Assembly: GCA_001899635.1 (NCBI GenBank)
Contig: MKVQ01000018.1
Coordinates: 93,369 to 157,368, forward strand
Length of the DNA stretch: 64,000 nt
From: Myxococcales bacterium 68-20
GTDB lineage: Bacteria; Myxococcota_A; Polyangia; Polyangiales; Polyangiaceae
Direction: 5' to 3'
Part shown: positions 1 through 64,000 of the stretch, in pieces
Numbering within the stretch: position 1 is the stretch's first letter
Layout: each line of letters starts with the position of its first letter
Notes under the pieces: generated by a model
The model's database searches: none
Told to the model about the DNA's origin: nothing
What the model saw: only the letters and a program-made list of their open reading frames with translations
Position numbers and translations under genes: made by a program

Positions 1-395
1 GGCACGGTCACGAGCGGCGCTCCGGCCGTCGCGCCGAGGCGAAGGCGAAGGCGATCCGACTCGAGCATGCCGAGCTGGATGCCCACCATCGGATTCGCGA
101 GGCGCGTGATGCCGCTCCGCTCCTGGTTCGCGAAGCGGTAAGACGTCATCGACATCGCCAGGTCCGCGGTGAGCGTCCAGCGTTCGCTCGTTCGGAATGC
201 GCCCGAGAGCGCCGGAATGAAGGCGAGCGTCTTCACCGCCGTCGATTGCGGCGAGGCGGTCGCGGTCGTCGAGAGGCTCACGCCCGCGCGGTCCTCGGGC
301 CGAAGCGGCACGTCCGCGACTCCGCCGGCTCGCGCACGGGCAGCCCCCAGCGTGCTCGTCACGGCGATCGCGACGGCGATGAAGCGCCGTCTCAT
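1..395 (-). CDS. Secreted, probably outer-membrane protein (partial, runs off left edge)
   Basis: This is the N-terminal part (about 131 residues) of a leftward gene that leaves the window. It starts with a basic Arg-rich tip and a hydrophobic stretch ending near Ala-Arg-Ala, a plausible Sec signal peptide. The rest alternates polar and hydrophobic residues with Arg/Tyr/Trp-rich segments, as in small outer-membrane beta-barrels. No named family is recognised. The ATG overlaps the stop of the upstream NHL-type gene as ATGA, so the two were probably translated together. Confidence 0.55.
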   Translation of the reverse strand, partial: MRRRFIAVAIAVTSTLGAARARAGGVADVPLRPEDRAGVSLSTTATASPQSTAVKTLAFIPALSGAFRTSERWTLTADLAMSMTSYRFANQERSGITRLANPMVGIQLGMLESDRLRLRLGATAGAPLVTV

Positions 396-939
396 GGTCG
401 TCGCCGCGGCACGAGCTTGCGTACGCGATGGCCGTCGGCCTCCGCGACGTAGATCGCGCCGTCCTTCCCGAGCGCGAGCGCGTGCGCTCCATCGAGGTTC
501 CAGGTGGAGCCTCCGCGCGCGACGACCTTACCGTCTCGCGTGAGCTTGGTGACTCCTCCGCGCGGACGGTCGGGATTCTGGTCGCCTCCGTCCACGACGT
601 ACACGAAGCCGTCGCGACGAAGGCGAGCGCATGCGGCGTCCGGAAAGAGCTCGCGTCGACGCCGCCGATGACGCTCCCGGTCTCCGGATCCAGCGCGATG
701 ATCTCGGGGTGGGCGTCCGCTTCGCCCGTGTGCGAGATCCAGACGCGGCCTTCGGCGTCGACGGCGACCCCGAGGACACGTCCGAGCTGCTTGCCCGGCG
801 GGAGCTTCGGCCACTCCGGGCTCGGATCCCAGCCTTCGGGCGCGTCGTCCGAGAAGGGGGGCGCCGCGATGGGCGCAGGCTCACACGACAGCAGCGCGGC
901 TGCGACCACCGGAAGCGCGAATCGGCGCAGTGCCCCCAT
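392..939 (-). pseudogene. NHL-repeat-like lipoprotein, apparent single-base frameshift
   Basis: The reading frame opens at an ATG at 939 with a lipoprotein signal whose lipobox reads LLSC, followed by Cys-Glu-Pro. It continues with beta-propeller-like sequence (motifs such as GRVLGVAVDAEGRVWISHTG and EIIALDPETGSVIGG). Near 611-621 the sense passes to a second frame, which contains VYVVDGG and, close to the end, AIYVAEADGHRVRKLVP, and stops at 392. The span of 548 bases is not a multiple of three, which fits loss of one base. The first frame stays open to the window edge without protein-like sequence. It may be a genuine pseudogene or a base-calling error. The family normally forms extracytoplasmic six-bladed propellers. 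Confidence 0.6.
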
Positions 940-1321
940 CGGCGCTTCTATAGCAGAGCTCTAGTCGCCAGCGCCTGGGGGAGGTCGTCTTCGACTACGG
1001 AGACGTCCGAGCGAGGCCATTGCCTCTGGTCGGCAGAGCCCGCGGGATCTGCTCGGGATGTCCGCGCGCCTGGTGCCGAGTTTGCGGCGTCCGACTGCCG
1101 GTTTTTCAGCAGCGCCTCGCGTTTTGCTCGATGGAACGGGTGGCGCCGATCGTGCTTCCGCTGCGTGCGATGAGCTCGCTCCCGAGACGCCGACGCCGTG
1201 CTGCCCACGCGAGCACGCTCCAGACGTTCCAGCCCCGCACGCGCGGACGCTTCGACCTGTAGATGATCTCCGACGTGTCGAACCTCACGTTCAACCCGAC
1301 GCAGACGTGTGTCGAGCGTCG
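940..1321. other. Intergenic region upstream of the sigma-factor gene
   Basis: No convincing gene lies in these 382 bases. A short leftward open frame at 948-1208 is Arg/Ala/Ser-rich with no domain, typical of a GC-rich shadow. The only notable element is a sigma-54-type sequence at 1141-1155, annotated separately. Confidence 0.5.
1141..1155 (+). promoter_or_regulatory. Candidate sigma-54 (-24/-12) promoter, copy 1
   Basis: TGGCGCCGATCGTGC matches the -24/-12 consensus TGGCACGN4TTGC at most positions, with the GG and GC dinucleotides correctly spaced. The same 17 bases (through CTT) recur exactly at 15645-15661 in front of the hydroxylase gene. Here it lies about 166 bases before the likely start of the sigma-factor gene. 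No -10/-35 promoter was recognised instead. Confidence 0.35.
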
Positions 1322-1996
1322 ATGACCCGGGCTCTCGCGAACCTCGTCGCGCAGAACGCGGAGCAGCTCGATACGGGGCTGCGGCGCGTGCCCTTCGTCG
1401 GTGAGGGGACCGGACCCGGCGCCCACGCTCGAAGCAGCACGGGCGGCGTGAGAGCCGACGCGGCGCCGAGGCCCCAGGCCGAGCTCGATGCGCTCATGGA
1501 GCGGCTCGCCGACGGTGACCGCTCGGTGTTCGCACGCGTCTTCGAGCTGCTCTGGGCTCCGATTCAGCGGTTCTGTTTGAGCTTGCTGAGAAACGAAGCC
1601 GACGCTGCCGACGCGGCCCAAGAAGCGATGCAGAAGATCTTCGAGCGCGCTCCGGCGGACTACGACCGCAAGCGAGCAGCGATGCCGTGGGCGATGGCGA
1701 TCGCGGGATGGGAATGCAGGACGATCGCGCGTAGGCGATTCCGCCGCCGAGAGGTCGATGATTCCGCGGCCGGCGAGCTCCCGGGAGCCGACGCGGAGGA
1801 GGCGCTCGTCCAGAGCAATCTGACCCGTGCAGCGGTAGCTGCGCTCGGAGAGCTCTCCGACACGGATCGCGAGACGCTCGTCGCGACGTTCTGGGACGAA
1901 GCGGCGTCGGCGTCGGGCGCGACGTTGCGAAAGCGTCGCGAGCGCGCGCTGGACCGACTCCGGGGCGCGTTTCGGAGGCTCTATGGACTCGATTGA
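1322..1996 (+). CDS. ECF-like RNA polymerase sigma factor
   Basis: The 224-residue protein has a sigma region 2 (residues about 57-135, with the core-binding stretch around LLWAPIQRFCLSLLRNEADA and a DA-rich -10 recognition helix). A region 4 helix-turn-helix lies near the C-terminus (LGELSDTDRETLV, then RKRRERALDRL). Region 3 is absent, as in ECF sigma factors. Region 4 is short: the usual repeated-scan helix is replaced by an Ala/Ser-rich stretch, so -35 recognition may be unusual. The ATG at 1322 is preferred because sequence upstream is low-complexity, but a start as late as 1496 cannot be excluded. The next gene overlaps its end, suggesting an operon and possibly a membrane-bound control partner. 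Confidence 0.7.
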   Translation: MTRALANLVAQNAEQLDTGLRRVPFVGEGTGPGAHARSSTGGVRADAAPRPQAELDALMERLADGDRSVFARVFELLWAPIQRFCLSLLRNEADAADAAQEAMQKIFERAPADYDRKRAAMPWAMAIAGWECRTIARRRFRRREVDDSAAGELPGADAEEALVQSNLTRAAVAALGELSDTDRETLVATFWDEAASASGATLRKRRERALDRLRGAFRRLYGLD

Positions 1997-2534
1997 TCGT
2001 TCCCAGTCGATGCGCCGGGTCCGGATTCGCTACGAGCTCGCGCGTCTTCGCCGTGCGCTTCTCGCGGTCGCGCCTTTCGTGCTCGTGGTCGCTGTCGCGC
2101 TCCGTCTGACGCATCGTCCGTCGTCGACGTTGTGGTTCGGGGGCCTCACCGTCGCGATCAGCACGGCGATGCTCTGGTACGGGCGTGACTGGCAGCGCGC
2201 CGTCCTACCGGGAGCCGTGGCAGGGCTCTTCCCGCTGGCGCTCTCGCTCTTTGCGAATGGCGTTCACGGCTGCGGGGCCGGGAGCTGCTCGTCGCTCTGC
2301 GTGCCGGCATGCTCGCTCGGGGGCATCGTGGCCGGCGTGGCGATCGCGGGAGTCGCCAACCGGCGGCGCGCAGGAGTTTGGTTCTGGTTGTCCGCCTCCG
2401 GCATCGCGCTACTGACTGGCTCGATGGGATGCGCATGCATCGGCTCTACCGGCGTGGTCGGCCTGGCGGTCGGCTTTGCAGCCGGCGCCATGCCTGGGCT
2501 CGTGCGGTGGGCATTCGGCCGACGCGCAACATAG
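1983..2534 (+). CDS. Multi-pass membrane protein, possible partner of the sigma factor
   Basis: A 183-residue protein with about five hydrophobic segments starting near residue 26. Between two of them lies a Cys-rich stretch (GCGAGSCSSLCVPACS), followed later by GCACIG, so six or more cysteines face one side of the membrane. It overlaps the sigma-factor gene by 14 bases, which implies coupled translation. Membrane proteins in this position are often anti-sigma factors, but no zinc-binding anti-sigma motif (HxxxCxxC) is present, so that role is inference. A redox or metal sensor is one alternative. No known family is recognised. Confidence 0.6.
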   Translation: MDSIDRSQSMRRVRIRYELARLRRALLAVAPFVLVVAVALRLTHRPSSTLWFGGLTVAISTAMLWYGRDWQRAVLPGAVAGLFPLALSLFANGVHGCGAGSCSSLCVPACSLGGIVAGVAIAGVANRRRAGVWFWLSASGIALLTGSMGCACIGSTGVVGLAVGFAAGAMPGLVRWAFGRRAT

Positions 2535-2616
2535 TCGGTCACGCTTCGTCCTCGACCCGCCTAGTAGCCTGGCGAGCATCTTCGCTCGTTCGATTTCGCC
2601 CGTGAACGATCGGGAC

Positions 2617-2646
2617 GGGAGTCGCGCGCTGTCGTGCGCGGCTCCC
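2617..2646 (+). promoter_or_regulatory. Strong hairpin in the leader of the RND efflux operon
   Basis: Two 13-base arms (GGGAGTCGCGCGC and GTGCGCGGCTCCC) pair with two G-U wobbles around a TGTC loop. The structure ends about 8 bases before the AAAGGA ribosome-binding site of the outer-membrane factor gene. It has no T-tract, so it is more likely an RNA stability or attenuation element than a standard terminator. Confidence 0.4.
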
Positions 2647-2662
2647 CAGCAAAAGGACGTGC

Positions 2663-4108
2663 ATGCAGATCGCATCGCTCTCGCGCGGCGTCTTCGCCCT
2701 CTCACGCCTTGGCGCCAGGCTCGTCGTCGTCGTCACCGTCGTTCTGTCGCCGCGGACGGCGCTGGCCGAACGCATGACTCTGCGCGATTCGCTGGAGACG
2801 GCGACGCGCAACTACGGCGAGATTCGAGCGAAGGAGGCGCGTCGCGATGCGGCCCGCCACGACCTCTCGTACACCGAGAAGACGTACCTGCCCGACGTCG
2901 TGCTGTCCGCGCAGCAAGGATTCGGCACCGTGAATGCCATGCACGGACCGCTCTACGCACCGGGCGGTCCCGCCAACGCAACGACCAGTCTTCCCCTCGC
3001 GGAACAGAGCTGGAACGCGGCATTCGGGGCTCTGTACTCGGCGAGCGTTCATTGGAACGTGCTCACGTTCGGAAAGATCGATCGGCAGATCGAGCTCTCT
3101 TCCCGGACACACGATCTCCGGCAGCGCGAGCTCGAGCTCGAGCGCTTCCATCACCAGATCCGCGTGACCTTCGCCTACCTCAAGCTCTCGACGGCGCAGC
3201 GCATCCATCACATCCAGAAGGAGAACGTCTCCCGCTACGAGGTCGCTCTCGAGACGATCGCAAGCCATGCCGAGAGCGGGCTCGTGCCTGGAGTCGATGC
3301 GTCCTTCGCACGCGCCGAGCTCGCCAGCGCCAAGTCCTTGCAGTTGAAGGCGTACGACACCGAGCTCGATGCCTCGAAGGAGCTGGCGGTGCTGCTCGGT
3401 GTTCCGTTCGGCGAGTTCGAGCTGGAGCCCACGTTCTACGAGTCGTCGCCGGAGAAAGCCCTCCCGCACGCACCCGTCGACGACGGACATCCGCTTCTCA
3501 CCATGCACGACGGGAAGGTCCGTCGCAGCGAGCAAGAGGAGAAGGTGGCGTCGTCCGAGGGACTCCCCTCGCTCTTCGTGTTCGGCGTCCTGCAAGGGCG
3601 CGGCTCGGGCTTCGGCTCCGACTACGCACGAAACCAAGATGCGCTCTCGCGTTCCTACTTCGATGGCGTCGGGATCGATCGAGGCAACTACATCGTCGGC
3701 CTCGGGCTGAGCTGGAACCTCTCGTCGTTCCTGCGTAGTCGCTCCAGCACGTCTGCGCAGGAGGACCGAACTCGCGCGCTCTCCCGAGAGCGGGAGCTGG
3801 CGGCGCAGGAGCTCGTCGCCCAGGAACGGTTTGCAGAACGGAAGTTCGCGCTCGCGCACGACAACCGAACCCATGCGCTGTCGCAGCGGGAGGCCGCGAC
3901 GGATGGCTTCCGGCAGAGCAAGGCGCGCTACGACAACGGGCTCGGCACGATCGTGGAGCTCACCCAGGCGATCTTCACCGTCTCTCGGGCCGAAGTGGAC
4001 TTCGAGCTCGCACAGAGCGCGATCTGGCAGGCGCTCCTGCTGAGAGCGGCGGCATCCGGAGATCTGAACGCATTTCTCCAGCAGGCACGTGGAGCGAAGA
4101 CGCGATGA
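2663..4108 (+). CDS. TolC-like outer-membrane efflux protein
   Basis: The 481-residue protein begins with an N-terminal hydrophobic signal peptide ending around ALAER. Two long alpha-helical OEP repeats follow (residues about 35-240 and 260-475), rich in Glu/Arg/Ala heptads with the typical AxSxLPxV-like barrel segment YLPDVVLSAQQG. It should form the trimeric outer-membrane channel of a tripartite pump. The ATG at 2663 is supported by AAAGGA a few bases upstream. The stop overlaps the ATG of the RND pump gene as ATGA, so it is the first gene of a three-gene efflux operon in the order channel, pump, adaptor. Substrate cannot be told from the sequence. Confidence 0.88.
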   Translation: MQIASLSRGVFALSRLGARLVVVVTVVLSPRTALAERMTLRDSLETATRNYGEIRAKEARRDAARHDLSYTEKTYLPDVVLSAQQGFGTVNAMHGPLYAPGGPANATTSLPLAEQSWNAAFGALYSASVHWNVLTFGKIDRQIELSSRTHDLRQRELELERFHHQIRVTFAYLKLSTAQRIHHIQKENVSRYEVALETIASHAESGLVPGVDASFARAELASAKSLQLKAYDTELDASKELAVLLGVPFGEFELEPTFYESSPEKALPHAPVDDGHPLLTMHDGKVRRSEQEEKVASSEGLPSLFVFGVLQGRGSGFGSDYARNQDALSRSYFDGVGIDRGNYIVGLGLSWNLSSFLRSRSSTSAQEDRTRALSRERELAAQELVAQERFAERKFALAHDNRTHALSQREAATDGFRQSKARYDNGLGTIVELTQAIFTVSRAEVDFELAQSAIWQALLLRAAASGDLNAFLQQARGAKTR

Positions 4109-7100
4109 GCCTTCTCAGACTTGCATTGCGGAACCCGATCTCCGTGATCGTGCTCGTGTTCGCCATGCTGTTCTTCGGCGTGCGTGCGACCAGGGAGATC
4201 AAGGTCGACGTCTTGCCGGAGATGAACCTGCCCGTCGTGTACATCGCGCACACGTTCAACGGGTACACGCCTTCGCAAATGGAGGGCTACTTCACGAAGA
4301 TGTACGTGAACATGATGCTGTTCACGAACGGCATCAAGAACATCGAGACGAAGAACTCCCAGGGCCTCACCCTGATGAGGATCTCGTTCTACGAAGGCAC
4401 CGACATGGGGCAGGCGGTGGCCGAGATCAATGCGCTCTCGAATCGCTCGCAGGTCTTCCTGCCGCCGGGGGCGCCGCCGCCGTTCATCATTCGCTTCGAC
4501 GCATCGTCACAGCCCGTCGGGCAGCTCGTCTTCCGAAGCGAGAGCAAGAACAACAACCAGCTCCAGGACATCGCGAACTTCACCGCGCGACCGTTTTTGA
4601 TCTCGATCCCGGGGCTCACGACCGCCCCTCCCTTCGGAGGTAGCCCGCGTACGGTCGAGATCAACATCGAGCCCGAGAAGCTGCGCGTGCACAATCTGTC
4701 GCCCGAGCAGGTCGTCGAAGCGATCGCTCGCCAGAACGTGACCGCGCCGTCGGGCAACGTCTACGTCGGCGATACAAGCTACATCACACCCACCAACAGT
4801 ACGATTCGTGCGGTCGAGGACTTCGGGAACATCCCACTACTCAAGGGAACCGTCTCGAACGTCTATGTTCGAGACATCGCGACGGTGCGGGACGGGGCCG
4901 ACGTGGCCACGGGCTACGCCCTGGTGAACGGCAAACGGTCCGTCTACCTGAACGTCGCGAAGGCGGGCAATGCATCGACGGTGCACGTGGTGCAGAAGCT
5001 CAAGGAGGCGATTCCGAAGATCCAGAGCAACCTGCCCGAGGACGTGACCATCTCCTACGAGTTCGATCAGTCCGTCTATGTGGTGGGGGCGCTGAAGGGG
5101 CTGATCACCGAGGGCGTACTCGGCGCGGTCCTCACTGGGCTGATGGTCCTCCTCTTCCTGCGGGACGTGCGCTCCGCGCTCATCGTGATCGTCACGATCC
5201 CGATCGCGATCGTATCGGGCGTGCTCTTCCTGAAGCTGTTCGGCCAGACGATCAACATCATGACGTTGGCCGGTCTGGCGCTCGCGGTCGGCGTGCTGGT
5301 CGACGAGAGCACGGTGACGATCGAGAACATCCACCAGCACCTTCACCGTGGGAAGGCGGTCACGCTGGCGGTGTGGGACGCGTGTCGCGAGATCGCGTTC
5401 TCGAAGCTGCTCATCTTGCTGTGCATCCTGTCGGTCTTCGCGCCCGCGCTCACGATGGGGGGCATTCCGGGAGCGCTCTTCAGGCCGCTCGCGCTGGCGA
5501 TCGGGTGCTCGATGGTGATCTCCTTCTTGCTGTCGCAGACGCTGGTGCCGGTGATGGCGAGCTGGCTCCTGAAGAAGCAACACGTGACGCCCGAGGCGGG
5601 GGACGGCTCCGAGCTGCCGCGCGGGACGGTGCGCCGAGCGGTCGAGCGGCTCATGCCCTACAAGCGCATCCTGGTGACGGCCGGCAGCGGCGTCCTGATC
5701 GCCCTGGCAGCGTTCTCACTCTCGCGCATCGGCAAGGACGTTCTTCCGCGCACCAACTCGAGCCAGGTGCAGATGCGCCTTCGAGCGCCGGACGGAACGC
5801 GAATCGAGAAGACCGAGCAGGTCGTTCATCGGGCGATCGGCGTGGTCGAGGAGATCGCGGGGCCCGGGAAGGTCCGCATCACGTCGGCCTACGTCGGACA
5901 GCATCCTTCGTCTTTCGCGATCAGCCCCATCTACCTGTACAACGCCGGTCCGCACGAGGCGCTCTTGCAGGTCGCCTTCGAAGGGGACGTCGGCGGGATC
6001 GACGCGCTCAAGGAGCGTGTGCGCCAACGCTTGCACGACGTGATGCCGGACGTCCACGTGGGGTTCGAGCCGGTGGAGATCACCGAGAAGATCCTCGGTC
6101 AGGGAGCCTCGTATCCGATCGAGGTCCGGTTCTCCGGGATGAAGAAGAAGGTCAACGAGAAGTACGCAGGGATGCTCCTCGAGCGTCTTCGCCAGATCGA
6201 TTACCTGCGCGACCAGCAGGTGCAGCAGTCGTTGCGGTACCCCGCGCTGAACGTGGAGGTCGATCGACTTCGTGCTGCACAGCTCGGTGTGGACATGCAG
6301 GACGTCACGCGCTCGCTCATCGCGTCCACCTCGTCGTCCAGATACACGTCCAAGAACATGTGGGTCGAGGGGATGATGGGCATCGCCTACGACGTGCAGG
6401 TCCAGACGCCGGCGGGAGAGCTGAAGACCGAAGACGACCTCGCCCAGGTGCCCCTCATGAAGAACGCGAGTCGTCCGGTGCTCGGTGACGTCGCGTCGAT
6501 CACTCCGGGGGTTGCGTACGGCGAGACGCACAACATCGGAACCATGGCGTTCGCCTCGGTCACCGCCAACGTGCACGGCGAGGATCTGCAGCGGGCCAAG
6601 CGTGACGTCGAGGCGGCGATCGCGTCGCTCGGTGAGCTCCCGAAGGGCGTGAACGTGCAGATGGCCGGCCTCTCGGTCGTGCTCGACGACACGATGAGCA
6701 GCCTGGCGAACGGTCTGGTCGTTGCGGTCGTGGTTGTCTTCCTCCTGCTTGCCGCGAGCTTCCAGTCCTTCCGGCTGGCCACGGTCGTCCTGACGGCGGT
6801 GCCGGCCGTGGTGCTGGGCGCGCTCGGCGCGCTGATGCTCACGCGGTCGACGCTGAACTTGCAGTCATACATGGGCATCATCATGGCGGTCGGTGTCTCG
6901 ATCGCGAACGCCGTCCTGCTCGTGGCGAGCGCCGAGCAGCGGAGGCGGGCGGGCGGAGACGCCGCACGCGCCGCGCTCGACGGCGTCTCGCTACGCGTGC
7001 GTCCGATCTTGATGACGACGCTGGCGATGCTGGCCGGCATGCTGCCGATGGCGGTCGGACACGGTGAAGGAGGCGACCAGATGGCTCCCCTCGCGCGGGC

Positions 7101-7251
7101 GGTCCTCGGCGGCCTGAGCGCGTCGACACTGATGGTCTTGTTCGGATTGCCGCTCGCGTTCGCCTGGGCGCAGCGATCGGTGCCGACCGCATCTCGGTCT
7201 CTCGACCCCTCGGACAAGGAGAGTGAACACTATGCAATGGGTGGTGTCTGA
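4105..7251 (+). CDS. RND-family efflux pump (AcrB/MdtB-like inner-membrane transporter)
   Basis: At 1048 residues this has the normal length of HAE1/AcrB pumps. It shows the duplicated layout of one N-terminal TM helix, a large periplasmic loop (about 30-335), six TM helices, a second loop and five to six closing TM helices. Proton-relay acids sit in TM4 at D400-E401 (context GVLVDESTVTIEN), where AcrB has two Asp; the DE pair is common in HAE1 pumps. The periplasmic part contains the usual LPPGAPPP segment. It would export amphipathic compounds using the proton gradient. It overlaps the upstream channel gene by four bases and the adaptor gene by about 20. A heavy-metal (CzcA) function is less likely from the TM4 motif. 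Confidence 0.9.
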   Translation: MSLLRLALRNPISVIVLVFAMLFFGVRATREIKVDVLPEMNLPVVYIAHTFNGYTPSQMEGYFTKMYVNMMLFTNGIKNIETKNSQGLTLMRISFYEGTDMGQAVAEINALSNRSQVFLPPGAPPPFIIRFDASSQPVGQLVFRSESKNNNQLQDIANFTARPFLISIPGLTTAPPFGGSPRTVEINIEPEKLRVHNLSPEQVVEAIARQNVTAPSGNVYVGDTSYITPTNSTIRAVEDFGNIPLLKGTVSNVYVRDIATVRDGADVATGYALVNGKRSVYLNVAKAGNASTVHVVQKLKEAIPKIQSNLPEDVTISYEFDQSVYVVGALKGLITEGVLGAVLTGLMVLLFLRDVRSALIVIVTIPIAIVSGVLFLKLFGQTINIMTLAGLALAVGVLVDESTVTIENIHQHLHRGKAVTLAVWDACREIAFSKLLILLCILSVFAPALTMGGIPGALFRPLALAIGCSMVISFLLSQTLVPVMASWLLKKQHVTPEAGDGSELPRGTVRRAVERLMPYKRILVTAGSGVLIALAAFSLSRIGKDVLPRTNSSQVQMRLRAPDGTRIEKTEQVVHRAIGVVEEIAGPGKVRITSAYVGQHPSSFAISPIYLYNAGPHEALLQVAFEGDVGGIDALKERVRQRLHDVMPDVHVGFEPVEITEKILGQGASYPIEVRFSGMKKKVNEKYAGMLLERLRQIDYLRDQQVQQSLRYPALNVEVDRLRAAQLGVDMQDVTRSLIASTSSSRYTSKNMWVEGMMGIAYDVQVQTPAGELKTEDDLAQVPLMKNASRPVLGDVASITPGVAYGETHNIGTMAFASVTANVHGEDLQRAKRDVEAAIASLGELPKGVNVQMAGLSVVLDDTMSSLANGLVVAVVVVFLLLAASFQSFRLATVVLTAVPAVVLGALGALMLTRSTLNLQSYMGIIMAVGVSIANAVLLVASAEQRRRAGGDAARAALDGVSLRVRPILMTTLAMLAGMLPMAVGHGEGGDQMAPLARAVLGGLSASTLMVLFGLPLAFAWAQRSVPTASRSLDPSDKESEHYAMGGV

Positions 7252-8374
7252 CATGGGTGCGCGAGCGAGGCACTGGTACGTGCTGCTCGCCGTCGGCGCG
7301 CTGGCGAGCGCGAGCGGCTGTCGGGCTGCGGAGAAGGCTCCGGCCGCGCACGAGGCACAGGCGCCCGCGGCGCCGGCCGCGCGCGGCCCGATGCCGACCT
7401 TCCGGGTCGAGCCGGCTCGACTCGAGTCGACGTTGCGGCTGCCGGCCGAGCTGGTCGCGGATCGGACCGTCGACGTCTATGCGAAGGTCAACAGCTACGT
7501 GAAGGACCTTCGCGTCGACATCGGAAGGGCGGTGCGCAAAGGCGACTTGTTGGTGCAGCTCGAGGCGCCCGAGATCGAGGCGCAGCTCGCCTCCGCGAAG
7601 GCGCGCTGGCGGGCGCTCGAGGCGACCCACGTCGCGTCGAAGGCGACCTACGAGCGTACCCTCCGGACCAGCTCCACCGAGGGCGCCGTCGCTCGCGACG
7701 CGATCGATCAGGCGAAGGCGAAGGAGCAGGCGGACGCTGCGCAGGTGCTAGCCGCCAAGGCGACCTACGACGAGCTGGCCGCGATGAAGAGCTACCTCGT
7801 GGTGCGAGCACCGTTCGACGGCATCGTGACCGAACGGAACGTGGAGCTCGGGGCATACGTGGGGCCCTCGGGCAAGGGCTCGAACAAGCCGATGCTCGTC
7901 GTGCAGTCCGTCGACAAGATGCGCGTCGTCGTGTCGGTTCAGGAGGCGTACGTGCCTTACGTCCGCGTCGGCGACACGCTGCAGTTCTCCGTGAGGACGT
8001 TGCCGGGACGGATGTTCTCCGCGCGCATCGCCCGGAAGGCGGGAGCGCTCGATGCCGCCCTTCGCGCGGAGCGAATCGAGGCCGACATCGAGAACGGAGA
8101 TCGAGCGCTCTTGCCGCTCATGGTCGCCGACGCGCGCGTTGCGCTGGCGTCACCGGCGCCGACCATGATCATCCCGCGGACCGCCCTGGTCGAGAGCGGC
8201 ATGGGGACGTACGTGCTGCGCGTCCGAGAGGGGAAGGCGAATCGCATTCCGGTCTCGAAGGGCGCACGCGTCGGAGACAAGATCGAGGTGTTCGGCGAGC
8301 TCGGCGCCGGCGACGTGCTCGTGCTCAAGACGACGGAGGAGATGCAAGACGGCATGCCCGTCGCGGGCGGCTAG
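7232..8374 (+). CDS. RND efflux periplasmic adaptor lipoprotein (HlyD/AcrA-like)
   Basis: This membrane-fusion protein (380 residues from the ATG at 7232) has a lipoprotein signal with Cys30 in the context ALASASGC. It follows with a lipoyl/barrel-sandwich half (VDVYAKVNSYV...GDLLVQLE), an alpha-hairpin (about 115-170), the second lipoyl half (VRAPFDGIVTERNVELGAYV) and a beta-barrel plus membrane-proximal domain. It should link the RND pump to the TolC-like channel. ATG 7232 is chosen over GTG 7223 because AAGGAG at 7216-7221 stands ten bases before it. The gene begins inside the end of the pump gene. It converges on the copper ATPase gene 14 bases downstream. Confidence 0.88.
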   Translation: MQWVVSDMGARARHWYVLLAVGALASASGCRAAEKAPAAHEAQAPAAPAARGPMPTFRVEPARLESTLRLPAELVADRTVDVYAKVNSYVKDLRVDIGRAVRKGDLLVQLEAPEIEAQLASAKARWRALEATHVASKATYERTLRTSSTEGAVARDAIDQAKAKEQADAAQVLAAKATYDELAAMKSYLVVRAPFDGIVTERNVELGAYVGPSGKGSNKPMLVVQSVDKMRVVVSVQEAYVPYVRVGDTLQFSVRTLPGRMFSARIARKAGALDAALRAERIEADIENGDRALLPLMVADARVALASPAPTMIIPRTALVESGMGTYVLRVREGKANRIPVSKGARVGDKIEVFGELGAGDVLVLKTTEEMQDGMPVAGG

Positions 8375-8388
8375 AGCGGATGCCCCTG

Positions 8389-10533
8389 TCACTGGTTGGC
8401 TGCGCCGCGGCCGAGGCGGAGCGAGCTCAGGACGACGGAGATCGAGCTCGTTGCCATCGCGATCGCGGCGATCACCGGCGTCACGAGGCCGGCGGAGGCC
8501 AGAGTGATCGCGACGACGTTGTAGGAGAGGGCCCAGCCGAGGTTCTGCTTCATCACGCGGCGCGTTCGGCGCGCGAGCTCGAGGGCCTCGACGACGTGGG
8601 AGATGCCTTCGGCGCGGATCGCGACGTGTGCGGCCCCGAGCGCGACGTCGGTCGCGCCGTGGGCCGCGATCCCGCAGTCGGCGGCGGCGATCGCCGGGCC
8701 GTCGTTGAGGCCGTCCCCGATGAAGGCGACGAAGCGGCCCTCGGCGCGCGCGGCTTCGATCATCGCGGCCTTCTCCTCCGGGTCGACACCCCCGCGGTAA
8801 GCCGTGATCCCGAGCTGCCGTGCGACGTCGGCAACGACCTCCTCGCGGTCGCCGCTCGCGATCGCGCAGGCGATGCCGCGGTGGCGGAGCGCGGCGATGG
8901 CCTCGGCCGCGTCGGGACGGAGCGCGTCGGCTACGAGGATCGTCCCGAGCCAACGTCCTGTGCTCGCCACGTGCACTGCGCTGCTCGACGGGGGCTCTGC
9001 GGCGATCACCGGGCGCGCGAGCTCGCTCACGAACGCGAGCGAGCCCACGCGGATCGTTCGGCCGTCCATGCCTCGCCACTCGATGCCTCTTCCCGGAAAC
9101 GTCCGCGCGGAGCCGTCGAGGGATCGTGGCGCCGGCGTCGATGCGCGGATCGCGCGCGCGAAGGGGTGCTCGCTTCCCTGTTCGGCGACGGCTGCCGCGG
9201 CGAGGAGCTCGTCGCGGGTGACGTCGGGCGCGGGAAGGACGTCCGTGACGACGGGAGCGCCGGTGGTGAGGGTTCCCGTCTTGTCGAACACGATCGCGTC
9301 GATTCGCGCGGCGCGCTCGATGGCGTCTCCGTCGCGGAAGAGGATCCCTCGTCGCGCAGCGCGCCCCGCGGCGACGAGGAGCGCCATCGGCGTCGCCAGA
9401 CCGAGCGCGCACGGGCAGGCGACGACCAGCACCGCGACCGCCCGCAAGAGCGCCACCGAGGTGCTCCCCGTCAGGGCGCGGTTCACGAGCGCCGTGAGCG
9501 CGGCGGTGATGAGCACGGCGACGGTGAGCCTCTCGGCGAAGCGATCGGCGAGCGCTTGCATCGGAGCGCGGCGGGAGAGCAGAACGTCGACGGCGCGCGC
9601 GATTCGATCGAGCGCGCGTGAACCGACGGCATTCGTGACCTCGAGGAGGAGGACGCCATCCTGGTTCAGCGTCCCGGCTTCGACGAGGTCACCGGGGACG
9701 ACCCGCAGCGGACGCGCTTCGCCGGTCAGCAGCGCTCGATCGACGTGCGACTCTCCGATCTCGATCCGTCCGTCGAGAGGAACGCGCTCGCCGGGGCGGA
9801 CACGGATCCGAGCGCCGGCGGATACCGTTCTCGCATCGACGTCCGTCTCGACGCCGCTGGGGTCGAGCAAGTGCGCCGTGGGGGGCGAGAGTGAGAGGAG
9901 CGAGCGCACCGCGTCGACGCCGCGCTTTCGCGCCGAGCGCTCGATCAGGCGGCCGAGCAGCAGGAACGTGACGATCGCGCCTGACGTGTCGAAGTAGACC
10001 TCGGACGAGCCGAGCGCGAGGACCACCACCGAATAGAGGAACGTCGCGAGCGCGCCGAGGGAGACGAGGAGGTCCATGCCCGGGGCGCGCTGGCGAAGCG
10101 AGCGCACCGCGCCGGCGAAGAACGGCGAGCCGCCGAACACGAGGGTCGGCAAGGTCAAGACGCCGGTCGCGAATGCGAGCCACCACCGCGCGCGGACGTC
10201 CGACGCCTCGACCGCGTCGACGTACAGGACGAGCGACGGGAGCATCGCGTTCATGCAGAAGAACGCCGACGCGGCGAGGCGAAGCCGAAGGCCGACCAGC
10301 TCGTCGTCCCCCCGGTCGCCGGCGCGTTCGCGTGCACGGTAGCCGAGCGCCTCCACCCGAGCCCTCGCCCGAGCGGCGTCGAAGAGGAGTGGATCCCACT
10401 GGAGTGACAGGGTCGCCGCCGCGTAGTTCACGCTCGCGGCGACGACGCCTTCCTCGCGTGCGAGCACCCGTTCGATACGTGCCGCGCAGCTCGCACACGA
10501 CATGCCCTCGACGGCGAACGTGGCGGAGTCCAC
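8389..10533 (-). CDS. Copper-type P1B ATPase (CcoI/CopA-like)
   Basis: The 714-residue protein has an N-terminal heavy-metal domain with GMSCASC (Cys13, Cys16). TM helices follow with the CPC ion site (ACPCALGLATP), then the phosphorylation motif DKTGTLTTG, the GDGLNDGPA hinge, and a last TM pair with MATSSISVVLSSLRL. This is the P1B-1 signature for Cu(I). In cbb3-oxidase clusters the corresponding protein is CcoI/FixI, which supplies copper for oxidase assembly by exporting it to the periplasm. It is the last gene of the leftward oxidase operon, 20 bases after the cytochrome c gene. The GTG at 10533 is used because the frame upstream overlaps the cytochrome gene and lacks domain sequence; the start is uncertain. 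Confidence 0.85.
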   Translation of the reverse strand: MDSATFAVEGMSCASCAARIERVLAREEGVVAASVNYAAATLSLQWDPLLFDAARARARVEALGYRARERAGDRGDDELVGLRLRLAASAFFCMNAMLPSLVLYVDAVEASDVRARWWLAFATGVLTLPTLVFGGSPFFAGAVRSLRQRAPGMDLLVSLGALATFLYSVVVLALGSSEVYFDTSGAIVTFLLLGRLIERSARKRGVDAVRSLLSLSPPTAHLLDPSGVETDVDARTVSAGARIRVRPGERVPLDGRIEIGESHVDRALLTGEARPLRVVPGDLVEAGTLNQDGVLLLEVTNAVGSRALDRIARAVDVLLSRRAPMQALADRFAERLTVAVLITAALTALVNRALTGSTSVALLRAVAVLVVACPCALGLATPMALLVAAGRAARRGILFRDGDAIERAARIDAIVFDKTGTLTTGAPVVTDVLPAPDVTRDELLAAAAVAEQGSEHPFARAIRASTPAPRSLDGSARTFPGRGIEWRGMDGRTIRVGSLAFVSELARPVIAAEPPSSSAVHVASTGRWLGTILVADALRPDAAEAIAALRHRGIACAIASGDREEVVADVARQLGITAYRGGVDPEEKAAMIEAARAEGRFVAFIGDGLNDGPAIAAADCGIAAHGATDVALGAAHVAIRAEGISHVVEALELARRTRRVMKQNLGWALSYNVVAITLASAGLVTPVIAAIAMATSSISVVLSSLRLGRGAANQ

Positions 10534-10553
10534 GGCGGAAGGGGCAGGCGACC

Positions 10554-11165
10554 TCAGGGCGCCGCTCGACGCGCCGCGGTCAGCTCGTCGCCTCCGTTCC
10601 ACGGCTCCGTTCTTCCGGCGAGCGAGGCGCGGACCGCGCGGACATCGTCGGCGGTGATCTCCGACGCCTGGTTCCCCCACGAGCTGCGCACGTGCGTCAG
10701 CACGGCGGCGACCTCCTCGTCACGCAGCGTGCGGAGCGGAGGCATCGAGTTGTTGTAGCGCTCGCCGTTCACCTCGATCGGCCCCTGGAGGCCGAGCAAT
10801 ACGATACGGATGGGCGTCTCCTTGTCCTCGAGCAGCCACGTCGAGCCGACGAGCGGCGGGAACGTCTTCGGTACTCCGAGCCCGGTAGGCTGATGGCAAG
10901 CCGCGCAGCTTGCCTGGAACACCGCTGGACCGCTCACCTCCGTGGAGGCTGCGACGATCTGCGGTGAGCGCTCGTCGCCCGCGAACGAGAAGTCATCGCC
11001 GCCGTGCCGGACGAGGTACGTGAAGCCGGACGCTCCGAACACCCCGAAGAGCACGAGGAAGAGCGCCGGGAGCGGGCCGCGCGATTCGACCGGCTCCGGA
11101 TTCTCGCGCTCGACCTGGGCCGAGACCGCGCTCTTCGCGCCGGGGGCATTTCGACGGGACGTCAT
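10554..11165 (-). CDS. Membrane-anchored monohaem cytochrome c of the oxidase cluster (CcoP-like)
   Basis: This 203-residue protein has a TM helix near residues 30-50 (ALFLVLFGVFGASGFTYLV) and one haem c site CAACH. A downstream MPP segment offers the axial Met. It occupies the place of CcoP in a cbb3 operon, but CcoP normally carries two haems c. Here a single haem and a shorter chain resemble the third subunit of reduced cbb3-type enzymes. Its ATG overlaps the stop of the CcoO gene as ATGA. It would pass electrons from soluble donors to the CcoN core. Assignment to a specific subunit is by context. Confidence 0.78.
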   Translation of the reverse strand: MTSRRNAPGAKSAVSAQVERENPEPVESRGPLPALFLVLFGVFGASGFTYLVRHGGDDFSFAGDERSPQIVAASTEVSGPAVFQASCAACHQPTGLGVPKTFPPLVGSTWLLEDKETPIRIVLLGLQGPIEVNGERYNNSMPPLRTLRDEEVAAVLTHVRSSWGNQASEITADDVRAVRASLAGRTEPWNGGDELTAARRAAP

Positions 11166-11785
11166 TGCGCCGCCCCGTTGTTCAGGTTCGCCTGCTCGGA
11201 CGTGTATTTCAGATATTGCGACGGATACGTGTGATCGAGGCCGACGAGATAGGCGATCAGCGCCACGGCGTCCGGCTTCGCAACCACGACCCCTTCCTTG
11301 GGGGCGAACTCGGGCGGCAGATCGACCTTCACGTCGTCGGGACCGAGCTCGCGCTTCACCTCGAAGAGGAACGGGAATGCGGGCATGAGGCTTCCGGGTA
11401 CGACCGCCCGCGGATTGTAGAGATGGGCGTAGTGCCAACCGGCGCTGGGCTGTCGCGCGCCGATGTTGAACAGATCGGGACCGGTGCGCATCGTCCCGAG
11501 CTGATGGGGGTAGTCGTAGACATAGTCCCCCGGCGTCGACGGGCGCCCCCAGCCGCGCTCCGAGTCGGGCGCGAACACGCGATCGGTGGGCTGTTGCGTG
11601 TGGCAGTAGACGCAGCCGAGCGAGACGTAGACGTCGCGCCCTCGGGCTTGTTCGACCGTGTACGGGGCCAGCCCCTCCTCGGGCTCGACCACCATGAACT
11701 GCACGTATGGCATCACCACGAGGATCATGGCGGTGACCAGCAAGACGCCGACGCTGCCGAAGATGAGCACGGACAGGCGGTTCAC
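11162..11785 (-). CDS. ccoO: Cytochrome c oxidase subunit II, cbb3 type (CcoO)
   Basis: A 207-residue protein with an N-terminal TM anchor (residues 5-30) and a haem c motif CVYCH at 58-62 in the typical CcoO context GRDVYVSLGCVYCHTQQ. It also has the RGWGRPSTPGDYVYDYPHQLG-type segment that binds the oxidase core and an SLMPAFPFL Met ligand. It carries electrons to CcoN in the periplasmic face of the oxidase. It starts with GTG at 11785, overlapping the CcoN stop, so translation is coupled. The family and role are clear from the haem context and neighbours. Confidence 0.9.
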   Translation of the reverse strand: MNRLSVLIFGSVGVLLVTAMILVVMPYVQFMVVEPEEGLAPYTVEQARGRDVYVSLGCVYCHTQQPTDRVFAPDSERGWGRPSTPGDYVYDYPHQLGTMRTGPDLFNIGARQPSAGWHYAHLYNPRAVVPGSLMPAFPFLFEVKRELGPDDVKVDLPPEFAPKEGVVVAKPDAVALIAYLVGLDHTYPSQYLKYTSEQANLNNGAAQ

Positions 11786-13428
11786 GACGCGACCTCCTTC
11801 GCGAGGGTGGGCGTTCTGCCGGCGAACGTGCGGACAGGCCCCCGTCCCGTCGTCATCGCCCAGGCGTGGTACGCGAAGACGAAGTGCCCGAGCGTCATGA
11901 GCACGCCGCCGACCGAGCGAGCGTGTAGATACGGGACCGTCACGTGAACGGAGTCGAGGAACGGCCTCGCCTTGTCGAGCAAGGCGAGCCCTTGGAGGAT
12001 TCCGCCGATCGAGAGCGCGCCGACGTAGACGATGAGTCCCCCGAGCGCGAGCCAGAAGTGGGCTCGAATCAGCTTCGGATACGGCCACTCGCGGTCGACG
12101 AGGCGCGGGAGCATGAAGTACACGGCGCCGAACAGCTCCATCGAGACGAAGCCATAGAGCCCCATGTGCGCGTGGCCGACGGTGAAGTGAGTGAAGTGGG
12201 TGATGCGATTCAGGGCTCGAATCGACTCCAGACACCCCTCGAACGACGTTGCCGTGTACATCAGCGCGCCGACCACGACGAAGCGAAGCGTCGGCGAGTG
12301 CTTCAGGGTTCCGAAGCGACCGCGCATGGTGACGTGGTGGTTGATCGCGACCGCGAGGACCGGGATCGCCATCATGACGCTGTGAACGATGGAGACGCCG
12401 ATCAACCAGGTCGGGACCGGCCCGCCGATCAGGTGGTGTGCACCGACCTGGCTGTAGAACAGGGCGAGGCTCCAGAAGCCGATCAGCGAGAGCCCGTAGG
12501 AGTAGATCGGCCGGCCGAGGACCTTCGGGATGAAGTAGTAGGCGATGGCGAGCCCCATCGGCGTGAGCCACAGACCGAGGACGTTGTGCGCGTACCACCA
12601 GTTGATCGTCGCGTGCTCGACGCCGAAGTGGACGCCGGGGAAGTTCGCCACGAAGAAGAGGATCGGGAACCAGCAGAACGCTGCGCCGAGGTACCAGGCC
12701 GAGACGTAGAGGTGAGCTACCTTCTTCGCGCGCAGCGTGAGGAGCAGCGGGACGCCGGCGAGCGCGCCGCCGATCACGAACAGCGCGTCGATCTGCCAGG
12801 GAAACTCGAGCCACTCGACGCCGTCGGTCCATCCGAAGGCGAGCGCGAGCAGCCCTGCGACCATTCCGATGTTCCAGACCACGACGCCGGCGATGGCGAA
12901 CCTCCCGCCGCGGAGCGGAGTGCGGACGAGCCTCGGCATCAACCAGAGCGCGACCGCGATGCCGCCCATCGAGGCGAACCCGTAGATCACCGCGTTCAGG
13001 TGTATCGGGCGGACGCGGCCGAAGGTGAGCGGCGCCGAGCCCGTGAGCCAGTCGGGGAACGTCATCTTCAACGACGACACGACCCCGTAGAGCGAGCCGA
13101 TCACGAGCCAGACGATGGCCGATCCGAGAAAGGCGAGAGCGGGCGTACGCGAGGAGCGATCGGCCTCCCGGCGCGCGAGGATGTCGTCTGCGGATCGATC
13201 GCCGTCGCTCGCAGTACGACCGTGCGCGCTCTCCGCCAGGGCGGCGACGTCGGACGCGGAGCCGGCCGGCTCCTCGACGGTCCCGATCTCGCCGGCGTCG
13301 AAGATCACGGTGGCGCCGGTCTTCTGCCAGGTGACGCGATTGCGCGTGATGGACCAGAGAAGGACGAGGAGGCCCGCCATCCCCACGAGGAACGTGAAGA
13401 GGACGAGCGAGAGGACTGCCGCGTTCAT
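11782..13428 (-). CDS. ccoN: cbb3-type cytochrome c oxidase subunit I (CcoN) with CcoS-like N-terminal segment
   Basis: This 548-residue protein is longer than usual CcoN (about 475). From about residue 95 it shows a 12-helix haem-copper oxidase. The haem-ligand His is in RPIHLNAVIYGF, and the CuB site is around WWYAHNVLG. The active-site Tyr region is IYSY, VGAHHL carries the two further CuB His, and HFTHFTVGHAHMGLYG carries the haem b3/b His. It reduces oxygen to water with high affinity in the inner membrane. The first 35 residues form an extra TM helix and short tail (LVLLWSITRNRVTW) resembling the assembly protein CcoS, joined by a roughly 55-residue acidic linker. ATGA overlaps exist at both ends of the gene. 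Confidence 0.92.
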   Translation of the reverse strand: MNAAVLSLVLFTFLVGMAGLLVLLWSITRNRVTWQKTGATVIFDAGEIGTVEEPAGSASDVAALAESAHGRTASDGDRSADDILARREADRSSRTPALAFLGSAIVWLVIGSLYGVVSSLKMTFPDWLTGSAPLTFGRVRPIHLNAVIYGFASMGGIAVALWLMPRLVRTPLRGGRFAIAGVVVWNIGMVAGLLALAFGWTDGVEWLEFPWQIDALFVIGGALAGVPLLLTLRAKKVAHLYVSAWYLGAAFCWFPILFFVANFPGVHFGVEHATINWWYAHNVLGLWLTPMGLAIAYYFIPKVLGRPIYSYGLSLIGFWSLALFYSQVGAHHLIGGPVPTWLIGVSIVHSVMMAIPVLAVAINHHVTMRGRFGTLKHSPTLRFVVVGALMYTATSFEGCLESIRALNRITHFTHFTVGHAHMGLYGFVSMELFGAVYFMLPRLVDREWPYPKLIRAHFWLALGGLIVYVGALSIGGILQGLALLDKARPFLDSVHVTVPYLHARSVGGVLMTLGHFVFAYHAWAMTTGRGPVRTFAGRTPTLAKEVAS

Positions 13429-13862
13429 GCCGAGTCCCGGGCAGCAGCGGATTCAGCGACGAGCTTGACGTCGATGTTCTCTCGCGTCGCGTTCGAATAC
13501 GGGCACACCGCGTGTGCGGCGTGCATCAGGGCGTAGCACTCTGCCGTCGGGAGGCCGGCGACACGACCGCGTAGCTCGATGCTGAGGACGTACTTCTCGT
13601 CGTCGGTCAGGTTCAACGAGACGAGCGCCCGCACCTCGAGATCCTCGAATGGCTTGCTCCAGAGGCGCGCGATCGAGCGCATCGTCGCCTCGAAGCTCGC
13701 TGCGTAGGCCGCGGCGAACAGCTGCTCGGGATTCGTCGCTCCACCCGTGCCGCCGGCCGCTTCGGGGCTACGGAGCTCCGAGCTCAGGAGCCCATCGTCC
13801 GAGGACACGGAACCTTCACGCCCGCCGCGCGCGAGCACGACCGCGGTGTAAACCGTCTTCAT
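13425..13862 (-). CDS. Ohr/OsmC-family protein lacking the peroxidatic cysteine
   Basis: The 145-residue protein aligns along its whole length with organic-hydroperoxide resistance proteins (MKTVYTA start, NPEQLFAA helix, VCPYSNATREN). In the family the first helix carries the peroxidatic Cys in AAGYxACF. Here that position is Ser56 (AAYAASF; codon AGC, one base from TGC). The second Cys (Cys120 in VCPYSNA) is kept. Classical peroxide reduction through a Cys pair is therefore doubtful. It is the first gene of the oxidase operon, overlapping CcoN by ATGA. A sigma-54-type promoter at 13877-13892 ends only a few bases before its ATG, and no Shine-Dalgarno is visible, so the message may be nearly leaderless. 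Confidence 0.85.
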   Translation of the reverse strand: MKTVYTAVVLARGGREGSVSSDDGLLSSELRSPEAAGGTGGATNPEQLFAAAYAASFEATMRSIARLWSKPFEDLEVRALVSLNLTDDEKYVLSIELRGRVAGLPTAECYALMHAAHAVCPYSNATRENIDVKLVAESAAARDSA

Positions 13863-13876
13863 CGCGCGGGCGCCTT

Positions 13877-13892
13877 TGCACTGTCGGTGCCA
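13877..13892 (-). promoter_or_regulatory. Sigma-54 (-24/-12) promoter of the oxidase operon
   Basis: Read leftward the sequence is TGGCACCGACAGTGCA, which matches TGGCACGN4TTGCA except at two positions, with exact GG-GC spacing. Transcription would start near 13866, about four bases before the ATG of the Ohr-like gene. The gene just upstream encodes a sigma-54 activator, which supports function. Confidence 0.6.
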
Positions 13893-13981
13893 CTGCGCGC
13901 CCCTTGAAATCAGGGCCTCGCCGCTTCGTTCGCCTGCCGAAACTTCGCGAGTCGGCGCCGGATTGTCGGCGCTCGCGAGCG

Positions 13982-15502
13982 TCAGAGACGGTACGTCTTC
14001 ATCTTGTACTGGAGCGTCGCGCGGCTCGTTCGGAGCAGACGCGCCGCTTCCGACTGATTGCCCTGCGCGCGGCGGAGAGCGTCGGCGACGAGCCCTCGCT
14101 CGTAGGCATCGACCCGCTCCTTGAGCGAAATGCTCGCCGAGTCGTCAGTCGCCTGCACCGGAGGGACCTCCTCGGTCGGGTTTCGCAGCTCGGGGAGATC
14201 TTCGAGGCTGATCCTCCTCCCGCGGGCGAGGATCGACGCTCGCTCGAGCACGTTCTGGAGCTCGCGCACGTTGCCCGGCCAGTCGTAGGCCTGGAGATAG
14301 GAGACGGCGTCTTCCTCGACTCCCTTCGGGTCGGACCCGAGACGGACCGCGAGCGTTCGGACGAGCGCGTCGATCAACGAAGGAATGTCCTCCCGCCGAT
14401 CTCGGAGAGGGGGGATCTGGATCGGAAAGACGTTCAGCCGAAAGAACAGATCCGCGCGGAAGCGATTCGCTCGAACCTCGGCAGCGAGGTCACGGTTGGT
14501 CGCCGCGACGACCCGCGCGTCGATGCGAATCGGATGCGTTCCGCCGACGCGCTCGACCTCGTGTTCCTGGAGCACACGCAGGAGCTTCGCCTGGGCTTCG
14601 AGCGGGAGCTCGCCGATCTCGTCGAGGAGCAGCGTTCCCCCGTGCGCCAGCTCGAAGCGGCCGAGCCGACGCTGCAAAGCACCGGTGAACGCGCCCTTCT
14701 CGTGCCCGAAGAGCTCGCTCTCGATGAGGGTGGGGGAGATCGCGGCGCAGTTCACCTTCACGAGCGGCTTGTTGCGACGCGGGCTCATCTCGTGGAGAGC
14801 GCGCGCAAAGAGCTCCTTCCCCGTCCCCGTCTCGCCCTGCAGGAGCACGGTGGACGCCGTCGGCGCCACACGCTCGAGCTCGCCGAGGACTCGGGTGAGC
14901 GCAGCGCTCTGGCCGACGATCCCGGAAGGTCGGCCGCCCTGGAGCTCCTCTTTCAGGTACGCGTTCTCGGCCTCGAGCCGATGCGACAGCTCGGTGACCT
15001 CCGCGAAGAGCTCTGCGTTCTTGATCGCCACGGAGGCGTGCGCGGCGAAGACGCCCAGCCGCTCGAACTCCGCATCGGTGAGCGGCCGGCGAGCGAACAT
15101 CGCAAGCACGCCGAGGACCTCGCTGTCGAAGACCAGGGGGTAGCCGCCGAAGGTCAGGAGCCCGTTCGCTCGGATCCACTCCTTGTCGACGAAGCGGGGG
15201 TCGCCGAGGAGCTCGTTGCTGCAGACCGGTGTACGCGAGGCCGCGATCTCTCCGATCTTCTGCTCGCCCACCGGAACGCGGCCGTGGGATCCGTCGAGGC
15301 GCTCCGACAAGCCGGTACTTGCGACGAGCTGCAAGAAATGCGGATCGCCCTTCCGTATCAGCCAGACGCGCGCCATGGCGGCCTCGAGATCGCGGACGAG
15401 CCCACGCGTGATCTCGCCGAGCACTTCGTCGAGGTCGAGCGTGCTCGCCATCTGGAGGCTGACTCGGCCGAGAGTCGCGTCGAGGCTCGCCACGTCCTTC
15501 AT
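13982..15502 (-). CDS. GAF-domain sigma-54-dependent transcriptional activator (NorR/FhlA-like)
   Basis: The 506-residue protein has a GAF sensor (residues about 20-175), an AAA+ domain with Walker A GETGTGKE, the intact sigma-54 contact loop GAFTGA, and Walker [15 protein letters not shown]-terminal Fis-type helix-turn-helix reads [19 protein letters not shown]. There is no receiver domain, so a ligand or redox signal sensed by GAF probably controls it. Start ATG 15502 is chosen because sequence upstream is unrelated Arg-rich and includes the divergent promoter region. It stands 120 bases upstream of, and on the same strand as, the oxidase operon with its sigma-54 promoter, and divergent from the hydroxylase gene. 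It is the likely regulator of both. Confidence 0.88.
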
Positions 15503-15644
15503 CCAGGGCGACTCTATAGCGCCGGCCGCCTTCGACGGGGAGCCCTCCAGAGGTCGGACGCTGAGCCGCCGAACTTCCAGCACTCGTGTGCCAATCTCTC
15601 GGCAGAGCTCCTCCACCGACGTTGCCTTTCCCGTCTGGCGTGCA

Positions 15645-15659
15645 TGGCGCCGATCGTGC
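15645..15659 (+). promoter_or_regulatory. Candidate sigma-54 promoter of the hydroxylase gene, copy 2
   Basis: TGGCGCCGATCGTGC has correctly spaced -24 GG and -12 GC elements and is identical to the copy at 1141. It lies 127 bases before the hydroxylase start, in the divergent region shared with a sigma-54 activator gene. The -12 part is embedded in an inverted repeat (ATCGTGC, ten bases, GCACGAT). Confidence 0.45.
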
Positions 15660-15785
15660 TTTCGGCCGCGCACGATGGAAGTCGACGAGCGCCGAAGGCG
15701 CGCCTCTGCGAGTGCTCGGGGCGCGCGCCCCCAATCGATCTGGGATGCCCCGACCAAACCCTCCCCGTTCGCGGGCTCGTGCCGG

Positions 15786-16394
15786 ATGTTCCAGTCCGAC
15801 CTCTTCGAGCGCTACTCACGCGTGCATCCGACGACGCCGTTCCTCTTCTGGGTCCCGGTCGTCTCGTTCGTCCTCTGGCGCAGCATCGGGCGCGGCGCTC
15901 CCGGTGCCCTCGGGATCTCCGGCGCCTTCCTCGCCGGAGCGCTCGCCTGGAGCTTGGCCGAGTACGTCCTTCATCGCTGGATCTTCCACTGGCACGAGGA
16001 CTCGCCGCGCGGCCGGAGGGTCCATTTCCTCCTTCATGGCGTGCACCACGACCATCCGAACGACAAGGGGCGCCTCGTCATGCCGCTCGGCATCAGCATC
16101 CCGCTCGGCGTCCTCTTCTACGCGCTCTACCGCTTCGGGATCGGCGTCGCGATCGGGGAACCCTTCTTCGCAGGATTCGTCGTCGGATACCTGCTCTACG
16201 ACGGGCTCCACTACGCGATCCATCACTTCGGGATGAGGAGCCGCCTCGGTCGGATGCTGAAGAAGCATCATATGGTGCACCACCACGTCGACCACGAGGG
16301 CGGCTTCGGGGTGTCGTCTCCGCTCTGGGACTACTTGCTGAGGACGATGCCGAAGACCAAGAAAAGTCGGGTGGAGCCCGAGGCGCACGCATGA
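15786..16394 (+). CDS. Fatty acid hydroxylase/sterol desaturase superfamily membrane protein
   Basis: This 202-residue protein has four hydrophobic segments and the His clusters of the di-iron hydroxylase superfamily: [27 protein letters not shown] and [10 protein letters not shown]. The spacing resembles fatty-acid 2-hydroxylases (FA2H/Scs7 type), which hydroxylate acyl chains of sphingolipids or ceramides at the membrane. Myxobacteria make sphingolipids, so such a role is plausible but inferred. The ATG at 15786 is the first after a divergent promoter region carrying a sigma-54-type site. It faces the LURP-one gene tail to tail 42 bases downstream. Confidence 0.85.
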
Positions 16395-16436
16395 AGACGG
16401 CGTCGTTCGGGCTCCTCGGTCGCCGACGAGAGCGCC

Positions 16437-17042
16437 TCAGCGCTCCCGCATGATCTCACGCGTGAGTGCGAGCAGCGCGCAGGCGATCGCGAATCGCGGG
16501 TCCACGCCGCCCGGCACGAGCTGGAGCGTGAACTCCTTCGTGAAGAAGCGGAAGACCTGCTGCACGCGGGCGACCTCGCGGCCATTCACCTCCATGTGCC
16601 AGCGCCCGAGGAGGAGCGGCAGGAGGCGGCGGAGAAGAGCGTTCGAGTCCTCCTGGAACGTCCCGATGACCTGGTCTCCCGGTCCGAGCACCTCCCAGGT
16701 GTCACGCAGGATCGACTTCAGTCCCTTCGAGCGCACCGCCCCGATCGGCTGGTTCGTGTTCGCGTCGAACACGTCGGTCGTGATGTCGATGCCGAAGATC
16801 TGGCGCGCACCGATCGAGACGAGCGGCACCTGCATCGTGTCGTCGGTGAAGATGCTCCAGCGATCCTTGAGCGAGAAGACCTTGTGGCGGACGTAGAGGA
16901 CCTGGTTGCCGTTGGGATCGTAGACGCGGAACTCACGACCGAGGAACGTGAAGAACGGGCGCTTGACCGTGTACGTGCCGTGACCGAACGGGCCCGCGGC
17001 CATCGCGCTGCCCTGCGGGATCATCATCGGAGCGTTCTGCAT
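16437..17042 (-). CDS. LURP-one-related / scramblase-like (Tubby-fold) protein
   Basis: The 201-residue soluble protein shows the 12-stranded LURP-one/Tubby-like pattern. Short beta strands carry conserved turns (KRPFFTFLGREFRVYDPNGN, VRHKVFSLKDRWSIFTDD) and a hydrophobic C-terminal helix (FAIACALLALTREIM). Related bacterial proteins are annotated as phospholipid scramblase-like or LURP-one, with no firm biochemical function. The first 22 residues are low-complexity. It is monocistronic, with 162 bases of upstream space shared with no other gene start. Confidence 0.75.
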   Translation of the reverse strand: MQNAPMMIPQGSAMAAGPFGHGTYTVKRPFFTFLGREFRVYDPNGNQVLYVRHKVFSLKDRWSIFTDDTMQVPLVSIGARQIFGIDITTDVFDANTNQPIGAVRSKGLKSILRDTWEVLGPGDQVIGTFQEDSNALLRRLLPLLLGRWHMEVNGREVARVQQVFRFFTKEFTLQLVPGGVDPRFAIACALLALTREIMRER

Positions 17043-17204
17043 GACGGCGAGGCTACGCAGTCGAGCGGCTCGACGTCGAGCGCTTCTCGCGACCCCACTT
17101 CAGGGCCGGGGCCGACGACGTTCGCGAGAGTCGAGGTCCCGTGAAGGTGCCGGGGATTCGGCCGCGGCTACGATGCGCGCCAATGTGTGCTCGCGGCGGG
17201 GCGC

Positions 17205-18056
17205 TCACCGAATGACGTTCGCGCGACGGAGCAGCGCGTGAGTGAGCTCACGCCGGAGCGGGATCATGCGTTCGAGATCTTCGGCGGCGCTCCGGACATG
17301 CGTGGCGTAGATCCACCGCTTCGATCCGGCGTCGACCCATCCGACGAACCAGCCCATCGCCTGACCATTCTCGTGTCCGAGACCGGTCTTGCCGTGAATG
17401 ATGGCGGTCCCGAGCGTCTCGGCGGGGACGATGCGTTCGAGGATGCTCGTGCTCCGCTTCGATACCGGCAGCTCGCCCGCGAGGAGGCGCCGTAGAAAGG
17501 CGACTTGCTCGCGCGGGCTGATGCGGATCGAGCCGTCGTCGAGCCAGAACGCCTCGACTGCCCCGTGCACCTCGCGGTTCCCGTAGCCGAGGCGAGCCAC
17601 CCAGCTCGTCATCTGCTCCTCGCCGATGCGACGGGCCACCTCTTGGTAGAACCAGACGGCGGAGTGCTTCATCGCCGAAGGCAGGTCGTGATCGCGGTTC
17701 CAGCTGTCGACCGCGCGCACCGTGCCGTCCCACTTCAGGGCGAACTGCTCGTCCGGGATTACTCCCGTCTCGAGTCCGATCAGCGTGTTCGGGATCTTGA
17801 AGCTGGAGAATGGGACGTGCGGTCGGTCGGCGTCCTCACGACCGACGATCGTCTCGCGCCCGCTCGCAACGTCGAGGAGGACGAAGGAGCCGGTCACGTT
17901 GCGCTCGCGGAAGAGCGCGATGGCGTCATCGTCGTAGGACGGCGATGAGCGCGGTCCGTCGGCGCTCGGGGCAACAGGCCTTGCCGTCGAGGCGGGGCCT
18001 TCAGCACATCCGATGAGCGCGATGGCAGCGAGGAGGGGAACGACGTTGGCTCGCAA
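17205..18056 (-). CDS. Class D (OXA-type) beta-lactamase lipoprotein
   Basis: All class D motifs are present in this 283-residue protein: S84-x-x-K87 (PFSSFKIPN), S132-A-V, Y158-G-N, the W(L)DDGS segment, and K223-T-G. The carboxylated Lys at 87 and Ser84 would acylate and hydrolyse beta-lactams. The N-terminus carries a lipobox (ALIGC, Cys17), so it is anchored to a membrane from the periplasm or surface rather than freely secreted. The start appears to be TTG at 18056, since no ATG or GTG in frame gives a better signal peptide; this is the least certain point. No mobile element surrounds it, so it looks like a resident gene. A penicillin-sensing role like BlaR cannot be excluded but no membrane domain is present. 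Confidence 0.88.
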   Translation of the reverse strand: MRANVVPLLAAIALIGCAEGPASTARPVAPSADGPRSSPSYDDDAIALFRERNVTGSFVLLDVASGRETIVGREDADRPHVPFSSFKIPNTLIGLETGVIPDEQFALKWDGTVRAVDSWNRDHDLPSAMKHSAVWFYQEVARRIGEEQMTSWVARLGYGNREVHGAVEAFWLDDGSIRISPREQVAFLRRLLAGELPVSKRSTSILERIVPAETLGTAIIHGKTGLGHENGQAMGWFVGWVDAGSKRWIYATHVRSAAEDLERMIPLRRELTHALLRRANVIR

Positions 18057-18233
18057 GGCGGACAGTCGAACGCTCGTCGAGAGCGACCGATTCCGCGCGA
18101 CGCGAACGCGAGACCGCCTCCCTTACTGGAGGCGGCATCGCGCATGGATCGCCGGCGGTGCCGTCACGGAGTCGTGACGGCACACCGCCAGGATATGGAG
18201 AGCACGCCGGAGCGAAGGCCGAAGCCCCGCTCG

Positions 18234-19250
18234 TCAGGCGTACCGCTTGCTGATCGTCGGGATGAGGTACTCGTCGAACGCGCGCTCGAAGTCGTACGCG
18301 GGCTTCCAGCCCCAGTCGGCGCGGGCGCGTGCGTCCTCGATGTCTTCCGGCCAGGAGTCGACGATCTTCGAGCGGACAGCGTCGGGCTCGAACGAGATGT
18401 CCGCGGCCGGGAAGCTCTTCCGCACGCGCTCGGCGATCTCGCCGGCGCTCACGCTGAAACCGCTGATGTTGTACACCGTCTGCGTGAGCTTGCTCTTGTC
18501 CGCCTCGAGGATTCCCACGAGCGACGAGACGGCGTCGGGCATCGCCATGAACGGGATCTTCGCGTCCGGTCCGACGAAGCTCTTGTAGGGCAGCTTCTGC
18601 GCGGCGGCGTGGAGCATCTCGGGTCCGAAGTCGCTCGTGCCGCCCGTGGGCGCCGTCTCCGCGGAGATGAGGCCGGGGAAGCGGAGGGAGCGGAAGTCGA
18701 GGCGCGCGGCGTTCGCGAGCGCGCCGAGCTGTCGGAAGTGGCTGTTGAAGTAGCGGCCGAGGTGCTCGCAGTAGAGCTTGTTGCAGCCGTACATCGTGAT
18801 CGGGACGTTCCAGTCCTCTTCCGTCACGCGGCCGGCCTTCGTCTTCTCTTCGACGGAAGGAAGGCCGTAGACGGCGATCGAGCTCGGGAAGATGAACCGC
18901 ACCGGGCGCCCGAGGCGCCCCGACTGGTTCTGCGCCATCCGCAGGAGGTGCAGGGTCCCCTCGACGTTGACCTGGTGCGCGAGATCGGGGTCGCGCTCGC
19001 CGCGCGTCGAGAGGAGCGCGGCGAGGTGGAAGACCACCTCGATCTCGTGATGCGCCGCGACCTGATCGAGCAGGTAGCGGTCCATGATGTTGCCGGCGTA
19101 GGTCTCGAGGCAGAGGCCGCGGTACCGCTCAGGCAACGGGGTGAGGTCGACAGTGACGACTCGGTAACGCCCATCCGTGTGGAGGCGCTGGAGGAGAGAA
19201 CGGCCAATCTCGCCGTTGGCTCCGGTGACAAGAACGACGGGTTTGCTCAT
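18234..19250 (-). CDS. tdh: L-threonine 3-dehydrogenase, SDR (epimerase-like) type
   Basis: The 338-residue protein begins with the Rossmann motif VTGANGEIGRSL and has the catalytic Ser (FPSSIAVYG) and Tyr-x-x-x-Lys (MYGCNK). The substrate-domain signatures RFPGLIS, GGTSDF, and VYNISGFS are those of the short-chain-dehydrogenase threonine dehydrogenases rather than UDP-galactose epimerases. It would oxidise threonine to 2-amino-3-ketobutyrate with NAD. The enzyme for the next step, KBL, is encoded at 22851-24053 on the other strand, which supports the assignment. ATG 19250 is used because the upstream frame is unrelated. Sigma-70-like divergent promoters are likely in the 131 bases shared with the macro-domain gene. 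Confidence 0.85.
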   Translation of the reverse strand: MSKPVVLVTGANGEIGRSLLQRLHTDGRYRVVTVDLTPLPERYRGLCLETYAGNIMDRYLLDQVAAHHEIEVVFHLAALLSTRGERDPDLAHQVNVEGTLHLLRMAQNQSGRLGRPVRFIFPSSIAVYGLPSVEEKTKAGRVTEEDWNVPITMYGCNKLYCEHLGRYFNSHFRQLGALANAARLDFRSLRFPGLISAETAPTGGTSDFGPEMLHAAAQKLPYKSFVGPDAKIPFMAMPDAVSSLVGILEADKSKLTQTVYNISGFSVSAGEIAERVRKSFPAADISFEPDAVRSKIVDSWPEDIEDARARADWGWKPAYDFERAFDEYLIPTISKRYA

Positions 19251-19381
19251 CGGCGGCGTCACGCTAGGCGGGCACGGTCGTGCGAGCAAGCACACCTCGC
19301 TTGGCTCGGTGCGTCGTGACACTCATGGGCTTAGCGTTGAGCTTGCGGTCCTCCCACAACCGGCGCATAGGCATCCGTCCG

Positions 19382-19855
19382 ATGCCGACTACCTTCGTGA
19401 AGGGCGATCTCTTCGAAGACACCAAGGACGTTCCGTCTCCGCGAGCCTTCGCCTTCGCCGCGGACTGTTCGGGTGCAATGGACAAGGGCATTGCGGTCGC
19501 GTTCAAGAAGCGCTGGCCCGCGTTTGCCGAGGCGTACCGCGCGCGTGCGGAGGCCGGGAAGATGCAGCTCGGCGACGTCTTCATGTGGCGCGACGGTGAC
19601 GTCGTCGTCTACGCCCTCGGCATCCAGCACGGCGAGAAGAAGGCGAAGGTCTCGACGCTCGCGCGAGCGCTGGAGACGATGGCCACGCGCGCCGAAGGCG
19701 ACGGCGTCACCCGCATCACGCTTCCTCGCATCGGCGCGGGCAAGGGGGGGATCGATCCCGCTCGCGTGAAGCGCGTCCTCGTCGAGACCGGTGTGGTCTC
19801 GCCCGTGGCGCTCGTCGTGTTCGAGCAGTTCGTCCGGCGTGCTCCCGCACCCTGA
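19382..19855 (+). CDS. Macro-domain protein (DarG/TARG1-like ADP-ribosyl hydrolase fold)
   Basis: A single 157-residue macro domain: FVKGDLFED at the N-terminus, the ADP-ribose loop AADCSGAMDKGIAVAFKKRWP, and the second loop RIGAGKGGIDPARV. The pattern with Gly-Ala-Met-Asp-Lys-Gly-Ile-Ala resembles ALC1/TARG1 and DarG, which remove ADP-ribose from proteins or DNA. No DarT-like toxin gene is adjacent, so an antitoxin role is not supported. It points into the Sdp-like operon 160 bases downstream and may share regulation with it. ATG 19382 is preferred over upstream starts because the fold begins at residue 4. Confidence 0.82.
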   Translation: MPTTFVKGDLFEDTKDVPSPRAFAFAADCSGAMDKGIAVAFKKRWPAFAEAYRARAEAGKMQLGDVFMWRDGDVVVYALGIQHGEKKAKVSTLARALETMATRAEGDGVTRITLPRIGAGKGGIDPARVKRVLVETGVVSPVALVVFEQFVRRAPAP

Positions 19856-19990
19856 CGAGGCGCACGCTACATGAAGGGATCAGGGGGCGGACGATTCCGC
19901 GATCCATGTGCGCCTGAGTCGTCTCATCCCGGCGCCGCGTGAATAACCGCGCGTAATCTCGTGCTCCGACGCCCGGCATAGGGGCTGCAA

Positions 19991-20012
19991 TCCGCCTCTC
20001 CACGGAGGCGGA
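19991..20012 (+). promoter_or_regulatory. Hairpin sequestering the sdpC-like ribosome-binding site
   Basis: TCCGCCTC (19991-19998) pairs perfectly with GAGGCGGA (20005-20012) around the six-base loop TCCACG. The right arm and loop edge contain the GGAGG Shine-Dalgarno (20004-20008), six bases before the ATG at 20015. The structure would block initiation until melted, opened by a protein, or unfolded by upstream translation. Confidence 0.5.
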
Positions 20013-20014
20013 AG

Positions 20015-21109
20015 ATGATCCGATCGTTCGGGAAGGCACTCGTGTTCGGGATGGTGTGCGGGGCTCTCGGCGGGCTCGGTTGCGAACCACCGGCGCCGGC
20101 AGAGAACGTGCAAAAGAAGTACGACGCCGTGACGATCTTTCGCGCGGTGTACTTCGACGAAGGTCCGGCGACGGGCGTCGTTCGATCGTGGAAGCTCCCG
20201 CGCAAGGACGCGGTCGTCGCAAAGGCGAAGCAGCCGCAGCCGGCGATCGCCGCCGAGCAGCTCCGACAGCTCGCGAAGCAGTACGAGGCTGCGAAGCTCA
20301 AGGCGACGGCGGCGAACCTCCGTCAGCTCGCCAGCACGATCGAGACGACGAATGCCGCTCCGCGGAAGCTCTCCAAGAAGCAGCGCGAGGCGTCCACGAA
20401 GCTGATCGTCGCGCGCATCCGTGCGGCCGACAGCACGTTCTTCGCCCGCTTCGGCAAGAGCGTGAAGAGCGGCTCGCACGTCAAGGTCGACAAGATCCTC
20501 AAGGAGGGCCTGGCGCGCATCACGGCTGCCGCCAGCTCGCTCCCGACGAACGGCAGCTCGCGCGGCTTCGATGGATCGTACGACGACTTCAGCGGCTACG
20601 ACGACGGCGGCGGCTACGAGGGCGGTGGCTACGACGACAACGGTGGCTACGACGACAACGGTGGCTACGACGACAACGGCGGCTACGGCGACAACGGTGG
20701 CTACGACAACGGTGGCTACGACGACAACGGTGGCTACGACGACAACGGTGGCTACGACAACGGCGGCGCCGACAACGGTGGCTACGACAACGGTGGCTAC
20801 GACAACGGTGGCGCCGACAACGGTGGCGGAGCCGATAATGGCGGCGGAGCCGATAACGGCGGCGGAGCCGATAACGGTGGCGGAGCCGACAACGGCGGCG
20901 CCGACACCGGGGGCAGCACGAACGACGGCTCGGACGCGCCCGTCGGCGATCAGGCTGCGCTGCAGATCAACATGACCGTCTGGTACGACACCGCCGTCGT
21001 CGTCGACAAGGTCGTCGGAGCTTGGGCCACGGTCGCGCTGGGCTCCAACGACGACGGCTCCGTCCAGACCGCGTCGTTCGTCAACCACCTCACGACGTCG
21101 TTCCAATGA
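20015..21109 (+). CDS. SdpC-family (sporulation-delaying-protein-like) toxin precursor lipoprotein with Gly-Tyr-Asp repeats
   Basis: The 364-residue protein has a lipobox ALGGLGC (Cys23). Its N-terminal domain contains KKYDAVTIFRAVYFDEGP, matching the (F/Y)SGEDxFRGLxFxxGE region of Bacillus SdpC, and it has a helical middle. Residues about 190-305 are tandem GGYDDN then GGADNGG repeats. The C-terminal 50 residues (ALQINMTVWYDTAVVV...FVNHLTTSF) resemble the SdpC tail. In Bacillus, SdpA and SdpB process SdpC into a secreted membrane-active peptide; here the two next genes are SdpA- and SdpB-like. The Cys pair of the Bacillus peptide is absent. ATGA joins it to the next gene. Family assignment rests on the N- and C-terminal similarity plus context. 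Confidence 0.72.
   Translation: MIRSFGKALVFGMVCGALGGLGCEPPAPAENVQKKYDAVTIFRAVYFDEGPATGVVRSWKLPRKDAVVAKAKQPQPAIAAEQLRQLAKQYEAAKLKATAANLRQLASTIETTNAAPRKLSKKQREASTKLIVARIRAADSTFFARFGKSVKSGSHVKVDKILKEGLARITAAASSLPTNGSSRGFDGSYDDFSGYDDGGGYEGGGYDDNGGYDDNGGYDDNGGYGDNGGYDNGGYDDNGGYDDNGGYDNGGADNGGYDNGGYDNGGADNGGGADNGGGADNGGGADNGGGADNGGADTGGSTNDGSDAPVGDQAALQINMTVWYDTAVVVDKVVGAWATVALGSNDDGSVQTASFVNHLTTSFQ
20592..20911 (+). repeat. In-gene tandem repeat encoding GGYDDN / GGADNGG
   Basis: About 18 units of 12-18 bases, mostly GGTGGCTACGACGACAAC, pass into GGAGCCGATAATGGCGGC-type units near the 3' end. Period is a multiple of three and the frame is kept throughout. Such DNA is prone to copy-number change by slippage, which would alter the length of the SdpC-like protein. 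Confidence 0.9.
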
Positions 21110-21651
21110 GCGCCGACGCCCGGCTCGGTGCGAAGGCGCTGGCGCTCGGAGGGCTCGCGGCGGCCATCGTCGCCGTGACGGTCCACGGCTCGATGCCGTA
21201 CAACGCCATCGAGTCGAACCTCGTTCGCGATCTCCAGACGACGGCGTGGGCGCCCGAGTCCTGGCGCTTCTTCACGCGCAACCCGCAGGAGGAGCAGATC
21301 GCGCCGTATTCACGGACCGGCGAGAGCTGGACGCCCGCGTCGTCGCCCGGCGGCTCTCCTCGTTACCTCTTCGGCCTCGATCGCGCGGGTCGGGCGCAAG
21401 GGGTCGAGCTCGGTCTTCTGCTCGAGGGAATGCCGAAGGCGTCCTTCCGAGCGTGCGATGACGACGAGGCTCCCGAGGTCTGCCTCTCGAAGACGACCAA
21501 GGTGTTTCGCCTCAGGAACGAGACGCCTCATCCCTCGCTCTGCGGGCAGATCGGAGTCGTGTCGAAGAAGCCGGTGCCGTGGGCGTGGGCACGCTCCGCG
21601 CGCACGATCCACATGCCCGCTCGCGTGCTGCGCCTGGAGGTCGAATGTTGA
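21106..21651 (+). CDS. SdpA-like protein of the Sdp antimicrobial peptide system
   Basis: A 181-residue protein with one N-terminal TM helix (ALALGGLAAAIVAVTVHG). An extracytoplasmic domain follows, containing RDLQTTAWAPESWRFFTRNPQEE, typical of SdpA (TWAPQGWAFFTKNPRE-like). It ends with a Cys-containing C-terminal half (five Cys). In Bacillus SdpA and SdpB are both needed to convert SdpC into the mature toxic peptide. The length matches SdpA (158 in Bacillus). The ATG overlaps the sdpC-like stop, and the sdpB-like ATG lies inside this gene's last codons, so the three are translationally coupled. Confidence 0.8.
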   Translation: MSADARLGAKALALGGLAAAIVAVTVHGSMPYNAIESNLVRDLQTTAWAPESWRFFTRNPQEEQIAPYSRTGESWTPASSPGGSPRYLFGLDRAGRAQGVELGLLLEGMPKASFRACDDDEAPEVCLSKTTKVFRLRNETPHPSLCGQIGVVSKKPVPWAWARSARTIHMPARVLRLEVEC

Positions 21652-22625
21652 CGAAGATCGGTGCGCGGGCACGCGAGTGGGGCGACGCGTTCGACCCCTT
21701 CACCAACGTCTACGGCGTCGCGCGCTCGCTCATCGCGCTGTCGACGCTCCTCACCCTCGTCTTCACGCGGACCGACGTCCTGTTCCGTCCGGCGTCGGGA
21801 GTCGAAGACGTCCCCGTCTGCATGGGCGTGCGGGCAGCCGGCACGTTCTGTCTCGGCGCTCCTCATCTCGATCTCGTGCGGTGGCTCTCCGTCCTCGTGC
21901 TCGCGGTCGTGATCTCGGGATGGCGCCCGCGCTACACCGGCGTCCTTCACGCGTGGGTCGCCTTCGGCTTCCAGGCGAACGCGATCACGATCGAAGGCGG
22001 CGACCAGGTCGGCTCGATCATCGCGCTTCTGCTCGTGCCCGTGACCCTGCTCGACGATCGCAAGTGGCACTGGCTACCCCGCACGTCGCGTGCGCTCGAC
22101 GAGCGCGAGCGGACGTTTCGACTCGTCGCGCGCGTGTGCTTCTTCCTCGTCCGGCTCCAGGTCGCGGGGATCTACTTCCACGCCGCGGTCGCGAAGTTCG
22201 CCGTCCCCGAGTGGACCGACGGGACGGTCCTCTACTACTGGCTGAGCCACGGATCGTTCGGCGCCCCGGAGTGGATGATGCCGGTGCTTCGGCCGCTCCT
22301 TCTCAACGGCTTCATCGTGGCGACGGCCACGTGGGGCGTGCTCGTGGTGGAGTACGCGCTGAGCGCTGGCCTCCTCGTGCATCGTAAATATTGGCGCGTG
22401 CTGCTCGTCCTCGGGATCGGGCTCCACGCCGGGATCGCCCTCCTCCACGGGCTCGTGAGCTTCGCGATCACGATGTTCGGCGCGCTCGTCCTCTACCTGC
22501 GGCCGCTCGACCAGTCGTTCGAGCTGGCGCGCGTGACCGCGACGGCTGCCCGCGTGCGCGACGCGCTCCGCCTTCGGCTACGCGGCGAGCGCGCGAACGC
22601 GCTCGAGCCGGCGACGTTCATCTGA
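21645..22625 (+). CDS. SdpB-like HTTM-domain membrane protein
   Basis: The 326-residue protein has eight or so hydrophobic segments and the horizontally transferred TM (HTTM, gamma-carboxylase-like) pattern. Motifs include DPFTNVYGVARSLIAL near the N-terminus, RLQVAGIYFHAAVAKFAVPEW, GTVLYYWL, and a late EYALSAGLL/GIGLHAGIALLHGL pair. SdpB (323 residues in Bacillus) has the same size and fold and acts with SdpA in maturing the SdpC peptide. The SD GGAGG at 21636-21640 lies close upstream of the ATG. No SdpI/SdpR immunity pair follows; the next gene is the threonine-pathway enzyme KBL after 225 bases. Confidence 0.8.
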   Translation: MLTKIGARAREWGDAFDPFTNVYGVARSLIALSTLLTLVFTRTDVLFRPASGVEDVPVCMGVRAAGTFCLGAPHLDLVRWLSVLVLAVVISGWRPRYTGVLHAWVAFGFQANAITIEGGDQVGSIIALLLVPVTLLDDRKWHWLPRTSRALDERERTFRLVARVCFFLVRLQVAGIYFHAAVAKFAVPEWTDGTVLYYWLSHGSFGAPEWMMPVLRPLLLNGFIVATATWGVLVVEYALSAGLLVHRKYWRVLLVLGIGLHAGIALLHGLVSFAITMFGALVLYLRPLDQSFELARVTATAARVRDALRLRLRGERANALEPATFI

Positions 22626-22850
22626 GACGGCCGCTCGTCGACGCAGGCGGTTGCGATCCATGGACCGAGGGTGATGTCGCATTGCCCCCCACGTCGCGGG
22701 GCCTCACTTCGATAAGCATTCGAGAATGGCCGTCTCGCCCGCTGGCCGATCGGGCCACCATCGAAGCTCAGCAAGGCGCACCCATGCGCGAGTTCGTCCG
22801 CACGGGGATCGTGTCTTGCTACCCATGACCGCTCGACTAGAAGGGCGGTC

Positions 22851-24053
22851 ATGTTCGGCCGAGCAAAAGAGATCTACGAGACCACGTTGAACGAGATCCG
22901 CGAGGCGGGTCTCTACAAGGACGAGCGCATCATCGTCACGCCTCAGGCGGCGAGCATCGGTGTCGGCACCGGCGATGCCCGGCGCGACGTCCTCAACTTC
23001 TGCGCGAACAACTACCTCGGGCTCTCTTCGCATCCGAAGGTCATCGAGGCGGCGCACGCGGCGATCGAATCGCACGGGTTCGGGATGAGCTCCGTCCGCT
23101 TCATCTGCGGGACGCAGGACATCCACAAGGAGCTCGAGGCGAAGATCAGCTCGTTCTTCGGGACGGAGGACACGATCCTCTACTCGTCGTGCTTCGACGC
23201 CAACGGCGGGCTCTTCGAGACGATTCTCGGTGAGGAGGACGCGGTCATCTCGGACGCGCTCAACCACGCCTCGATCATCGACGGCATCCGTCTCTGCAAG
23301 GCCGAGCGTCATCGCTACCCCAACGGCGACATGGCGGCGCTCGAGGAGGCGCTGAAGAAGACGCAGGGCAAGCGCCTTCGCTTGATCGCCACCGACGGCG
23401 TGTTCTCGATGGACGGCTACCTCGCCAAGCTCGATCAGATCTGCGATCTCGCCGAGAAGTACCAGGCGATGGTGATGGTCGACGACTCCCATGCGAGCGG
23501 CTTCATCGGCAAGACCGGTCGCGGCACGCCGGAGCACTTCGGGGTGCAGAGCCGCATCGACGTCATGACGTCGACGCTCGGCAAGGCGCTCGGCGGAGCC
23601 GCCGGCGGCTTCACGACCGGCAAGAAGGAGATCATCTCGCTCCTCCGCCAGCGCTCGCGCCCGTACCTCTTCTCCAACTCGATCGCGCCTGCGATCGCGG
23701 GAGCCTCCGTCGCCGTGCTCGATCTCCTTTCGAGCACGACCGAGCTTCGCGATCGCCTGATGGCGAACGCGACCCGCTTCCGCGAGGGCGTGGCGAAGGC
23801 GGGCTTCACCGTGAAGGAGGGCGAGACCCCGATCGTCCCCGTCATGCTCGGCGATGCGCGCCTCGCGGGCGAGCTCGCGAAGGGCCTCCTCGACGAAGGG
23901 ATCTACGTGATCGGGTTCTCGTTCCCGGTCGTGCCCAAGGGTGAAGCCCGCATCCGCGTGCAGCTCTCGGCGCAGCACACCGAGGCCCAGGTCGATCAGG
24001 CAATCCTAGCGTTCACGACCGTCGGCAAGCGCCTCGGCATCCTGAAGTCGTAG
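22851..24053 (+). CDS. kbl: Glycine C-acetyltransferase (2-amino-3-ketobutyrate CoA ligase)
   Basis: This alpha-oxoamine synthase (400 residues, family length 395-400) has the substrate Asn loop [13 protein letters not shown] and the PLP site with Lys in [14 protein letters not shown]. The aspartate that pairs with the pyridine nitrogen is in [12 protein letters not shown]. It cleaves 2-amino-3-ketobutyrate with CoA to glycine and acetyl-CoA, the second step of threonine degradation. The companion dehydrogenase lies at 18234-19250. Other alpha-oxoamine synthases (BioF, HemA, CqsA) have different loop sequences, and the [23 protein letters not shown] start is typical of KBL. AGAAGG is placed shortly before the ATG. 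Confidence 0.92.
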
Positions 24054-24077
24054 CGCCGGAGACGGCAGCGTCGGGTC

Positions 24078-24100
24078 GAGGGCTCCGTATCGGGGCCCTC
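24078..24100. terminator. Bidirectional terminator-like hairpin between kbl and tyrA
   Basis: GAGGGCTCC and GGGGCCCTC form a nine-base stem with one wobble and a five-base loop, between two convergent genes. There is no T-tract, so efficiency is uncertain. Confidence 0.5.
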
Positions 24101-24117
24101 GCCGGCGTGGCCATCCG

Positions 24118-25257
24118 TCATCCGCGCCGGACGAGCTCGTCGAGGATCGCGTCCGACTGCTTCTTCGCCCAGGCGGCGAAGTCTTGCATGTACGTCGACA
24201 CCTGGCGGAAGCGCTCGATGATGGTCTCGCGGTCGCTCATCGCGACGGCGCGGGCGAAGTGCCCTGCCTCCTGCTCGAAGATGCTCGAGAGGCGGAGCGC
24301 CTCGTCGTTCCTGGTGAGGATGTCGGCGTAGAGCTCGGCGCGCTGCGAGAAGATACGACCGACCATCGCGAGCTCGGTCCGGTAGATCGGGCTCGCGAAC
24401 TGGAGGCTGCGGCCGAGGTCGGCCTTGAGACGCTCGAGCACCGAGCCGAGCACCATCGTCTTCTCGTGGATGAGCACCTGGATGAGCGCCATCTGCGCGT
24501 CGTGCTCCTCGGCGGTCGCCTCGATGGTCTCTGCGCCGAACGTCTCGTACAGCTTCTTCACGCGAGCGAACCCCGCCTCGCCGCGCCCGCGACAGAGCAC
24601 GACCTTCTGGCGATCGAAGTCGAGCCCGTGGGGACCGAACATCGGGTGAGTGCCGACCACGTCGACGGTCTCCGGCGTGCTCTCGAGCATCGCGGCGAGC
24701 GGCTGTCGCTTGAGCGACGTGATGTCCATCAGGCACGCGCCGGGGCGCACGCTCGGGCCCACCTTCCGCGCGACTTCGACGGTCGCCGCGATCGGCACCG
24801 CGAGGACGACGAGATCGTTCGACGCGGCGACCTCCTCGGAGGAGCGGCCCTCTTCGAGGCCGGTCGTCTCGACTTCGTATCCGGCGGAGCGGAGCACCTT
24901 GGCCATGAAGGCGCCCATGCCCTGGGTGCCACCGATGATGCCGACGGAGAAGCTCTCGATGCTCCGCTGGAGGAAGCGGCGTTGATCGAGACGCGACGCC
25001 GCGAAGAGCGATGCGAAGACGTCGCGGACGACGTCTTCCGGGAGCCCAGCCTCCGTCGCCTTCGCGAGCAGCACGTCGAGGAGCGCGCCCTCGCGTTCGC
25101 GGTCGAATGAGGGGAGCCCGTTGGCCGCTTTGTACTTCGCCACTTGGCGGATGAGCCCCATGCGCTCGGCGAGGAGGCGCACGAGCTCGGTGTCCTTCGC
25201 CGCGAGCTCCTCCCGCAGGGTGGTGAGGTCCTTGGTGGGCTCGGTACTTTCCGACAT
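24118..25257 (-). CDS. tyrA: Bifunctional chorismate mutase / prephenate dehydrogenase (T-protein)
   Basis: Residues 10-95 form an AroQ chorismate mutase (LREELAAKDTELVRLLAERM...VAKYK...FDREREG), followed by a prephenate dehydrogenase with nucleotide-binding GIIGGTQGMGAFMA. Active-site segments include VVGTHPMFGP and LIQVLIHEKTMVLGS. It makes 4-hydroxyphenylpyruvate for tyrosine synthesis. The 379 residues equal the enterobacterial TyrA length; the T-protein arrangement is known mainly from gamma-proteobacteria, so its presence here is slightly unusual. No separate feedback (ACT) domain is seen. It converges with kbl and is divergent from the PAP2 gene. Confidence 0.92.
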   Translation of the reverse strand: MSESTEPTKDLTTLREELAAKDTELVRLLAERMGLIRQVAKYKAANGLPSFDREREGALLDVLLAKATEAGLPEDVVRDVFASLFAASRLDQRRFLQRSIESFSVGIIGGTQGMGAFMAKVLRSAGYEVETTGLEEGRSSEEVAASNDLVVLAVPIAATVEVARKVGPSVRPGACLMDITSLKRQPLAAMLESTPETVDVVGTHPMFGPHGLDFDRQKVVLCRGRGEAGFARVKKLYETFGAETIEATAEEHDAQMALIQVLIHEKTMVLGSVLERLKADLGRSLQFASPIYRTELAMVGRIFSQRAELYADILTRNDEALRLSSIFEQEAGHFARAVAMSDRETIIERFRQVSTYMQDFAAWAKKQSDAILDELVRRG

Positions 25258-25426
25258 CGAGGCCTACTGTACGCGCTGGACGACGCCATACAACCGAGGC
25301 CGTTGCGAGATCCGCGGCGACAGAGCGACACGGAGCGAGGGGAGGCGATGAAGCCGGCGATCGGCGGGACCGCATCCGTCGCACGTCGACGGCGGCGCTC
25401 TCGGTGCAGGCGAGCTCGTACGAGGC

Positions 25427-26056
25427 GTGGTACGAGTGCTGTTCGATCACGGGACGCTCGAGCCGCTCGTGAACGGAGAGAGAGCGTTGATCGAGATCGA
25501 CATCCACGTCTTCCAGCTCCTCCATCACGCCCTGGCGGAGTGGCTTTGGCCGATGGTCGTGCTGAGCACGATCGGTGGCGGCTGGGGATCGCTCGCGGTC
25601 GTTCCTCTTCTCTTCGCGGTCCGCACGCGTCGGTTCGCCGGCTCGCTCGCAGCGGTGCTCGGCGTGACCGCCGTCACGGTCTTCGTGTTGAAGCGGATCG
25701 TCGCGCGCGTCCGTCCGTGCAACAGCCTCGCGGACGTGAAGGCGCTCGTCTTCGCCGCTCCGACCGACTTCTCGTTCCCGAGCGGTCACTCCGCGGGCAG
25801 CTTCGCCTTCGCGTTCTTCGTCGCGATCGTCCTCGTGAAGGGGACCCCCGCCGGAGCCTCGGCGCACGAGCGGCGCATCCGTTTGCTCGCGGCTCTCGTG
25901 CTCCCGCTCCTCGCCGCCGCGGTCGGCCTATCCCGGATCGCGCTCGGTGTTCACTTTCCCGGCGACGTCCTCGCGGGAGCCGTCCTCGGAACGACGGTCG
26001 CGTCGATCGGGGCCTACTTTCACTTCGCCGTTCTGCGGCGCGTGACACCAGCGTAG
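25427..26056 (+). CDS. PAP2-family membrane phosphatase
   Basis: The 209-residue protein has about five TM helices and the three PAP2 phosphatase motifs: KRIVARVRP (KxxxxxxRP), FPSGHSAGS (PSGH) and SRIALGVHFPGD (SRxxxxxHxxxD). It should hydrolyse a lipid phosphate such as undecaprenyl pyrophosphate or phosphatidate at the periplasmic face. Start is given as GTG at 25427; a GTG nine bases later is also possible. It is divergent from tyrA, with 169 bases between. Confidence 0.88.
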   Translation: MVRVLFDHGTLEPLVNGERALIEIDIHVFQLLHHALAEWLWPMVVLSTIGGGWGSLAVVPLLFAVRTRRFAGSLAAVLGVTAVTVFVLKRIVARVRPCNSLADVKALVFAAPTDFSFPSGHSAGSFAFAFFVAIVLVKGTPAGASAHERRIRLLAALVLPLLAAAVGLSRIALGVHFPGDVLAGAVLGTTVASIGAYFHFAVLRRVTPA

Positions 26057-26140
26057 AGCGGCGGAAGCTCGGCCATATACGCCGGACCGCTCGCTGCTCC
26101 CAAAGAGGGCGCCCGAGCCCCGAAGAGTCCACGGCTGTGC

Positions 26141-26617
26141 TTGCGTTGGTCGCAGGTTCCGGTCCAGACTACGCCCTCATTGATCCGGCGGAAGATCCTC
26201 AGCGCGCTCCTTGCCGTCGCGACCTTCACGGTCGTGTGGCTGGTCGTGTCGCCGGCGAGCGCCGCGGGTCTTTTGTCGGTCCACGGCCCGAATGCCCTGA
26301 GGATGGGGCGCAGTCCCGCGCCGGTGTGCGATCCGCGCGGCGCGACCGGTTTCGCCCCGCCTCCCCAGATCCAGGATCTCGAGCTGTCGCTCGACATCCC
26401 CGCCGACTGCTACGACGTGAACCCGCTCGAGACGAAGAACTACGTCCCGGGGCGTCACGTGCAGCTCGACATCTCGTCTTCGCAGGAGCCCGTCGCACCA
26501 ACGACGATCGCGCTCCCCGCGCCGGAGCTCTCCGAACGGTTGCCCGTTCGAGGTCACGTGGAGGCTCGGCTACCGCCGGGCGTCCGGGTGTCGCTCGAAC
26601 GACCGCCGCGCGGCTGA
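26141..26617 (+). CDS. Secreted hypothetical protein
   Basis: A 158-residue protein with a signal peptide (ILSALLAVATFTVVWLVVSPASA, residues about 19-42) and a Pro-rich mature part containing two cysteines (CDPRG and DCYDVN). It has no recognised domain. The start appears to be TTG at 26141, although internal starts near the signal peptide are possible. It lies alone between the PAP2 gene and the triple-DsbA gene in the same direction. Confidence 0.5.
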   Translation: MRWSQVPVQTTPSLIRRKILSALLAVATFTVVWLVVSPASAAGLLSVHGPNALRMGRSPAPVCDPRGATGFAPPPQIQDLELSLDIPADCYDVNPLETKNYVPGRHVQLDISSSQEPVAPTTIALPAPELSERLPVRGHVEARLPPGVRVSLERPPRG

Positions 26618-26827
26618 GGCACGCCGAGGTCTCGCTCGCGTAACGGTCGCCATGCGGCCGCTCGCTCGTCTTCCACTTCCACGGAGGGCGTGCGGCGAGC
26701 GAGGTGCTTCTTCGGCGTGCATCTCCATCTCTTGGGTCTTCGCGCACGCTCGCCGAGGGCGACGTGATCGCCGTCCAGAGCGGAGCGCGCGGTTGTTGCA
26801 GTATGCATTCACTGTAGGAAAGTAATC

Positions 26828-28840
26828 ATGGCCAAGGACAAAGAGCACAAGAGCCACGCGGCTGACGTGCGCCCGCCCCCTGACTCGGGCGGGATGAGCA
26901 CGGGCGTGGCGATCATTGGGTTCATCCTCTGCTTCCTCGCGGGCGGAGCGGTGATGTGGGGTTACGACAGCCACCGCCTCAAGTCGGGCGGCATCGTCGC
27001 CGAGGGCGGCGGTTCGGGCGGCCCGGTGTGGGCCGACAAGGACTCGCCGATCCCGGTCTCGAGCGACGACCCGGTCTGGGGCAACCGTAACGCCCCGGTC
27101 ACCATGGTCGTCTTCTCCGAGTTCCAGTGTCCGTTCTGCGCGCGCGTCGAGCCGACCCTGGACCAGGTGAAGTCGACCTACGGTCCGGACAAGGTCCGCA
27201 TCGTGTGGAAGAGCCAGCCGCTCCCGTTCCACGACAAGGCGAAGCCCGCGTCGGAGGCCGCGCAGGCGGTGTTCGCGCTCAAGGGCAGCGAAGCGTTCTG
27301 GAAGTTCCACGACCTCGCGTTCAAGAACCAGAAGGAGCTCGGGCCCGAGTCCTACGAGAAGTGGGCCGTGGCGGCGGGCGTCGATCTGGCGAAGTTCAAG
27401 GCCGAGCTCGCGTCCAAGAAGCACCTCAAGAAGGTCGACGAGGACCAGGCCCTCGCGAACAAGGTCGGCGCCAACGGCACGCCCGCGTTCCGCATCAACG
27501 GCGCGGAGCTCTCGGGCGCGCAGCCGTTCGACAAGTTCAAGGAGCTCATCGACAAGGAGCTCGCGAAGGCCAACGCGAAGATCGCCGCGGGTACGCCCAA
27601 GGACAAGATCTACGTCGAGATGTCGAAGGAGAACTTCAAGGCAGCTCCGGCGCGGAACAACGACGACGACGAGGGCGAGAAGGAAGACGACAAGACGGTG
27701 TGGAAGGTGCCGGTCGGCAACTCTCCGCAGCTCGGCAAGAAGGACGCGATCGTCACGATCGCCGTCTTCTCCGAGTTCCAGTGCCCGTACTGCAAGCGCG
27801 TCGGCCCGACGTTCGACAAGGTCCGCGAGACCTACGGTGACAAGGTTCGCATCGTGTGGAAGCACCAGCCGCTTCCGTTCCACCCGCGTGCAGAGCCCGC
27901 CAGCGAGCTCGCGCTCGAGGCCCGAGCTCAGAAGGGCGACAAGGGCTTCTGGGACGCGCACGACAAGCTGTTCGAGTCCCAGCCGAAGCTCGAAGACGCC
28001 GATCTCGAGAAGATCGCCGCTGACCTCGGCCTCGACGTGGCGAAGGTGAAGGCCGCGATCAAGGACAAGAAGTACAAGAAGGAGATCGACGCGGACATGG
28101 AGCTCGCCGAGGACGTTCAGGCCTCCGGCACGCCCCACATGTTCGTCAACGGTCGTCGTCTCGTGGGCGCGCAGCCCTTCGAGAAGTTCCAGAAGATCAT
28201 CGACGAGGAGATCAAGAAGTTCGAGGGGCTCGGTGGCAAGGTCGCCGCGAGCGCCTACTACGACAGCCTCATGAAGGACGCCAAGGGCGCTCCGGAGCCC
28301 GAGAAGAAGGTCGCTCCGGCGGTTCCCGCTGGCTCGCCCTGGAAGGGCAACGCGAACGCGAAGGTCGTCATCCAGGAGTGGAGCGACTACCAGTGCCCGT
28401 TCTGCAGCCGCGTCGAAGGCACCGTCGCCGAGGTCATGAAGAACTACGGCGACAAGGTGAAGTTCGTGTGGCGCGACAAGCCCCTCCCGATGCACCCCGA
28501 CGCGCCGCTCGCCAGCGAAGCTGCGCGCGAGGCGCTCAAGCAGAAGGGCCCCGACGGCTACTGGAAGATGCACGAGAAGCTGATGCAGAACCAGCAGAAG
28601 CTGAAGCGTGAGGATCTCGACGGCTACGCCAAGGAGCTCGGTCTCGACGCCGACAAGTTCAAGGCGGCGCTCGACAGCCGCGTGCACAAGCCTGCGGTCG
28701 ATGCGGACGACAAGGCCGGCACGGACGTCGGCATCAGCGGTACGCCGGCGTTCCTCATCAACGGCTACTACGTCAGCGGCGCGCAGCCGTACGCGAAGTT
28801 CAAGAAGCTGATCGACCGCGCGCTCTCCGAGGCGAAGTGA
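26828..28840 (+). CDS. Membrane-anchored protein with three DsbA-like thioredoxin domains
   Basis: The 670-residue protein has a short cytoplasmic tip and a TM anchor (residues about 24-46), followed by three successive DsbA-like domains. Their active sites are CPFC (101-104), CPYC (319-322) and CPFC (523-526), each with its own cis-Pro loop (NGTPAF, SGTPHM, SGTPAF). Charged or Pro-rich linkers separate them, the first rich in Asp/Glu/Lys near 270-290. All three active sites are complete, so each could exchange disulfides in the periplasm. A paralogue at 49402-51738 has the same three-domain plan plus an FKBP domain. SD AGGAAAG precedes the ATG; a strong hairpin terminator follows. Single-domain relatives usually number about 200 residues. 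Confidence 0.9.
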   Translation: MAKDKEHKSHAADVRPPPDSGGMSTGVAIIGFILCFLAGGAVMWGYDSHRLKSGGIVAEGGGSGGPVWADKDSPIPVSSDDPVWGNRNAPVTMVVFSEFQCPFCARVEPTLDQVKSTYGPDKVRIVWKSQPLPFHDKAKPASEAAQAVFALKGSEAFWKFHDLAFKNQKELGPESYEKWAVAAGVDLAKFKAELASKKHLKKVDEDQALANKVGANGTPAFRINGAELSGAQPFDKFKELIDKELAKANAKIAAGTPKDKIYVEMSKENFKAAPARNNDDDEGEKEDDKTVWKVPVGNSPQLGKKDAIVTIAVFSEFQCPYCKRVGPTFDKVRETYGDKVRIVWKHQPLPFHPRAEPASELALEARAQKGDKGFWDAHDKLFESQPKLEDADLEKIAADLGLDVAKVKAAIKDKKYKKEIDADMELAEDVQASGTPHMFVNGRRLVGAQPFEKFQKIIDEEIKKFEGLGGKVAASAYYDSLMKDAKGAPEPEKKVAPAVPAGSPWKGNANAKVVIQEWSDYQCPFCSRVEGTVAEVMKNYGDKVKFVWRDKPLPMHPDAPLASEAAREALKQKGPDGYWKMHEKLMQNQQKLKREDLDGYAKELGLDADKFKAALDSRVHKPAVDADDKAGTDVGISGTPAFLINGYYVSGAQPYAKFKKLIDRALSEAK

Positions 28841-28869
28841 CCTAGGTCCACTTCACTCGGCGCTCTCCC

Positions 28870-28906
28870 ACGAGGCCCTCCCGCAGCGATGCGGTGAGGG
28901 CCTCGT
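28870..28906. terminator. Terminator hairpin after the triple-DsbA gene
   Basis: ACGAGGCCCTC and GAGGGCCTCGT form an 11-base perfect stem enclosing a smaller CGCA/TGCG stem, 30 bases after the stop and between convergent genes. No clear T-tract. Confidence 0.65.
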
Positions 28907-28985
28907 CGTATCTACGGCTCGCGTGAGCCGACCGCCACCAGCAGCGCCTTGGCGAGACCGAGACGGGCAGGCAGCGGCACCAGGT

Positions 28986-30620
28986 TCAGCGGCCATTGAA
29001 GCGCCGCTGGAGGAGCTGCGTCGGGCTCGGGTCGGCAGGCGAGATTTCCGCCGTATACGTGAAGCGCGAGTACTTGCTGTTCTGTGCCGGGACGGCGGGA
29101 CAGGACTCCAGCGCCTTGGCGAGCTCCATCGTGTGGAACGCGCGCCAGCAGGTCGCGTTGTGCGAGTCGATGAAGCGCCCATAGCGTGGCACCCTCCCGC
29201 TCTCGATCTCACTGAGGCATGCGTCGGGATCGGGCATCTGACCCACGAACAGACGGGCGGCGCCGCGCGGATCGTCGCCGATCGCTCTGAGGACGCGCAC
29301 CGCGGCGTCGTCCGCGTCTTCCTCGAGGTCGAAGACGCGAAGCTCGTCGATCGGAAGCGACGTGTCCTGGGTGAGCGTGTCGGCGCGACGATGGAGCGTT
29401 CCGACGATGTCGAGGAGCCGCTCGATGGTCGGTCGGTCCGTATTCGTGTCGACCTCCTGCTCCACGGAGTTCGACATCAGCGCGCCATACGCGAGCTTGT
29501 GCTCACGCGTCGTGGGGTCGAGGATCGTCTGAAGGCTTGCTGGCGTGCCGTTGACGAGAACGCGCACGGACCGGTCTTCGAGCTTGAGCTCGAAGATCGA
29601 CTTCTTCACGTTCGCGTAGCACCTCCTGAGCATCGTTACGGTGGAGTCCTCGAGATCGGCGAGGCCAGCGGCCTCCCTCGGCGAGATCTCGAAGGTGAGA
29701 TCGTGAACCGAGACGACGGCCTTGTAGAAGGCTCGCGCTCTGCGGATGCCCTCGTCGGCTGCGTCGCAGGCTTTCGCGTCGGACGAGATGTTGCGCTGCT
29801 TTGCGAGCGTCAAGAGGAGCGATTGGTACTCGTTGTCCTCGAACGCGGAGAGCGGCAGCCTTCCGAAGGCCGCCTCGCGACCGACGAGCGCGTCGATCGT
29901 GCGAAGCTCCTCCGCGCGGGCGCGAACGACGGGATCGTCCGGGGTGACCGCACCGATGACGCCGTGCTCGGCCCCGCCGGGCACGCGGTAGTGAGTTCGG
30001 ATCTTCGCGCGGGTCTCGGGCAGCAGGTTCCGCAGGATCAAGTGGGCCAGCTCGTGGGCATAGAGCCCTTCGAGCTCGGCATCCGGCCGCGAGCTGTTGA
30101 CCGTGGCCCGGTGTACCCAGAACAGCCACGGCGCCTTGTCGACATCTCGTCGCTCGTCGTAGCCAGCGAACGCGTTCAGCCCTTCCTGGTCGACCACGAG
30201 CACGCGCGGGGGACGATCCATCCCTTCGGTCTCGAGGGGGAACACCTTGCGGAAGCCGTCGAAGACACGATTGACGAGACGGATGAGCCGACTGTCGCGC
30301 GCGATCTCAGCGTCTGCGTTGATCCCATTCGAGGCGAGGAACCCTCGCGAGTACTCGAGCGCGGCGCTGTCGTTGTCGAACCGGAGGAAGTAGTCGGCGT
30401 TCGATCGCTGGTGCCCATAGTCGAGCGTGGCGCAGACGTCTCTCGCGGGCGCGAGCGTGGTGAAATCGCCGACGTTGCGGTCGCCGGTCGACCCGCCGTC
30501 GATCGCGTCGCTCGTCTGCGGATTGACGGCGGGCGACTGTCCGCTCGGTTTCGGCGAGTCCGAGCATGCGACAGCCACGACGACGAGCGGCAAGACTGCA
30601 AGAAGCCTACGGCGGAGCAT
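28986..30620 (-). CDS. Lipoprotein with HExxH zinc-metalloprotease motif
   Basis: The 544-residue protein has a lipoprotein signal (VVVAVACS, Cys19) and a HELAH motif at 189-193 in the context LYAHELAHLIL. This is the zinc-binding helix typical of M48/gluzincin-like peptidases. Downstream Glu-rich helices could supply the third zinc ligand, but I cannot assign it. The C-terminal half is long, mostly alpha-helical, with no recognised domain. It should act in the periplasm or on the cell surface. A predicted protease is supported; substrate is unknown. It faces the triple-DsbA gene tail to tail, so a disulfide-containing substrate would be a guess. Confidence 0.65.
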   Translation of the reverse strand: MLRRRLLAVLPLVVVAVACSDSPKPSGQSPAVNPQTSDAIDGGSTGDRNVGDFTTLAPARDVCATLDYGHQRSNADYFLRFDNDSAALEYSRGFLASNGINADAEIARDSRLIRLVNRVFDGFRKVFPLETEGMDRPPRVLVVDQEGLNAFAGYDERRDVDKAPWLFWVHRATVNSSRPDAELEGLYAHELAHLILRNLLPETRAKIRTHYRVPGGAEHGVIGAVTPDDPVVRARAEELRTIDALVGREAAFGRLPLSAFEDNEYQSLLLTLAKQRNISSDAKACDAADEGIRRARAFYKAVVSVHDLTFEISPREAAGLADLEDSTVTMLRRCYANVKKSIFELKLEDRSVRVLVNGTPASLQTILDPTTREHKLAYGALMSNSVEQEVDTNTDRPTIERLLDIVGTLHRRADTLTQDTSLPIDELRVFDLEEDADDAAVRVLRAIGDDPRGAARLFVGQMPDPDACLSEIESGRVPRYGRFIDSHNATCWRAFHTMELAKALESCPAVPAQNSKYSRFTYTAEISPADPSPTQLLQRRFNGR

Positions 30621-30780
30621 GCGTCATCGCGTGCAACGCGCGCACCCCGGGTATCGCGAAGATGGGTGCCATCCTCGCTCGCGATCGCAGGACCGTGAAG
30701 CGCAGCGATCGCGAACGAGGGATGTGACCCGGGCGACCTCGCGTCGCCGCGAGCGTCCATAGCGGTGCTCGCTTGCATGG

Positions 30781-30832
30781 ACCGAGCTCGCCGCCCGCCC
30801 GAATGCGCGAGCGGGCGTCGAGCTCGGTCCAA
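30781..30832 (-). terminator. Terminator-like hairpin downstream of the hybrid kinase gene
   Basis: GGACCGAGCTCG and CGAGCTCGGTCC form a perfect 12-base stem whose interior holds a second stem (CGCCCGC with GCGGGCG). It lies 66 bases past the stop of the leftward kinase gene and before the metalloprotease gene. No T-tract follows. Confidence 0.5.
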
Positions 30833-30897
30833 AGCAACCGACCTGAGTACTTCTTTCAATCAGCGCAACTGAGTTGCGCTGTGAGCTTCTCGGGGCG

Positions 30898-32796
30898 TCA
30901 GGTGCCCAGCCACTTCGCGCTGGCGTGCTTCGAGTGCGGCGTGTGACTCAGCTCCATCAGGAGCTCACGTACCGTCTTCAGGTCGACGGGCTTCTCGAGG
31001 TGGGGCTGTCCCACCGCCTCGAGGAAGGTCTGAGCGCGGCCAGTGAATGCGCCGCCGGTCAGGAACACGGTGCGCTTCGCCAGCTCCGGATCGTCGCGTT
31101 CGAGCAGCTCGTGGAGCTCGATGCCGGACAGCTCCGGCATCATGAGGTCGCACAACATTGCGTCGAACGTGCCGCCGGCACGAACGAGGTCGAGCGCCTC
31201 GCGGCCATTCCGTGCCGACGCGACCTCGAAGTCGCGCGCGAGCACGCGTGTGAGCGAGCGCAGCACGAGCGGGTCGTCATCGACGACGAGGACTCGTCGC
31301 TGGTGAGCCGCGCCTTCGGTCTGGGCGCCGAGCGGGTTCTCGGCGAGCTCCGCTTCCAGCGTGGGGAGCACGACGTGGACGACCGTGCCGCCTCCGTCGC
31401 GCGGTCGGATCGAGATCTCGCCTCCATGTGCGGTTACCGTCGCCTGACAGATCGCGAGTCCCATGCCGGGACGTCGAGGCTTCGTCGTGAAGAACGGGTC
31501 GAAGACCTGGCCGACATTGCTCGAAGCGATCCCGCTGCCGGTGTCGGCGACCTCGATGACGATCGCCGCTCGGCCCTGTTGCTTCGTCGTGATCCGGATC
31601 TCGTTCCGCTCGACGTCGCCTTCGGGCATCGCGTGCGCCGCATTGACGAGGAGGTTGAGGAAGACCTGAGCGAGCTTCGCCTCGCTCCCGAGCGCCGGGA
31701 CGACGGCCTTCAGATCCTTCACGAGGCGTGACCGGTGGCGGATCTCGGCGAAGGCGATGTTGCAGCAGGCCTCGATCACGGCGTTGATGTCGACGCGGCC
31801 ACGGCGATCATCCGCGCACGCGAACGCCCGGAGATCGCGGACGATGAACTGCACACGCTGCGAGGCCGAGAGCGCCTCGTCCAGCATCGCGCGGAGCTCG
31901 ATGAAGTCGGCCTTCGCCGAATCGCTGATCGTGCTCTCGAGATCGGCGGTGACGCGGCTGGCCTCCTCGACGTTGGCGAGGACGACAGCGAGCGGATTGT
32001 TGATCTCGTGGGCGAGGCCCGTGGCGAGCGAGCCGACGGCGGTGATCGCTGCTGCGGAGGCGAGCTTCCCCTCGACGAGCTTTTGACGCGTGAGGTCGCG
32101 GACGAAGCAGAAGTGCCCACGCCCGCGCGCCCGCGCCACGACGGAGAGTTGGACGGGGACGATGCGCCCGTCCTTGCGGACCATGCGCACCTCGAGCTCC
32201 TCCATTCCCCTGCAGGCGAGGGCAGCCCCGGCACGCGAGCGATCGGCTTCGTGGACGAGATCGAGCACCGGCGTCGACTCGACCTCGTTGGGCGCGTAGT
32301 TGAGGACCGCCTGGAACGCCGGGTTGACCGCGATGCAGCTGCCCGACGCGTCGAGCGTGGCGATCGCGTCGACGGCGTTGGCGAGGGCGGAGGTGAGCTC
32401 CTCGATCTCGACGTGGTGGCGCTGCCGCTCGCACGAGTGCGCGATGGTGAGTGGGAGGAGCTGGTATGCGCGCTCCGTTTTGACCACGTACTCCTGTGCG
32501 CCCAGCTCGACGGCTCGAAGGCCGAGCTCCTCGCGGTCATCGCCGGTGAGGACGATGACGGCCGCGCCGCTCGCGAGCGAGTAGATCTCGGTGAAGCTCG
32601 CGAGGCCGTCGCTGTCGGGGAGGCCGAGATCGACCAGGATCGCATCGTAGCGATGGTCGCGGAGATCCTCACGAGCAGCGGCTACGGACGTTGCCCGTGT
32701 GAGATCGAACTGGATTCGCACGAAGCGAGAGAGGACCCGTGCAATCAGAGCCGCGTCATCATCACTGTCTTCCACGAGCAATACGCTCGTCCGCAT
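30898..32796 (-). CDS. Hybrid histidine kinase, receiver-PAS-kinase-receiver
   Basis: This 632-residue protein opens with a receiver domain (phospho-acceptor Asp56 in AILVDLGLP, Lys in YVVK). A PAS domain (about 135-245) and a HisKA dimerisation helix with His263 (GLAHEINNPLAV) follow. An HATPase with N-, G1- and G2-type boxes (NLLVNAAHAM, VADTGSGIA, GMGLAI) precedes a second receiver (Asp in AMLCDLMMP). It carries no TM segment, so it is cytoplasmic and probably takes phosphate from another kinase through the first receiver. ATG 32796 begins exactly at the receiver. The gene follows the other two kinases on the same strand and may be the last of the signalling cluster. Confidence 0.88.
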   Translation of the reverse strand: MRTSVLLVEDSDDDAALIARVLSRFVRIQFDLTRATSVAAAREDLRDHRYDAILVDLGLPDSDGLASFTEIYSLASGAAVIVLTGDDREELGLRAVELGAQEYVVKTERAYQLLPLTIAHSCERQRHHVEIEELTSALANAVDAIATLDASGSCIAVNPAFQAVLNYAPNEVESTPVLDLVHEADRSRAGAALACRGMEELEVRMVRKDGRIVPVQLSVVARARGRGHFCFVRDLTRQKLVEGKLASAAAITAVGSLATGLAHEINNPLAVVLANVEEASRVTADLESTISDSAKADFIELRAMLDEALSASQRVQFIVRDLRAFACADDRRGRVDINAVIEACCNIAFAEIRHRSRLVKDLKAVVPALGSEAKLAQVFLNLLVNAAHAMPEGDVERNEIRITTKQQGRAAIVIEVADTGSGIASSNVGQVFDPFFTTKPRRPGMGLAICQATVTAHGGEISIRPRDGGGTVVHVVLPTLEAELAENPLGAQTEGAAHQRRVLVVDDDPLVLRSLTRVLARDFEVASARNGREALDLVRAGGTFDAMLCDLMMPELSGIELHELLERDDPELAKRTVFLTGGAFTGRAQTFLEAVGQPHLEKPVDLKTVRELLMELSHTPHSKHASAKWLGT

Positions 32797-32940
32797 CAGC
32801 ACCCCACTTCTTGGCAATGGTGACGAGTCGCGGCGTTCCCTCCCAGCAACGGCGCGAGCATGGCATCCGATGCTACCAGCACAGCTCCGGTTCTCGATCC
32901 CAATCCACTGGCGAGGCCGCACGGGCCTCCGCGTCATGTG

Positions 32941-34119
32941 TTAGGTGGGCGGTGGAACGGGGAGGGTGAAGGTTGCCTTCGTACCCTTTCCTGAAGCGCT
33001 CTCGATTCGGAGCTCGCCTCCCAGCCTACCGACGAGTCGTTTGACCTGCGCGACGCCCAGTCCCGTGCCGGTATCGCGTGTCGTGTAGAAAGGGGTGCCG
33101 AGCTTCGCGAGCACGTCGGGTGGAATTCCCGGCCCGTTGTCGGTCACGCTCAGCGTGAGGCCTTTCGGTTCGAGGTCCGCTCGGACGATCACCGAACCTT
33201 GCGGGACCGCGTGCTCCTCGAGAGCCTGCTGTGCGTTCCGTACCAGGTTCACGAAGATCTGCATCAGGTCCGTGGACGTCGCCCGTACGTGTGGGAGGTC
33301 CGGCGGCCCCTCGTAGGCGAGCCGGCTGCCGGAGGACATGCTTCCGCCCCGGCACATCGCCAGCGCGAGCTTGATCACGGGAACGGGCGCGACGCTTCCG
33401 CTCGTGGGAGGTGCGGAATCGTGGCGCTGGAACTGCTTCATCTGCTTCATGAGATCGCTCATGAAGCTTGCGCAGCTCGCGAGGCTGGTCGCGAGCTCGG
33501 GAAGGTCCTCGGCGAGCTGTCCGAGCGTGGCGCGCTCTCTCGGCGAGAGCGTGACGTCCCCTCGCGAGAGACGTAGCAGCGTCGGCGCGATCGCGGAGAG
33601 ATCGTGGAGCTGCTCGGCGCCCATCGAGATCGCCATCACGGGCTGATTGAGGTCGTGGAGGACGGCAGCGGACACCTGGCCCAGGGTGCGAAGGCGCTCG
33701 GTCTGCATCAGGCGGAGCTGGAGCGCGTTGTTTTGTTTGCCGGCGACGTACGCCTCGACCGCCCATCGGAGCGTCTCTTCGAGCTCGGCGCGGTCCCAGG
33801 GCTTGATCACATACCGGACGACGAGGCCGTCGTTGACCGCGTTCAGGATCGGCTCGAGGTCGCTGTACGCCGTCACGATCATGCGGACGGTGTCGGGAGA
33901 GACGTCCTTCACCTTCTTGAGCAGCTCGTCGCCGCTCATTCCGGTCATGCGCTGATCGGTGACGATGACGGCGACGTTCTCCTGCGAGACGAAGGCGAGG
34001 GCTTCCTCTGCGGAGCTGACGCTCTTGATCTTGAACTCTTTGCCGAACGTGATGTCGAACACCACGCGGTTCGGGTGCTCGTCATCCACGTAGAGGATCA
34101 GGTGGTCCCGCAAGTTCAT
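32941..34119 (-). CDS. Receiver-histidine kinase protein
   Basis: A 392-residue soluble protein with a receiver domain (residues 5-120, Asp55 in VIVTDQRMTG, Lys in YVIKPWD) linked by a short helix to a HisKA core with His155 in VLHDLNQP. A HATPase follows (NLVRNAQQAL, TDNGPGIPP, GTGLGVAQV). The order, receiver before kinase, is typical of proteins that receive phosphate and feed it onward or modulate a partner. It lacks any sensor. It lies between two other kinases in the same direction, with 144 and 100 base gaps, so a phosphorelay among them is plausible but not shown. Confidence 0.85.
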   Translation of the reverse strand: MNLRDHLILYVDDEHPNRVVFDITFGKEFKIKSVSSAEEALAFVSQENVAVIVTDQRMTGMSGDELLKKVKDVSPDTVRMIVTAYSDLEPILNAVNDGLVVRYVIKPWDRAELEETLRWAVEAYVAGKQNNALQLRLMQTERLRTLGQVSAAVLHDLNQPVMAISMGAEQLHDLSAIAPTLLRLSRGDVTLSPRERATLGQLAEDLPELATSLASCASFMSDLMKQMKQFQRHDSAPPTSGSVAPVPVIKLALAMCRGGSMSSGSRLAYEGPPDLPHVRATSTDLMQIFVNLVRNAQQALEEHAVPQGSVIVRADLEPKGLTLSVTDNGPGIPPDVLAKLGTPFYTTRDTGTGLGVAQVKRLVGRLGGELRIESASGKGTKATFTLPVPPPT

Positions 34120-34219
34120 CGCGTACAGGACCCCCGAGTGTTCGTGGGGATGGTACCGGACACTCCCATGAGTCTAGCGGTTTCCCGCAATCAAAGGGCA
34201 GCCGGAATCGGGCGACAGG

Positions 34220-37200
34220 TCACGACTCCAGCGGCATCTCGAGACGGAAGATGGTGTGCCCCGAAGCGTGTCGAACGTCGAGGCTTCCACCGTGACGGAG
34301 AACGATATCGCGTGCCGTCGATAGACCAAGCCCCGTGCCTTTTCCCGCAGGTTTGGTTGTGAAGAACGGCTCGAAGATGCGCTCCCTGAGCTCATCCGAA
34401 ACGCCCGGGCCGCTGTCGCTGAGCTCGATGATGACCCGCTGAGCTTCGAGGCTCGTTTTCAGCTCCACCCAGCCGCCCTTGCCCGCCGCGTGGGCTCCGT
34501 TCTCGAGCAGGTTCGTCAACACCTGCGCAAGGAGCGGCTCCGCGCAACGGATCGGTCCGCGGTAGTCGAGGCGCTCTCGGACTTCGATGCCGCTCAGCGC
34601 GTGACGGATGGTGCTCTTCACGCGCCGGAGCAGCGTCTCGACCTCCACGGGCTGCCGTTTGAGCTCCACGCCACGCTTGAAGCCGAGCAGCTCGCGCGAG
34701 AGGGAGGCGACCTGCCGGCTGCAATGCTCGATGACGTCGAGCAGCTGCGCAGCGGGCGTGTCGGGAGCGATCGCCTCGGGCGGAAGGAGCGTCCGGAGCG
34801 GGCCGACTGCGTTCACGATGCCGTTGGCCGGGTTGCGGATCTCGTGTGCGAGACCAGCGGACAGGGTGCCGAGCGCCGCGAGCTTCTCGGTCTCGAGCAG
34901 CTGGAGGGCGAGTGAACGGAGCGCGAGCTGCGAGCGCACGCGGGCCCGTAGCTCTGCGGGCTCGAACGGCTTGTGGATGTAGTCGACCGCGCCCGCGTCG
35001 AACCCGGCGAGCTTGTCGCCGATACCGCCGAACGTGGTGAGGACGAGGACCGGGGCCATGCGCGTGCCCTCGAGCGCGCGAAACCGCTTCGTGAGCTCGA
35101 TGCCGTCGATGCCGGGCATCGCGATGTCCGTCACGAGGAGATCGGGCGCGTGGATCGCTGCGAGCTCGAACGCTGCGAGCCCGTCGGGCGCAGTGAGCAC
35201 GCGGTACTCCGATGCGAGGACCTTCGCGGTCCGGTCGCGCAGGTTCGGGTCGTCCTCCGCGAGGAGGATGGTGGCGCGCGCGGTGCCCACCGGCTCGTAG
35301 ACCGACGGAAGCTCGGACGCGTCCGCGGCGATGCCGTAGTCGGTCGGTCGGAGCTTGGGGGTCACCGCAATGGCGGCCTCTTCGGCCTCGCCGCCGCTCT
35401 TGATGAGCGGAAGCTCGACGTGGAAGACGGAGCCACCACCTTCGGCATGTCGGAAGCCGACGCTTCCGCCGTGCGCCTCGGCGAGCTCCTTCACGAGCGA
35501 GAGGCCGAGGCCGCTGCCGCTGATGGCCGTTCCCTTGGAGGCCGCGCCTCGCTCGAATCGCTTGAAGAGCCGCTGCTCGAGCTCGGGTGCGATGCCTGGA
35601 CCGTCGTCGCGAACCTCGATGACCGCGCGGCCCTCTCTCGACGAGAGACGGAGGGCGATCGTTCCGCCCTTCGGCGTGAACTTGACCGCATTCGACACGA
35701 GATTGGCGAGGATTCGCTCGACCGCGTTCGGATCGACGCGCGCGACGAGCCTCTCCTCGATCTCGTGCTCGAGCGTGAGCCCCGCGACGCGAGCCGCGGG
35801 CTTCCACGCCTCCGCGACGGAAGCGATGAGGTCGCCGAGATTGCACGGAGCCGTCCAGAGGCGGAGGTCGGCCTCACGCCCTTCGGCGAGGATGAGGAGC
35901 TCGTCGACCATGCGGAGCACGCGCCGTGCGCCGTGCTCGATCGCGTCGAGTGTGCGGTCGTCCGTCGGGCTCGCGGCGTCGGTCGCGCCCGTCGCACCGG
36001 CAGCGGCTTCGGCGCGAGTGGCGCGTGCCTCGCTGATGCTGAGGAGCACGAGCGAGAGCGGCGAGCGGAGATCGTGATTGAGGTTGGCGAAGATGCGGTC
36101 GCGGGCCTCCTTCGCGCGTTCGAGGTCGTGGACCGTTCCGGCGAGATCGTCGCGGGCCTGGCTCAGCTCGGCGGTCCGCTCGGCGACGCGCACCTCGAGG
36201 CCTCGGCGGTACTCTTCGACGACGAGGTAGCTGATGGCGTTGTCGATCGCCATCATGACCGACGGCACGATGAACGCGAGCAGCTCCGCTCGCTCGCTCG
36301 GATCGGACGGTGCGTGGGCGAAGACGGTGAGCTTGCCGGTGCGGTGACCACCGCGGCCCTCGAGGACCTGCTCCATCGGCGAGGAGCCGCCGTCGCCACG
36401 CTCGATCGAGCGGCAGACCTTCACCCCGTCGACCTCGGCATCCAGCTCCACGCGCGCCCGCGCGAAGCCGGCCTCCTTCACGAGCGCGCCCGCGATGGCT
36501 TCGAGCGTGAGATCGAGATCGAGGTTGTTCTGGATGAGCTCGTTGACCGTGTGCGCGGTCCGTAGCTGCGCGGCCTGCGCCGCCAACTTCGCCCGCGCCG
36601 CGTCCAGCTCTTCGTATCGCACTTGGAGCGTCGCATGAGCGTCGTCGAGCTCACGCGCCGCGTCCGCCGGGGCCGTGATCCAGCGGACTGCACGTCGAAT
36701 TGGATTCACGCGATCGCTGCCTGGAGGAAGGGCGATGAGGTATCGCTCGCCGCGTTCGATCGGCATGGTTTCGACAGTGGCGCGGGGCTTACCGACGAGC
36801 CGTGGGATGTCGCGAAAGCCGCCCTTGTTGAGGAGGAAGAACGCCGGGCAGTGCTCGTAGCCCTCGTCGAGGGAAACATCGAGACTGAGGTGGTCGGGCC
36901 CGAGATCGCGGAAGGTCGTCCGCACGCAGGTGAACATCTGCATGCCCCCGCTGCGAGAGGTCGTCGCGTCCTTCGACAGCCATTGGTAGAACTGCTTTGG
37001 CGTGAAGAGCGCATTCGAGATGAGCCGGATGTGACGAAGGAAGGGCGAGTCGATCCACGCGCCGCCCATCTCGGTGATCTCTTCGCGCGTCCAGATGCGC
37101 TCGGCGTTTCTCATGAGGAGAACGAACGCCGACCAATCAATCCGCTCGTGCTTGTCCTGGAAGTGTTCCAGCGAGTACCCGACGCCCTCGATGAGGACGC

Positions 37201-37270
37201 CTTCGGGGAGCCTCTTCTTCTTGAGCTCCCGGAAGAACATCTCGAGGATGCGGCACGAGACTTCCTTCAT
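34220..37270 (-). CDS. Large hybrid histidine kinase with two kinase cores and an internal receiver
   Basis: The 1016-residue soluble protein has an N-terminal helical domain (residues about 5-95) similar to the N-terminal domain of AraC-type/OruR regulators. A second unknown domain (100-200), a coiled coil (205-240) and a GAF domain (245-345) follow. The first HisKA has His399 (NLNHDLRSPL), followed by HATPase, a receiver (Asp in LLVTDIAMPG) and a second HisKA-HATPase (GLAHEIRNP). Two complete kinase cores in one chain are rare. The AraC-like N-terminus often binds small ligands, so this may sense a product of the enzymes encoded just upstream; the gene begins only six bases after the KAS III-like gene. 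Confidence 0.82.
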   Translation of the reverse strand: MKEVSCRILEMFFRELKKKRLPEGVLIEGVGYSLEHFQDKHERIDWSAFVLLMRNAERIWTREEITEMGGAWIDSPFLRHIRLISNALFTPKQFYQWLSKDATTSRSGGMQMFTCVRTTFRDLGPDHLSLDVSLDEGYEHCPAFFLLNKGGFRDIPRLVGKPRATVETMPIERGERYLIALPPGSDRVNPIRRAVRWITAPADAARELDDAHATLQVRYEELDAARAKLAAQAAQLRTAHTVNELIQNNLDLDLTLEAIAGALVKEAGFARARVELDAEVDGVKVCRSIERGDGGSSPMEQVLEGRGGHRTGKLTVFAHAPSDPSERAELLAFIVPSVMMAIDNAISYLVVEEYRRGLEVRVAERTAELSQARDDLAGTVHDLERAKEARDRIFANLNHDLRSPLSLVLLSISEARATRAEAAAGATGATDAASPTDDRTLDAIEHGARRVLRMVDELLILAEGREADLRLWTAPCNLGDLIASVAEAWKPAARVAGLTLEHEIEERLVARVDPNAVERILANLVSNAVKFTPKGGTIALRLSSREGRAVIEVRDDGPGIAPELEQRLFKRFERGAASKGTAISGSGLGLSLVKELAEAHGGSVGFRHAEGGGSVFHVELPLIKSGGEAEEAAIAVTPKLRPTDYGIAADASELPSVYEPVGTARATILLAEDDPNLRDRTAKVLASEYRVLTAPDGLAAFELAAIHAPDLLVTDIAMPGIDGIELTKRFRALEGTRMAPVLVLTTFGGIGDKLAGFDAGAVDYIHKPFEPAELRARVRSQLALRSLALQLLETEKLAALGTLSAGLAHEIRNPANGIVNAVGPLRTLLPPEAIAPDTPAAQLLDVIEHCSRQVASLSRELLGFKRGVELKRQPVEVETLLRRVKSTIRHALSGIEVRERLDYRGPIRCAEPLLAQVLTNLLENGAHAAGKGGWVELKTSLEAQRVIIELSDSGPGVSDELRERIFEPFFTTKPAGKGTGLGLSTARDIVLRHGGSLDVRHASGHTIFRLEMPLES

Positions 37271-37275
37271 TCAGC

Positions 37276-38352
37276 TCATCGTCCCCAGCGCAGCGCCATG
37301 CCGGACCAGGTCATACCAGTACCGCCCTGGAAACAGGCAACGACATCGCCCGGCACGAGCAGGCCTTCCTTCTCACCAATGGCGAGCTGAAGCGGCAGGT
37401 TCACGGCGCTGAGCGTGCCGGTGTAGTGGAAGTGGTTGACGACCTTCGCGTTGGTCAGCCCTGCGCACGCCTTGCTTGCTGAAGGCAGCCACGGGAACGG
37501 CTGATGACAAGCGAAGAAGGCCACGTCGTCCGGTGTGAGCCCCGCATCGACGAGCGCCTCGCCGACGACCTCAGTCGCGCGCGCAGTCATGCGCGTGAAC
37601 ATGTTGAGGTTGGCGTCGCGGTCCTCCGAGTACGCGGTGCACTTGTCCTCGGTCCAGTGCTTGCCCGGTGCCCCGCAAACCAGAGCGCCCCAGAGGCTGC
37701 CGTCGGTGTGATGGGATGCCGCCAGGATTCCGCGACCTTCGCTCACGGGGCCGACGACGAGTGCGGACGCGCCGTCACCGGCAGAGACGTCGACCGGCTC
37801 GCCAGAGGGAGGCAGACGCGTGAGTGCGGATGCCTGCGTGAGAAGCGCGTAGCGGGCCTGTCCGCTGGCGATCATTCCTTGTGCGAGCGTCAGCTGCATC
37901 ATGAACGAGTTGCACACGGCATCGACGGCCATCGTAGTGCAACGTGGCTTCAATCCGAGATTGGAGTGAACCACACATGCGGACGGGACGTTGATGAAGT
38001 CGGGGATCATGGAGAAGCTGAGCACCAGATCGATCTCTTCCTTGGGGATGCCCGATCGATCGATCGCCTCGCGTGCTGCGGCGGTCTCCATGTCCCAAGA
38101 CTTCATGTCTCGTGGGATGACGCGACGCTCGCGCGCCCCGTGGAAGGCGTCCTCGCCGACCGCCAGAATGTGCTCGAGGGTCGTCTTCGCGACGGCCGAG
38201 GTCTCGTTCTCGAACTCCTTGCGGATACGCTCGATGCGCCGCGTTGCCTTCTCCGTCCACGCTTTCGCAACGTGCTCCGACCACCAGCTGTTCGTGCGAA
38301 CCTCCGACGGTAGGTAGGTGCCCACACCGAGGATTCCGATCGATTTCGACAT
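37276..38352 (-). CDS. 3-oxoacyl-ACP synthase III-like enzyme (thiolase fold)
   Basis: The 358-residue protein has the KAS III fold with nucleophile Cys147 (DAVCNSF) and catalytic His283 (CHQPFPW). The third position of the Cys-His-Asn triad, normally Asn in GNTSAA, is Thr313 (TGTLSA). An extra ~45-residue helical insertion at 25-75 is absent from FabH. Enzymes of this branch (for example PqsD, CerJ or DpsC types) often condense or transfer acyl groups in secondary metabolism rather than prime fatty-acid synthesis. It stands directly before a sensor kinase and 99 bases after a ThDP synthase gene, so synthesis of a specialised molecule is more likely than housekeeping lipid synthesis. Confidence 0.8.
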   Translation of the reverse strand: MSKSIGILGVGTYLPSEVRTNSWWSEHVAKAWTEKATRRIERIRKEFENETSAVAKTTLEHILAVGEDAFHGARERRVIPRDMKSWDMETAAAREAIDRSGIPKEEIDLVLSFSMIPDFINVPSACVVHSNLGLKPRCTTMAVDAVCNSFMMQLTLAQGMIASGQARYALLTQASALTRLPPSGEPVDVSAGDGASALVVGPVSEGRGILAASHHTDGSLWGALVCGAPGKHWTEDKCTAYSEDRDANLNMFTRMTARATEVVGEALVDAGLTPDDVAFFACHQPFPWLPSASKACAGLTNAKVVNHFHYTGTLSAVNLPLQLAIGEKEGLLVPGDVVACFQGGTGMTWSGMALRWGR

Positions 38353-38422
38353 GAAGAAACCTTCCCCACGCGTCGAGGCGTGGTCCTTTCGAGAGCCCGA
38401 GGCAGGGCTCGAGTTAGCGCTC

Positions 38423-38448
38423 GGCCGTGTGCGCGGTCACACGGCCGG
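38423..38448 (-). terminator. Terminator-like hairpin after the ThDP-enzyme gene
   Basis: CGGCCGTGTG and CACACGGCCG form a perfect 10-base stem with a six-base loop, starting four bases beyond the stop of the leftward ThDP-enzyme gene. It may separate or attenuate transcription into the KAS III-like gene. Confidence 0.55.
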
Positions 38449-38451
38449 TGC

Positions 38452-40233
38452 TCACTTCTTGGCCTTGTTGGCCATCTCCTTGAGGAACTCGAGGCGGCCG
38501 TTCTTCAGGCGCACTTCGCGATCGATCCGGATGTCCAGGACGAGCGGGCCCCTCGCCGAGAGCGCGAGGAGATCGAGCGCGAGGATGTCGCCCGGCTGTT
38601 CGATGACGACTGCGGTGGCGCCGACGCCCTCGGCGAGCTGCGCGACGTTCATCGGGCAGGCGAACGACGGGGTGCGTCCGTAGACGGCGTTGTTGCCGAC
38701 CTCGACCAGCCCGTAGCGCTGATCGTTCAGCACGGCGAAGATCATCGGGATCCCCTCCTGTGCCGCGGTTCCGACGTCGCCGAGGCCCATCGAGAAGCAA
38801 CCGTCACCGCAGACCGCCACGACCGGTGCGTCCGGACGACCGACCTTCACGCCGAGCGCTGCGCCCACACCCGAGGCCATCGAGCCGAGGCCGAACATGA
38901 TCATGAACCCGCGCGGCGACCTGATCTCGAGGTGATGCAGCGCGAAGAACATGTGCGAGCCGATGTCCGACGTGAACAGGGCGTTCGACGGCAGGGCTCG
39001 CTGCAGCTCCCAGAGGGCGCGCTGCGGAGAGATGCGCCCCTCCGGTCCGACGGGAAGGTCTGCGCCGGTCTCCTGGCGCCGGACGCCGAACACGCGAGCC
39101 TCTCGCGGCGGCGTCGGTGCGAGCCGACGGATGATCTGGGGAAGCGCTCCTTCGACCGTGTCGACCACGCCGAGCGTGACCGGGTAGTTGCGTCCGATGC
39201 GCTGCGCCTCGACGTCGAGCTGGATGAAGTGCTCCGTCGCCGCCAGCCTCGTGCTCCAGCTGTCCGTTGCCGTCTCGCCGAGGCTGGTCCCGATCGCCAT
39301 GAGGACGTCGACGCCCTCTCCGAGGTAGTCGGAGGCGGACGGGTGGCCGCCCCAACCGAACACGCCGAGGCTCAACGGGTGGTTCTCGGGGAACACGCCC
39401 TTGCCCTTCGGCGTCGTCATCACCGGGATCTGAAGTCGTTCGGCGAGCTCGCGCACGAGCTCGGGGCCCCTGCCCCAGCGCGCGCCCGAACCGACGAGGA
39501 GGAGACCATGCTTCGCGTTCGAGAGGGCGCTCGCGGTAGCGTCGAGCGTGTGCGCGGGGGACTGGAACTCGAGCCGAGCGGTCACCTCGACTGCCGGGGC
39601 CCGCGACTGCGCCGTTCCGACGTCCATCGGGAGCGTGATGACGGTCGGGCCGCGCCGACCGCTCGTAGCCGTTGCAATCGCTCGTCGAAGAAGCGCAGGA
39701 GCCGAATTCGGGTCGCGCGCTTCTGCCGCGAACTTCGTGATGCTCCTCACCATGTGGACGATGTCGAGGCCTTCGCTCGTCCCCTCCTGCACGGCGCCCT
39801 GTCCGAATCGCTCGCGCGGCACCTCTCCGGCGATGACCAGAACGGGAAGCCCGTCGGCGTGAGCGGAGGCGAGCCCCGTCATCGTGTTGAGGATTCCAGG
39901 GCCGGACGTCACCACTACGACACCGAGCTTGCCGGTGGCCTGCGCGTAGCCTGCGGCAGCGAAGATCGCGCCGGCCTCGTGGCGGGTCGTAATCGTGCGG
40001 ATCTCCGGGCGATCGAGGAGCGCGTCGTGGATCGGGGCGATCGGCCCGCCGGGCAGGCCGAAGATGACCTCCACGCCGGCGTCCACGAGGACGTCCACGA
40101 GGATGTCGGCTGTTCTGGCGCTGGGCTTCGCCGTCCGCCTGACGATCATCGAGACGTGCGAAGAATCGTCTGCGCGCGAGGACTGGTCCGGTGCGGGGGG
40201 GGACGCGTCCGCTTTCTGTACTGCAAAGCCCAT
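38452..40233 (-). CDS. Thiamine-diphosphate-dependent enzyme (acetolactate synthase-like)
   Basis: The 593-residue protein has the three-domain plan of the POX/AHAS family. An N-terminal Pyr domain carries the catalytic Glu (RHEAGAIFAA), a central nucleotide-binding-like domain follows, and the PP domain has the ThDP motif GDGCFSMGLGD...LNDQRYG. Such enzymes decarboxylate a 2-keto acid and join the two-carbon unit to an acceptor, or make acyloins. It lacks the ilvN partner and the flanking ilv genes of true acetolactate synthase, so biosynthesis of a special acyloin or keto compound is more likely. A 43-residue polar N-terminal extension is present. It lies 20 bases after the HTH-receiver gene and probably shares its transcript. 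Confidence 0.82.
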   Translation of the reverse strand: MGFAVQKADASPPAPDQSSRADDSSHVSMIVRRTAKPSARTADILVDVLVDAGVEVIFGLPGGPIAPIHDALLDRPEIRTITTRHEAGAIFAAAGYAQATGKLGVVVVTSGPGILNTMTGLASAHADGLPVLVIAGEVPRERFGQGAVQEGTSEGLDIVHMVRSITKFAAEARDPNSAPALLRRAIATATSGRRGPTVITLPMDVGTAQSRAPAVEVTARLEFQSPAHTLDATASALSNAKHGLLLVGSGARWGRGPELVRELAERLQIPVMTTPKGKGVFPENHPLSLGVFGWGGHPSASDYLGEGVDVLMAIGTSLGETATDSWSTRLAATEHFIQLDVEAQRIGRNYPVTLGVVDTVEGALPQIIRRLAPTPPREARVFGVRRQETGADLPVGPEGRISPQRALWELQRALPSNALFTSDIGSHMFFALHHLEIRSPRGFMIMFGLGSMASGVGAALGVKVGRPDAPVVAVCGDGCFSMGLGDVGTAAQEGIPMIFAVLNDQRYGLVEVGNNAVYGRTPSFACPMNVAQLAEGVGATAVVIEQPGDILALDLLALSARGPLVLDIRIDREVRLKNGRLEFLKEMANKAKK

Positions 40234-40253
40234 GGAGAACCCTCTGCCTGTTG

Positions 40254-40856
40254 TTACTGGGCGCGAGCCTCTAACTCGCCCCCACGTGCTGGGAACATCA
40301 ACGAGAGAACGACGCGAACGTCGATCGGCTTCGGAAGACATTTGACGGCGCCCGCCTCGAGCGCCTTCTGCTCGAGCGCAGACGTGAACGCGCCGCTGAC
40401 GACGTAGACGGCGACGTCCTTGGTCGCCGGGTTCTTCTTCAGGCGACGGCACACCTCGAGCCCGTCGATGCCGGGCATGTACACGTCGAGAAGGACCGCG
40501 TGCGGATGGAAGGAACCGACGAGCACGAGCGCGTCGATGCCGTTCGAGGTCGTGGTGACCTCGACCTTGTCGGCGAAGCGCTTCAGCGAGCGCGAGAGCG
40601 CCTTCAGCTGATCCACCTCGTCGTCGACGATCAGGAGGCGCTTCTTCGCGGCGTCCTGGAGGTCGGCCGGGATCGGCATGTCGTGGCGAACGAGGAACGT
40701 GACGAGGTCGGCCGCGCGGATGCGACGGTGGCCGCCCGGTGTGCGGAATGCGATGAGCAGTCCATCGTCCACCCACTTCTTGACGGAGCTGGGGTTCACC
40801 TGAAGGAGCTCCCCGACCTCGCTGGAAGTCAAAAGTTGGTCGCTGACGATTTTCAC
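40254..40856 (-). CDS. HTH-receiver response regulator with BldC/excisionase-type DNA-binding domain
   Basis: An unusual arrangement: a MerR/BldC-like winged helix (residues 5-60; SSEVGELLQVNPSSVKKWVDDG and TPGGHRRIRAADL) precedes a receiver domain with Asp in AVLLDVYMPG and Lys in CLPKPID. Most response regulators have the receiver first. The start is set at the second GTG (40856), because AAGGAG (40865-40870) stands eight bases before it and overlaps the first GTG. It is the first gene of a leftward cluster with the ThDP enzyme, KAS III-like enzyme and kinase. An AT-rich palindrome sits about 55 bases upstream and may be its own operator. Confidence 0.8.
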   Translation of the reverse strand: MKIVSDQLLTSSEVGELLQVNPSSVKKWVDDGLLIAFRTPGGHRRIRAADLVTFLVRHDMPIPADLQDAAKKRLLIVDDEVDQLKALSRSLKRFADKVEVTTTSNGIDALVLVGSFHPHAVLLDVYMPGIDGLEVCRRLKKNPATKDVAVYVVSGAFTSALEQKALEAGAVKCLPKPIDVRVVLSLMFPARGGELEARAQ

Positions 40857-41168
40857 GAGTTTCACTCCTTAGTCGTGCGTGTCGGTCTGGTCAAAATTGA
40901 AGCGGCAAATTCGTTTTAAACGAGATAACGGCTTCAGTCGGGGTTTTGACGCGCTGGATGCGCGACTCCCCGGCTCCAAGTGTACGACCACCTTAGGAAA
41001 AGCGCGGAGAAAGTCGCTCCGGAAGCGCGATCTCGGTGGCCCCCTCCGAGACCGGGCGCCGAAGCGACGAAGTCGGTGATTGCCGCCAGGTTTTTCCCGT
41101 TCCTGGGGCCGGGAGGGGCTCGGCTCGTCCGTTAGCACCTGGAAAGATTGGCGGGGATCCCGGCCTCG
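40857..41168. other. Leader and promoter region of the HTH-receiver gene
   Basis: No gene is evident in 312 bases. The stretch 40890-40930 is clearly lower in GC than the surroundings and holds the palindrome noted separately. The rest (40940-41168) is normal GC with no features I recognise. Confidence 0.5.
40911..40923. promoter_or_regulatory. AT-rich palindrome, candidate operator
   Basis: TCGTTTTAAACGA is a perfect palindrome of two six-base arms around one base, within the lowest-GC patch of the region and about 55 bases before the GTG of the HTH-receiver gene. Its position suggests a binding site for a regulator, possibly the HTH-receiver protein itself. Confidence 0.4.
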
Positions 41169-41642
41169 TCAGCCTCGGACCTCTCGCTCCGTGATCGCGC
41201 GAAGGAGCTCGCCGACGCGGTCGGCCTGCTCGCCCTGCGCAATGTCCGAGAGGCTGATGACGCCGACGGGCCTGCGTTCCTCGTCGACGCAGATGATCCG
41301 GCTCTTGTGGTAGCGGCGCATGAGGTCTTCGGCGAGCTCGAGATCGTCGTCCGGTCCGCACGTGATCGGCCCCGGGGTCATGACCCACCGGAGCGGGGTG
41401 TTCGCATTGAGGCGGGCCGTGCTCGCCAGGCTGCACTCGGCGAGGACCCGGATGGCGAGGTCACGGTCGGTGACCGTTCCGACGACGCGCCCTCCGTCAT
41501 CGCAGACGGGGACGAACCCCAGCTTTCGCGTTCGCATCAGCGCAGCGGTCTGGGAGGCAGCGTCGTCCAGGTGGCAGGAGACCACGGGGGTCCTCATCAG
41601 CTCTCGGCAAAGCATGGCCGGCACCTTCGAGGGATCGAACAA
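41169..41642 (-). CDS. Two-CBS-domain protein
   Basis: The 157-residue protein consists of a pair of CBS domains (about 10-65 and 78-140), with the characteristic MRTRKLGFVPVCDDGGRVVGTVTDRDLA and the second-domain MRRYHKSRIICVDEERRPVGVISLSD. CBS pairs bind adenosine nucleotides or related ligands and often regulate other proteins. It stands alone, divergent from the single-domain response regulator; it may start instead at the ATG near 41615. No effector domain is attached. Confidence 0.85.
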   Translation of the reverse strand: MFDPSKVPAMLCRELMRTPVVSCHLDDAASQTAALMRTRKLGFVPVCDDGGRVVGTVTDRDLAIRVLAECSLASTARLNANTPLRWVMTPGPITCGPDDDLELAEDLMRRYHKSRIICVDEERRPVGVISLSDIAQGEQADRVGELLRAITEREVRG

Positions 41643-41713
41643 ACGGGCGTGTGGTGGTGGGTAGGAGCATCGCCCGTGCCGATCGCGAGGCGGCGTGGTA
41701 TTAGTGAGGATCA

Positions 41714-42136
41714 GTGATTCTGCTCGTCGAAGACAACGAGGATGACGCGGCGCTTGCGCTGCGCGCGTTCCGGAAGCACGAGCCGACGCGCGAGATCCAC
41801 GTGGCCGAGGACGGCGTCGCCGCGCTCGAGTTCCTCCATGGGACGACGGGGACCGCGCCGGCGTCCCCGCTGCCCCGGGTCGTGCTCCTCGATCTGAAGC
41901 TGCCGAGGCTCGACGGCTTCCAGGTCCTCGAGCGGATCCGTCAGGAGCCGCGGACCTCGCACCTGCCCGTGGTCATGCTGACCTCGTCGGCGGAGCACAT
42001 CGACATCGAGCGGTGCTACGCGCTCGGGGCGAACAGCTACGTGCGCAAGCCAATCAGCTTCACGGAGTTCCTCGAGGCCGCGAAGCAGCTCGACGACTAC
42101 TGGCACTCGCTCAATCTGGGCGTTCCGCGGAGCTGA
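41714..42136 (+). CDS. Single-domain response regulator (Rcp1-like)
   Basis: A 140-residue lone receiver of the Rcp1 subfamily, which usually follows phytochrome or hybrid kinases. Acidic pocket VEDNEDD, phospho-acceptor Asp in VLLDLKLPRLDG, Thr/Ser in MLTSS and Lys in YVRKPI are all present. It starts at GTG (41714), with GAGG just upstream. It has no output domain and would relay phosphate between kinases, several of which are encoded nearby. Two tandem hairpins follow the stop. Confidence 0.85.
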   Translation: MILLVEDNEDDAALALRAFRKHEPTREIHVAEDGVAALEFLHGTTGTAPASPLPRVVLLDLKLPRLDGFQVLERIRQEPRTSHLPVVMLTSSAEHIDIERCYALGANSYVRKPISFTEFLEAAKQLDDYWHSLNLGVPRS

Positions 42137-42139
42137 GCT

Positions 42140-42200
42140 CCTGTCTCGATCCCCATGAGTACATGGGGGCCCCTGTCTCGATCCCCATGAGTATATGGGG
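42140..42200 (+). repeat. Tandem 32-base repeat with two CCCCATG hairpins
   Basis: The unit CCTGTCTCGATCCCCATG followed by AGTACATGGGG occurs twice with period 32; the copies differ by one base (C or T in the right arm). Each holds CCCCATG-AGTA-CATGGGG, a seven-base stem with four-base loop. It sits between convergent genes (stop at 42136 and stop at 42244), where it could act as a transcription terminator, though no T-tract is present. Confidence 0.7.
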
Positions 42201-42243
42201 ACCCTCGACCTCGTGGCGACCGGCCGGTCGCGAAGTCGCGCGG

Positions 42244-43458
42244 TTACCAGGTCTGGGACGAGGGGACGAGCGCGGGGCCCGGGCGACCGAGCAAGTAGCC
42301 CTGCAAGTAGTCGCAGCCGAGGTCGATGATCGTCGCGAGCTCCGGCATAGTCTCGATGCCCTCGGCGACGACCTTCATGTCGAGCTCGCGACAGAGGCGC
42401 GTCATCGACTCGACGACGTGCTTCTTCACCGTCGACGCCTCGATTCCACGGATGAGGGTCATGTCGAGCTTCACGACCTCGGGCTCGAACGTGGCGAAGC
42501 TGGTGAGCCCTGCGTAACCCGCACCGAGATCGTCGATGGCGAGCTTGAAGCCACGGCGGCGCAGCTCGGCGCTGCGGTGCTTCGTTTCGGTCACGTCGTC
42601 GAGCGCGGCGCGCTCCGTGATCTCGAGGACGACGTGATCCGCGATCTTCGTCATCGGTGCGTGCCGGTCGTAGAGGTTGCTGTCGAGCAGATCCGCCGGA
42701 TGGAGATTGACGAAGAGGATCATCCCGTCGTCCGGTGGGCGGAACGTCGTCGCCGCGAGCTCACGGACGCGACGGCCGACCTCCTGGAGCCGACCGAGCC
42801 GCTCGGCTGCTTCGAGGAGGGCGCCCGGGTTGGGCATCGACACCTCTTTCGTTCGCATCAGCGCCTCGAAGCCCATCGTCTTGCGCGCGCGGCGATCGAC
42901 GATCGGCTGGAACACGAGCGACAAGCTGTCGAGCGCGCGGTCGACGCATGTGTGGAGCCCCGCACGATCGCCGGCGAGCGGTGAGCCTCCGACTCCGGCG
43001 GCGACGGCCTCGCGCTTGGTCCGCGCGATACGCGCGAGCTTGGCGGCGCGCAGGAGTGTGCCGCGGAGCACGTCGTGGGCGAACGGCTTCTGGATGTACG
43101 TCAGCGCACCAAGCTCGAGCGCGGCGATCGCGGTCTCGACGCTCGGCTGGCCGGTCATGAGCACGACCGGAACGTCGAGGTCGTACGTACGAACGAGCCG
43201 AAGCAGATCGACGCCCGACATGCCGGGCAACCCGATGTCGCTGAGGACGCCGTCGAAGGTCTCCATCACGAGCAGGTCCGCGGCCGCGGAGCCGTCTGCC
43301 ACCGCCGTGATCTCGAACGTCTCGCTCAGGTTCCGTACGAGGGCATCGCGTAGGCCGTCTTCGTCCTCGACGAGGAGGAGGCGCGGCCGTCCGCTTTCGG
43401 TGGGCGTGTTGCGCCGGACCGCGAGCTCTCGTGTCGGCTTGTTCATCATCGGAGCCAT
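42244..43458 (-). CDS. Receiver-EAL protein, predicted cyclic-di-GMP phosphodiesterase
   Basis: The 404-residue protein has a receiver domain (residues 22-140, Asp in VLSDIGLPG, Lys in YIQKPF) and an EAL domain (from about 160). EAL residues for catalysis are kept: E in FEALMRT, N in FVNLHPADL, E in EITERAA, DD in AIDDLGAGYA, K in VKLDMTL, E in VAEGIE and QGY in DYLQGYLLGRP. DDFG loop is DDLG. It should hydrolyse c-di-GMP under phosphorylation control. PilZ genes lie adjacent and at 48957, giving a c-di-GMP theme. The start is ATG 43458; sequence upstream is not domain-like. Confidence 0.88.
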   Translation of the reverse strand: MAPMMNKPTRELAVRRNTPTESGRPRLLLVEDEDGLRDALVRNLSETFEITAVADGSAAADLLVMETFDGVLSDIGLPGMSGVDLLRLVRTYDLDVPVVLMTGQPSVETAIAALELGALTYIQKPFAHDVLRGTLLRAAKLARIARTKREAVAAGVGGSPLAGDRAGLHTCVDRALDSLSLVFQPIVDRRARKTMGFEALMRTKEVSMPNPGALLEAAERLGRLQEVGRRVRELAATTFRPPDDGMILFVNLHPADLLDSNLYDRHAPMTKIADHVVLEITERAALDDVTETKHRSAELRRRGFKLAIDDLGAGYAGLTSFATFEPEVVKLDMTLIRGIEASTVKKHVVESMTRLCRELDMKVVAEGIETMPELATIIDLGCDYLQGYLLGRPGPALVPSSQTW

Positions 43459-43569
43459 GTCATCGGACCAGTGTGCGTTGTCTGCGTCAACGTGGGAGAC
43501 CGCGGAACCGTGGAAAACCTGAACGGCGGGGGACTTAACGGACTGTGCCTCGCGACGTTCATCGAAAAC

Positions 43570-43911
43570 ATGGATTCGTCCGAACGCCGACGCGACATCC
43601 GTGCGCATGCCTCTCCGACCGCCCACATCCTCCGCATCGGCTCCGTCGAGCGGGTCGAGATCGTCAACGCGAGCTACCGCGGGCTGTTCATCCGGACGCC
43701 CACCCCCACGCCTCTCAACCAGCTCCTCCGGATCCGCATCCTGCTCCCGACGAAGACCGTCGACATCAACTGCGTGCCCGTCCGGGTGATCGTGGAGGGC
43801 AACGGCCGCGCGGGGATCGGTGTGCGCTTCTTCGCGCTCGACGGCGAGGACAAGCGGCACTGGGAGTCGTACATCAAGAGCCTCCTCGCCCCCCGTCGGA
43901 TGGTGGCGTGA
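43570..43911 (+). CDS. PilZ-domain protein (c-di-GMP receptor type)
   Basis: The 113-residue protein matches a minimal PilZ domain with RRRDIRAH (arginine-binding RxxxR motif) near the N-terminus and NASYRGLFIRT (the [D/N]xSxxG motif). Both c-di-GMP-binding motifs are present. It resembles the myxobacterial TIGR02266-type PilZ group. The ATG at 43570 is selected because it begins five residues before the R motif; longer starts would enter the divergent gene's leader. It is divergent from the EAL phosphodiesterase and upstream of the sigma-28-like gene. Confidence 0.82.
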   Translation: MDSSERRRDIRAHASPTAHILRIGSVERVEIVNASYRGLFIRTPTPTPLNQLLRIRILLPTKTVDINCVPVRVIVEGNGRAGIGVRFFALDGEDKRHWESYIKSLLAPRRMVA

Positions 43912-44059
43912 TGGTGGCGTCCGTACGCGCGTCGGCCTGGCGCCACCCCGCTGACGCTCGCCACGCCTTTGATGCTGAGCGCCAGATTGGTGACGCTGCT
44001 GGTTGTGTCCCTAACAAGGAAAAACACGAATTTGGCGATGCGTGCTCGGCCTGAGGCGG

Positions 44060-44074
44060 TGGCACGGCGGGTGC
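44060..44074 (+). promoter_or_regulatory. Sigma-54 (-24/-12) promoter upstream of the sigma-28-like gene
   Basis: TGGCACGGCGGGTGC matches TGGCACGN4TTGC at all but one fixed position. Transcription would begin near 44086, two bases before the ATG at 44088, so the message would be leaderless from that start, or use the ATG at 44142 with a ~55-base leader. A sigma-54 activator gene is third downstream. Confidence 0.6.
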
Positions 44075-44087
44075 TCGAGCACTCGAC

Positions 44088-44747
44088 ATGGAAACGCAGC
44101 CAGCCTCGTTCTCGGTCTCGAACAGCGACTTCGCCTCTCACATGCATCTCGTCCTCGGCATCGTTGCCGACTTCATGCGGCGGGTTCCGCGCAGCGTTCA
44201 GCGCGAGGACCTCGTGGCCGCAGGTTCCATGGGCCTGCTCCAGGCGCTCCGCTCGCAGAAGCACACGTGCCCGGAGATGCTCACCGCGTATGCGCGGATC
44301 CGCATCCGCGGCGCCGTCATCGACGAGCTCCGCCGTCACGACTGGTCCCCCCGGCGCCGGCGGACGTCCGGTCCGAGCGCCGTGACCAAGAGCCCGTCGC
44401 TCGTGCCGGCACCGGGCATGCCGGCGGCTGAAGAGAAGAGCGGCGTCGTCGTGATCGGCTTCGACGACCTGCCGCCGACGCACTCGCTCCGTGAGGAGGG
44501 GCCGTCGCCGCTCGAGCAGGTCGAGTTCCGGCGCTCGAGTGTGGAGGTGCGCCGCGCCGTCGACATGCTCCCGCCGCGTGAGCGCACCATCGTTCGCATG
44601 CGCTTCTTCGACGACGTGTCGAGCAAGGCCATTGCGTCGACGCTTGGATTGAGTGAAGCTCGAGTGTCGCAATTGCTGGCACGCGCGACAACGCAGCTCA
44701 AGCAGCTCCTCGCCGAGCAGCCGGATGAGTTGACTCTCGCTGCGTAG
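44088..44747 (+). CDS. FliA/WhiG-like (sigma-28-type) RNA polymerase sigma factor
   Basis: The 219-residue protein has sigma region 2 (residues 20-85; LVAAGSMGLLQAL, AYARIRIRGAVIDELRRHDW, a helix typical of FliA/WhiG) and region 4 (LPPRERTIVRMRFFDDVSSKAIASTLGLSEARVSQLL). Region 3, normally folded between them, is replaced by a Pro/Ser-rich linker of about 50 residues. Group-3 sigma factors direct flagellar, motility or sporulation genes. A sigma-54-type promoter lies directly upstream and a sigma-54 activator 17 bases downstream. In many flagellar systems FliA is under sigma-54 control, which fits, but no chemotaxis or filament gene is present in this window. Confidence 0.82.
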   Translation: METQPASFSVSNSDFASHMHLVLGIVADFMRRVPRSVQREDLVAAGSMGLLQALRSQKHTCPEMLTAYARIRIRGAVIDELRRHDWSPRRRRTSGPSAVTKSPSLVPAPGMPAAEEKSGVVVIGFDDLPPTHSLREEGPSPLEQVEFRRSSVEVRRAVDMLPPRERTIVRMRFFDDVSSKAIASTLGLSEARVSQLLARATTQLKQLLAEQPDELTLAA

Positions 44748-44764
44748 TGTAGAGGAGTGGATTG

Positions 44765-46339
44765 ATGGAGCCGGGGGCGGCGATCAATGCGGAGCGACCT
44801 CCACTGCGCCCTGACGGCGACGCACCGATTCGTGTCCTCGTCGTCGACGACGAGGTCGGTGTCCGCAACGCGATAGCGCGTGTCCTCCGCAACGCGGGGA
44901 TGATCGCGTCGGCCGTGGAGAGCGGCGCCGGAGCGCTCGAGCTTCTCGAGCGGGAGCCGATCGACGTGGCGCTCCTCGATGTCCGCATGCCCAGCATGAC
45001 GGGCCCGCAGCTCTTGTCGCGGATGAAGGCGGCGCGCTTTCCGGCCGAGGTCATCATGATGACCGCGTTCGCAGACATCGCGACGACGGTGAGCGCGGTC
45101 AAGGAGGGCGCCTATGGGTTCCTCACGAAGCCGTTCGTCGCGAACGAGTCGATCGTCATCGAGGTCCTCAATGCCGGCGCCCACAAGCGGCTGCGCGAGC
45201 GCACGGAGCGGCTCCAGCGCGAGCTAGCCGATCTGCGTCCGGGCGAGATGGTCGGTGCCTGTCCGCAGATGCGGGAGGTCAATCGCATCATCTCCGGCGT
45301 CGCGAAGGCGGACTCGACGATCCTCGTGCTCGGCGAGAGCGGCACGGGTAAGGAGCTCGTGGCGCGCGAGATCCATCAGCGATCGCGACGCGCAGGCAAG
45401 CCGCTCGTCGCGGTCAACTGCGCAGCGATCCCGCAGGAGCTGGTCGAGAGCGAGCTCTTCGGGCACACCCGCGGTGCCTTCACGACGGCGCTCACCGCAC
45501 GCGCAGGTCTCTTCGAGGCGGCCAACGGCGGCACGCTCTTCCTGGACGAGATCGGCGATCTGCCGACGAGCGCGCAGGTGAAGCTGCTCCGGACGCTCGA
45601 GTCCGGCGAGGTGAAACCGGTCGGAAGCGACTCGGTCAAGCACGTCGACGTGCGCGTCATCGCGGCAACGAACGCGAACCTCAGGGCGGCCATCGCGGCC
45701 GGCTTGTTCCGTCAGGATCTCTTCTATCGGCTCAACGTCATCGCCGTGCACCTGCCGCCGCTCCGCGAGCGCGAAGACGACGTGCTCCGGCTGGCGCAGC
45801 ACTTCCTCCAGAAGTGCGCCGAGCACGCCGGACGGCCTGTGCCGCGGCTCGGGCCCGACGCAGCGCTCTGTCTCACGCGCTACGACTGGCCGGGGAACGT
45901 GCGCGAGCTCGAGCACGCGATCGAGCGCGCGCTCGTGCTGCACGAGGGTGACGTGATCAGCGCATCGTCGCTTCCGCCCGAGATCGCGAGCCGCGCGAAG
46001 CTGGGCCCGCCCCCTTCGGGCACGGTCCGGACGGCGGCGGCGGTGGCGGTGGCAGTGGCGGCGGCGGGCGCGACGGCGACTCCGTCCGCGTCGTCCGGCT
46101 CGGTGCCGTCGATCGAAGAGGCGGTCGAGGCGCTCGCGCTTCACGAGCTCGCCTACGCCGACGCGAAGAAGCGCGTCCTCTCCGAGTTCACGGAGGCATA
46201 CGTCGCGGCGCTCTTGAGGACGACCGGCGGGAACATGTCCGAAGCGGCGCGTCGCTCCGGCCTCGATCGATCGAACTTCCGGCGTCTCGTTCGCGCCAAG
46301 ACATCTTCGTCGTCCTCTGCGGGCGGCGAAGGCGACTGA
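44765..46339 (+). CDS. NtrC-family sigma-54 response regulator with altered GAFTTA loop
   Basis: The 524-residue protein has a receiver (residues 21-140; Asp in VALLDVRMPS, Lys in FLTKPF), AAA+ with Walker A GESGTGKE and Walker B GTLFLDEIGDL, and a Fis-type C-terminal HTH (NMSEAARRSGLDRSNFRR). The sigma-54-binding loop reads GAFTTA instead of GAFTGA (residues about 237-242; codon ACG for the fifth residue). This loop contacts sigma-54, so activation may be weaker or the protein may act otherwise. An Ala/Val-rich linker precedes the HTH. ATG 44765 follows GAGGAG at 44752-44757. It is 17 bases from the sigma-28-like gene and probably co-transcribed. Confidence 0.87.
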   Translation: MEPGAAINAERPPLRPDGDAPIRVLVVDDEVGVRNAIARVLRNAGMIASAVESGAGALELLEREPIDVALLDVRMPSMTGPQLLSRMKAARFPAEVIMMTAFADIATTVSAVKEGAYGFLTKPFVANESIVIEVLNAGAHKRLRERTERLQRELADLRPGEMVGACPQMREVNRIISGVAKADSTILVLGESGTGKELVAREIHQRSRRAGKPLVAVNCAAIPQELVESELFGHTRGAFTTALTARAGLFEAANGGTLFLDEIGDLPTSAQVKLLRTLESGEVKPVGSDSVKHVDVRVIAATNANLRAAIAAGLFRQDLFYRLNVIAVHLPPLREREDDVLRLAQHFLQKCAEHAGRPVPRLGPDAALCLTRYDWPGNVRELEHAIERALVLHEGDVISASSLPPEIASRAKLGPPPSGTVRTAAAVAVAVAAAGATATPSASSGSVPSIEEAVEALALHELAYADAKKRVLSEFTEAYVAALLRTTGGNMSEAARRSGLDRSNFRRLVRAKTSSSSSAGGEGD

Positions 46340-46383
46340 AGAGCCGTCCGAGAACTTGGGGCTGCGCCGCAACGACCCGCGGT

Positions 46384-46443
46384 GGTCGCTTCAGCGACCG
46401 GTGGTGGTCGCCCCGACGACCGGCGGAGGTGGGCCTTCGGCCC
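46384..46443. terminator. Two terminator-like hairpins between convergent regulator genes
   Basis: GGTCGCT-TC-AGCGACC (46384-46399) and GGGCC-TTC-GGCCC (46431-46443) lie in the 203-base gap between two convergent sigma-54 activator genes. The arms are perfect, but neither has a T-tract. Confidence 0.4.
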
Positions 46444-46542
46444 GCGTGACTTGGACGATTGGGGGAGCTCGAGAGGGTGAAACCTCTCGACGAGAGGACG
46501 AGGTCCGCCGCTCGTTCATCCGAGCGGCGGACGCTCACGCGC

Positions 46543-47880
46543 TCACAGGCCGCGGCGACGAATCATCTCCACGAGCGTGGTGCGGTTCAGGCCGAGGAGC
46601 TGCGCGGCGCGATTGCGGTTGCCCGCCGTGCGCGTGAGCGCCTGGCGGATGAGGTTGTTCTGGTAGCTGTCGATCGCGTTGAACAGATCCATGCCCGACT
46701 CCGGAAGCACGCGCGGGAAGCGCGGATCGGAGCCGCGACGCACGGCGCCGGCCGCGGTGTTGTCGGAGGCGATCGCTCCCGCGGGAGACGGAGACGCGGG
46801 CACCGGGGCGTTGAAGATCGGCGCAGCAGCGGCCGGAGCGATCGCCGCCTCCACGAGCGGCGGTGGGTTCACGGCCGGGAGGAACTGGGTCTGCGGTGCC
46901 GGCGAGCCGTTGAGCGGGAGGAGCGCACGGAGCTCGCGATGCACGTCGATCGGACTCGGCGTCGCGGCGGCATTCGCCACCTCCGCCGTCGAGGCCTCCG
47001 CCTCCATCGGCGGCGGCGTGCGCTTCTGGAGCGAACGGGCGACGCGACCGAACACGTCCTCGGCCTCGACGTACGGGCCGCGGGCGAGGAGAGTACCGCG
47101 CTCGATCGCGTTCTCGAGCGCACGCACGTTGCCCGGCCACGGGTAGGCCTCGATCGCGGCGACGGCCTCATCGGAGAGCCCGCGCAGATCGTCGCGGCCG
47201 GATCGCTCCGCGAACACGCGGCAGAAGTGCCGTGCAAGGAGCCCGAGATCGCCCACGCGCTCGCGGAGCGCCGGGAGCTCGACGTGAATCACGTTCAGTC
47301 GGTAGTAGAGGTCCTCGCGGAAGCGGCCCGCCTTCACCTCGGCCTCGAGGTCGCGGTTCGTCGCGGCGACGATGCGGACGTCGCACTTCGTCGCGCGGGT
47401 CTCTCCGAGGGGCGTGTACTCGCGCTGCTGGAGCAGGCGGAGGAGCTTCACCTGCACCGCGAGAGGCAGCTCGCCGACCTCGTCGAGGAAGAGCGTCCCG
47501 CCTTCGGCAGCAGCGACGAGACCACGACGGGATCCCTGCGCGCCCGTGAAGGCGCCCTTCGCATGGCCGAAGAGCTCGCTCTCGACGAGCTCGTTCGGGA
47601 TCGCGCCGCAGTTGATCGTGATGAGGGGCGCGTTCCGGCGAGTGCTCGCGTCGTGCAACGCGGCGACGACGAGCTCCTTACCGGTTCCGCTCTCGCCGGT
47701 GACGAGCACCGTGCAAGTCGAGCGCGCGACGCGGTCGATCGTATCGAGCACCTGCGCGAGCCGGGGATCCTGGCTGATGATCTTCCCGCGGCTGGTAGGA
47801 CGAAGTGTGTGAAGGTTGCGCCGGGGCTGATGCTCGAGGGAGTCGACGTTGACGGACTGAGGAATCGCTGAGAGGCGCAT
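46543..47880 (-). CDS. Receiver-less sigma-54-dependent activator (FleQ/FlrA-like)
   Basis: The 445-residue protein starts with only about 35 residues before the AAA+ domain. It has Walker A GESGTGKE, an intact GAFTGA loop (109-114), and Walker B GGTLFLDEVGEL. A long Ala/Pro-rich linker (residues about 290-390) leads to a Fis-type HTH (NRNRAAQLLGLNRTTLVEMI). Without a receiver it resembles FleQ or FlrA-type activators that are regulated by c-di-GMP or by partners, which fits the neighbouring PilZ/EAL genes. It is convergent with the NtrC-like gene. Confidence 0.85.
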   Translation of the reverse strand: MRLSAIPQSVNVDSLEHQPRRNLHTLRPTSRGKIISQDPRLAQVLDTIDRVARSTCTVLVTGESGTGKELVVAALHDASTRRNAPLITINCGAIPNELVESELFGHAKGAFTGAQGSRRGLVAAAEGGTLFLDEVGELPLAVQVKLLRLLQQREYTPLGETRATKCDVRIVAATNRDLEAEVKAGRFREDLYYRLNVIHVELPALRERVGDLGLLARHFCRVFAERSGRDDLRGLSDEAVAAIEAYPWPGNVRALENAIERGTLLARGPYVEAEDVFGRVARSLQKRTPPPMEAEASTAEVANAAATPSPIDVHRELRALLPLNGSPAPQTQFLPAVNPPPLVEAAIAPAAAAPIFNAPVPASPSPAGAIASDNTAAGAVRRGSDPRFPRVLPESGMDLFNAIDSYQNNLIRQALTRTAGNRNRAAQLLGLNRTTLVEMIRRRGL

Positions 47881-48064
47881 GGGTAAGAGGTCTCCTCACA
47901 CTTTCGGGGGGTGACGCCCGAACGACGGGACCCCATGCAAACTCGGCGCCGTTCTCATCGTCTGCGCTGTCTTTCGGGATTCCCGCGAATTTGTCGTCCC
48001 GACGCGAGCCACTGACCCAGGGTCGATTGTGACCCCGGGTCAATTAAGACCCCAGAACATGACC

Positions 48065-48718
48065 TCACGCGCCGATGGGCGGGTAGGGAAGGGTGGAGTG
48101 ACGTCGGGGGGCCAGCGCGCTCTGCTGGAGCCCGTGGTTGCAGCCTCGCTGGCGCGCGATCCCGTCGAATGTGACGGTCTCGCACTGACGGCAGACGCAG
48201 AGCTCGGTCTCGTAGTCGCCCGGGCGGCCGAGGTAGTCGACGGCGAAGAGAGAGAGGACGCGGTCGGCGAGGCGGGGCGCTTCGCCGGTCGGCGCCCACG
48301 CAGGCTCGCGCGCCCCGTCTTCACAGCGGGTCACCGTCCCGGCGATGAGCGCACGAAGCACGAAGCTCGCAGACCCGTCCTTCGCCATGAGCGCGAGGCT
48401 GTCGAGGATCTCGGCTCGCGCGCTCTCCAGGATCCGAGCGACGAGTCGAGCGTCGATGTCACGTAGGAGCGGCACCGGCCAGACCGGCGCGTCCTTCTCC
48501 CGCGACGCATGTCGCGTGAGCGTCGCGTACGTGCCGGTGAGCCACATACCGAGCTCGGCCTTTCCCCAGTGCTTCGACTCGTCGATGAACGCCACCGCGG
48601 CCTCGCGGCAGGCCTTCGCGATGTCCGGTCCAGTCAAGCCGGTCGGGAGCGTCACGACGGTGTCGAGCGGCTCTCCTGCCTCTCCATCGAAGGGGTCGAG
48701 GTCGTTCTCCATGCCCAT
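48065..48718 (-). CDS. Hypothetical protein with Cys-rich C-terminus
   Basis: A 217-residue protein, helix-rich in the middle (AKACREAAVAFIDESKHWGKAELG, given here in part) with a probable zinc-binding Cys group near the C-terminus (CVCRQCETV...RGCNHG; C-x-C-x2-C). No signal peptide, no TM segment, no family recognised. ATG 48718 and 48712 are both in frame; upstream sequence is low-complexity. It is divergent from the PilZ gene at 48957 and 238 bases away. Confidence 0.5.
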   Translation of the reverse strand: MGMENDLDPFDGEAGEPLDTVVTLPTGLTGPDIAKACREAAVAFIDESKHWGKAELGMWLTGTYATLTRHASREKDAPVWPVPLLRDIDARLVARILESARAEILDSLALMAKDGSASFVLRALIAGTVTRCEDGAREPAWAPTGEAPRLADRVLSLFAVDYLGRPGDYETELCVCRQCETVTFDGIARQRGCNHGLQQSALAPRRHSTLPYPPIGA

Positions 48719-48956
48719 CACTGAGCAGCCGCCATACCAACTCGAAGCAGGCTTCTTTCCTCCCGAAAGGGCTGGAGAAGAGGGGATCGTGACGGTCGAG
48801 CGCGATCTTGGTGACGGTCCGAGCCACGCGAATGACGAAAGCGTCAACGGCCTGGCGAGGTCCGCCTTCAGCCATTCGACTGAAGAACGAGGGGGGGGAT
48901 GCCGTTCAACTTTGCAAGGGCGCACGAACCCGCGTCCGAGCGAGGGAGACAGGAGG

Positions 48957-49352
48957 ATGGGCGCAGCCATCAAGTTGATCGGGAAGGAAGCCACACCGCC
49001 GCGCGCGCAGATGCGGAAGACGGCGCGTGCGAACGCATACCTCTGTATCGATCTATGCAGCGAGCACAACTTCTGGACGGGACTCACGATGAATCTCTCC
49101 GAAGGTGGCGTGTTCGTGGCGACCCACGTGATCCTCCCTCCGGGCACACTCGTCGCGATCCATCTCGAGCTCCCTCGCCACAGGCCGCGCATCATGACGC
49201 TCGGTGAGGTGAGATGGAGCCGTGCGTATACCGGTGACGACGACGTACCGCCGGGGTTGGGGATCCAGTTCGTCGGTCTCGACGAGCCATCGCTGACGGC
49301 GATCCGGAGGTTCGTGACGACCATTCGCGAGCCGATGCTCTTCGAGCGCTGA
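48957..49352 (+). CDS. PilZ-domain protein
   Basis: The 131-residue protein has a PilZ beta-barrel pattern: [24 protein letters not shown] carries the NxSxxG motif, and it ends with the [11 protein letters not shown] segment typical of TIGR02266 proteins of myxobacteria. The N-terminal RxxxR motif is less clear (MRKTAR), so c-di-GMP binding is not assured. ATG 48957 directly follows AGGAGG, which is too close to act as a ribosome-binding site; GAGGGAG eight bases before the ATG is the better site. It lies 49 bases upstream of the triple-DsbA-FKBP gene in the same direction. Confidence 0.72.
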
Positions 49353-49401
49353 CCGCCCGCTAGCGTGTACACGGGGGCTGGGGCGCGCTACACCGGTCGT
49401 C

Positions 49402-51738
49402 GTGAAGCCGACCTCGTCCGTTCGCCCGCTTCTCCTTCCTCTCGCCGCGTGTTTCCTGTCGCTGCTCGCGTCGTGCGGAGCTCCGCCGACGTCGCAGGCG
49501 CCCGACAACAAGCTCGAGGTCGGCAAGGGACCGGCGAATGGTCCCGTCACGCTTGCGCACGCGTCCGAAGACGACGCGATCATCCCGATCTCGAGCGACG
49601 ACGCCGTTCGCGGCAGCCGGCTGGCGTACGTCACGATCGTCGTCTTCTCCGACCTCCAGTGTCCCTTCTGCACTCGGCTCGACGCGACGTTCGATCGGCT
49701 GCGTGAGGAGTACGGCGACGAGAAGCTGCGCATCGTCTTCAAGCACAACCCGCTGTCGTTCCACCAGCACGCGCGCCTCGCCGCCGAAGCCGGCCAGGGA
49801 GTGCTCGCGCTCGCCGGTCCGGAGGCGTTCTGGCGCTACCAATCGCTGGCGTTCCGCCGGCAGGCCGTGATGTCGCCGGAGGCGATCCGCGCATGGGCCG
49901 TGGAGGTGGGCGCCGACGAGCGCGCGCTCGAGGACGGCCTCCAGAAGAAGCGGTGGGCGCAGAAGATCGACTACGACCTCAGCGTCGCCGACCGGCTCGG
50001 TGTGCGGGGCACGCCGCATTCGTTCGTCAACGGCGTGGTCCTCTCGGGCGCGCAGCCGTACGAGCGGTTCAAGGAGGTCATCGACGCCGAGCTCGAGAAG
50101 GCGAAGTCGCTCGTCGAGCGCGGCCTCGAACGCGACAAGGTCTACGCGCGCCTCGCCGCCGCCAACTTCGAGCAGGCGAAGGGCGACAAGGACGACGACG
50201 ACGAGGACGACAAGGAGGCTGCCGAGGCCAAGGTCCTCTACAAGATCCCGGTCGGGACGGGGCCCACGCGCGGACCGGCGACCGCGCAGGTGACGATCAT
50301 CGAGTTTTCGGACTTCCAGTGTCCGTTCTGTAAGCGTGGAGAGGAGACGCTCGCGCGCGTCCGGCGCGAGTACGGCGACAAGGTCCGCATCGTCTGGCGT
50401 GACATGCCGCTCTCGTTTCATCCCCGCGCCGAGCCCGCGGCGCAGCTCGCGCGCGCCGCTCGCGCGCAGAAGGGGGACGCAGGCTTCTGGACGGTCCACG
50501 AGCTCATCTTCGCGAGCCAGCCCAAGCTCGACGACGCCGACCTCGAGCGCATCGCGCGCGAGGCCAAGCTCGACGTGAAGAAGGCGATGGCCGCGGTGAC
50601 GGCGAAGTCGTTCAAGAAGGACATCGACGCCGACATGGCCGTCGGCGAGGACTTCGCGGCGTCGGGCACCCCGCACTTCTTCATCAACGGCCGTCGCCTC
50701 GTCGGCGCAAAGCCGTTCGAGAGCTTCAAGGCGATCATCGACGAGGAGATCGCGAAGGCCGACGCGCTGCTGCAGCAGGGAACGAAGCCGGCGGCCCTCT
50801 ACGACACGCTGACCAAGGACGGAAAGGGCCCTGCCGAGCCCGAGCGAAAGGCGATCGCCCCTGCGCCCGCCAACGCTCCGTTCAAGGGTACGGCGAACGC
50901 GAAGGTCGTCATCCACGAGGTGAGCGACTTCCAGTGTCCGTTCTGCAAGCGCGTCGAGGGCACGCTCGACGAGCTGCTCAAGGCGTACCCGGGGAAGATC
51001 AAGATCGTGTGGCGCGACAGGCCGCTGCCGATGCACGCCGACGCTCCGCTGGCAGCCGAGGCCGCGCGCGAGGCGCACGCGCAGAAGGGCAACGAAGGCT
51101 TCGCGAAGATGTCGAAGCTGCTCTTCGACAACCAGCAGGCGCTCAAGCGCGATGATCTCGATGGCTACGCGCGTTCGATCGGCCTCGACATGGCGCGCTT
51201 CGCGCGCGCGCTCGACACGCGCGTGCACAAGGCGGCGGTCGACGCCGACTCGAAGGCGGCGGTCGACGCCGGCGCCGGCGGTACCCCGGCGTTCTTCATC
51301 GGTCCGTACTTCCTCTCGGGCGCGCAGCCGCTCGCCAAGTTCAAGAAGCTCGTCGATCGCGCGCTGCAGGAGCCCGCCGGCAAGGTCGCGGAGACGCCGA
51401 CGTCGGCCGCAGCGACGACGCTCGGCATCAAGGACGTGGTCGTCGGCTCCGGCCCCGTGGTGAAGGCTGGAGACAAGGTGAAGGTTCACTACGTGGGAAC
51501 ACTCACCGACGGTAAGGAGTTCGATCAGTCGAAGAAGCGAGGCCAGCCGTTCTCGTTCGAGGTCGGCCGGGGCATGGTCATCAAGGGATGGGACCAGGGC
51601 CTCATCGGGATGAAGGTCGGCGGAAAACGAAAGCTGACCATCCCGGCCGATCTCGCCTACGGTGACCGCGGTGTTCCTGGAGCGATTCCTCCCAAGTCCA
51701 CGCTGCTCTTCGACATCGAGCTCCTCGCGATCGAGTGA
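49402..51738 (+). CDS. Lipoprotein with three DsbA-like domains fused to an FKBP prolyl isomerase
   Basis: The 778-residue protein starts with a lipobox LLASC (Cys25). Three DsbA-like domains with complete active sites follow, CPFC at 87-90, 307-310 and 512-515, each with a cis-Pro loop (RGTPHSF, SGTPHFF, GGTPAFF). A C-terminal FKBP-type prolyl isomerase (residues about 672-778) contains [37 protein letters not shown] (partial) and [19 protein letters not shown]. It would catalyse disulfide exchange and proline isomerisation in the periplasm from a lipid anchor. A paralogue lacking the FKBP domain lies at 26828. GTG start; the FKBP part matches single-domain FKBP length (about 110). Confidence 0.9.
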
Positions 51739-51751
51739 GAAGGTGTCAGGG

Positions 51752-52309
51752 ATGCTCCGCGCCGCCGTAACGGCTGGGGTCTTCGCGTGCGCGCTCCTCG
51801 CTGCGCCGGAGGCGCGTGCGATCGAGCGGCAGCATCATCTCGGTCTCGCTCCAGCGCTCGGTGTCCTCAAGATCGACGGCAAGTCGACGACGAGCACCGG
51901 CATCGGCGGCGCGCTCCACTACACGTACGGCCTCTCCGATCAGTGGAACCTGAGCGTTCAGGCGAGCAGCGTCGTCGTCGCCGCCGACCAGAAGCAGGAC
52001 GGGGACAAACCGCGAAACCGGCCGATGGGCGTCGATCATGGAGCGATCGGCATCGGCTACGTGATCGACATCCTCCGATGGGTCCCGTACGTCGACGTGC
52101 ATGGCGGCGTCTACCGGCTCTGGGGCGGTACGCTCGACGAGGCGAAGTTCCTCCCCGGGCTCTCGGCGGGAGTGGGGATCGACTACCAGCTCAATCGTCG
52201 ATTCGCGATCGGCGCGGCGGGGCGCCAGCACTTCATGGTCAGCAAGATGGACACGTACCCCTCGTACACGACGGTGCTGCTGCGCTTCGAGTACATGTGG
52301 GGCTACTGA
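51752..52309 (+). CDS. Small outer-membrane beta-barrel protein
   Basis: The 185-residue protein has a signal peptide (LRAAVTAGVFACALLAAPEARA) and alternating strands with terminal aromatic residues. GALHYTYGLSDQWNLSV, YVDVHGGVYRLWG and the C-terminal RFEYMWGY end in a Trp-Gly-Tyr that is a typical outer-membrane barrel signature. It follows the DsbA-FKBP gene by 13 bases and is probably co-transcribed; an envelope-folding link is plausible. ATG at 51752; GTG at 51743 is an alternative. Confidence 0.7.
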   Translation: MLRAAVTAGVFACALLAAPEARAIERQHHLGLAPALGVLKIDGKSTTSTGIGGALHYTYGLSDQWNLSVQASSVVVAADQKQDGDKPRNRPMGVDHGAIGIGYVIDILRWVPYVDVHGGVYRLWGGTLDEAKFLPGLSAGVGIDYQLNRRFAIGAAGRQHFMVSKMDTYPSYTTVLLRFEYMWGY

Positions 52310-52332
52310 CGCTCGCGCGCTAGAGAGAAGGG

Positions 52333-53106
52333 GTGGGAGCGTTCCCCGATACACGGCGCGGCGGAGTCACGCTGCGCCGGGCTCTTCTTCGCGCGGGCGA
52401 CGGTCTCATCGGGTTGTCTCAGACGTTCGAAGGCGATGGCCTCCGCGTCATCGTCACGCACGACGCGTCGCTCCTCGCGGTGGTCGATGTCCTGGCCGGC
52501 GCGGTGGCGTTCCCGCTGGCCTCGGGGGAGGTGCTCGCGCCGTCGCGCTTCGTCATGGCGTTGCCTCCGCGAACCGTGTTGCCGATGCGCTTCGACGGCG
52601 CCTTCGTGAGCAGCCAAGGCGTTGCGAGCTTCTCCTCGATCGTCGCTCCGACACCGGCGCTGCTGCGTGTGAGAGGGAAGCAGGCCCCGCTCACGATGCA
52701 CGATGTGCGAGAGGCGGCGGCCGAGCCCGTCATCGCCCTCGTCGACGCGGATGCGAGCGTGGCTCATCACGTCGTGTGCGCGCGCAGAGCGCTTCACGCG
52801 ATGCTGGCCCGCCCGGCTCCGGTGCGCGAAGCCGCGCGGGCCTCCGGGGTCGCTGCAGAGACGCTGACGCGGGCGTTCCAGCAGGCGTACTCCATCTCGC
52901 CGAAGCAATACATCCATCGCGCGCGCCTCTTCGGTGCGGTGCTCCGCTTGCTGTCCGGCAGGGCGATCGTCGAGACCGCGCTCGACGCGGGGTTCAACGA
53001 CGTCACGCGGTTCTACGTGCAGTTCCGTCGCCTGCTCGGGGTCACGCCGGGCGTCTACGCGTCGATCAGAAAACGCCAAGACGTCGACCGCTCGACCGGG
53101 GGATGA
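52333..53106 (+). CDS. AraC-family transcriptional regulator
   Basis: A 257-residue protein with a C-terminal AraC double helix-turn-helix (residues about 155-250). VREAARASGVAAETLTRAFQ is followed by ISPKQYIHRARLFGAVLRLL and IVETALDAGFNDVTRFYVQFRRLLGVTPGVYA (partial). The N-terminal half is beta-rich (RVIVTHDASLLAVVDVLAG, GEVLAPSRFVMALPP) as in ligand-binding arms. GTG start. It lies 23 bases after the barrel gene and one base before the DUF420-like gene, so these may form one operon. Confidence 0.82.
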   Translation: MGAFPDTRRGGVTLRRALLRAGDGLIGLSQTFEGDGLRVIVTHDASLLAVVDVLAGAVAFPLASGEVLAPSRFVMALPPRTVLPMRFDGAFVSSQGVASFSSIVAPTPALLRVRGKQAPLTMHDVREAAAEPVIALVDADASVAHHVVCARRALHAMLARPAPVREAARASGVAAETLTRAFQQAYSISPKQYIHRARLFGAVLRLLSGRAIVETALDAGFNDVTRFYVQFRRLLGVTPGVYASIRKRQDVDRSTGG

Positions 53107-53107
53107 C

Positions 53108-53569
53108 GTGGAGGTGCTCGGTAGCCGTGCTGATCTCGTCGTCGACCTGACCTTGGTGACCAACGTGCTCGCCCCGATCGCGGCGCTGGTGAGCTTTCGC
53201 TTCGTGCGCCGGCGTCGCCACGACGTGCACCGCAAGCTGCAGCTCGCGCTCCTCTCGATCTGTGTGCTCGCGGTCGTCGCGCTCGAGACGAGGATTCGGC
53301 TAGCCGGCGGCTCCGGGGTGTTTCTCGGGCAGTGTCCGCCTGCATGGGCGAAGGCGAGCCGGGTCTTCCTCGGGGGCCACATCACGGTCGCCGTGCTCAC
53401 GTACGTCACGTGGGCCGTCCTCGCCGTTCGCTCTTCGAGGCGCTACGCGACCTCGCTCCCTGGCGCGTTCTCGAGGGCGCACCGGCGCACCGGCTGGGCG
53501 ATCTTCGCCGGCCTGTGCTTCAACGCCCTGTCGGCGATCGGGACGTATCTGCTGGCGTTCGTCGCCTGA
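53108..53569 (+). CDS. DUF420-like integral membrane protein
   Basis: The 153-residue protein has four TM segments with HRKLQLALLSICVLAVV and GHITVAVLTYVTWAVLA, and conserved His/Arg at the membrane edges, matching DUF420 (YozB) proteins often associated with cytochrome oxidase or haem biogenesis. Function is unknown. It begins with GTG one base after the AraC gene's stop and would be translated with it. Confidence 0.7.
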   Translation: MEVLGSRADLVVDLTLVTNVLAPIAALVSFRFVRRRRHDVHRKLQLALLSICVLAVVALETRIRLAGGSGVFLGQCPPAWAKASRVFLGGHITVAVLTYVTWAVLAVRSSRRYATSLPGAFSRAHRRTGWAIFAGLCFNALSAIGTYLLAFVA

Positions 53570-53587
53570 ATCGAGCGTGGCAGCGAT

Positions 53588-53618
53588 GCCGTCGCGACGG
53601 TGATGCGGTCGCGACGGC
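53588..53618. terminator. Terminator-like hairpin between DUF420 gene and lysC
   Basis: GCCGTCGC and GCGACGGC pair over 15 bases between two convergent genes. The left arm is also part of a perfect 12-base palindrome CCGTCGCGACGG. No T-tract. Confidence 0.4.
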
Positions 53619-53660
53619 GATGGTGCCGACCGGCTAGCGTTGGTGCCGGCGAGCCCGTGC

Positions 53661-54893
53661 TCAGGTGGCGGGCTTCTGGCTCAGTCCGAAGCCGTCGTGC
53701 AACGCGCGCACGGCGAGCTCGGTGTACTTCTGGTGGACGAGGCAGCTCACCTTGATCTCGCTCGTCGAGATCGCCTGGATGTTGATGCCCTCGGTCGCGA
53801 GGATGCGGAACATGCGCGCCGCGATGCCGGCGTGCTCGCGCATGCCGAGGCCGACGATCGAGACCTTCACGACGTCCTCGTCGTAGCGGATCTCCTGCGC
53901 ACCGAGGCGCTTGCCGACCTCGTCGATGAACGGCTTCGCGCGGACGAGGTCGGTCGTCGCGAGCGTGAAGGTGACATCGGCGCGATCGGTGCAGCCCGTC
54001 GTCGCGTTCTGGATGATCATGTCGACGGAGACGTTCTTCTCCGCGAGCGAGGTGAAGAGCTCGGCGACGATGCCCGGCTTGTCGTAGATGCCGACGACGT
54101 CCACGCGTGCCTCGGACTTGTCGTAGGCGACGCCCGCGACGACGACGTCCTCGAGCGACTTGTCCTCGCCGGTCACCCAGGTGCCGGAGGAGTCGTTGAA
54201 CGAGCTTCGGACGTGGATCGGAACGCCGTACTTCATCGCAATCTCCACGCTGCGGATCTGCAGCACCTTCGCCCCGAGCGACGCGAGCTCGAGCATCTCC
54301 TCGTACGAGATCTTCGAGATCTTCTTCGCCGACGGGCACACGTTCGGGTCGGTCGTGTAGACGCCGTCGACGTCCGTGTAGATCTCGCACGCGTCCGCGC
54401 CGATCGCTGCCGCGACCGCGACCGCCGTCGTGTCCGAGCCGCCACGGCCGAGCGTCGTGATGTCGCCGTTCTCGTCCACGCCCTGGAAGCCGGCGACCAC
54501 CGCGATCTGCCCCTTCTTCAGCGTCGAGAAGATCTTCGACCCCTCGATCGTCTTGATGCGGGCCTTGGTGAACGCGCCGTCGGTGAGGATCTTCACCTGA
54601 TGGCCGAGGAGCGAGCGCGCCTGGCCGCCTTCGGATTGGATCGCGAGCGAGAGGAGCGCCGAGGTGACCTGCTCGCCGGTGGAGGCGATCACGTCCATCT
54701 CTCGAGCTTCCGGGACCGCGACTACCTCATGCGCGAGCTTGAGGAGGCGGTTGGTCTCGCCGCTCATCGCGCTGACGATGACGACGACGTCGTTGCCCTC
54801 TCGCTGCGTCGCTAGCGCTCGCTTGGCGACGTTACGGATGCGTTCGACCGACCCAACAGAGGTACCCCCAAACTTCTGGACGACGAGTGCCAT
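53661..54893 (-). CDS. lysC: Aspartate kinase
   Basis: The 410-residue protein begins with [15 protein letters not shown], the kinase ATP-binding motif. It has the nucleotide site [23 protein letters not shown] (partial) and the C-terminal pair of ACT domains with the regulatory [15 protein letters not shown] and [18 protein letters not shown] motifs. It phosphorylates aspartate at the start of the lysine, threonine and methionine pathway; the ACT domains give allosteric control. Threonine-degradation genes are elsewhere in the window, but no direct operon exists. Short 89-base upstream region, no riboswitch seen. Confidence 0.95.
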
Positions 54894-54982
54894 GGGTGCG
54901 TTTTCGGCACTCTCTACGGCCGCTCTCGCGGTACGTCAACAGCCGCTATCGGCATCATGCTCGGCCGCGCTAACCTTTTTGC

Positions 54983-55864
54983 ATGCGCCGCGCTGTAGCA
55001 CTGTTCCTTCTCGCTTCTTCCGTTGCGTCCGTCGCCTGTGGGGACGGCGGGCTCTTCTCGATCTTCGACGGCGATGACGACAAGAAGGGCGGTGGCTCGG
55101 CCACCGGACCGAACGGCGGTCCGTTCGGCGGCGGGAATGGCGGCGGAAATGATGGCGGAGCCGGCGAGGGAGGGCCCGGAGACGGGTGCAACCCGAACCT
55201 CACGGGCCTCGTCCGTGACTTCAAGGGCGCGGACGTCGCCGGCGGCCATCCGGACTTCCAGGCCTACTCGGGGGCAGCGCCGACGAAGGGACTCGTTCAG
55301 GCACTGCTCGGCGCTGACAGGAAGCCCGTGTTCGCATCGACGACCGGTGACGGCTCGCACGGTCGGCAGCTGACCGGCAAGGCAGAGTTCGATCAGTGGT
55401 ACCGCAACGTCGACGGCGTCAATCAGGCGTTCGAGTACGTGCTGCCGCTCCAGCCCGGCCCGAACGGCGTCCTGACGTTCTCGAGCAACGCGTTCTTCCC
55501 GATCGACGGCAAGGGCTTCGGCAACTCGGGCGAGGACGAGAACAAGCAGCAGCGCAACTTCCACTTCACGTTCGAGCTGCACCTCGAGTTCGTCTACCGC
55601 GGTGGCGAGACCTTCACGTTCACGGGCGACGACGACCTCTGGACCTTCTTCAACGGGAAGCTCGGGATCGATCTCGGCGGCCTGCACCCCGCGCACTCGG
55701 CCACCGTGAACCTCGACGACATCGCGGATGAGCTCGGCATCACGAAGGGCGGCAAGTACCCGCTCGACGTCTTCCACGCCGAGCGCCGGACGAACGCGTC
55801 GAACTTCCGGATCGACACCACCCTCGAGTTCGTCAACTGCGACCCGATCATCATCACGAAGTGA
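54983..55864 (+). CDS. Fibro-slime-domain lipoprotein
   Basis: The 293-residue protein has a lipobox (VASVAC, Cys19) and a Gly-rich linker (residues about 30-70). A fibro-slime (PA14-like) domain follows with FTFTGDDDLWTFFNGKLGIDLGG and YPLDVFHAERRTNASNFRI as the diagnostic core. In slime moulds and myxobacteria such domains occur in extracellular matrix or slime proteins. It probably sits on the cell surface. Its stop overlaps the convergent endonuclease V gene by 11 bases. Confidence 0.85.
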   Translation: MRRAVALFLLASSVASVACGDGGLFSIFDGDDDKKGGGSATGPNGGPFGGGNGGGNDGGAGEGGPGDGCNPNLTGLVRDFKGADVAGGHPDFQAYSGAAPTKGLVQALLGADRKPVFASTTGDGSHGRQLTGKAEFDQWYRNVDGVNQAFEYVLPLQPGPNGVLTFSSNAFFPIDGKGFGNSGEDENKQQRNFHFTFELHLEFVYRGGETFTFTGDDDLWTFFNGKLGIDLGGLHPAHSATVNLDDIADELGITKGGKYPLDVFHAERRTNASNFRIDTTLEFVNCDPIIITK

Positions 55865-56387
55865 TCGGGGTGCCGTTACGACAGAGCTGATCGACGAGCC
55901 GCAACATCGCCGGCACGCGGAAGGGCCCGTGCATCTCGGCGATCCGCTTAGGCGCGTCGACCGGCGCTCCCGCCTCGTCGACCCAGAGCGGCGTCGACGA
56001 GGAGCCGCGGAGGATGGGCGTCGCCGTCGAGCCGGCGAAGCGCGTCTTGGCGACGCCCACGACCGTCCGGAGCCGAGGCTCGGCCTCGAGCAGGCGTGCG
56101 CCGAGACCGGGCCGGCCCTCACCGAGCCACACGTGGCCGTCGACGATCGCCACCTCCGGCACCCTCGAGAGCGCGGCGAGCGCTGCGAGGAGGCACGGCA
56201 GCTCGCGCTTGTAGAATGCACCTGATTCGTACGGAGCCACCGTCGCGATCGGCACGACGTGCTGCTCGCTCGGCTTCGCCGCATCCCACGTAGCGAAGGC
56301 GACGACCGCTGCCCGCGCGCCGCCGCGCTCCTCGGGTCGAGGGCTGTCATCCAGGTAATGCACGTCGAGGCACGCGATCACAGCCAT
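55854..56387 (-). CDS. nfi: Endonuclease V-family protein
   Basis: The 177-residue protein keeps the metal-site residues of endonuclease V: Asp in ACLDVHY, Glu in FYKRELPCLLA, Asp in IVDGHVWLG, and Lys in VVGVAKTRF. The family nicks DNA near deoxyinosine and other lesions. It is shorter than typical EndoV (about 220) and lacks the GHG signature after DG (reads DGHVW), so activity may be reduced or specialised. It overlaps the fibro-slime gene by 11 bases in convergent orientation. Confidence 0.78.
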   Translation of the reverse strand: MAVIACLDVHYLDDSPRPEERGGARAAVVAFATWDAAKPSEQHVVPIATVAPYESGAFYKRELPCLLAALAALSRVPEVAIVDGHVWLGEGRPGLGARLLEAEPRLRTVVGVAKTRFAGSTATPILRGSSSTPLWVDEAGAPVDAPKRIAEMHGPFRVPAMLRLVDQLCRNGTPITS

Positions 56388-56668
56388 GCATCATGACCAT
56401 CGCGGTCGCGAGCGCCAGGTCCCTCCGGTCTGTTCCCTCCGGGATCGATCCGTCGGTCCACGGGGCCGGCCGACCGCGGTGGCGAAGGCGCGGACGGAGC
56501 ACGGACGGAGCGCGGACGGAGTGCCGCCGGATGTTGCTGCAAAAGCGAGCCTCGAGGGGAGGGGGGCATGCGCCGGCCTCCCTTCGGGAGCGGTCGCCGG
56601 CGGTCGCGCAGAAGGCAGGTTCGACAGATTCCACGTTCCGTGGAGCGTCCGGGGTTGACCCCCGGCGC

Positions 56669-57130
56669 GTGCTCGCCGATCGTCTCGCCAGGGAGAGGGT
56701 GGTGGGGTCCTACGCGGGGTACATCGTTCAGACGATCGTGACGCTGCTCGCGGTCTGCGCGCTGGCGTTCGTCGTCCTCTACGGAGCGCGGCGTCTCGGC
56801 ATCGGTCGCCCGCGCGGGCCGATCGAGCTCGTCGGGCTCCTGCCGCTCGACGCGCGCCGGGCGATCTATCTCGTGAAGGTGGCCGGTCAGGTCATCGTCG
56901 TCGGTGCGTCGGAGGCCGGCCTCACGAAGCTCGGCGAGATCCCCGCGAGCAACATGCCGCCCGAGGAGAAGCCCGAGCCTACGGGCTTCTCCGACGTGCT
57001 CGCGCGCGTGCTCGGTCGCGAGGCCAACGGCTCCACGTCCGTGAACGGCGGGAGCGGCGGGCTCGGCGGGAGCGAGAAGAGCGGCTCCGCGTCGGTGAAC
57101 GGCGGGAGCGAGAAGGACGGTGACGCATGA
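56669..57130 (+). CDS. fliO: FliO-like type III export apparatus protein
   Basis: A FliO/MopB domain: one TM helix (YIVQTIVTLLAVCALAFVVLYGARRL is shown here only in part, VQTIVTLLAVCALAFVV) followed by PIELVGLLPLDARRAIYLVKVAGQVIVVGASEAGLTKLGEI in partial form (LDARRAIYLVKV, VIVVG). The C-terminal ~40 residues are Ser/Gly-rich. FliO aids assembly of FliP. Start is uncertain: GTG 56669 is used because it gives a short leader to the TM helix; longer frames reach 56393. It overlaps the fliP-like gene by ATGA. Confidence 0.75.
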   Translation: MLADRLARERVVGSYAGYIVQTIVTLLAVCALAFVVLYGARRLGIGRPRGPIELVGLLPLDARRAIYLVKVAGQVIVVGASEAGLTKLGEIPASNMPPEEKPEPTGFSDVLARVLGREANGSTSVNGGSGGLGGSEKSGSASVNGGSEKDGDA

Positions 57131-57831
57131 CGCTCGCCGCGCTCGCCTTCGCGCCTGGAGACGCCGTGCGCGTCGACGACATCCTCGGCAAGCCGATCGC
57201 GCTCGTCGTGGCGCTGGCCCTCGTGTCCCTCTTGCCGTTCCTCTTCATGGGCGTCACCGCCTTCGTGAAGATCTCGACGGTGCTCCAGATCGTCCGCAGC
57301 GCGATCGGCGCCCAGAACGTGCCGTCGAACACCGTCATCATGGCGCTCGCGACTGCGCTCACGCTCATCGCGATGGCGCCGGTCGGTCAGCGGATCATCG
57401 ACAAGGCCGCGCCGCTCGCGCAGGGCAAGACGCAAGACACGACCTACCTCGTGGAGAAGGGCATCGAGGCGGTGCGCGAGCCGATGCGTGACTTCCTGAA
57501 GGCGAACGCCGCGGAGAAGGAGCGCGCCCGCTTCTTCGCCGTCGCGAAGAACGCGAGGCCGGAGGCCGAGCGCGCGGCGGTCGGAGCGGACGACCTCACC
57601 GTGCTCGTTCCTGCCTTCGTCGTCACGGAGCTCACGGAGGCCTTTGCGATCGGCTTCCTCCTGTACCTGCCGTTCCTCGTCATCGATCTCGTGGTCTCGA
57701 ACGTGCTCCTCGCGCTCGGCATGCAGATGCTCAGTCCCACGCAGGTCAGCCTGCCCTTCAAGCTGCTCCTGTTCGTGGCCATCGACGGCTGGGGGCTCTT
57801 GGCTCAGGCGCTCGTTGCGGGGTACAGATGA
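57127..57831 (+). CDS. fliP: FliP/SctR-family type III secretion export-gate protein
   Basis: The 234-residue protein has four TM helices with the FliP motifs KISTVLQIVRSAIGAQNVPSN, VVTELTEAFAIGFLLYLPFLVIDLVVSN (partial: AFAIGFLLYLPFLVIDLV) and PFKLLLFVAIDGWGLLAQ. The gate is shared by flagellar (FliP) and virulence-type (SctR) export systems. FliO immediately upstream favours FliP. FliQ, FliR, FlhA and FlhB are not encoded here, which is unusual for this cluster. The small lipoprotein gene downstream overlaps by ATGA. Confidence 0.85.
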   Translation: MTLAALAFAPGDAVRVDDILGKPIALVVALALVSLLPFLFMGVTAFVKISTVLQIVRSAIGAQNVPSNTVIMALATALTLIAMAPVGQRIIDKAAPLAQGKTQDTTYLVEKGIEAVREPMRDFLKANAAEKERARFFAVAKNARPEAERAAVGADDLTVLVPAFVVTELTEAFAIGFLLYLPFLVIDLVVSNVLLALGMQMLSPTQVSLPFKLLLFVAIDGWGLLAQALVAGYR

Positions 57832-58064
57832 AGCCCATGAGACCCCTCTCGATCTCCGCCAAGGTCTCCCTCGCGATCTTCGCGACGTCGCTCGCGCTCA
57901 TGACGACCGCGTGCGACCAGCTCAATCGGCCGCTCGGGAAACCATCGAGCAGCAGCTCTTCCTCGGGCTCGTCGGCGGCTGGCACCGACGGCGGTGACGG
58001 CTCGAACGAAGGCGGCTCGCCGGCTCCGACCATCACAGCTCAGCCGGGCGACATCCAGCTTTGA
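57828..58064 (+). CDS. Small putative lipoprotein
   Basis: A 78-residue protein with a lipobox (LALMTTAC, Cys29) and a Ser/Gly-rich mature part. It overlaps the fliP-like stop and may be translated with it. No family recognised. Confidence 0.55.
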   Translation: MKPMRPLSISAKVSLAIFATSLALMTTACDQLNRPLGKPSSSSSSSGSSAAGTDGGDGSNEGGSPAPTITAQPGDIQL

Positions 58065-58105
58065 AGCGTCAAACGAGCTTCGCGAACGAAGTTCGAAGAA
58101 CGTGC

Positions 58106-58133
58106 TTGATTTCTTTTTCACGGCGCGTAGAGT
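58106..58133 (+). promoter_or_regulatory. Sigma-70-type promoter of tRNA-Ala
   Basis: TTGATT and TAGAGT with a 16-base spacer match the -35/-10 elements; transcription would begin near 58140, just before the tRNA. The sequence is also AT-rich relative to the region. Confidence 0.6.
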
Positions 58134-58155
58134 CCGCCGCCCTGACACAGGAACT

Positions 58156-58231
<76 letters not shown>

Positions 58232-58268
58232 GATTCCTCGCTCCGGCACTGCCGGAGTCAGCGCAGAA

Positions 58269-58307
58269 GAGGTGGCCGTCCGAAAGACGCGCCACCTTTT
58301 CTTTTTT
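58269..58307 (+). terminator. Rho-independent terminator of the tRNA-Ala transcript
   Basis: A stem GGTGGC/GCCACC with inner CGTC/GACG pairs around CGAAA is followed directly by TTTTCTTTTTT. A smaller hairpin (CTCCGGC-ACT-GCCGGAG) lies just after the tRNA, at 58241-58257. Confidence 0.85.
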
Positions 58308-58369
58308 GTTCTTCTGTCGGCGGCGACGGTCGAGCTTCTTTCTCGAGGGCGCGCGCGCGTCGCTCCTCC

Positions 58370-58740
58370 CTCATGGGAGTTGCTCGCTTGCTCGTTCGTG
58401 AGACCGCGCGCTCGTCGCTTGTCCGTGAGATTGCGTGCTCGGTCCTGTCCATGAGACTGCGCGCCGTCGCTCGTCCGTGCCCGCTCTCGTTGCTCGTTCG
58501 TGAGACGCGCGCTCGCGCTCGTCGGTGCCGGCCATCCGTGCGGCCCTTGCCGCGCATGCGTGAGGACGCTCTCGCCCCTCTTCGTGAGATCGCGCGCTCG
58601 CGCTCGTCGGTGCGGTGGCCATCCGTGCGGACGCGCTCTCGTCGCTCATCCGTGAGGACCTTCCCGTCCGTCGTCCGTGGGGGCGAGCTCCGTCCAGTTC
58701 GTGAGGATGTGCTCTCGTCGCTCGTCTCGTGAGCGAGTCG
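58370..58740. repeat. Degenerate tandem repeats, consensus GCTCGTYCGTGAGAC
   Basis: About ten loose copies of a 25-35 base unit centred on CGTCCGTGAGAC and CGCGCTCGTC succeed one another, with spacing too irregular for a CRISPR. No coding frame is preserved. Confidence 0.55.
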
Positions 58741-58903
58741 CTCCATCCGACGACGCGTTCTCGCCGGCGGAGGCGGTTCTCGTTCGGCGACGCGGTGCGA
58801 TGCGAAACGCCGCGTGCGAGAGTCGTGTCCTCGCGCGTCATGCGTGCGTCATGCGTCCTGTCGTTGCAGAGCGGGGAGGCGTTGGTAGTCTGAACGTCCA
58901 ACT

Positions 58904-59551
58904 ATGTTCAGCCCGCGCGCCATGATTCAGGCGGCTGTTGGTTACGTGAGGAAGAACCCTGACGAGGTCGTCCGGGCTGCGGTCAACGCGACCGGCCTCC
59001 GCTTCGGTGTTCCCCTCGCGACGCTCCGCTGGTTTGCCGGTCAGATCAAAGGATCGAAGGCGCCGAAGGACGTGGAGATCTCCAGCGTCCCGCCCGCCCT
59101 CCGGTTCAGTGCCGTCGTCGATGCGATGGGCACGCCCGTCCGCGCCTCGGCGGCGATCAAGATCGACGAGGTCACGATCTCGGAGGAGTCGCTGCGCGTC
59201 GGCGTCCGTCTCCGCGACGTGAAGCTCGCGCTCGCCGGCGAGAGCGACTCGCCCGTCGCGACGCTGATCAAGTCCGGAGCGCTCGACCTCTCGAAGCCGG
59301 GCAACCTCGTCAAGTTCATCCCGAAGCGCCCGCCCGCCGTCGTGGAGGCCGACGGCGATCGCGTCGTCGTCGATCTCATGAAGGTGCCGAAGCTCGCGAA
59401 CGACGCGCGCATTCGCCGTGCGCTCAGCGTGATCGCTCCGGTGCTCGGCATCCGCGCGATCGAGACGGACCGCGATCACCTCTACGTGAAGCTCCGCGCG
59501 ACGCCGGCAGGACTGCCCGAGGCGCTCGGCAAGCTTCGCACGTCGCCCTGA
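58904..59551 (+). CDS. Hypothetical protein
   Basis: A 215-residue protein without signal peptide or TM segment, rich in Val and Lys/Arg. Three segments resemble each other in length and hydrophobicity (SSVPPALRFSAVVDAMGT, TLIKSGALDLSKPGNL, RIRRALSVIAPVLGIRAIE), suggesting a lipid- or nucleotide-binding fold, but no named family is recognised. It starts with ATG at 58904, seven bases after a weak AGTCTG. It is isolated. Confidence 0.55.
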   Translation: MFSPRAMIQAAVGYVRKNPDEVVRAAVNATGLRFGVPLATLRWFAGQIKGSKAPKDVEISSVPPALRFSAVVDAMGTPVRASAAIKIDEVTISEESLRVGVRLRDVKLALAGESDSPVATLIKSGALDLSKPGNLVKFIPKRPPAVVEADGDRVVVDLMKVPKLANDARIRRALSVIAPVLGIRAIETDRDHLYVKLRATPAGLPEALGKLRTSP

Positions 59552-59939
59552 CGTCCCATTCCGGCGGCTCCGTGGCGGCGCGGGCTCGTTCGTGAGCGCC
59601 GAGCGGCCGATGCCGTGCGTGTGGGCCGACGATTCGATCGTTCGCTCCTTTCGACTCGTTCGAAGCGTGGCTCCTCGCCGTCCGGCATCTTAGGCGCTGG
59701 CCCGTCGGGGGCGGTGCCCCCCCTTCGCAGCGTCGTTTACTCGGTGAACGACCCTGCAGTGGGAGGGGGAGGATGGCCTTCAGGAGTCGTCGACCACGAC
59801 GGGCATGTGCACGCTCTCCGCGTGCTCGACGGACAGGTCGGGCTTTGCGATCGCCTGCGCCCTCGGGAATCGCCGTCCTCTCGAGGGCCGGCTCGCTCAA
59901 AAGGGGGCGAGGCTCGATGATCAAGAGCAGGCTCGATGA
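59552..59939. other. Intergenic region, convergent
   Basis: No supported gene in 388 bases. One hairpin (GGGGGC-GGT-GCCCCC, 59707-59721) and a 19-base tandem duplication AGGCTCGATGATCA (59910-59947) that spans the stop of the next leftward gene. Nothing else recognised. Confidence 0.45.
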
Positions 59940-59947
59940 TCAGGGGC
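59910..59947. repeat. Tandem 19-base duplication at a gene end
   Basis: AGGCTCGATGATCAAGAGC is followed directly by AGGCTCGATGATCAGGGGC (two mismatches). The second copy contains the stop codon of the leftward lipoprotein gene; 19 is not a multiple of three. Confidence 0.7.
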
Positions 59948-60917
59948 AGCACACCGTTCGCTGGCCAGTGAGGGCGAGGGAGGGCGCAGGGGCAGGCTGC
60001 TTCGTGCAGCTCTGCGTCGCGATCGAGCCCGTCCACTTGAGCGAGCTGAAGTTGTCTTGGCCCGTGTAGGAGCACGAGCCGACGTTGAGAGTGCGGTCGG
60101 GCGTGCCGGTGCAGTTCGACTGGTCGAAGAACTCGATCTTGCCGGTGCACGTCGCTGTGACCTGGCAGCCGCAGGCTCCGCAGGTCAGGTCGAAGTCGGT
60201 GCCTACGAGGTGCTTCGTCGGCGCACTCGCGGGGCAGGTGGCGTCACCGTCCGCGACGAGGCACGCCTTCATGTCCGCGGGCGGGTTGCAGGCGGCCGTG
60301 GGGGCGGTCGCGGACGTAGGCATGCACATGCGCTTGGCCTGCGTCGTGACGGCGCCGCGCGAGGGCAGCCCAGGAGAAGTGCATGCGCCGACGGCGGCAG
60401 TGGGGGCATCGATCTTTGAGTGATCGCCGAAGCGTCCGGCCACATTCCGACAGGCGCCGCCGTTCGGGTCGACCGTGACGCCGGGGGTTCCGCAGGTGCC
60501 GTTTCCGACGCCGGGGTTGCTGTCGTAGTAGCTCTTGATCACCCCGCTCGAGCAGTCGATCGTCGCCGAACAATCGCCGCACGCGCATGCGTTGGCGCCG
60601 GCAGTCGGGTTCTCGACGACGTCACCGGTGGTGAAGTCGTTCGGGCAGGCTCGCGTTGCATCGCCGAAGAGGACGAGCGTGAAGCCCGGCGCCGACGGCA
60701 ACGTGCAGGCGTCGGGGGTACCTGGTCCCGGAGCATCCGGATCGACAGCACCGTCGTGCGGCGTGGATCCATCGGGTCGAGGCGCGCTTCCGTCGCCGAG
60801 CTCGTTCGAAGAGGCGTCCTCGCCGATCCCGTCGTCGCCGGCGCTCCCCGTGACGGTCAGACCGCACGCAGTGAAGCCGACGAGGCCGAGCCCGAGGAAG
60901 ACCACGCGCGCGAGCAT
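59940..60917 (-). CDS. Cys-rich secreted lipoprotein
   Basis: A 325-residue protein with lipobox (VGFTACG, Cys18) and an Asp/Pro-rich linker. The C-terminal 250 residues hold more than 20 Cys in pairs such as CACGDC, CGTPG and CGACGC, which suggests many disulfides. No domain named. It may be a surface protein of the myxobacterial type. ATG 60917 is used; the upstream frame is Arg-rich. Confidence 0.65.
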   Translation of the reverse strand: MLARVVFLGLGLVGFTACGLTVTGSAGDDGIGEDASSNELGDGSAPRPDGSTPHDGAVDPDAPGPGTPDACTLPSAPGFTLVLFGDATRACPNDFTTGDVVENPTAGANACACGDCSATIDCSSGVIKSYYDSNPGVGNGTCGTPGVTVDPNGGACRNVAGRFGDHSKIDAPTAAVGACTSPGLPSRGAVTTQAKRMCMPTSATAPTAACNPPADMKACLVADGDATCPASAPTKHLVGTDFDLTCGACGCQVTATCTGKIEFFDQSNCTGTPDRTLNVGSCSYTGQDNFSSLKWTGSIATQSCTKQPAPAPSLALTGQRTVCCP

Positions 60918-61447
60918 CGCTTCATTATCCAGTCCGTGTCGCCCTCGCGCAACGATCCGCATGTGGAGTGCAGTCCGCGGGCCGGCCCACAGCGGCCCAC
61001 CGGCGCGCCGCTGGCTGCGCATGCGTGCGGACGTTCTCGCGTCACGTCATCGCCATCGTTCCGCCTCCCCGAGTCGACGTGCTCGCGGCGTGCAGGAGAC
61101 GATCGCGACGATCGTTCGTTCGAGCATGCGTGCATCGCGTTCGCGTTCGCGTTCGCGTTCGCGTTCGCGGTCGCGGTCGTGTCGGTGTTCGCGTTCGCGT
61201 CGGCGTTCGCGTTCGCGTCGGTGTTTGCGTTCGCGTCGGTGTTTGCGTTCGCGTCGGTGTTTGCGTTCGTGTCGGTGTTTGCGTTCGCGTGCGAGCTCTC
61301 CGCATGTCGAGCTACCCGACTTCGCGCGCGTCGCGTCGCGTCGCGAGGTCTCGTGTCGCGGCGCTTCGAACGATCGCGTTGCGGCCTTGGTGCGACGAAA
61401 AGAGCGTCGACACGCGCCCGATGCGCGGTAGCCTGTGTGGCCATCGC
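60918..61447. other. Divergent intergenic region with simple repeats
   Basis: The 530 bases between two divergent lipoprotein genes hold a hexanucleotide run and 18-base minisatellite (61136-61290). Open frames there arise only from the repeat. No promoter motif is clear. Confidence 0.5.
61136..61290. repeat. GTTCGC hexamer run and GTTCGCGTCGGTGTTTGC minisatellite
   Basis: GTTCGC repeats about six times and then passes into four to five copies of the 18-base unit GTTCGCGTCGGTGTTTGC, with small changes. Frames through it would give Asn-Ala-Asn-Thr-Asp or Arg-Ser repeats, which are unlikely to be real genes. Confidence 0.85.
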
Positions 61448-61990
61448 ATGGAACGCTCGCGGACGGCCTCGGCCCGGACTCTTGCTGTCGGCTCGCTGCT
61501 TGCTGGTGCCGTCGTCCTGACCTTCTTCGGTGCGACGACATCGACGACCGGTTGTTCCTCGGCGGAGGTCGCGCCTGCGCCCGACGCCGCCAAGCCGGAG
61601 TGCAAGCAAGGACCGTTCACCTTCTTCTGTGAGCCGCCCGCCCCGGGGCAGGACCGCTGCAATACCGGCGCTGGCGCGACGGGCTACCTCTCGCGCCTGC
61701 CGCCGAACACGGACTATCCGGTCGGCTGCGTCGTCAACTTCGTCGGCGCGCGCGACGAGCAGGGCGACTGCAACCTCGAGGCCGTGTGCAAGTGCGTGAT
61801 CGGCGAGATCCCCACCCCGGTGAAGCCGCTCCCCGAAGCTGGACCGCCGGACGATCAGGACGCGGGTGATGCGGGCGATGGGGCGGACGCGGGGGACGCG
61901 TCGGACGACGATGCCGGAACGCAGCCGGAGCCCGTGAAGACGGGACCGGTCTGGCTCTGCGGTGACAGTCTGACGGATCAGGCGAAGTGA
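61448..61990 (+). CDS. Secreted lipoprotein with Asp/Gly linker
   Basis: A 180-residue protein with a signal segment (LAVGSLLAGAVVLTFFG) and a lipobox (TSTTGC), four Cys in the mature part and a C-terminal acidic DAGDAGDGAD segment typical of myxobacterial lipoproteins. No family recognised. A hairpin (62007-62034) follows 17 bases later. Confidence 0.6.
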   Translation: MERSRTASARTLAVGSLLAGAVVLTFFGATTSTTGCSSAEVAPAPDAAKPECKQGPFTFFCEPPAPGQDRCNTGAGATGYLSRLPPNTDYPVGCVVNFVGARDEQGDCNLEAVCKCVIGEIPTPVKPLPEAGPPDDQDAGDAGDGADAGDASDDDAGTQPEPVKTGPVWLCGDSLTDQAK

Positions 61991-62006
61991 CGCGCCGCGC
62001 GTCGAG

Positions 62007-62034
62007 CTCGAGGTGGTCGAGGTCGCACCTCGAG
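62007..62034 (+). terminator. Terminator-like hairpin after the lipoprotein gene
   Basis: CTCGAGGTG and CACCTCGAG form a perfect nine-base stem with a ten-base loop, 17 bases after the stop. No T-tract. Confidence 0.45.
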
Positions 62035-62156
62035 CGCCTGCTCGCGCCCAAGATCGTCTCGACCGTCGGTTCGTAGAAGAGAGCGCGGCGTGAAAGGTCG
62101 CCGCATCCCCGAACGTTGTTCGGGTAGCTCGCTCGCCGCGAGCCTCTTCCACGACG

Positions 62157-62564
62157 ATGCGCCTCCTCCTCCACGTCTGCGCCAGCCTCACCGCCCTCTT
62201 CATCGTTTCCGCGACCGCGACCGCCTCCGCCTCCGCTTCGCCCTCGAACGCCAAGAAGGACGAGCGAGCTCCTCGGCCGACGATCACCTCGACGCGCGAC
62301 GGACGCGACCTCCGCGTCGTCGTCCACGGCGTGACCGACTACTGCTCGAGCGACGCCCAGACGGAGATCTTCCGGACGAGCGACACGATCCGCATCCTCC
62401 ACGACCGCCCCACCCGCGTCTCGAGGTGCATCTCGACGCAGGACCTCACGTTCGTCGTGAAGGACGTGGGCCCGGGCCGGTACCGGATCACCTACGAACG
62501 GATGCCCTACGTGGCGCCCGCCAGCCCGCGCACGGTCGCGTCGGCGATGGTGACCGTCCGCTGA
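62157..62564 (+). CDS. Small secreted hypothetical protein
   Basis: A 135-residue protein with a signal peptide (LLHVCASLTALFIVSATATASASA) and a ~100-residue mature domain of beta-like pattern with two Cys (DYCSSD, SRCIST). Not recognised. The ATG is the first in frame. Confidence 0.55.
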   Translation: MRLLLHVCASLTALFIVSATATASASASPSNAKKDERAPRPTITSTRDGRDLRVVVHGVTDYCSSDAQTEIFRTSDTIRILHDRPTRVSRCISTQDLTFVVKDVGPGRYRITYERMPYVAPASPRTVASAMVTVR

Positions 62565-62701
62565 GCCCGGCCGGCGGCGCTGCGGTCGAGCTCGAACCCC
62601 CCGCCGAGGCGGCCGTTTTCGGGGGCCGGAGCCTGCCGCCGAGCTCGTGCGCTGCCAGCATGCAGTTCGGCTCGCGGCGTGCTATGTCATCCGCGTTCCA
62701 C

Positions 62702-62778
62702 CGGGGAGTCGCACAGTCCGGTAGTGCACAAGCTTTGGGTGCTTGTCGTCGCGGGTTCAAATCCCGCCTCCCCGACCA
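62702..62778 (+). tRNA. tRNA-Pro (anticodon TGG)
   Basis: 77 bases with acceptor CGGGGAG/CTCCCCG. The anticodon stem CAAGC/GCTTG holds loop TTTGGGT (TGG central), T arm GCGGGTTCAAATCCCGC, and an encoded CCA at 62776-62778. Fits tRNA-Pro. Confidence 0.93.
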
Positions 62779-62782
62779 TCTG

Positions 62783-62817
62783 CACACGCGAGCCCGGGTT
62801 CGACGGGGGCGCGTGTG
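62783..62817 (+). terminator. Terminator-like hairpin after tRNA-Pro
   Basis: CACACGCG and CGCGTGTG form a perfect eight-base stem over a GC-rich loop directly after the tRNA. No T-tract. Confidence 0.45.
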
Positions 62818-62928
62818 GTCGTGGACTTTGTGGCTACGCCTCGGCTACACGTCCGGGCGATCGCGGGACGGGTAGGGACAATCGGAGTCGATCGGCGACG
62901 CCCGGGTGCGATAGACTCGTCGAGTCAG

Positions 62929-64000
62929 ATGAGCGGGGGCTCGACCACGACCACTAAGCGTTGCGCCGAGTGCGGGAAGCCAACCGCGAACCCAAAGTTC
63001 TGCGATAAGTCGTGCGCGGCGAGGTTCAACAATCGGCGCACGCCGAAGCGAAAGCCTGAGGGGAAGTGCGGTGGCTGCGGCGCGCCGGTCACATCCGGGA
63101 AGCGGCGCTGCCTCGCCTGCCTGGCCGCTGATGCCGAAGCCGCGAAGGTTCGCGCGGAAGGCATCATCACCGTTCGTCGTCTCGATGGCTCGATGGAGCG
63201 AGTGAAAACGAAGCCGATGTCCCTCAGAACGAGGACGGTCGTGCAGCCGGTCGCGCCCAAACGCCTCGCTCTCTCGACTCCCGCCGCGCGGGTCTTCGAG
63301 CTCGTTCTCGGCCTCCTCGCGGACGGACCAGAATGGCTCCGCCCCGTCGAACGGGCGCGCTACTCCACGTTGTTTCGAGACTTTGCACGCTTTCCTGTTC
63401 GCACGCGCGGTCAGGAGGACCCTACGGAGAGACTTCCCACTGAAGAACTCCCGAGGGCCGCAATCCAGTGGCTTGATGCACTCGCGACAGACGACGACCC
63501 GCTTCTCCTGTCCTTCGGCTTTGACGCCGTTGAATTCTTTTTCGAGCTCGTCACGGGGCGGCACGGTTACGGCAGTGAACCCGACCTCGAACCGATCATC
63601 GATATTCAGCCACCCATCGAGCGCGGCTATTTCTCCGACAAGCGTTCGATGCGGAAGCGCTACACGGAACGCGTGCTGGGGCGCCTTCCTGTCGTGGCGT
63701 GCATACCGCTGGGTGGGAGTATTCGTCGCGAGAACGGCGACGTTCTTATCTCCGGCGGCGAGCTCTTCGGGGTCCAGATCGTGCGTTGCCATCTAAGCGA
63801 GAATCCTGCCTACGAGACCACGCGTCTCGACGTCGAGTGGCCGCGCCTCAAGCCGTTCGATCGCGCGACGGAGTTCTCGTTCCGTTCACGGTTACTCGTC
63901 GCACGAACCGACGCGGGCCAGCTGACACCGTGGGCGCCCGGGATGAGGACGTGCCACGACGAGGGACCCCTGCTGGACCTGCCCGCGCATTGGATCACCG
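62929..64000 (+). CDS. Zinc-finger protein of unknown function (runs off right edge)
   Basis: At least 357 residues, open at the window end. The N-terminus has two Cys pairs (CAECGKP...FCDKSC) and then CGGCGAP...CLAC, typical of small zinc ribbons found in phage and mobile-element proteins. The middle has no known domain. Codon use shows more T-ending codons (TTT, CTT, ATT, GTT) than its neighbours. It lies 150 bases after tRNA-Pro, the usual place for integrated elements, so it may mark the start of an integrated phage or island; no integrase is visible inside the window. Confidence 0.6.
   Translation, partial: MSGGSTTTTKRCAECGKPTANPKFCDKSCAARFNNRRTPKRKPEGKCGGCGAPVTSGKRRCLACLAADAEAAKVRAEGIITVRRLDGSMERVKTKPMSLRTRTVVQPVAPKRLALSTPAARVFELVLGLLADGPEWLRPVERARYSTLFRDFARFPVRTRGQEDPTERLPTEELPRAAIQWLDALATDDDPLLLSFGFDAVEFFFELVTGRHGYGSEPDLEPIIDIQPPIERGYFSDKRSMRKRYTERVLGRLPVVACIPLGGSIRRENGDVLISGGELFGVQIVRCHLSENPAYETTRLDVEWPRLKPFDRATEFSFRSRLLVARTDAGQLTPWAPGMRTCHDEGPLLDLPAHWIT

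Follow-up and report, generated by a model that had tools for sequence, protein, structure and literature searches.

Myxobacteria are known for multicellular behaviour and, to our knowledge, few of their small-molecule signals have both a known synthase and a known receptor. Could a single operon of Myxococcales bacterium 68-20 encode the two? The initial annotation of a 64,000-nucleotide stretch of this genome (the window) had suggested that a cluster of enzymes and kinases may make and detect its own signal. Kinase linkage, conserved gene order and the co-divergence of one enzyme with the neighbouring sensor domain support that suggestion, in which the chemistry of the molecule, its binding to the sensor and its export are inferred, and we give a probability of roughly 60% to the conserved cassette being a self-contained synthase–receptor phosphorelay for a hydroxyketone-type molecule.

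The operon consists of six minus-strand genes at 30898–40856 of the window, separated by gaps of 3–104 nt, and encodes, in order of transcription, a MerR-REC regulator, a ThDP synthase, a KAS III-like enzyme, a double-core hybrid kinase, a REC-kinase and a further hybrid kinase:

40254–40856, minus strand: response regulator with a MerR/BldC-type HTH (HTH_17) and a receiver (Pfam and NCBIfam)
38452–40149, minus strand: AHAS-like ThDP-dependent carboligase (Pfam TPP_enzyme N/M/C; Met start at 40149 inferred)
37276–38352, minus strand: KAS III-like enzyme (Pfam ACP_syn_III and ACP_syn_III_C; PDB homology)
34220–37270, minus strand: double-core hybrid histidine kinase, HisKA-HATPase-REC-HisKA-HATPase (Pfam; AF2 model with Foldseek/VIA-align)
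36707–37270, minus strand: putative ligand-binding H-NOX/AraC-N-fold domain, residues 1–188 of that kinase (AF2 model, structure alignment)
32941–34119, minus strand: REC-HisKA-HATPase kinase, fifth gene of the cassette (Pfam; with a counterpart at 17 of the 22 other cassette loci)
30898–32937, minus strand: REC-PAS-HisKA-HATPase-REC hybrid kinase, EspA/EspC-like (Pfam and NCBIfam)

Every gene named in the initial annotation was recovered where it had been placed, on the minus strand and co-directional, including the two kinases beyond the double-core kinase. The six-base step that it reported from KAS to kinase is also there, with KAS ending at 37276, the kinase beginning at 37270 and 5 nt between stop and start, and the cluster end at 40856 is a GTG with TAAGGAG before it, an aligned start in three same-genus loci. 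Promoter and terminator candidates were discarded, as their counts were no higher than in shuffles. The HTH and receiver of the regulator are 97–99% identical to copies in two loci of the same genus (L087 and L089), and the protein is probably the DNA-binding output of the relay; a candidate site through which the operon might regulate itself lies at 40912–40922. The last kinase (30898–32937) belongs to the operon and lies outside the wider conserved cassette; it has an 85% identical copy at L089:3047 and otherwise 36–39% matches in L097 and L052.

The first five genes form a cassette that occurs in five families of the window's class, and the gene order, whose conservation the initial annotation had proposed to check, is conserved in other Myxococcota. 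In a survey starting from KAS (matches of at least 282 bits, near-copies included), 61 of 67 loci carry a ThDP gene in tandem. A kinase lies within 3 kb of 35 of the 46 tandems with at least 3 kb of flank on both sides, compared with 238 of 2,200 random segments (10.8%), and a kinase edge lies within 150 bp of 43 of 61 tandems, compared with 8 of 2,200; these counts use a profile built from the window kinases and enlarged with its matches, and open reading frame edges that can be too long. Removing near-copies in a separate recount (KAS less than 85% identical) leaves 32/42 within 3 kb and 40/57 within 150 bp. On the other side, 11 of the 46 full-flank tandems lack a kinase in the 3-kb range, the Sorangium-clade copies L051 and L154 among them. 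The reading thus survives the outcome named earlier as contrary to it, that of the two enzymes being widespread and unlinked to kinases, and a chance neighbourhood was rejected on the random-segment control and the conserved order.

Starting from the sensor domain gives the same association: 26 of 27 strong sensors (places of at least 200 bits; among weak sensor matches only the higher-scoring were fetched) adjoin ThDP and/or KAS genes. Both are on the same contig in 21, one has KAS at a contig edge, two have ThDP alone, one has ThDP with ScyC and one is a KAS contig ending inside a matching kinase start; the last, in G344, has neither gene on its 3.6-kb contig. ThDP and sensor occur without KAS in two genomes. 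The idea that weak-sensor kinases are partners of other synthases was set aside, as their neighbours, viewed by eye, look mixed.

Linkage of this kind might be historical or neutral, a selfish or inherited neighbourhood in which enzymes and kinase are not functionally coupled. On the KAS tree (from which L093, without letters at the KAS active-site columns, was left out) the kinase labels cluster strongly, so the loci are not independent, and neighbourhoods persist within a genus. However, across the 23 loci compared, flanking genes are common mainly within a genus and differ between genera while the cassette is constant. Differing kinase architectures are attached to the ThDP-KAS pair, and the KAS–kinase gap is at most 32 nt (median 1) in 24/24 type I loci including the window, with kinase starts inferred by profile. 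We regard neutral linkage as very improbable.

The best solved relatives of the window ThDP enzyme are BbmA and CsmA (PDB homology), and the catalytic Glu58 is kept in 26/26 aligned cassette copies. It scores 360.6 bits against the acetolactate synthase large subunit model TIGR00118 (cut-off 538.35), and is a member of the superfamily and not a biosynthetic AHAS. Four genomes carry the ThDP enzyme as a fusion with a receiver (REC-ThDP), so that the relay would control synthesis directly in these relatives. In line with the myxobacterial origin assumed in the initial annotation, the closest named relative is a metagenome-assembled genome of Labilithrix sp., a Myxococcota genus, with 68% KAS identity. 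The window KAS has Cys147 and His283, and in the alignment Thr313 stands where FabH has Asn, which leaves the canonical Cys-His-Asn triad incomplete. Among the 23 scored type I KAS copies, Asn occupies this position in 6 and the Cys is lost in 7; given this degenerate triad, KAS may carry out a different reaction, or some of the copies may be catalytically inactive. Identity as a plain fatty-acid FabH was rejected, since the protein lacks the Asn and scores 139.6 against the KAS 3 model, below the cut-off of 249. KAS III homology with retained Cys and His recalls the quinolone enzymes PqsD/PqsC, from which the window protein differs by the Thr; quinolone signalling also differs in that a LysR-type regulator, instead of a kinase, reads the signal.

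The pair as a whole resembles a known two-step route. In the carbazole pathway as described in PMC7466098, CqsB3/NzsH (ThDP) carries out an acyloin condensation and CqsB1/NzsJ (KASIII-like) then a decarboxylative condensation with an acyl thioester. The window likewise pairs, in tandem, an AHAS-like ThDP enzyme and a KASIII-like one, a likeness at the level of protein families, but its operon has kinases instead of the carbazole synthase, and no Bet v1-like CqsB2-type carbazole synthase domain was found among the six operon proteins.

For the sensor, the AF2 model predicts an H-NOX/AraC-N-fold domain at residues 4–188 of the kinase and a GAF-fold domain at about 228–359. In this model (mean pLDDT 80) the sensor domain aligns with H-NOX 6bdd at a VIA-align Z of 14.8 (rmsd 2.8 over 167 residues) and with the N-terminal domain of the AraC-family protein VirS at Z 12.3. 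Residues 1–369 of the kinase (P0001) have no Pfam match at E 10, and the weaker relatives L112 and L113 match PF12625 (AraC N-terminal domain) at E 3e-4 and 1.4e-3, both under the gathering score; the AraC-like N-terminus proposed in the initial annotation thus has indirect support, from these sub-gathering matches and the VirS-like predicted fold. Unlike H-NOX and AraC N-terminal domains, the window sensor is joined to a GAF-fold domain and a double kinase core, and a seven-sequence alignment of the domain (A5) contains no invariant His. Haem binding by H-NOX requires a proximal His, and a haem H-NOX gas sensor was rejected: the fold matches but the conserved His is absent in A5. A sensor fold common to the V4R-like kinases was likewise rejected, as L129 has no Pfam V4R match and L047 a weak one (E 0.0098), and hhalign shows no similarity of L047 to A5; a single-sequence model for a V4R-like kinase was unusable (pLDDT 53.6). 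Type II kinases have, by eye, a pseudo-receiver-like N-terminus with no obvious small-molecule pocket. Our search of open-access literature found no paper combining VirS with H-NOX.

KAS and the sensor domain also co-diverge. In a mirror-tree analysis of 23 loci (27 assembled; L056, L090, L101 and L111 dropped for missing or truncated parts), the partial r of KAS is 0.54 with the sensor domain (jackknife 0.51–0.58), against 0.21 with the GAF-like region, 0.32 with core1 and 0.27 with REC. With the kinase core controlled, the sensor correlates with KAS at 0.44 and with ThDP at −0.05. The raw sensor correlation is about the same for core1 (0.67) as for KAS (0.68), and few permutations, which ignore phylogeny, match core1, REC and the GAF-like region either (0, 1 and 8 of 500), so the sensor is set apart only by the size of its partial r. 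Since KAS and sensor are neighbouring DNA, exchange of one linked segment could inflate the value. Between the window and L087/L089, identity is 65–68% for KAS and 60–69% for the sensor, against 88–89% for ThDP and 98% for MerR-REC. The window's genus clearly shows this fast divergence of KAS and sensor, but it is not seen everywhere: in the pairs L100/L103, L053/L106 and L102/L101 it is the GAF-like region that is conserved least.

The partner enzyme also differs between loci. A full-length ScyC match occurs in 1 of 317 genomes of the class, exactly at the KAS position of its cassette (G327), and none was found in the window's genome. Outside the class, three sensors were found (331, 192 and 169 bits), two adjoining a BioF/KBL-family PLP synthase and one a GNAT gene, neighbours that were judged after the fact; the two PLP synthases score only 58–64 bits against the CqsA-type model (cut-off 428). 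One of these outside-class kinases also adjoins a wax-ester-synthase-family gene.

These observations bear on whether the kinase senses something unrelated, such as gas or haem, redox state, a fatty acid or a primary keto acid, with the enzyme pair as its regulated output. In favour of this, H-NOX gas sensors have the fold that was modelled here, and the REC-ThDP fusions point to a relay able to act on the enzyme. Yet the missing invariant His, a sensor that tracks KAS and not ThDP once the kinase core is controlled, and a sensor that stays constant while its partner varies among KAS, ScyC, PLP synthase and GNAT make an unrelated ligand improbable.

A further alternative is a kinase-regulated specialised-metabolite operon for an outward antibiotic, pigment or protectant, in which the kinase would be a pathway-specific feedback regulator and not a communication receptor. 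It draws on the carbazoles made by ThDP-KAS pairs in other bacteria (PMC7466098) and on ScyA and ScyC, family names of scytonemin enzymes; the AHAS-like ThDP enzymes here also match ScyA models, although the window protein falls far under the cut-off of the ScyA-related model NF035927 (242 against 1000 bits). Tailoring genes are found in places: in G336 a P450 and an O-methyltransferase separate ThDP from KAS, in G409 the kinase is followed by a methyltransferase gene, and in G344 a further methyltransferase gene is located some 1.2 kb upstream of the sensor kinase. However, no transporter or tailoring gene is common to the 23 compared loci the way the five cassette genes are, and KAS co-diverges most with the sensor domain, as expected if its product is the ligand. 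We consider a metabolite operon unlikely. It differs from the main reading mainly in the role of the product.

In the synthase–receptor phosphorelay that we favour, the KAS III-like enzyme would join the ThDP product to an acyl-CoA or acyl-ACP in a condensation that releases CO2, yielding an acyl-bearing alpha-hydroxyketone or diketone. Binding of this product to the N-terminal H-NOX/AraC-N-fold domain would alter the activity of the adjacent hybrid kinase, and phosphate would pass from the kinase receiver to the REC-kinase and on to the MerR-REC regulator, changing transcription; the molecule may act between cells or only inside its producer. Stigmolone is a myxobacterial hydroxyketone pheromone; in open-access literature we found no paper with stigmolone and biosynthesis, and set it aside as the product, a matter of speculation.

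A close parallel is with CqsA/CqsS and LqsA/LqsS of Vibrio and Legionella, described in PMC3376566 as clusters of a C–C-bond-forming signal synthase and its cognate histidine kinase, with one PLP synthase and a six-TM membrane receptor domain. In the window, too, a synthase gene adjoins a sensor kinase gene, presumably its cognate, and the proposed product would also be a hydroxyketone. Unlike those systems, the window has a ThDP and KAS III-like pair instead of CqsA, with no PLP-enzyme family match in any of its six operon proteins, and the six-TM receptor gives way to a modelled H-NOX/AraC-N fold with GAF. Among the matches listed in the open-access literature, we found no ThDP/KAS III enzyme joined to a histidine kinase in this way; most subscription papers are outside that scope, and this is not proof of absence.

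The cassette offers a candidate synthase and receptor side by side, testable gene by gene, and the co-divergence points to KAS and about 190 residues of the kinase that may set specificity. If the reading is true, ketone-type signals would gain a non-PLP, non-AHL route, and an H-NOX-like fold that lacks a conserved haem ligand would serve as a receptor. More tentatively, and somewhat short of even odds, the family may represent a chemically new class of autoinducer: a ThDP acyloin synthase would make it together with a KAS III-like enzyme, or with ScyC instead, and an H-NOX/AraC-N-fold hybrid kinase would read it. In this view, an exchangeable synthase module (ThDP-KAS, ThDP-ScyC or PLP synthase-GNAT) beside a constant receptor kinase would have diversified private signals across the Myxococcota.

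The genome that carries the window comprises 11.9 Mb in 52 contigs, and the cluster is an operon of six minus-strand genes, read leftward with intergenic gaps of 3 to 104 nt:

40254-40856, minus strand, HTH_17-receiver regulator (MerR-REC)
38452-40149, minus strand, AHAS-like ThDP enzyme
37276-38352, minus strand, KAS III-like enzyme
34220-37270, minus strand, double-core hybrid kinase (sensor kinase)
32941-34119, minus strand, REC-kinase
30898-32937, minus strand, REC-PAS-kinase-REC

The cluster coordinates of the initial annotation are exact, and the MerR-REC start, GTG at 40856, is backed by three same-genus loci in which it aligns together with the ribosome-binding site. Just upstream, at 40912-40922 on the minus strand, lies the palindrome CGTTTAAAACG, found once in the window versus 0 expected from shuffles and in part retained in two same-genus loci; it is a candidate autoregulatory site.

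The initial annotation had named conservation of gene order in other myxobacteria as a check, and the order MerR-REC, ThDP, KAS, sensor kinase is kept in 6 of 11 loci from a KAS-guided scan of genome contigs (L046, the Labilithrix sp. cassette, L048, L049, L050, L053 and L052, the last with only the receiver part of MerR-REC). Elsewhere, the contig breaks off within KAS, upstream of which lie MerR-REC and ThDP (L056), a ThDP-KAS locus has a different kinase (L047), or ThDP and KAS occur without a kinase (L051, Sorangium cellulosum So0157-2) or on a short contig (L054). L055, from Xenorhabdus stockiae, is a partial KAS match outside Myxococcota (31% over ~214 residues). In a gene-by-gene blastp comparison of the window with 22 further cassette loci, which required alignment over half or more of each protein, the sensor kinase and ThDP enzyme matched in all 22, KAS in 21, the REC-kinase in 17 and MerR-REC in 15; beyond the cassette, window genes found matches mainly in L087, L089 and L096, which are of the same genus, and the remaining non-cassette matches were mostly antisense frames of cassette genes. 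The class survey places the ThDP-KAS-sensor cassette in five families (f1, f10, f67, f71 and f72). L050 also has a second MerR-REC and REC-kinase pair (19472-21062), ~5 kb downstream of the cassette's sensor kinase, for which no adjoining ThDP or KAS match was seen.

Enzymes that are widespread but unlinked to kinases would have spoken against a joint function, and this is not what we see: a kinase lies within 3 kb in 35 of the 46 ThDP-KAS tandems with 3 kb or more of flanking sequence on each side, compared with 238 of 2,200 sliding 3-kb segments from twenty 20-kb control stretches at fixed positions in ten genomes. The tandems were obtained by searching 317 class genomes with the KAS profile A1, which gave 67 examined matches of at least 282 bits, 61 of them in tandem with ThDP. 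The kinase is on the same strand in 33 of the 35 cases, and its edge is within 150 bp in 43 of all 61 tandems, regardless of flank length (control, 8 of 2,200); with near-copies removed, the counts are 32/42 within 3 kb and 40/57 within 150 bp. Neutral linkage is very improbable.

Counted from the sensor side, the seven-sequence profile A5 gave 27 places of at least 200 bits in the 317 genomes: 21 with ThDP and KAS on the sensor's contig, one with KAS and with ThDP beyond the contig edge, one (G332) with KAS on a separate contig that ends in a matching kinase start, two with ThDP without KAS, one with ThDP and a different enzyme, and one (G344) with neither on a contig of only 3.6 kb. In G408 (L107) and G409 (L108) the sensor kinase directly follows ThDP without KAS, and in G409 a methyltransferase gene comes next. 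Among 13 lower-scoring sensor-domain loci from L112-L126, some on short contigs and leaving out L115 and L116 as fragments of strong-type kinases, KAS is found in L117 only (1/13) and L123 has a ThDP gene ~6 kb distant; from the KAS side, L141 and L163 are two additional, distant cases next to such lower-scoring kinases.

The window kinase defines type I. At most type II loci (for example L031, L127, L134, L147 and L152) a HisKA-HATPase-REC kinase of ~500-550 residues directly follows ThDP and KAS, and the label also covers two short degenerate kinases (L035 and L137), a kinase located upstream (L040) and two kinases encoded on the opposite strand (L139 and L142). Type III kinases lie upstream and have an N-terminus that is V4R-like by eye (L047/L132 and L129), with a weak Pfam match in one of the two. 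One half of the KAS tree contains types I and III and the other type II, kinase-free loci occur in both, and 15 label changes are needed versus a shuffled mean of 34. Thus, from the distribution of labels, the ThDP-KAS pair has long been accompanied by kinases that were replaced and lost along the way. The Sorangium-clade pairs L051 and L154 have no kinase within 3 kb, which suggests kinase loss because both sit within the type I half. G481 has two type I cassettes (L090 and L091); their KAS proteins share 64% identity, which is what parallel channels would predict.

The ThDP enzyme, with BbmA and CsmA as its best solved relatives, has its catalytic Glu in 26/26 aligned cassette copies. In the window KAS, Cys147 and His283 are present and the place of the FabH Asn is taken by Thr313; Cys, His and Asn are retained in 16, 22 and 6 of 23 scored type I copies and in 20, 0 and 6 of 21 type II copies, and because of this pattern the predicted chemistry is not plain FabH. 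A single sub-branch of the tree unites the seven type I KAS that have Ala, Gly or Gln in place of the active-site Cys (L088, L090, L091, L094, L097, L105 and L149); L088, L097 and L105 among these belong to loci with a receiver-ThDP fusion. The pair may follow the two-step logic of the carbazole pathway (PMC7466098), in which acyloin condensation by a ThDP enzyme precedes KAS III-like decarboxylative condensation with an acyl thioester. In enzyme logic the window pair resembles the carbazole and scytonemin pathways; no cyclase of either pathway is among the six operon proteins. That the cluster makes a specialised metabolite regulated by the kinase is conceivable, if rather unlikely.

An AF2 model of the kinase on seven sequences (mean pLDDT 80, pTM 0.49) assigns residues 4-188 an H-NOX-type fold, with VIA-align Z scores of 14.8 against 6bdd, 14.0 against 2o09 and 12.3 against 8rcw (the VirS N-terminal domain), and residues ~228-359 a GAF fold (Z about 11). 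A haem role is unlikely because no His is invariant in the seven-sequence alignment A5, and the ligand may be a small hydrophobic molecule.

The enzyme partner varies in nature. A full receiver domain (Pfam) with a visible phospho-acceptor Asp motif is fused to ThDP in four genomes (L088, L097, L105 and L111). In G327, a ScyC homologue (351 bits, cut-off 400) lies between ThDP and the sensor kinase; ScyC matches of any kind occur in 5 of 317 class genomes, and this one alone is full length, the remaining four covering short stretches at 22-26 bits. The G336 cassette includes a P450 and an O-methyltransferase. A search of 282 phylum genomes gave three sensors beyond the class (331, 192 and 169 bits), with neighbours judged after the fact: two are transcribed divergently from a BioF/KBL-family PLP synthase, of the same superfamily as CqsA and in one case fused to a GNAT domain, and the third divergently from a GNAT belonging to that Pfam family; the other flanking gene is of the wax-ester-synthase family in one and looks flavoprotein-like by eye in another. 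A constant sensor beside a varying small-molecule enzyme is what a receptor would do. Sensing of something unrelated, with the enzymes as output, is distinctly unlikely.

In same-genus pairs (window, L087 and L089), identity is 98% for MerR-REC, 88-93% for ThDP and 84-89% for the second kinase core, but only 65-68% for KAS and 57-69% for kinase residues 1-190. The least conserved part of L100/L103, L053/L106 and L102/L101 is the GAF-like region, so fast KAS and sensor divergence is not universal. Across 23 cassettes, KAS distance correlates most highly with the sensor (raw r = 0.68), then core1 (0.61), REC (0.56), ThDP (0.54), core2 (0.47) and the GAF-like region (0.37), noting that KAS and sensor are adjacent DNA and that the sensor correlates just as highly (0.67) with core1 in the same protein. 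After control for ThDP and core2, the partial r of KAS with the sensor is 0.54 (jackknife 0.51-0.58), against 0.32 with core1, 0.27 with REC and 0.21 with the GAF-like region; of 500 permutations that ignore phylogeny, 0, 0, 1 and 8 reach these values. With core1, core2 and REC controlled, the sensor tracks KAS (0.44) and not ThDP (-0.05). Noise does not explain the contrast, given that KAS, the sensor, the GAF-like region and core1 all have similar odd/even-column reliabilities of 0.72-0.75.

Among the matches listed in a literature search for KAS III or ThDP enzymes with histidine kinases or autoinducers, no such system appeared. In CqsA/CqsS, as excerpted from PMC3376566, synthase and kinase genes share one cluster, as in the window cassette; because synthase and receptor are of other kinds, the cassette is not a member of that type. 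The cluster is real, and the earlier idea that it makes and detects its own signal is the best supported reading, with a probability of roughly 0.6.
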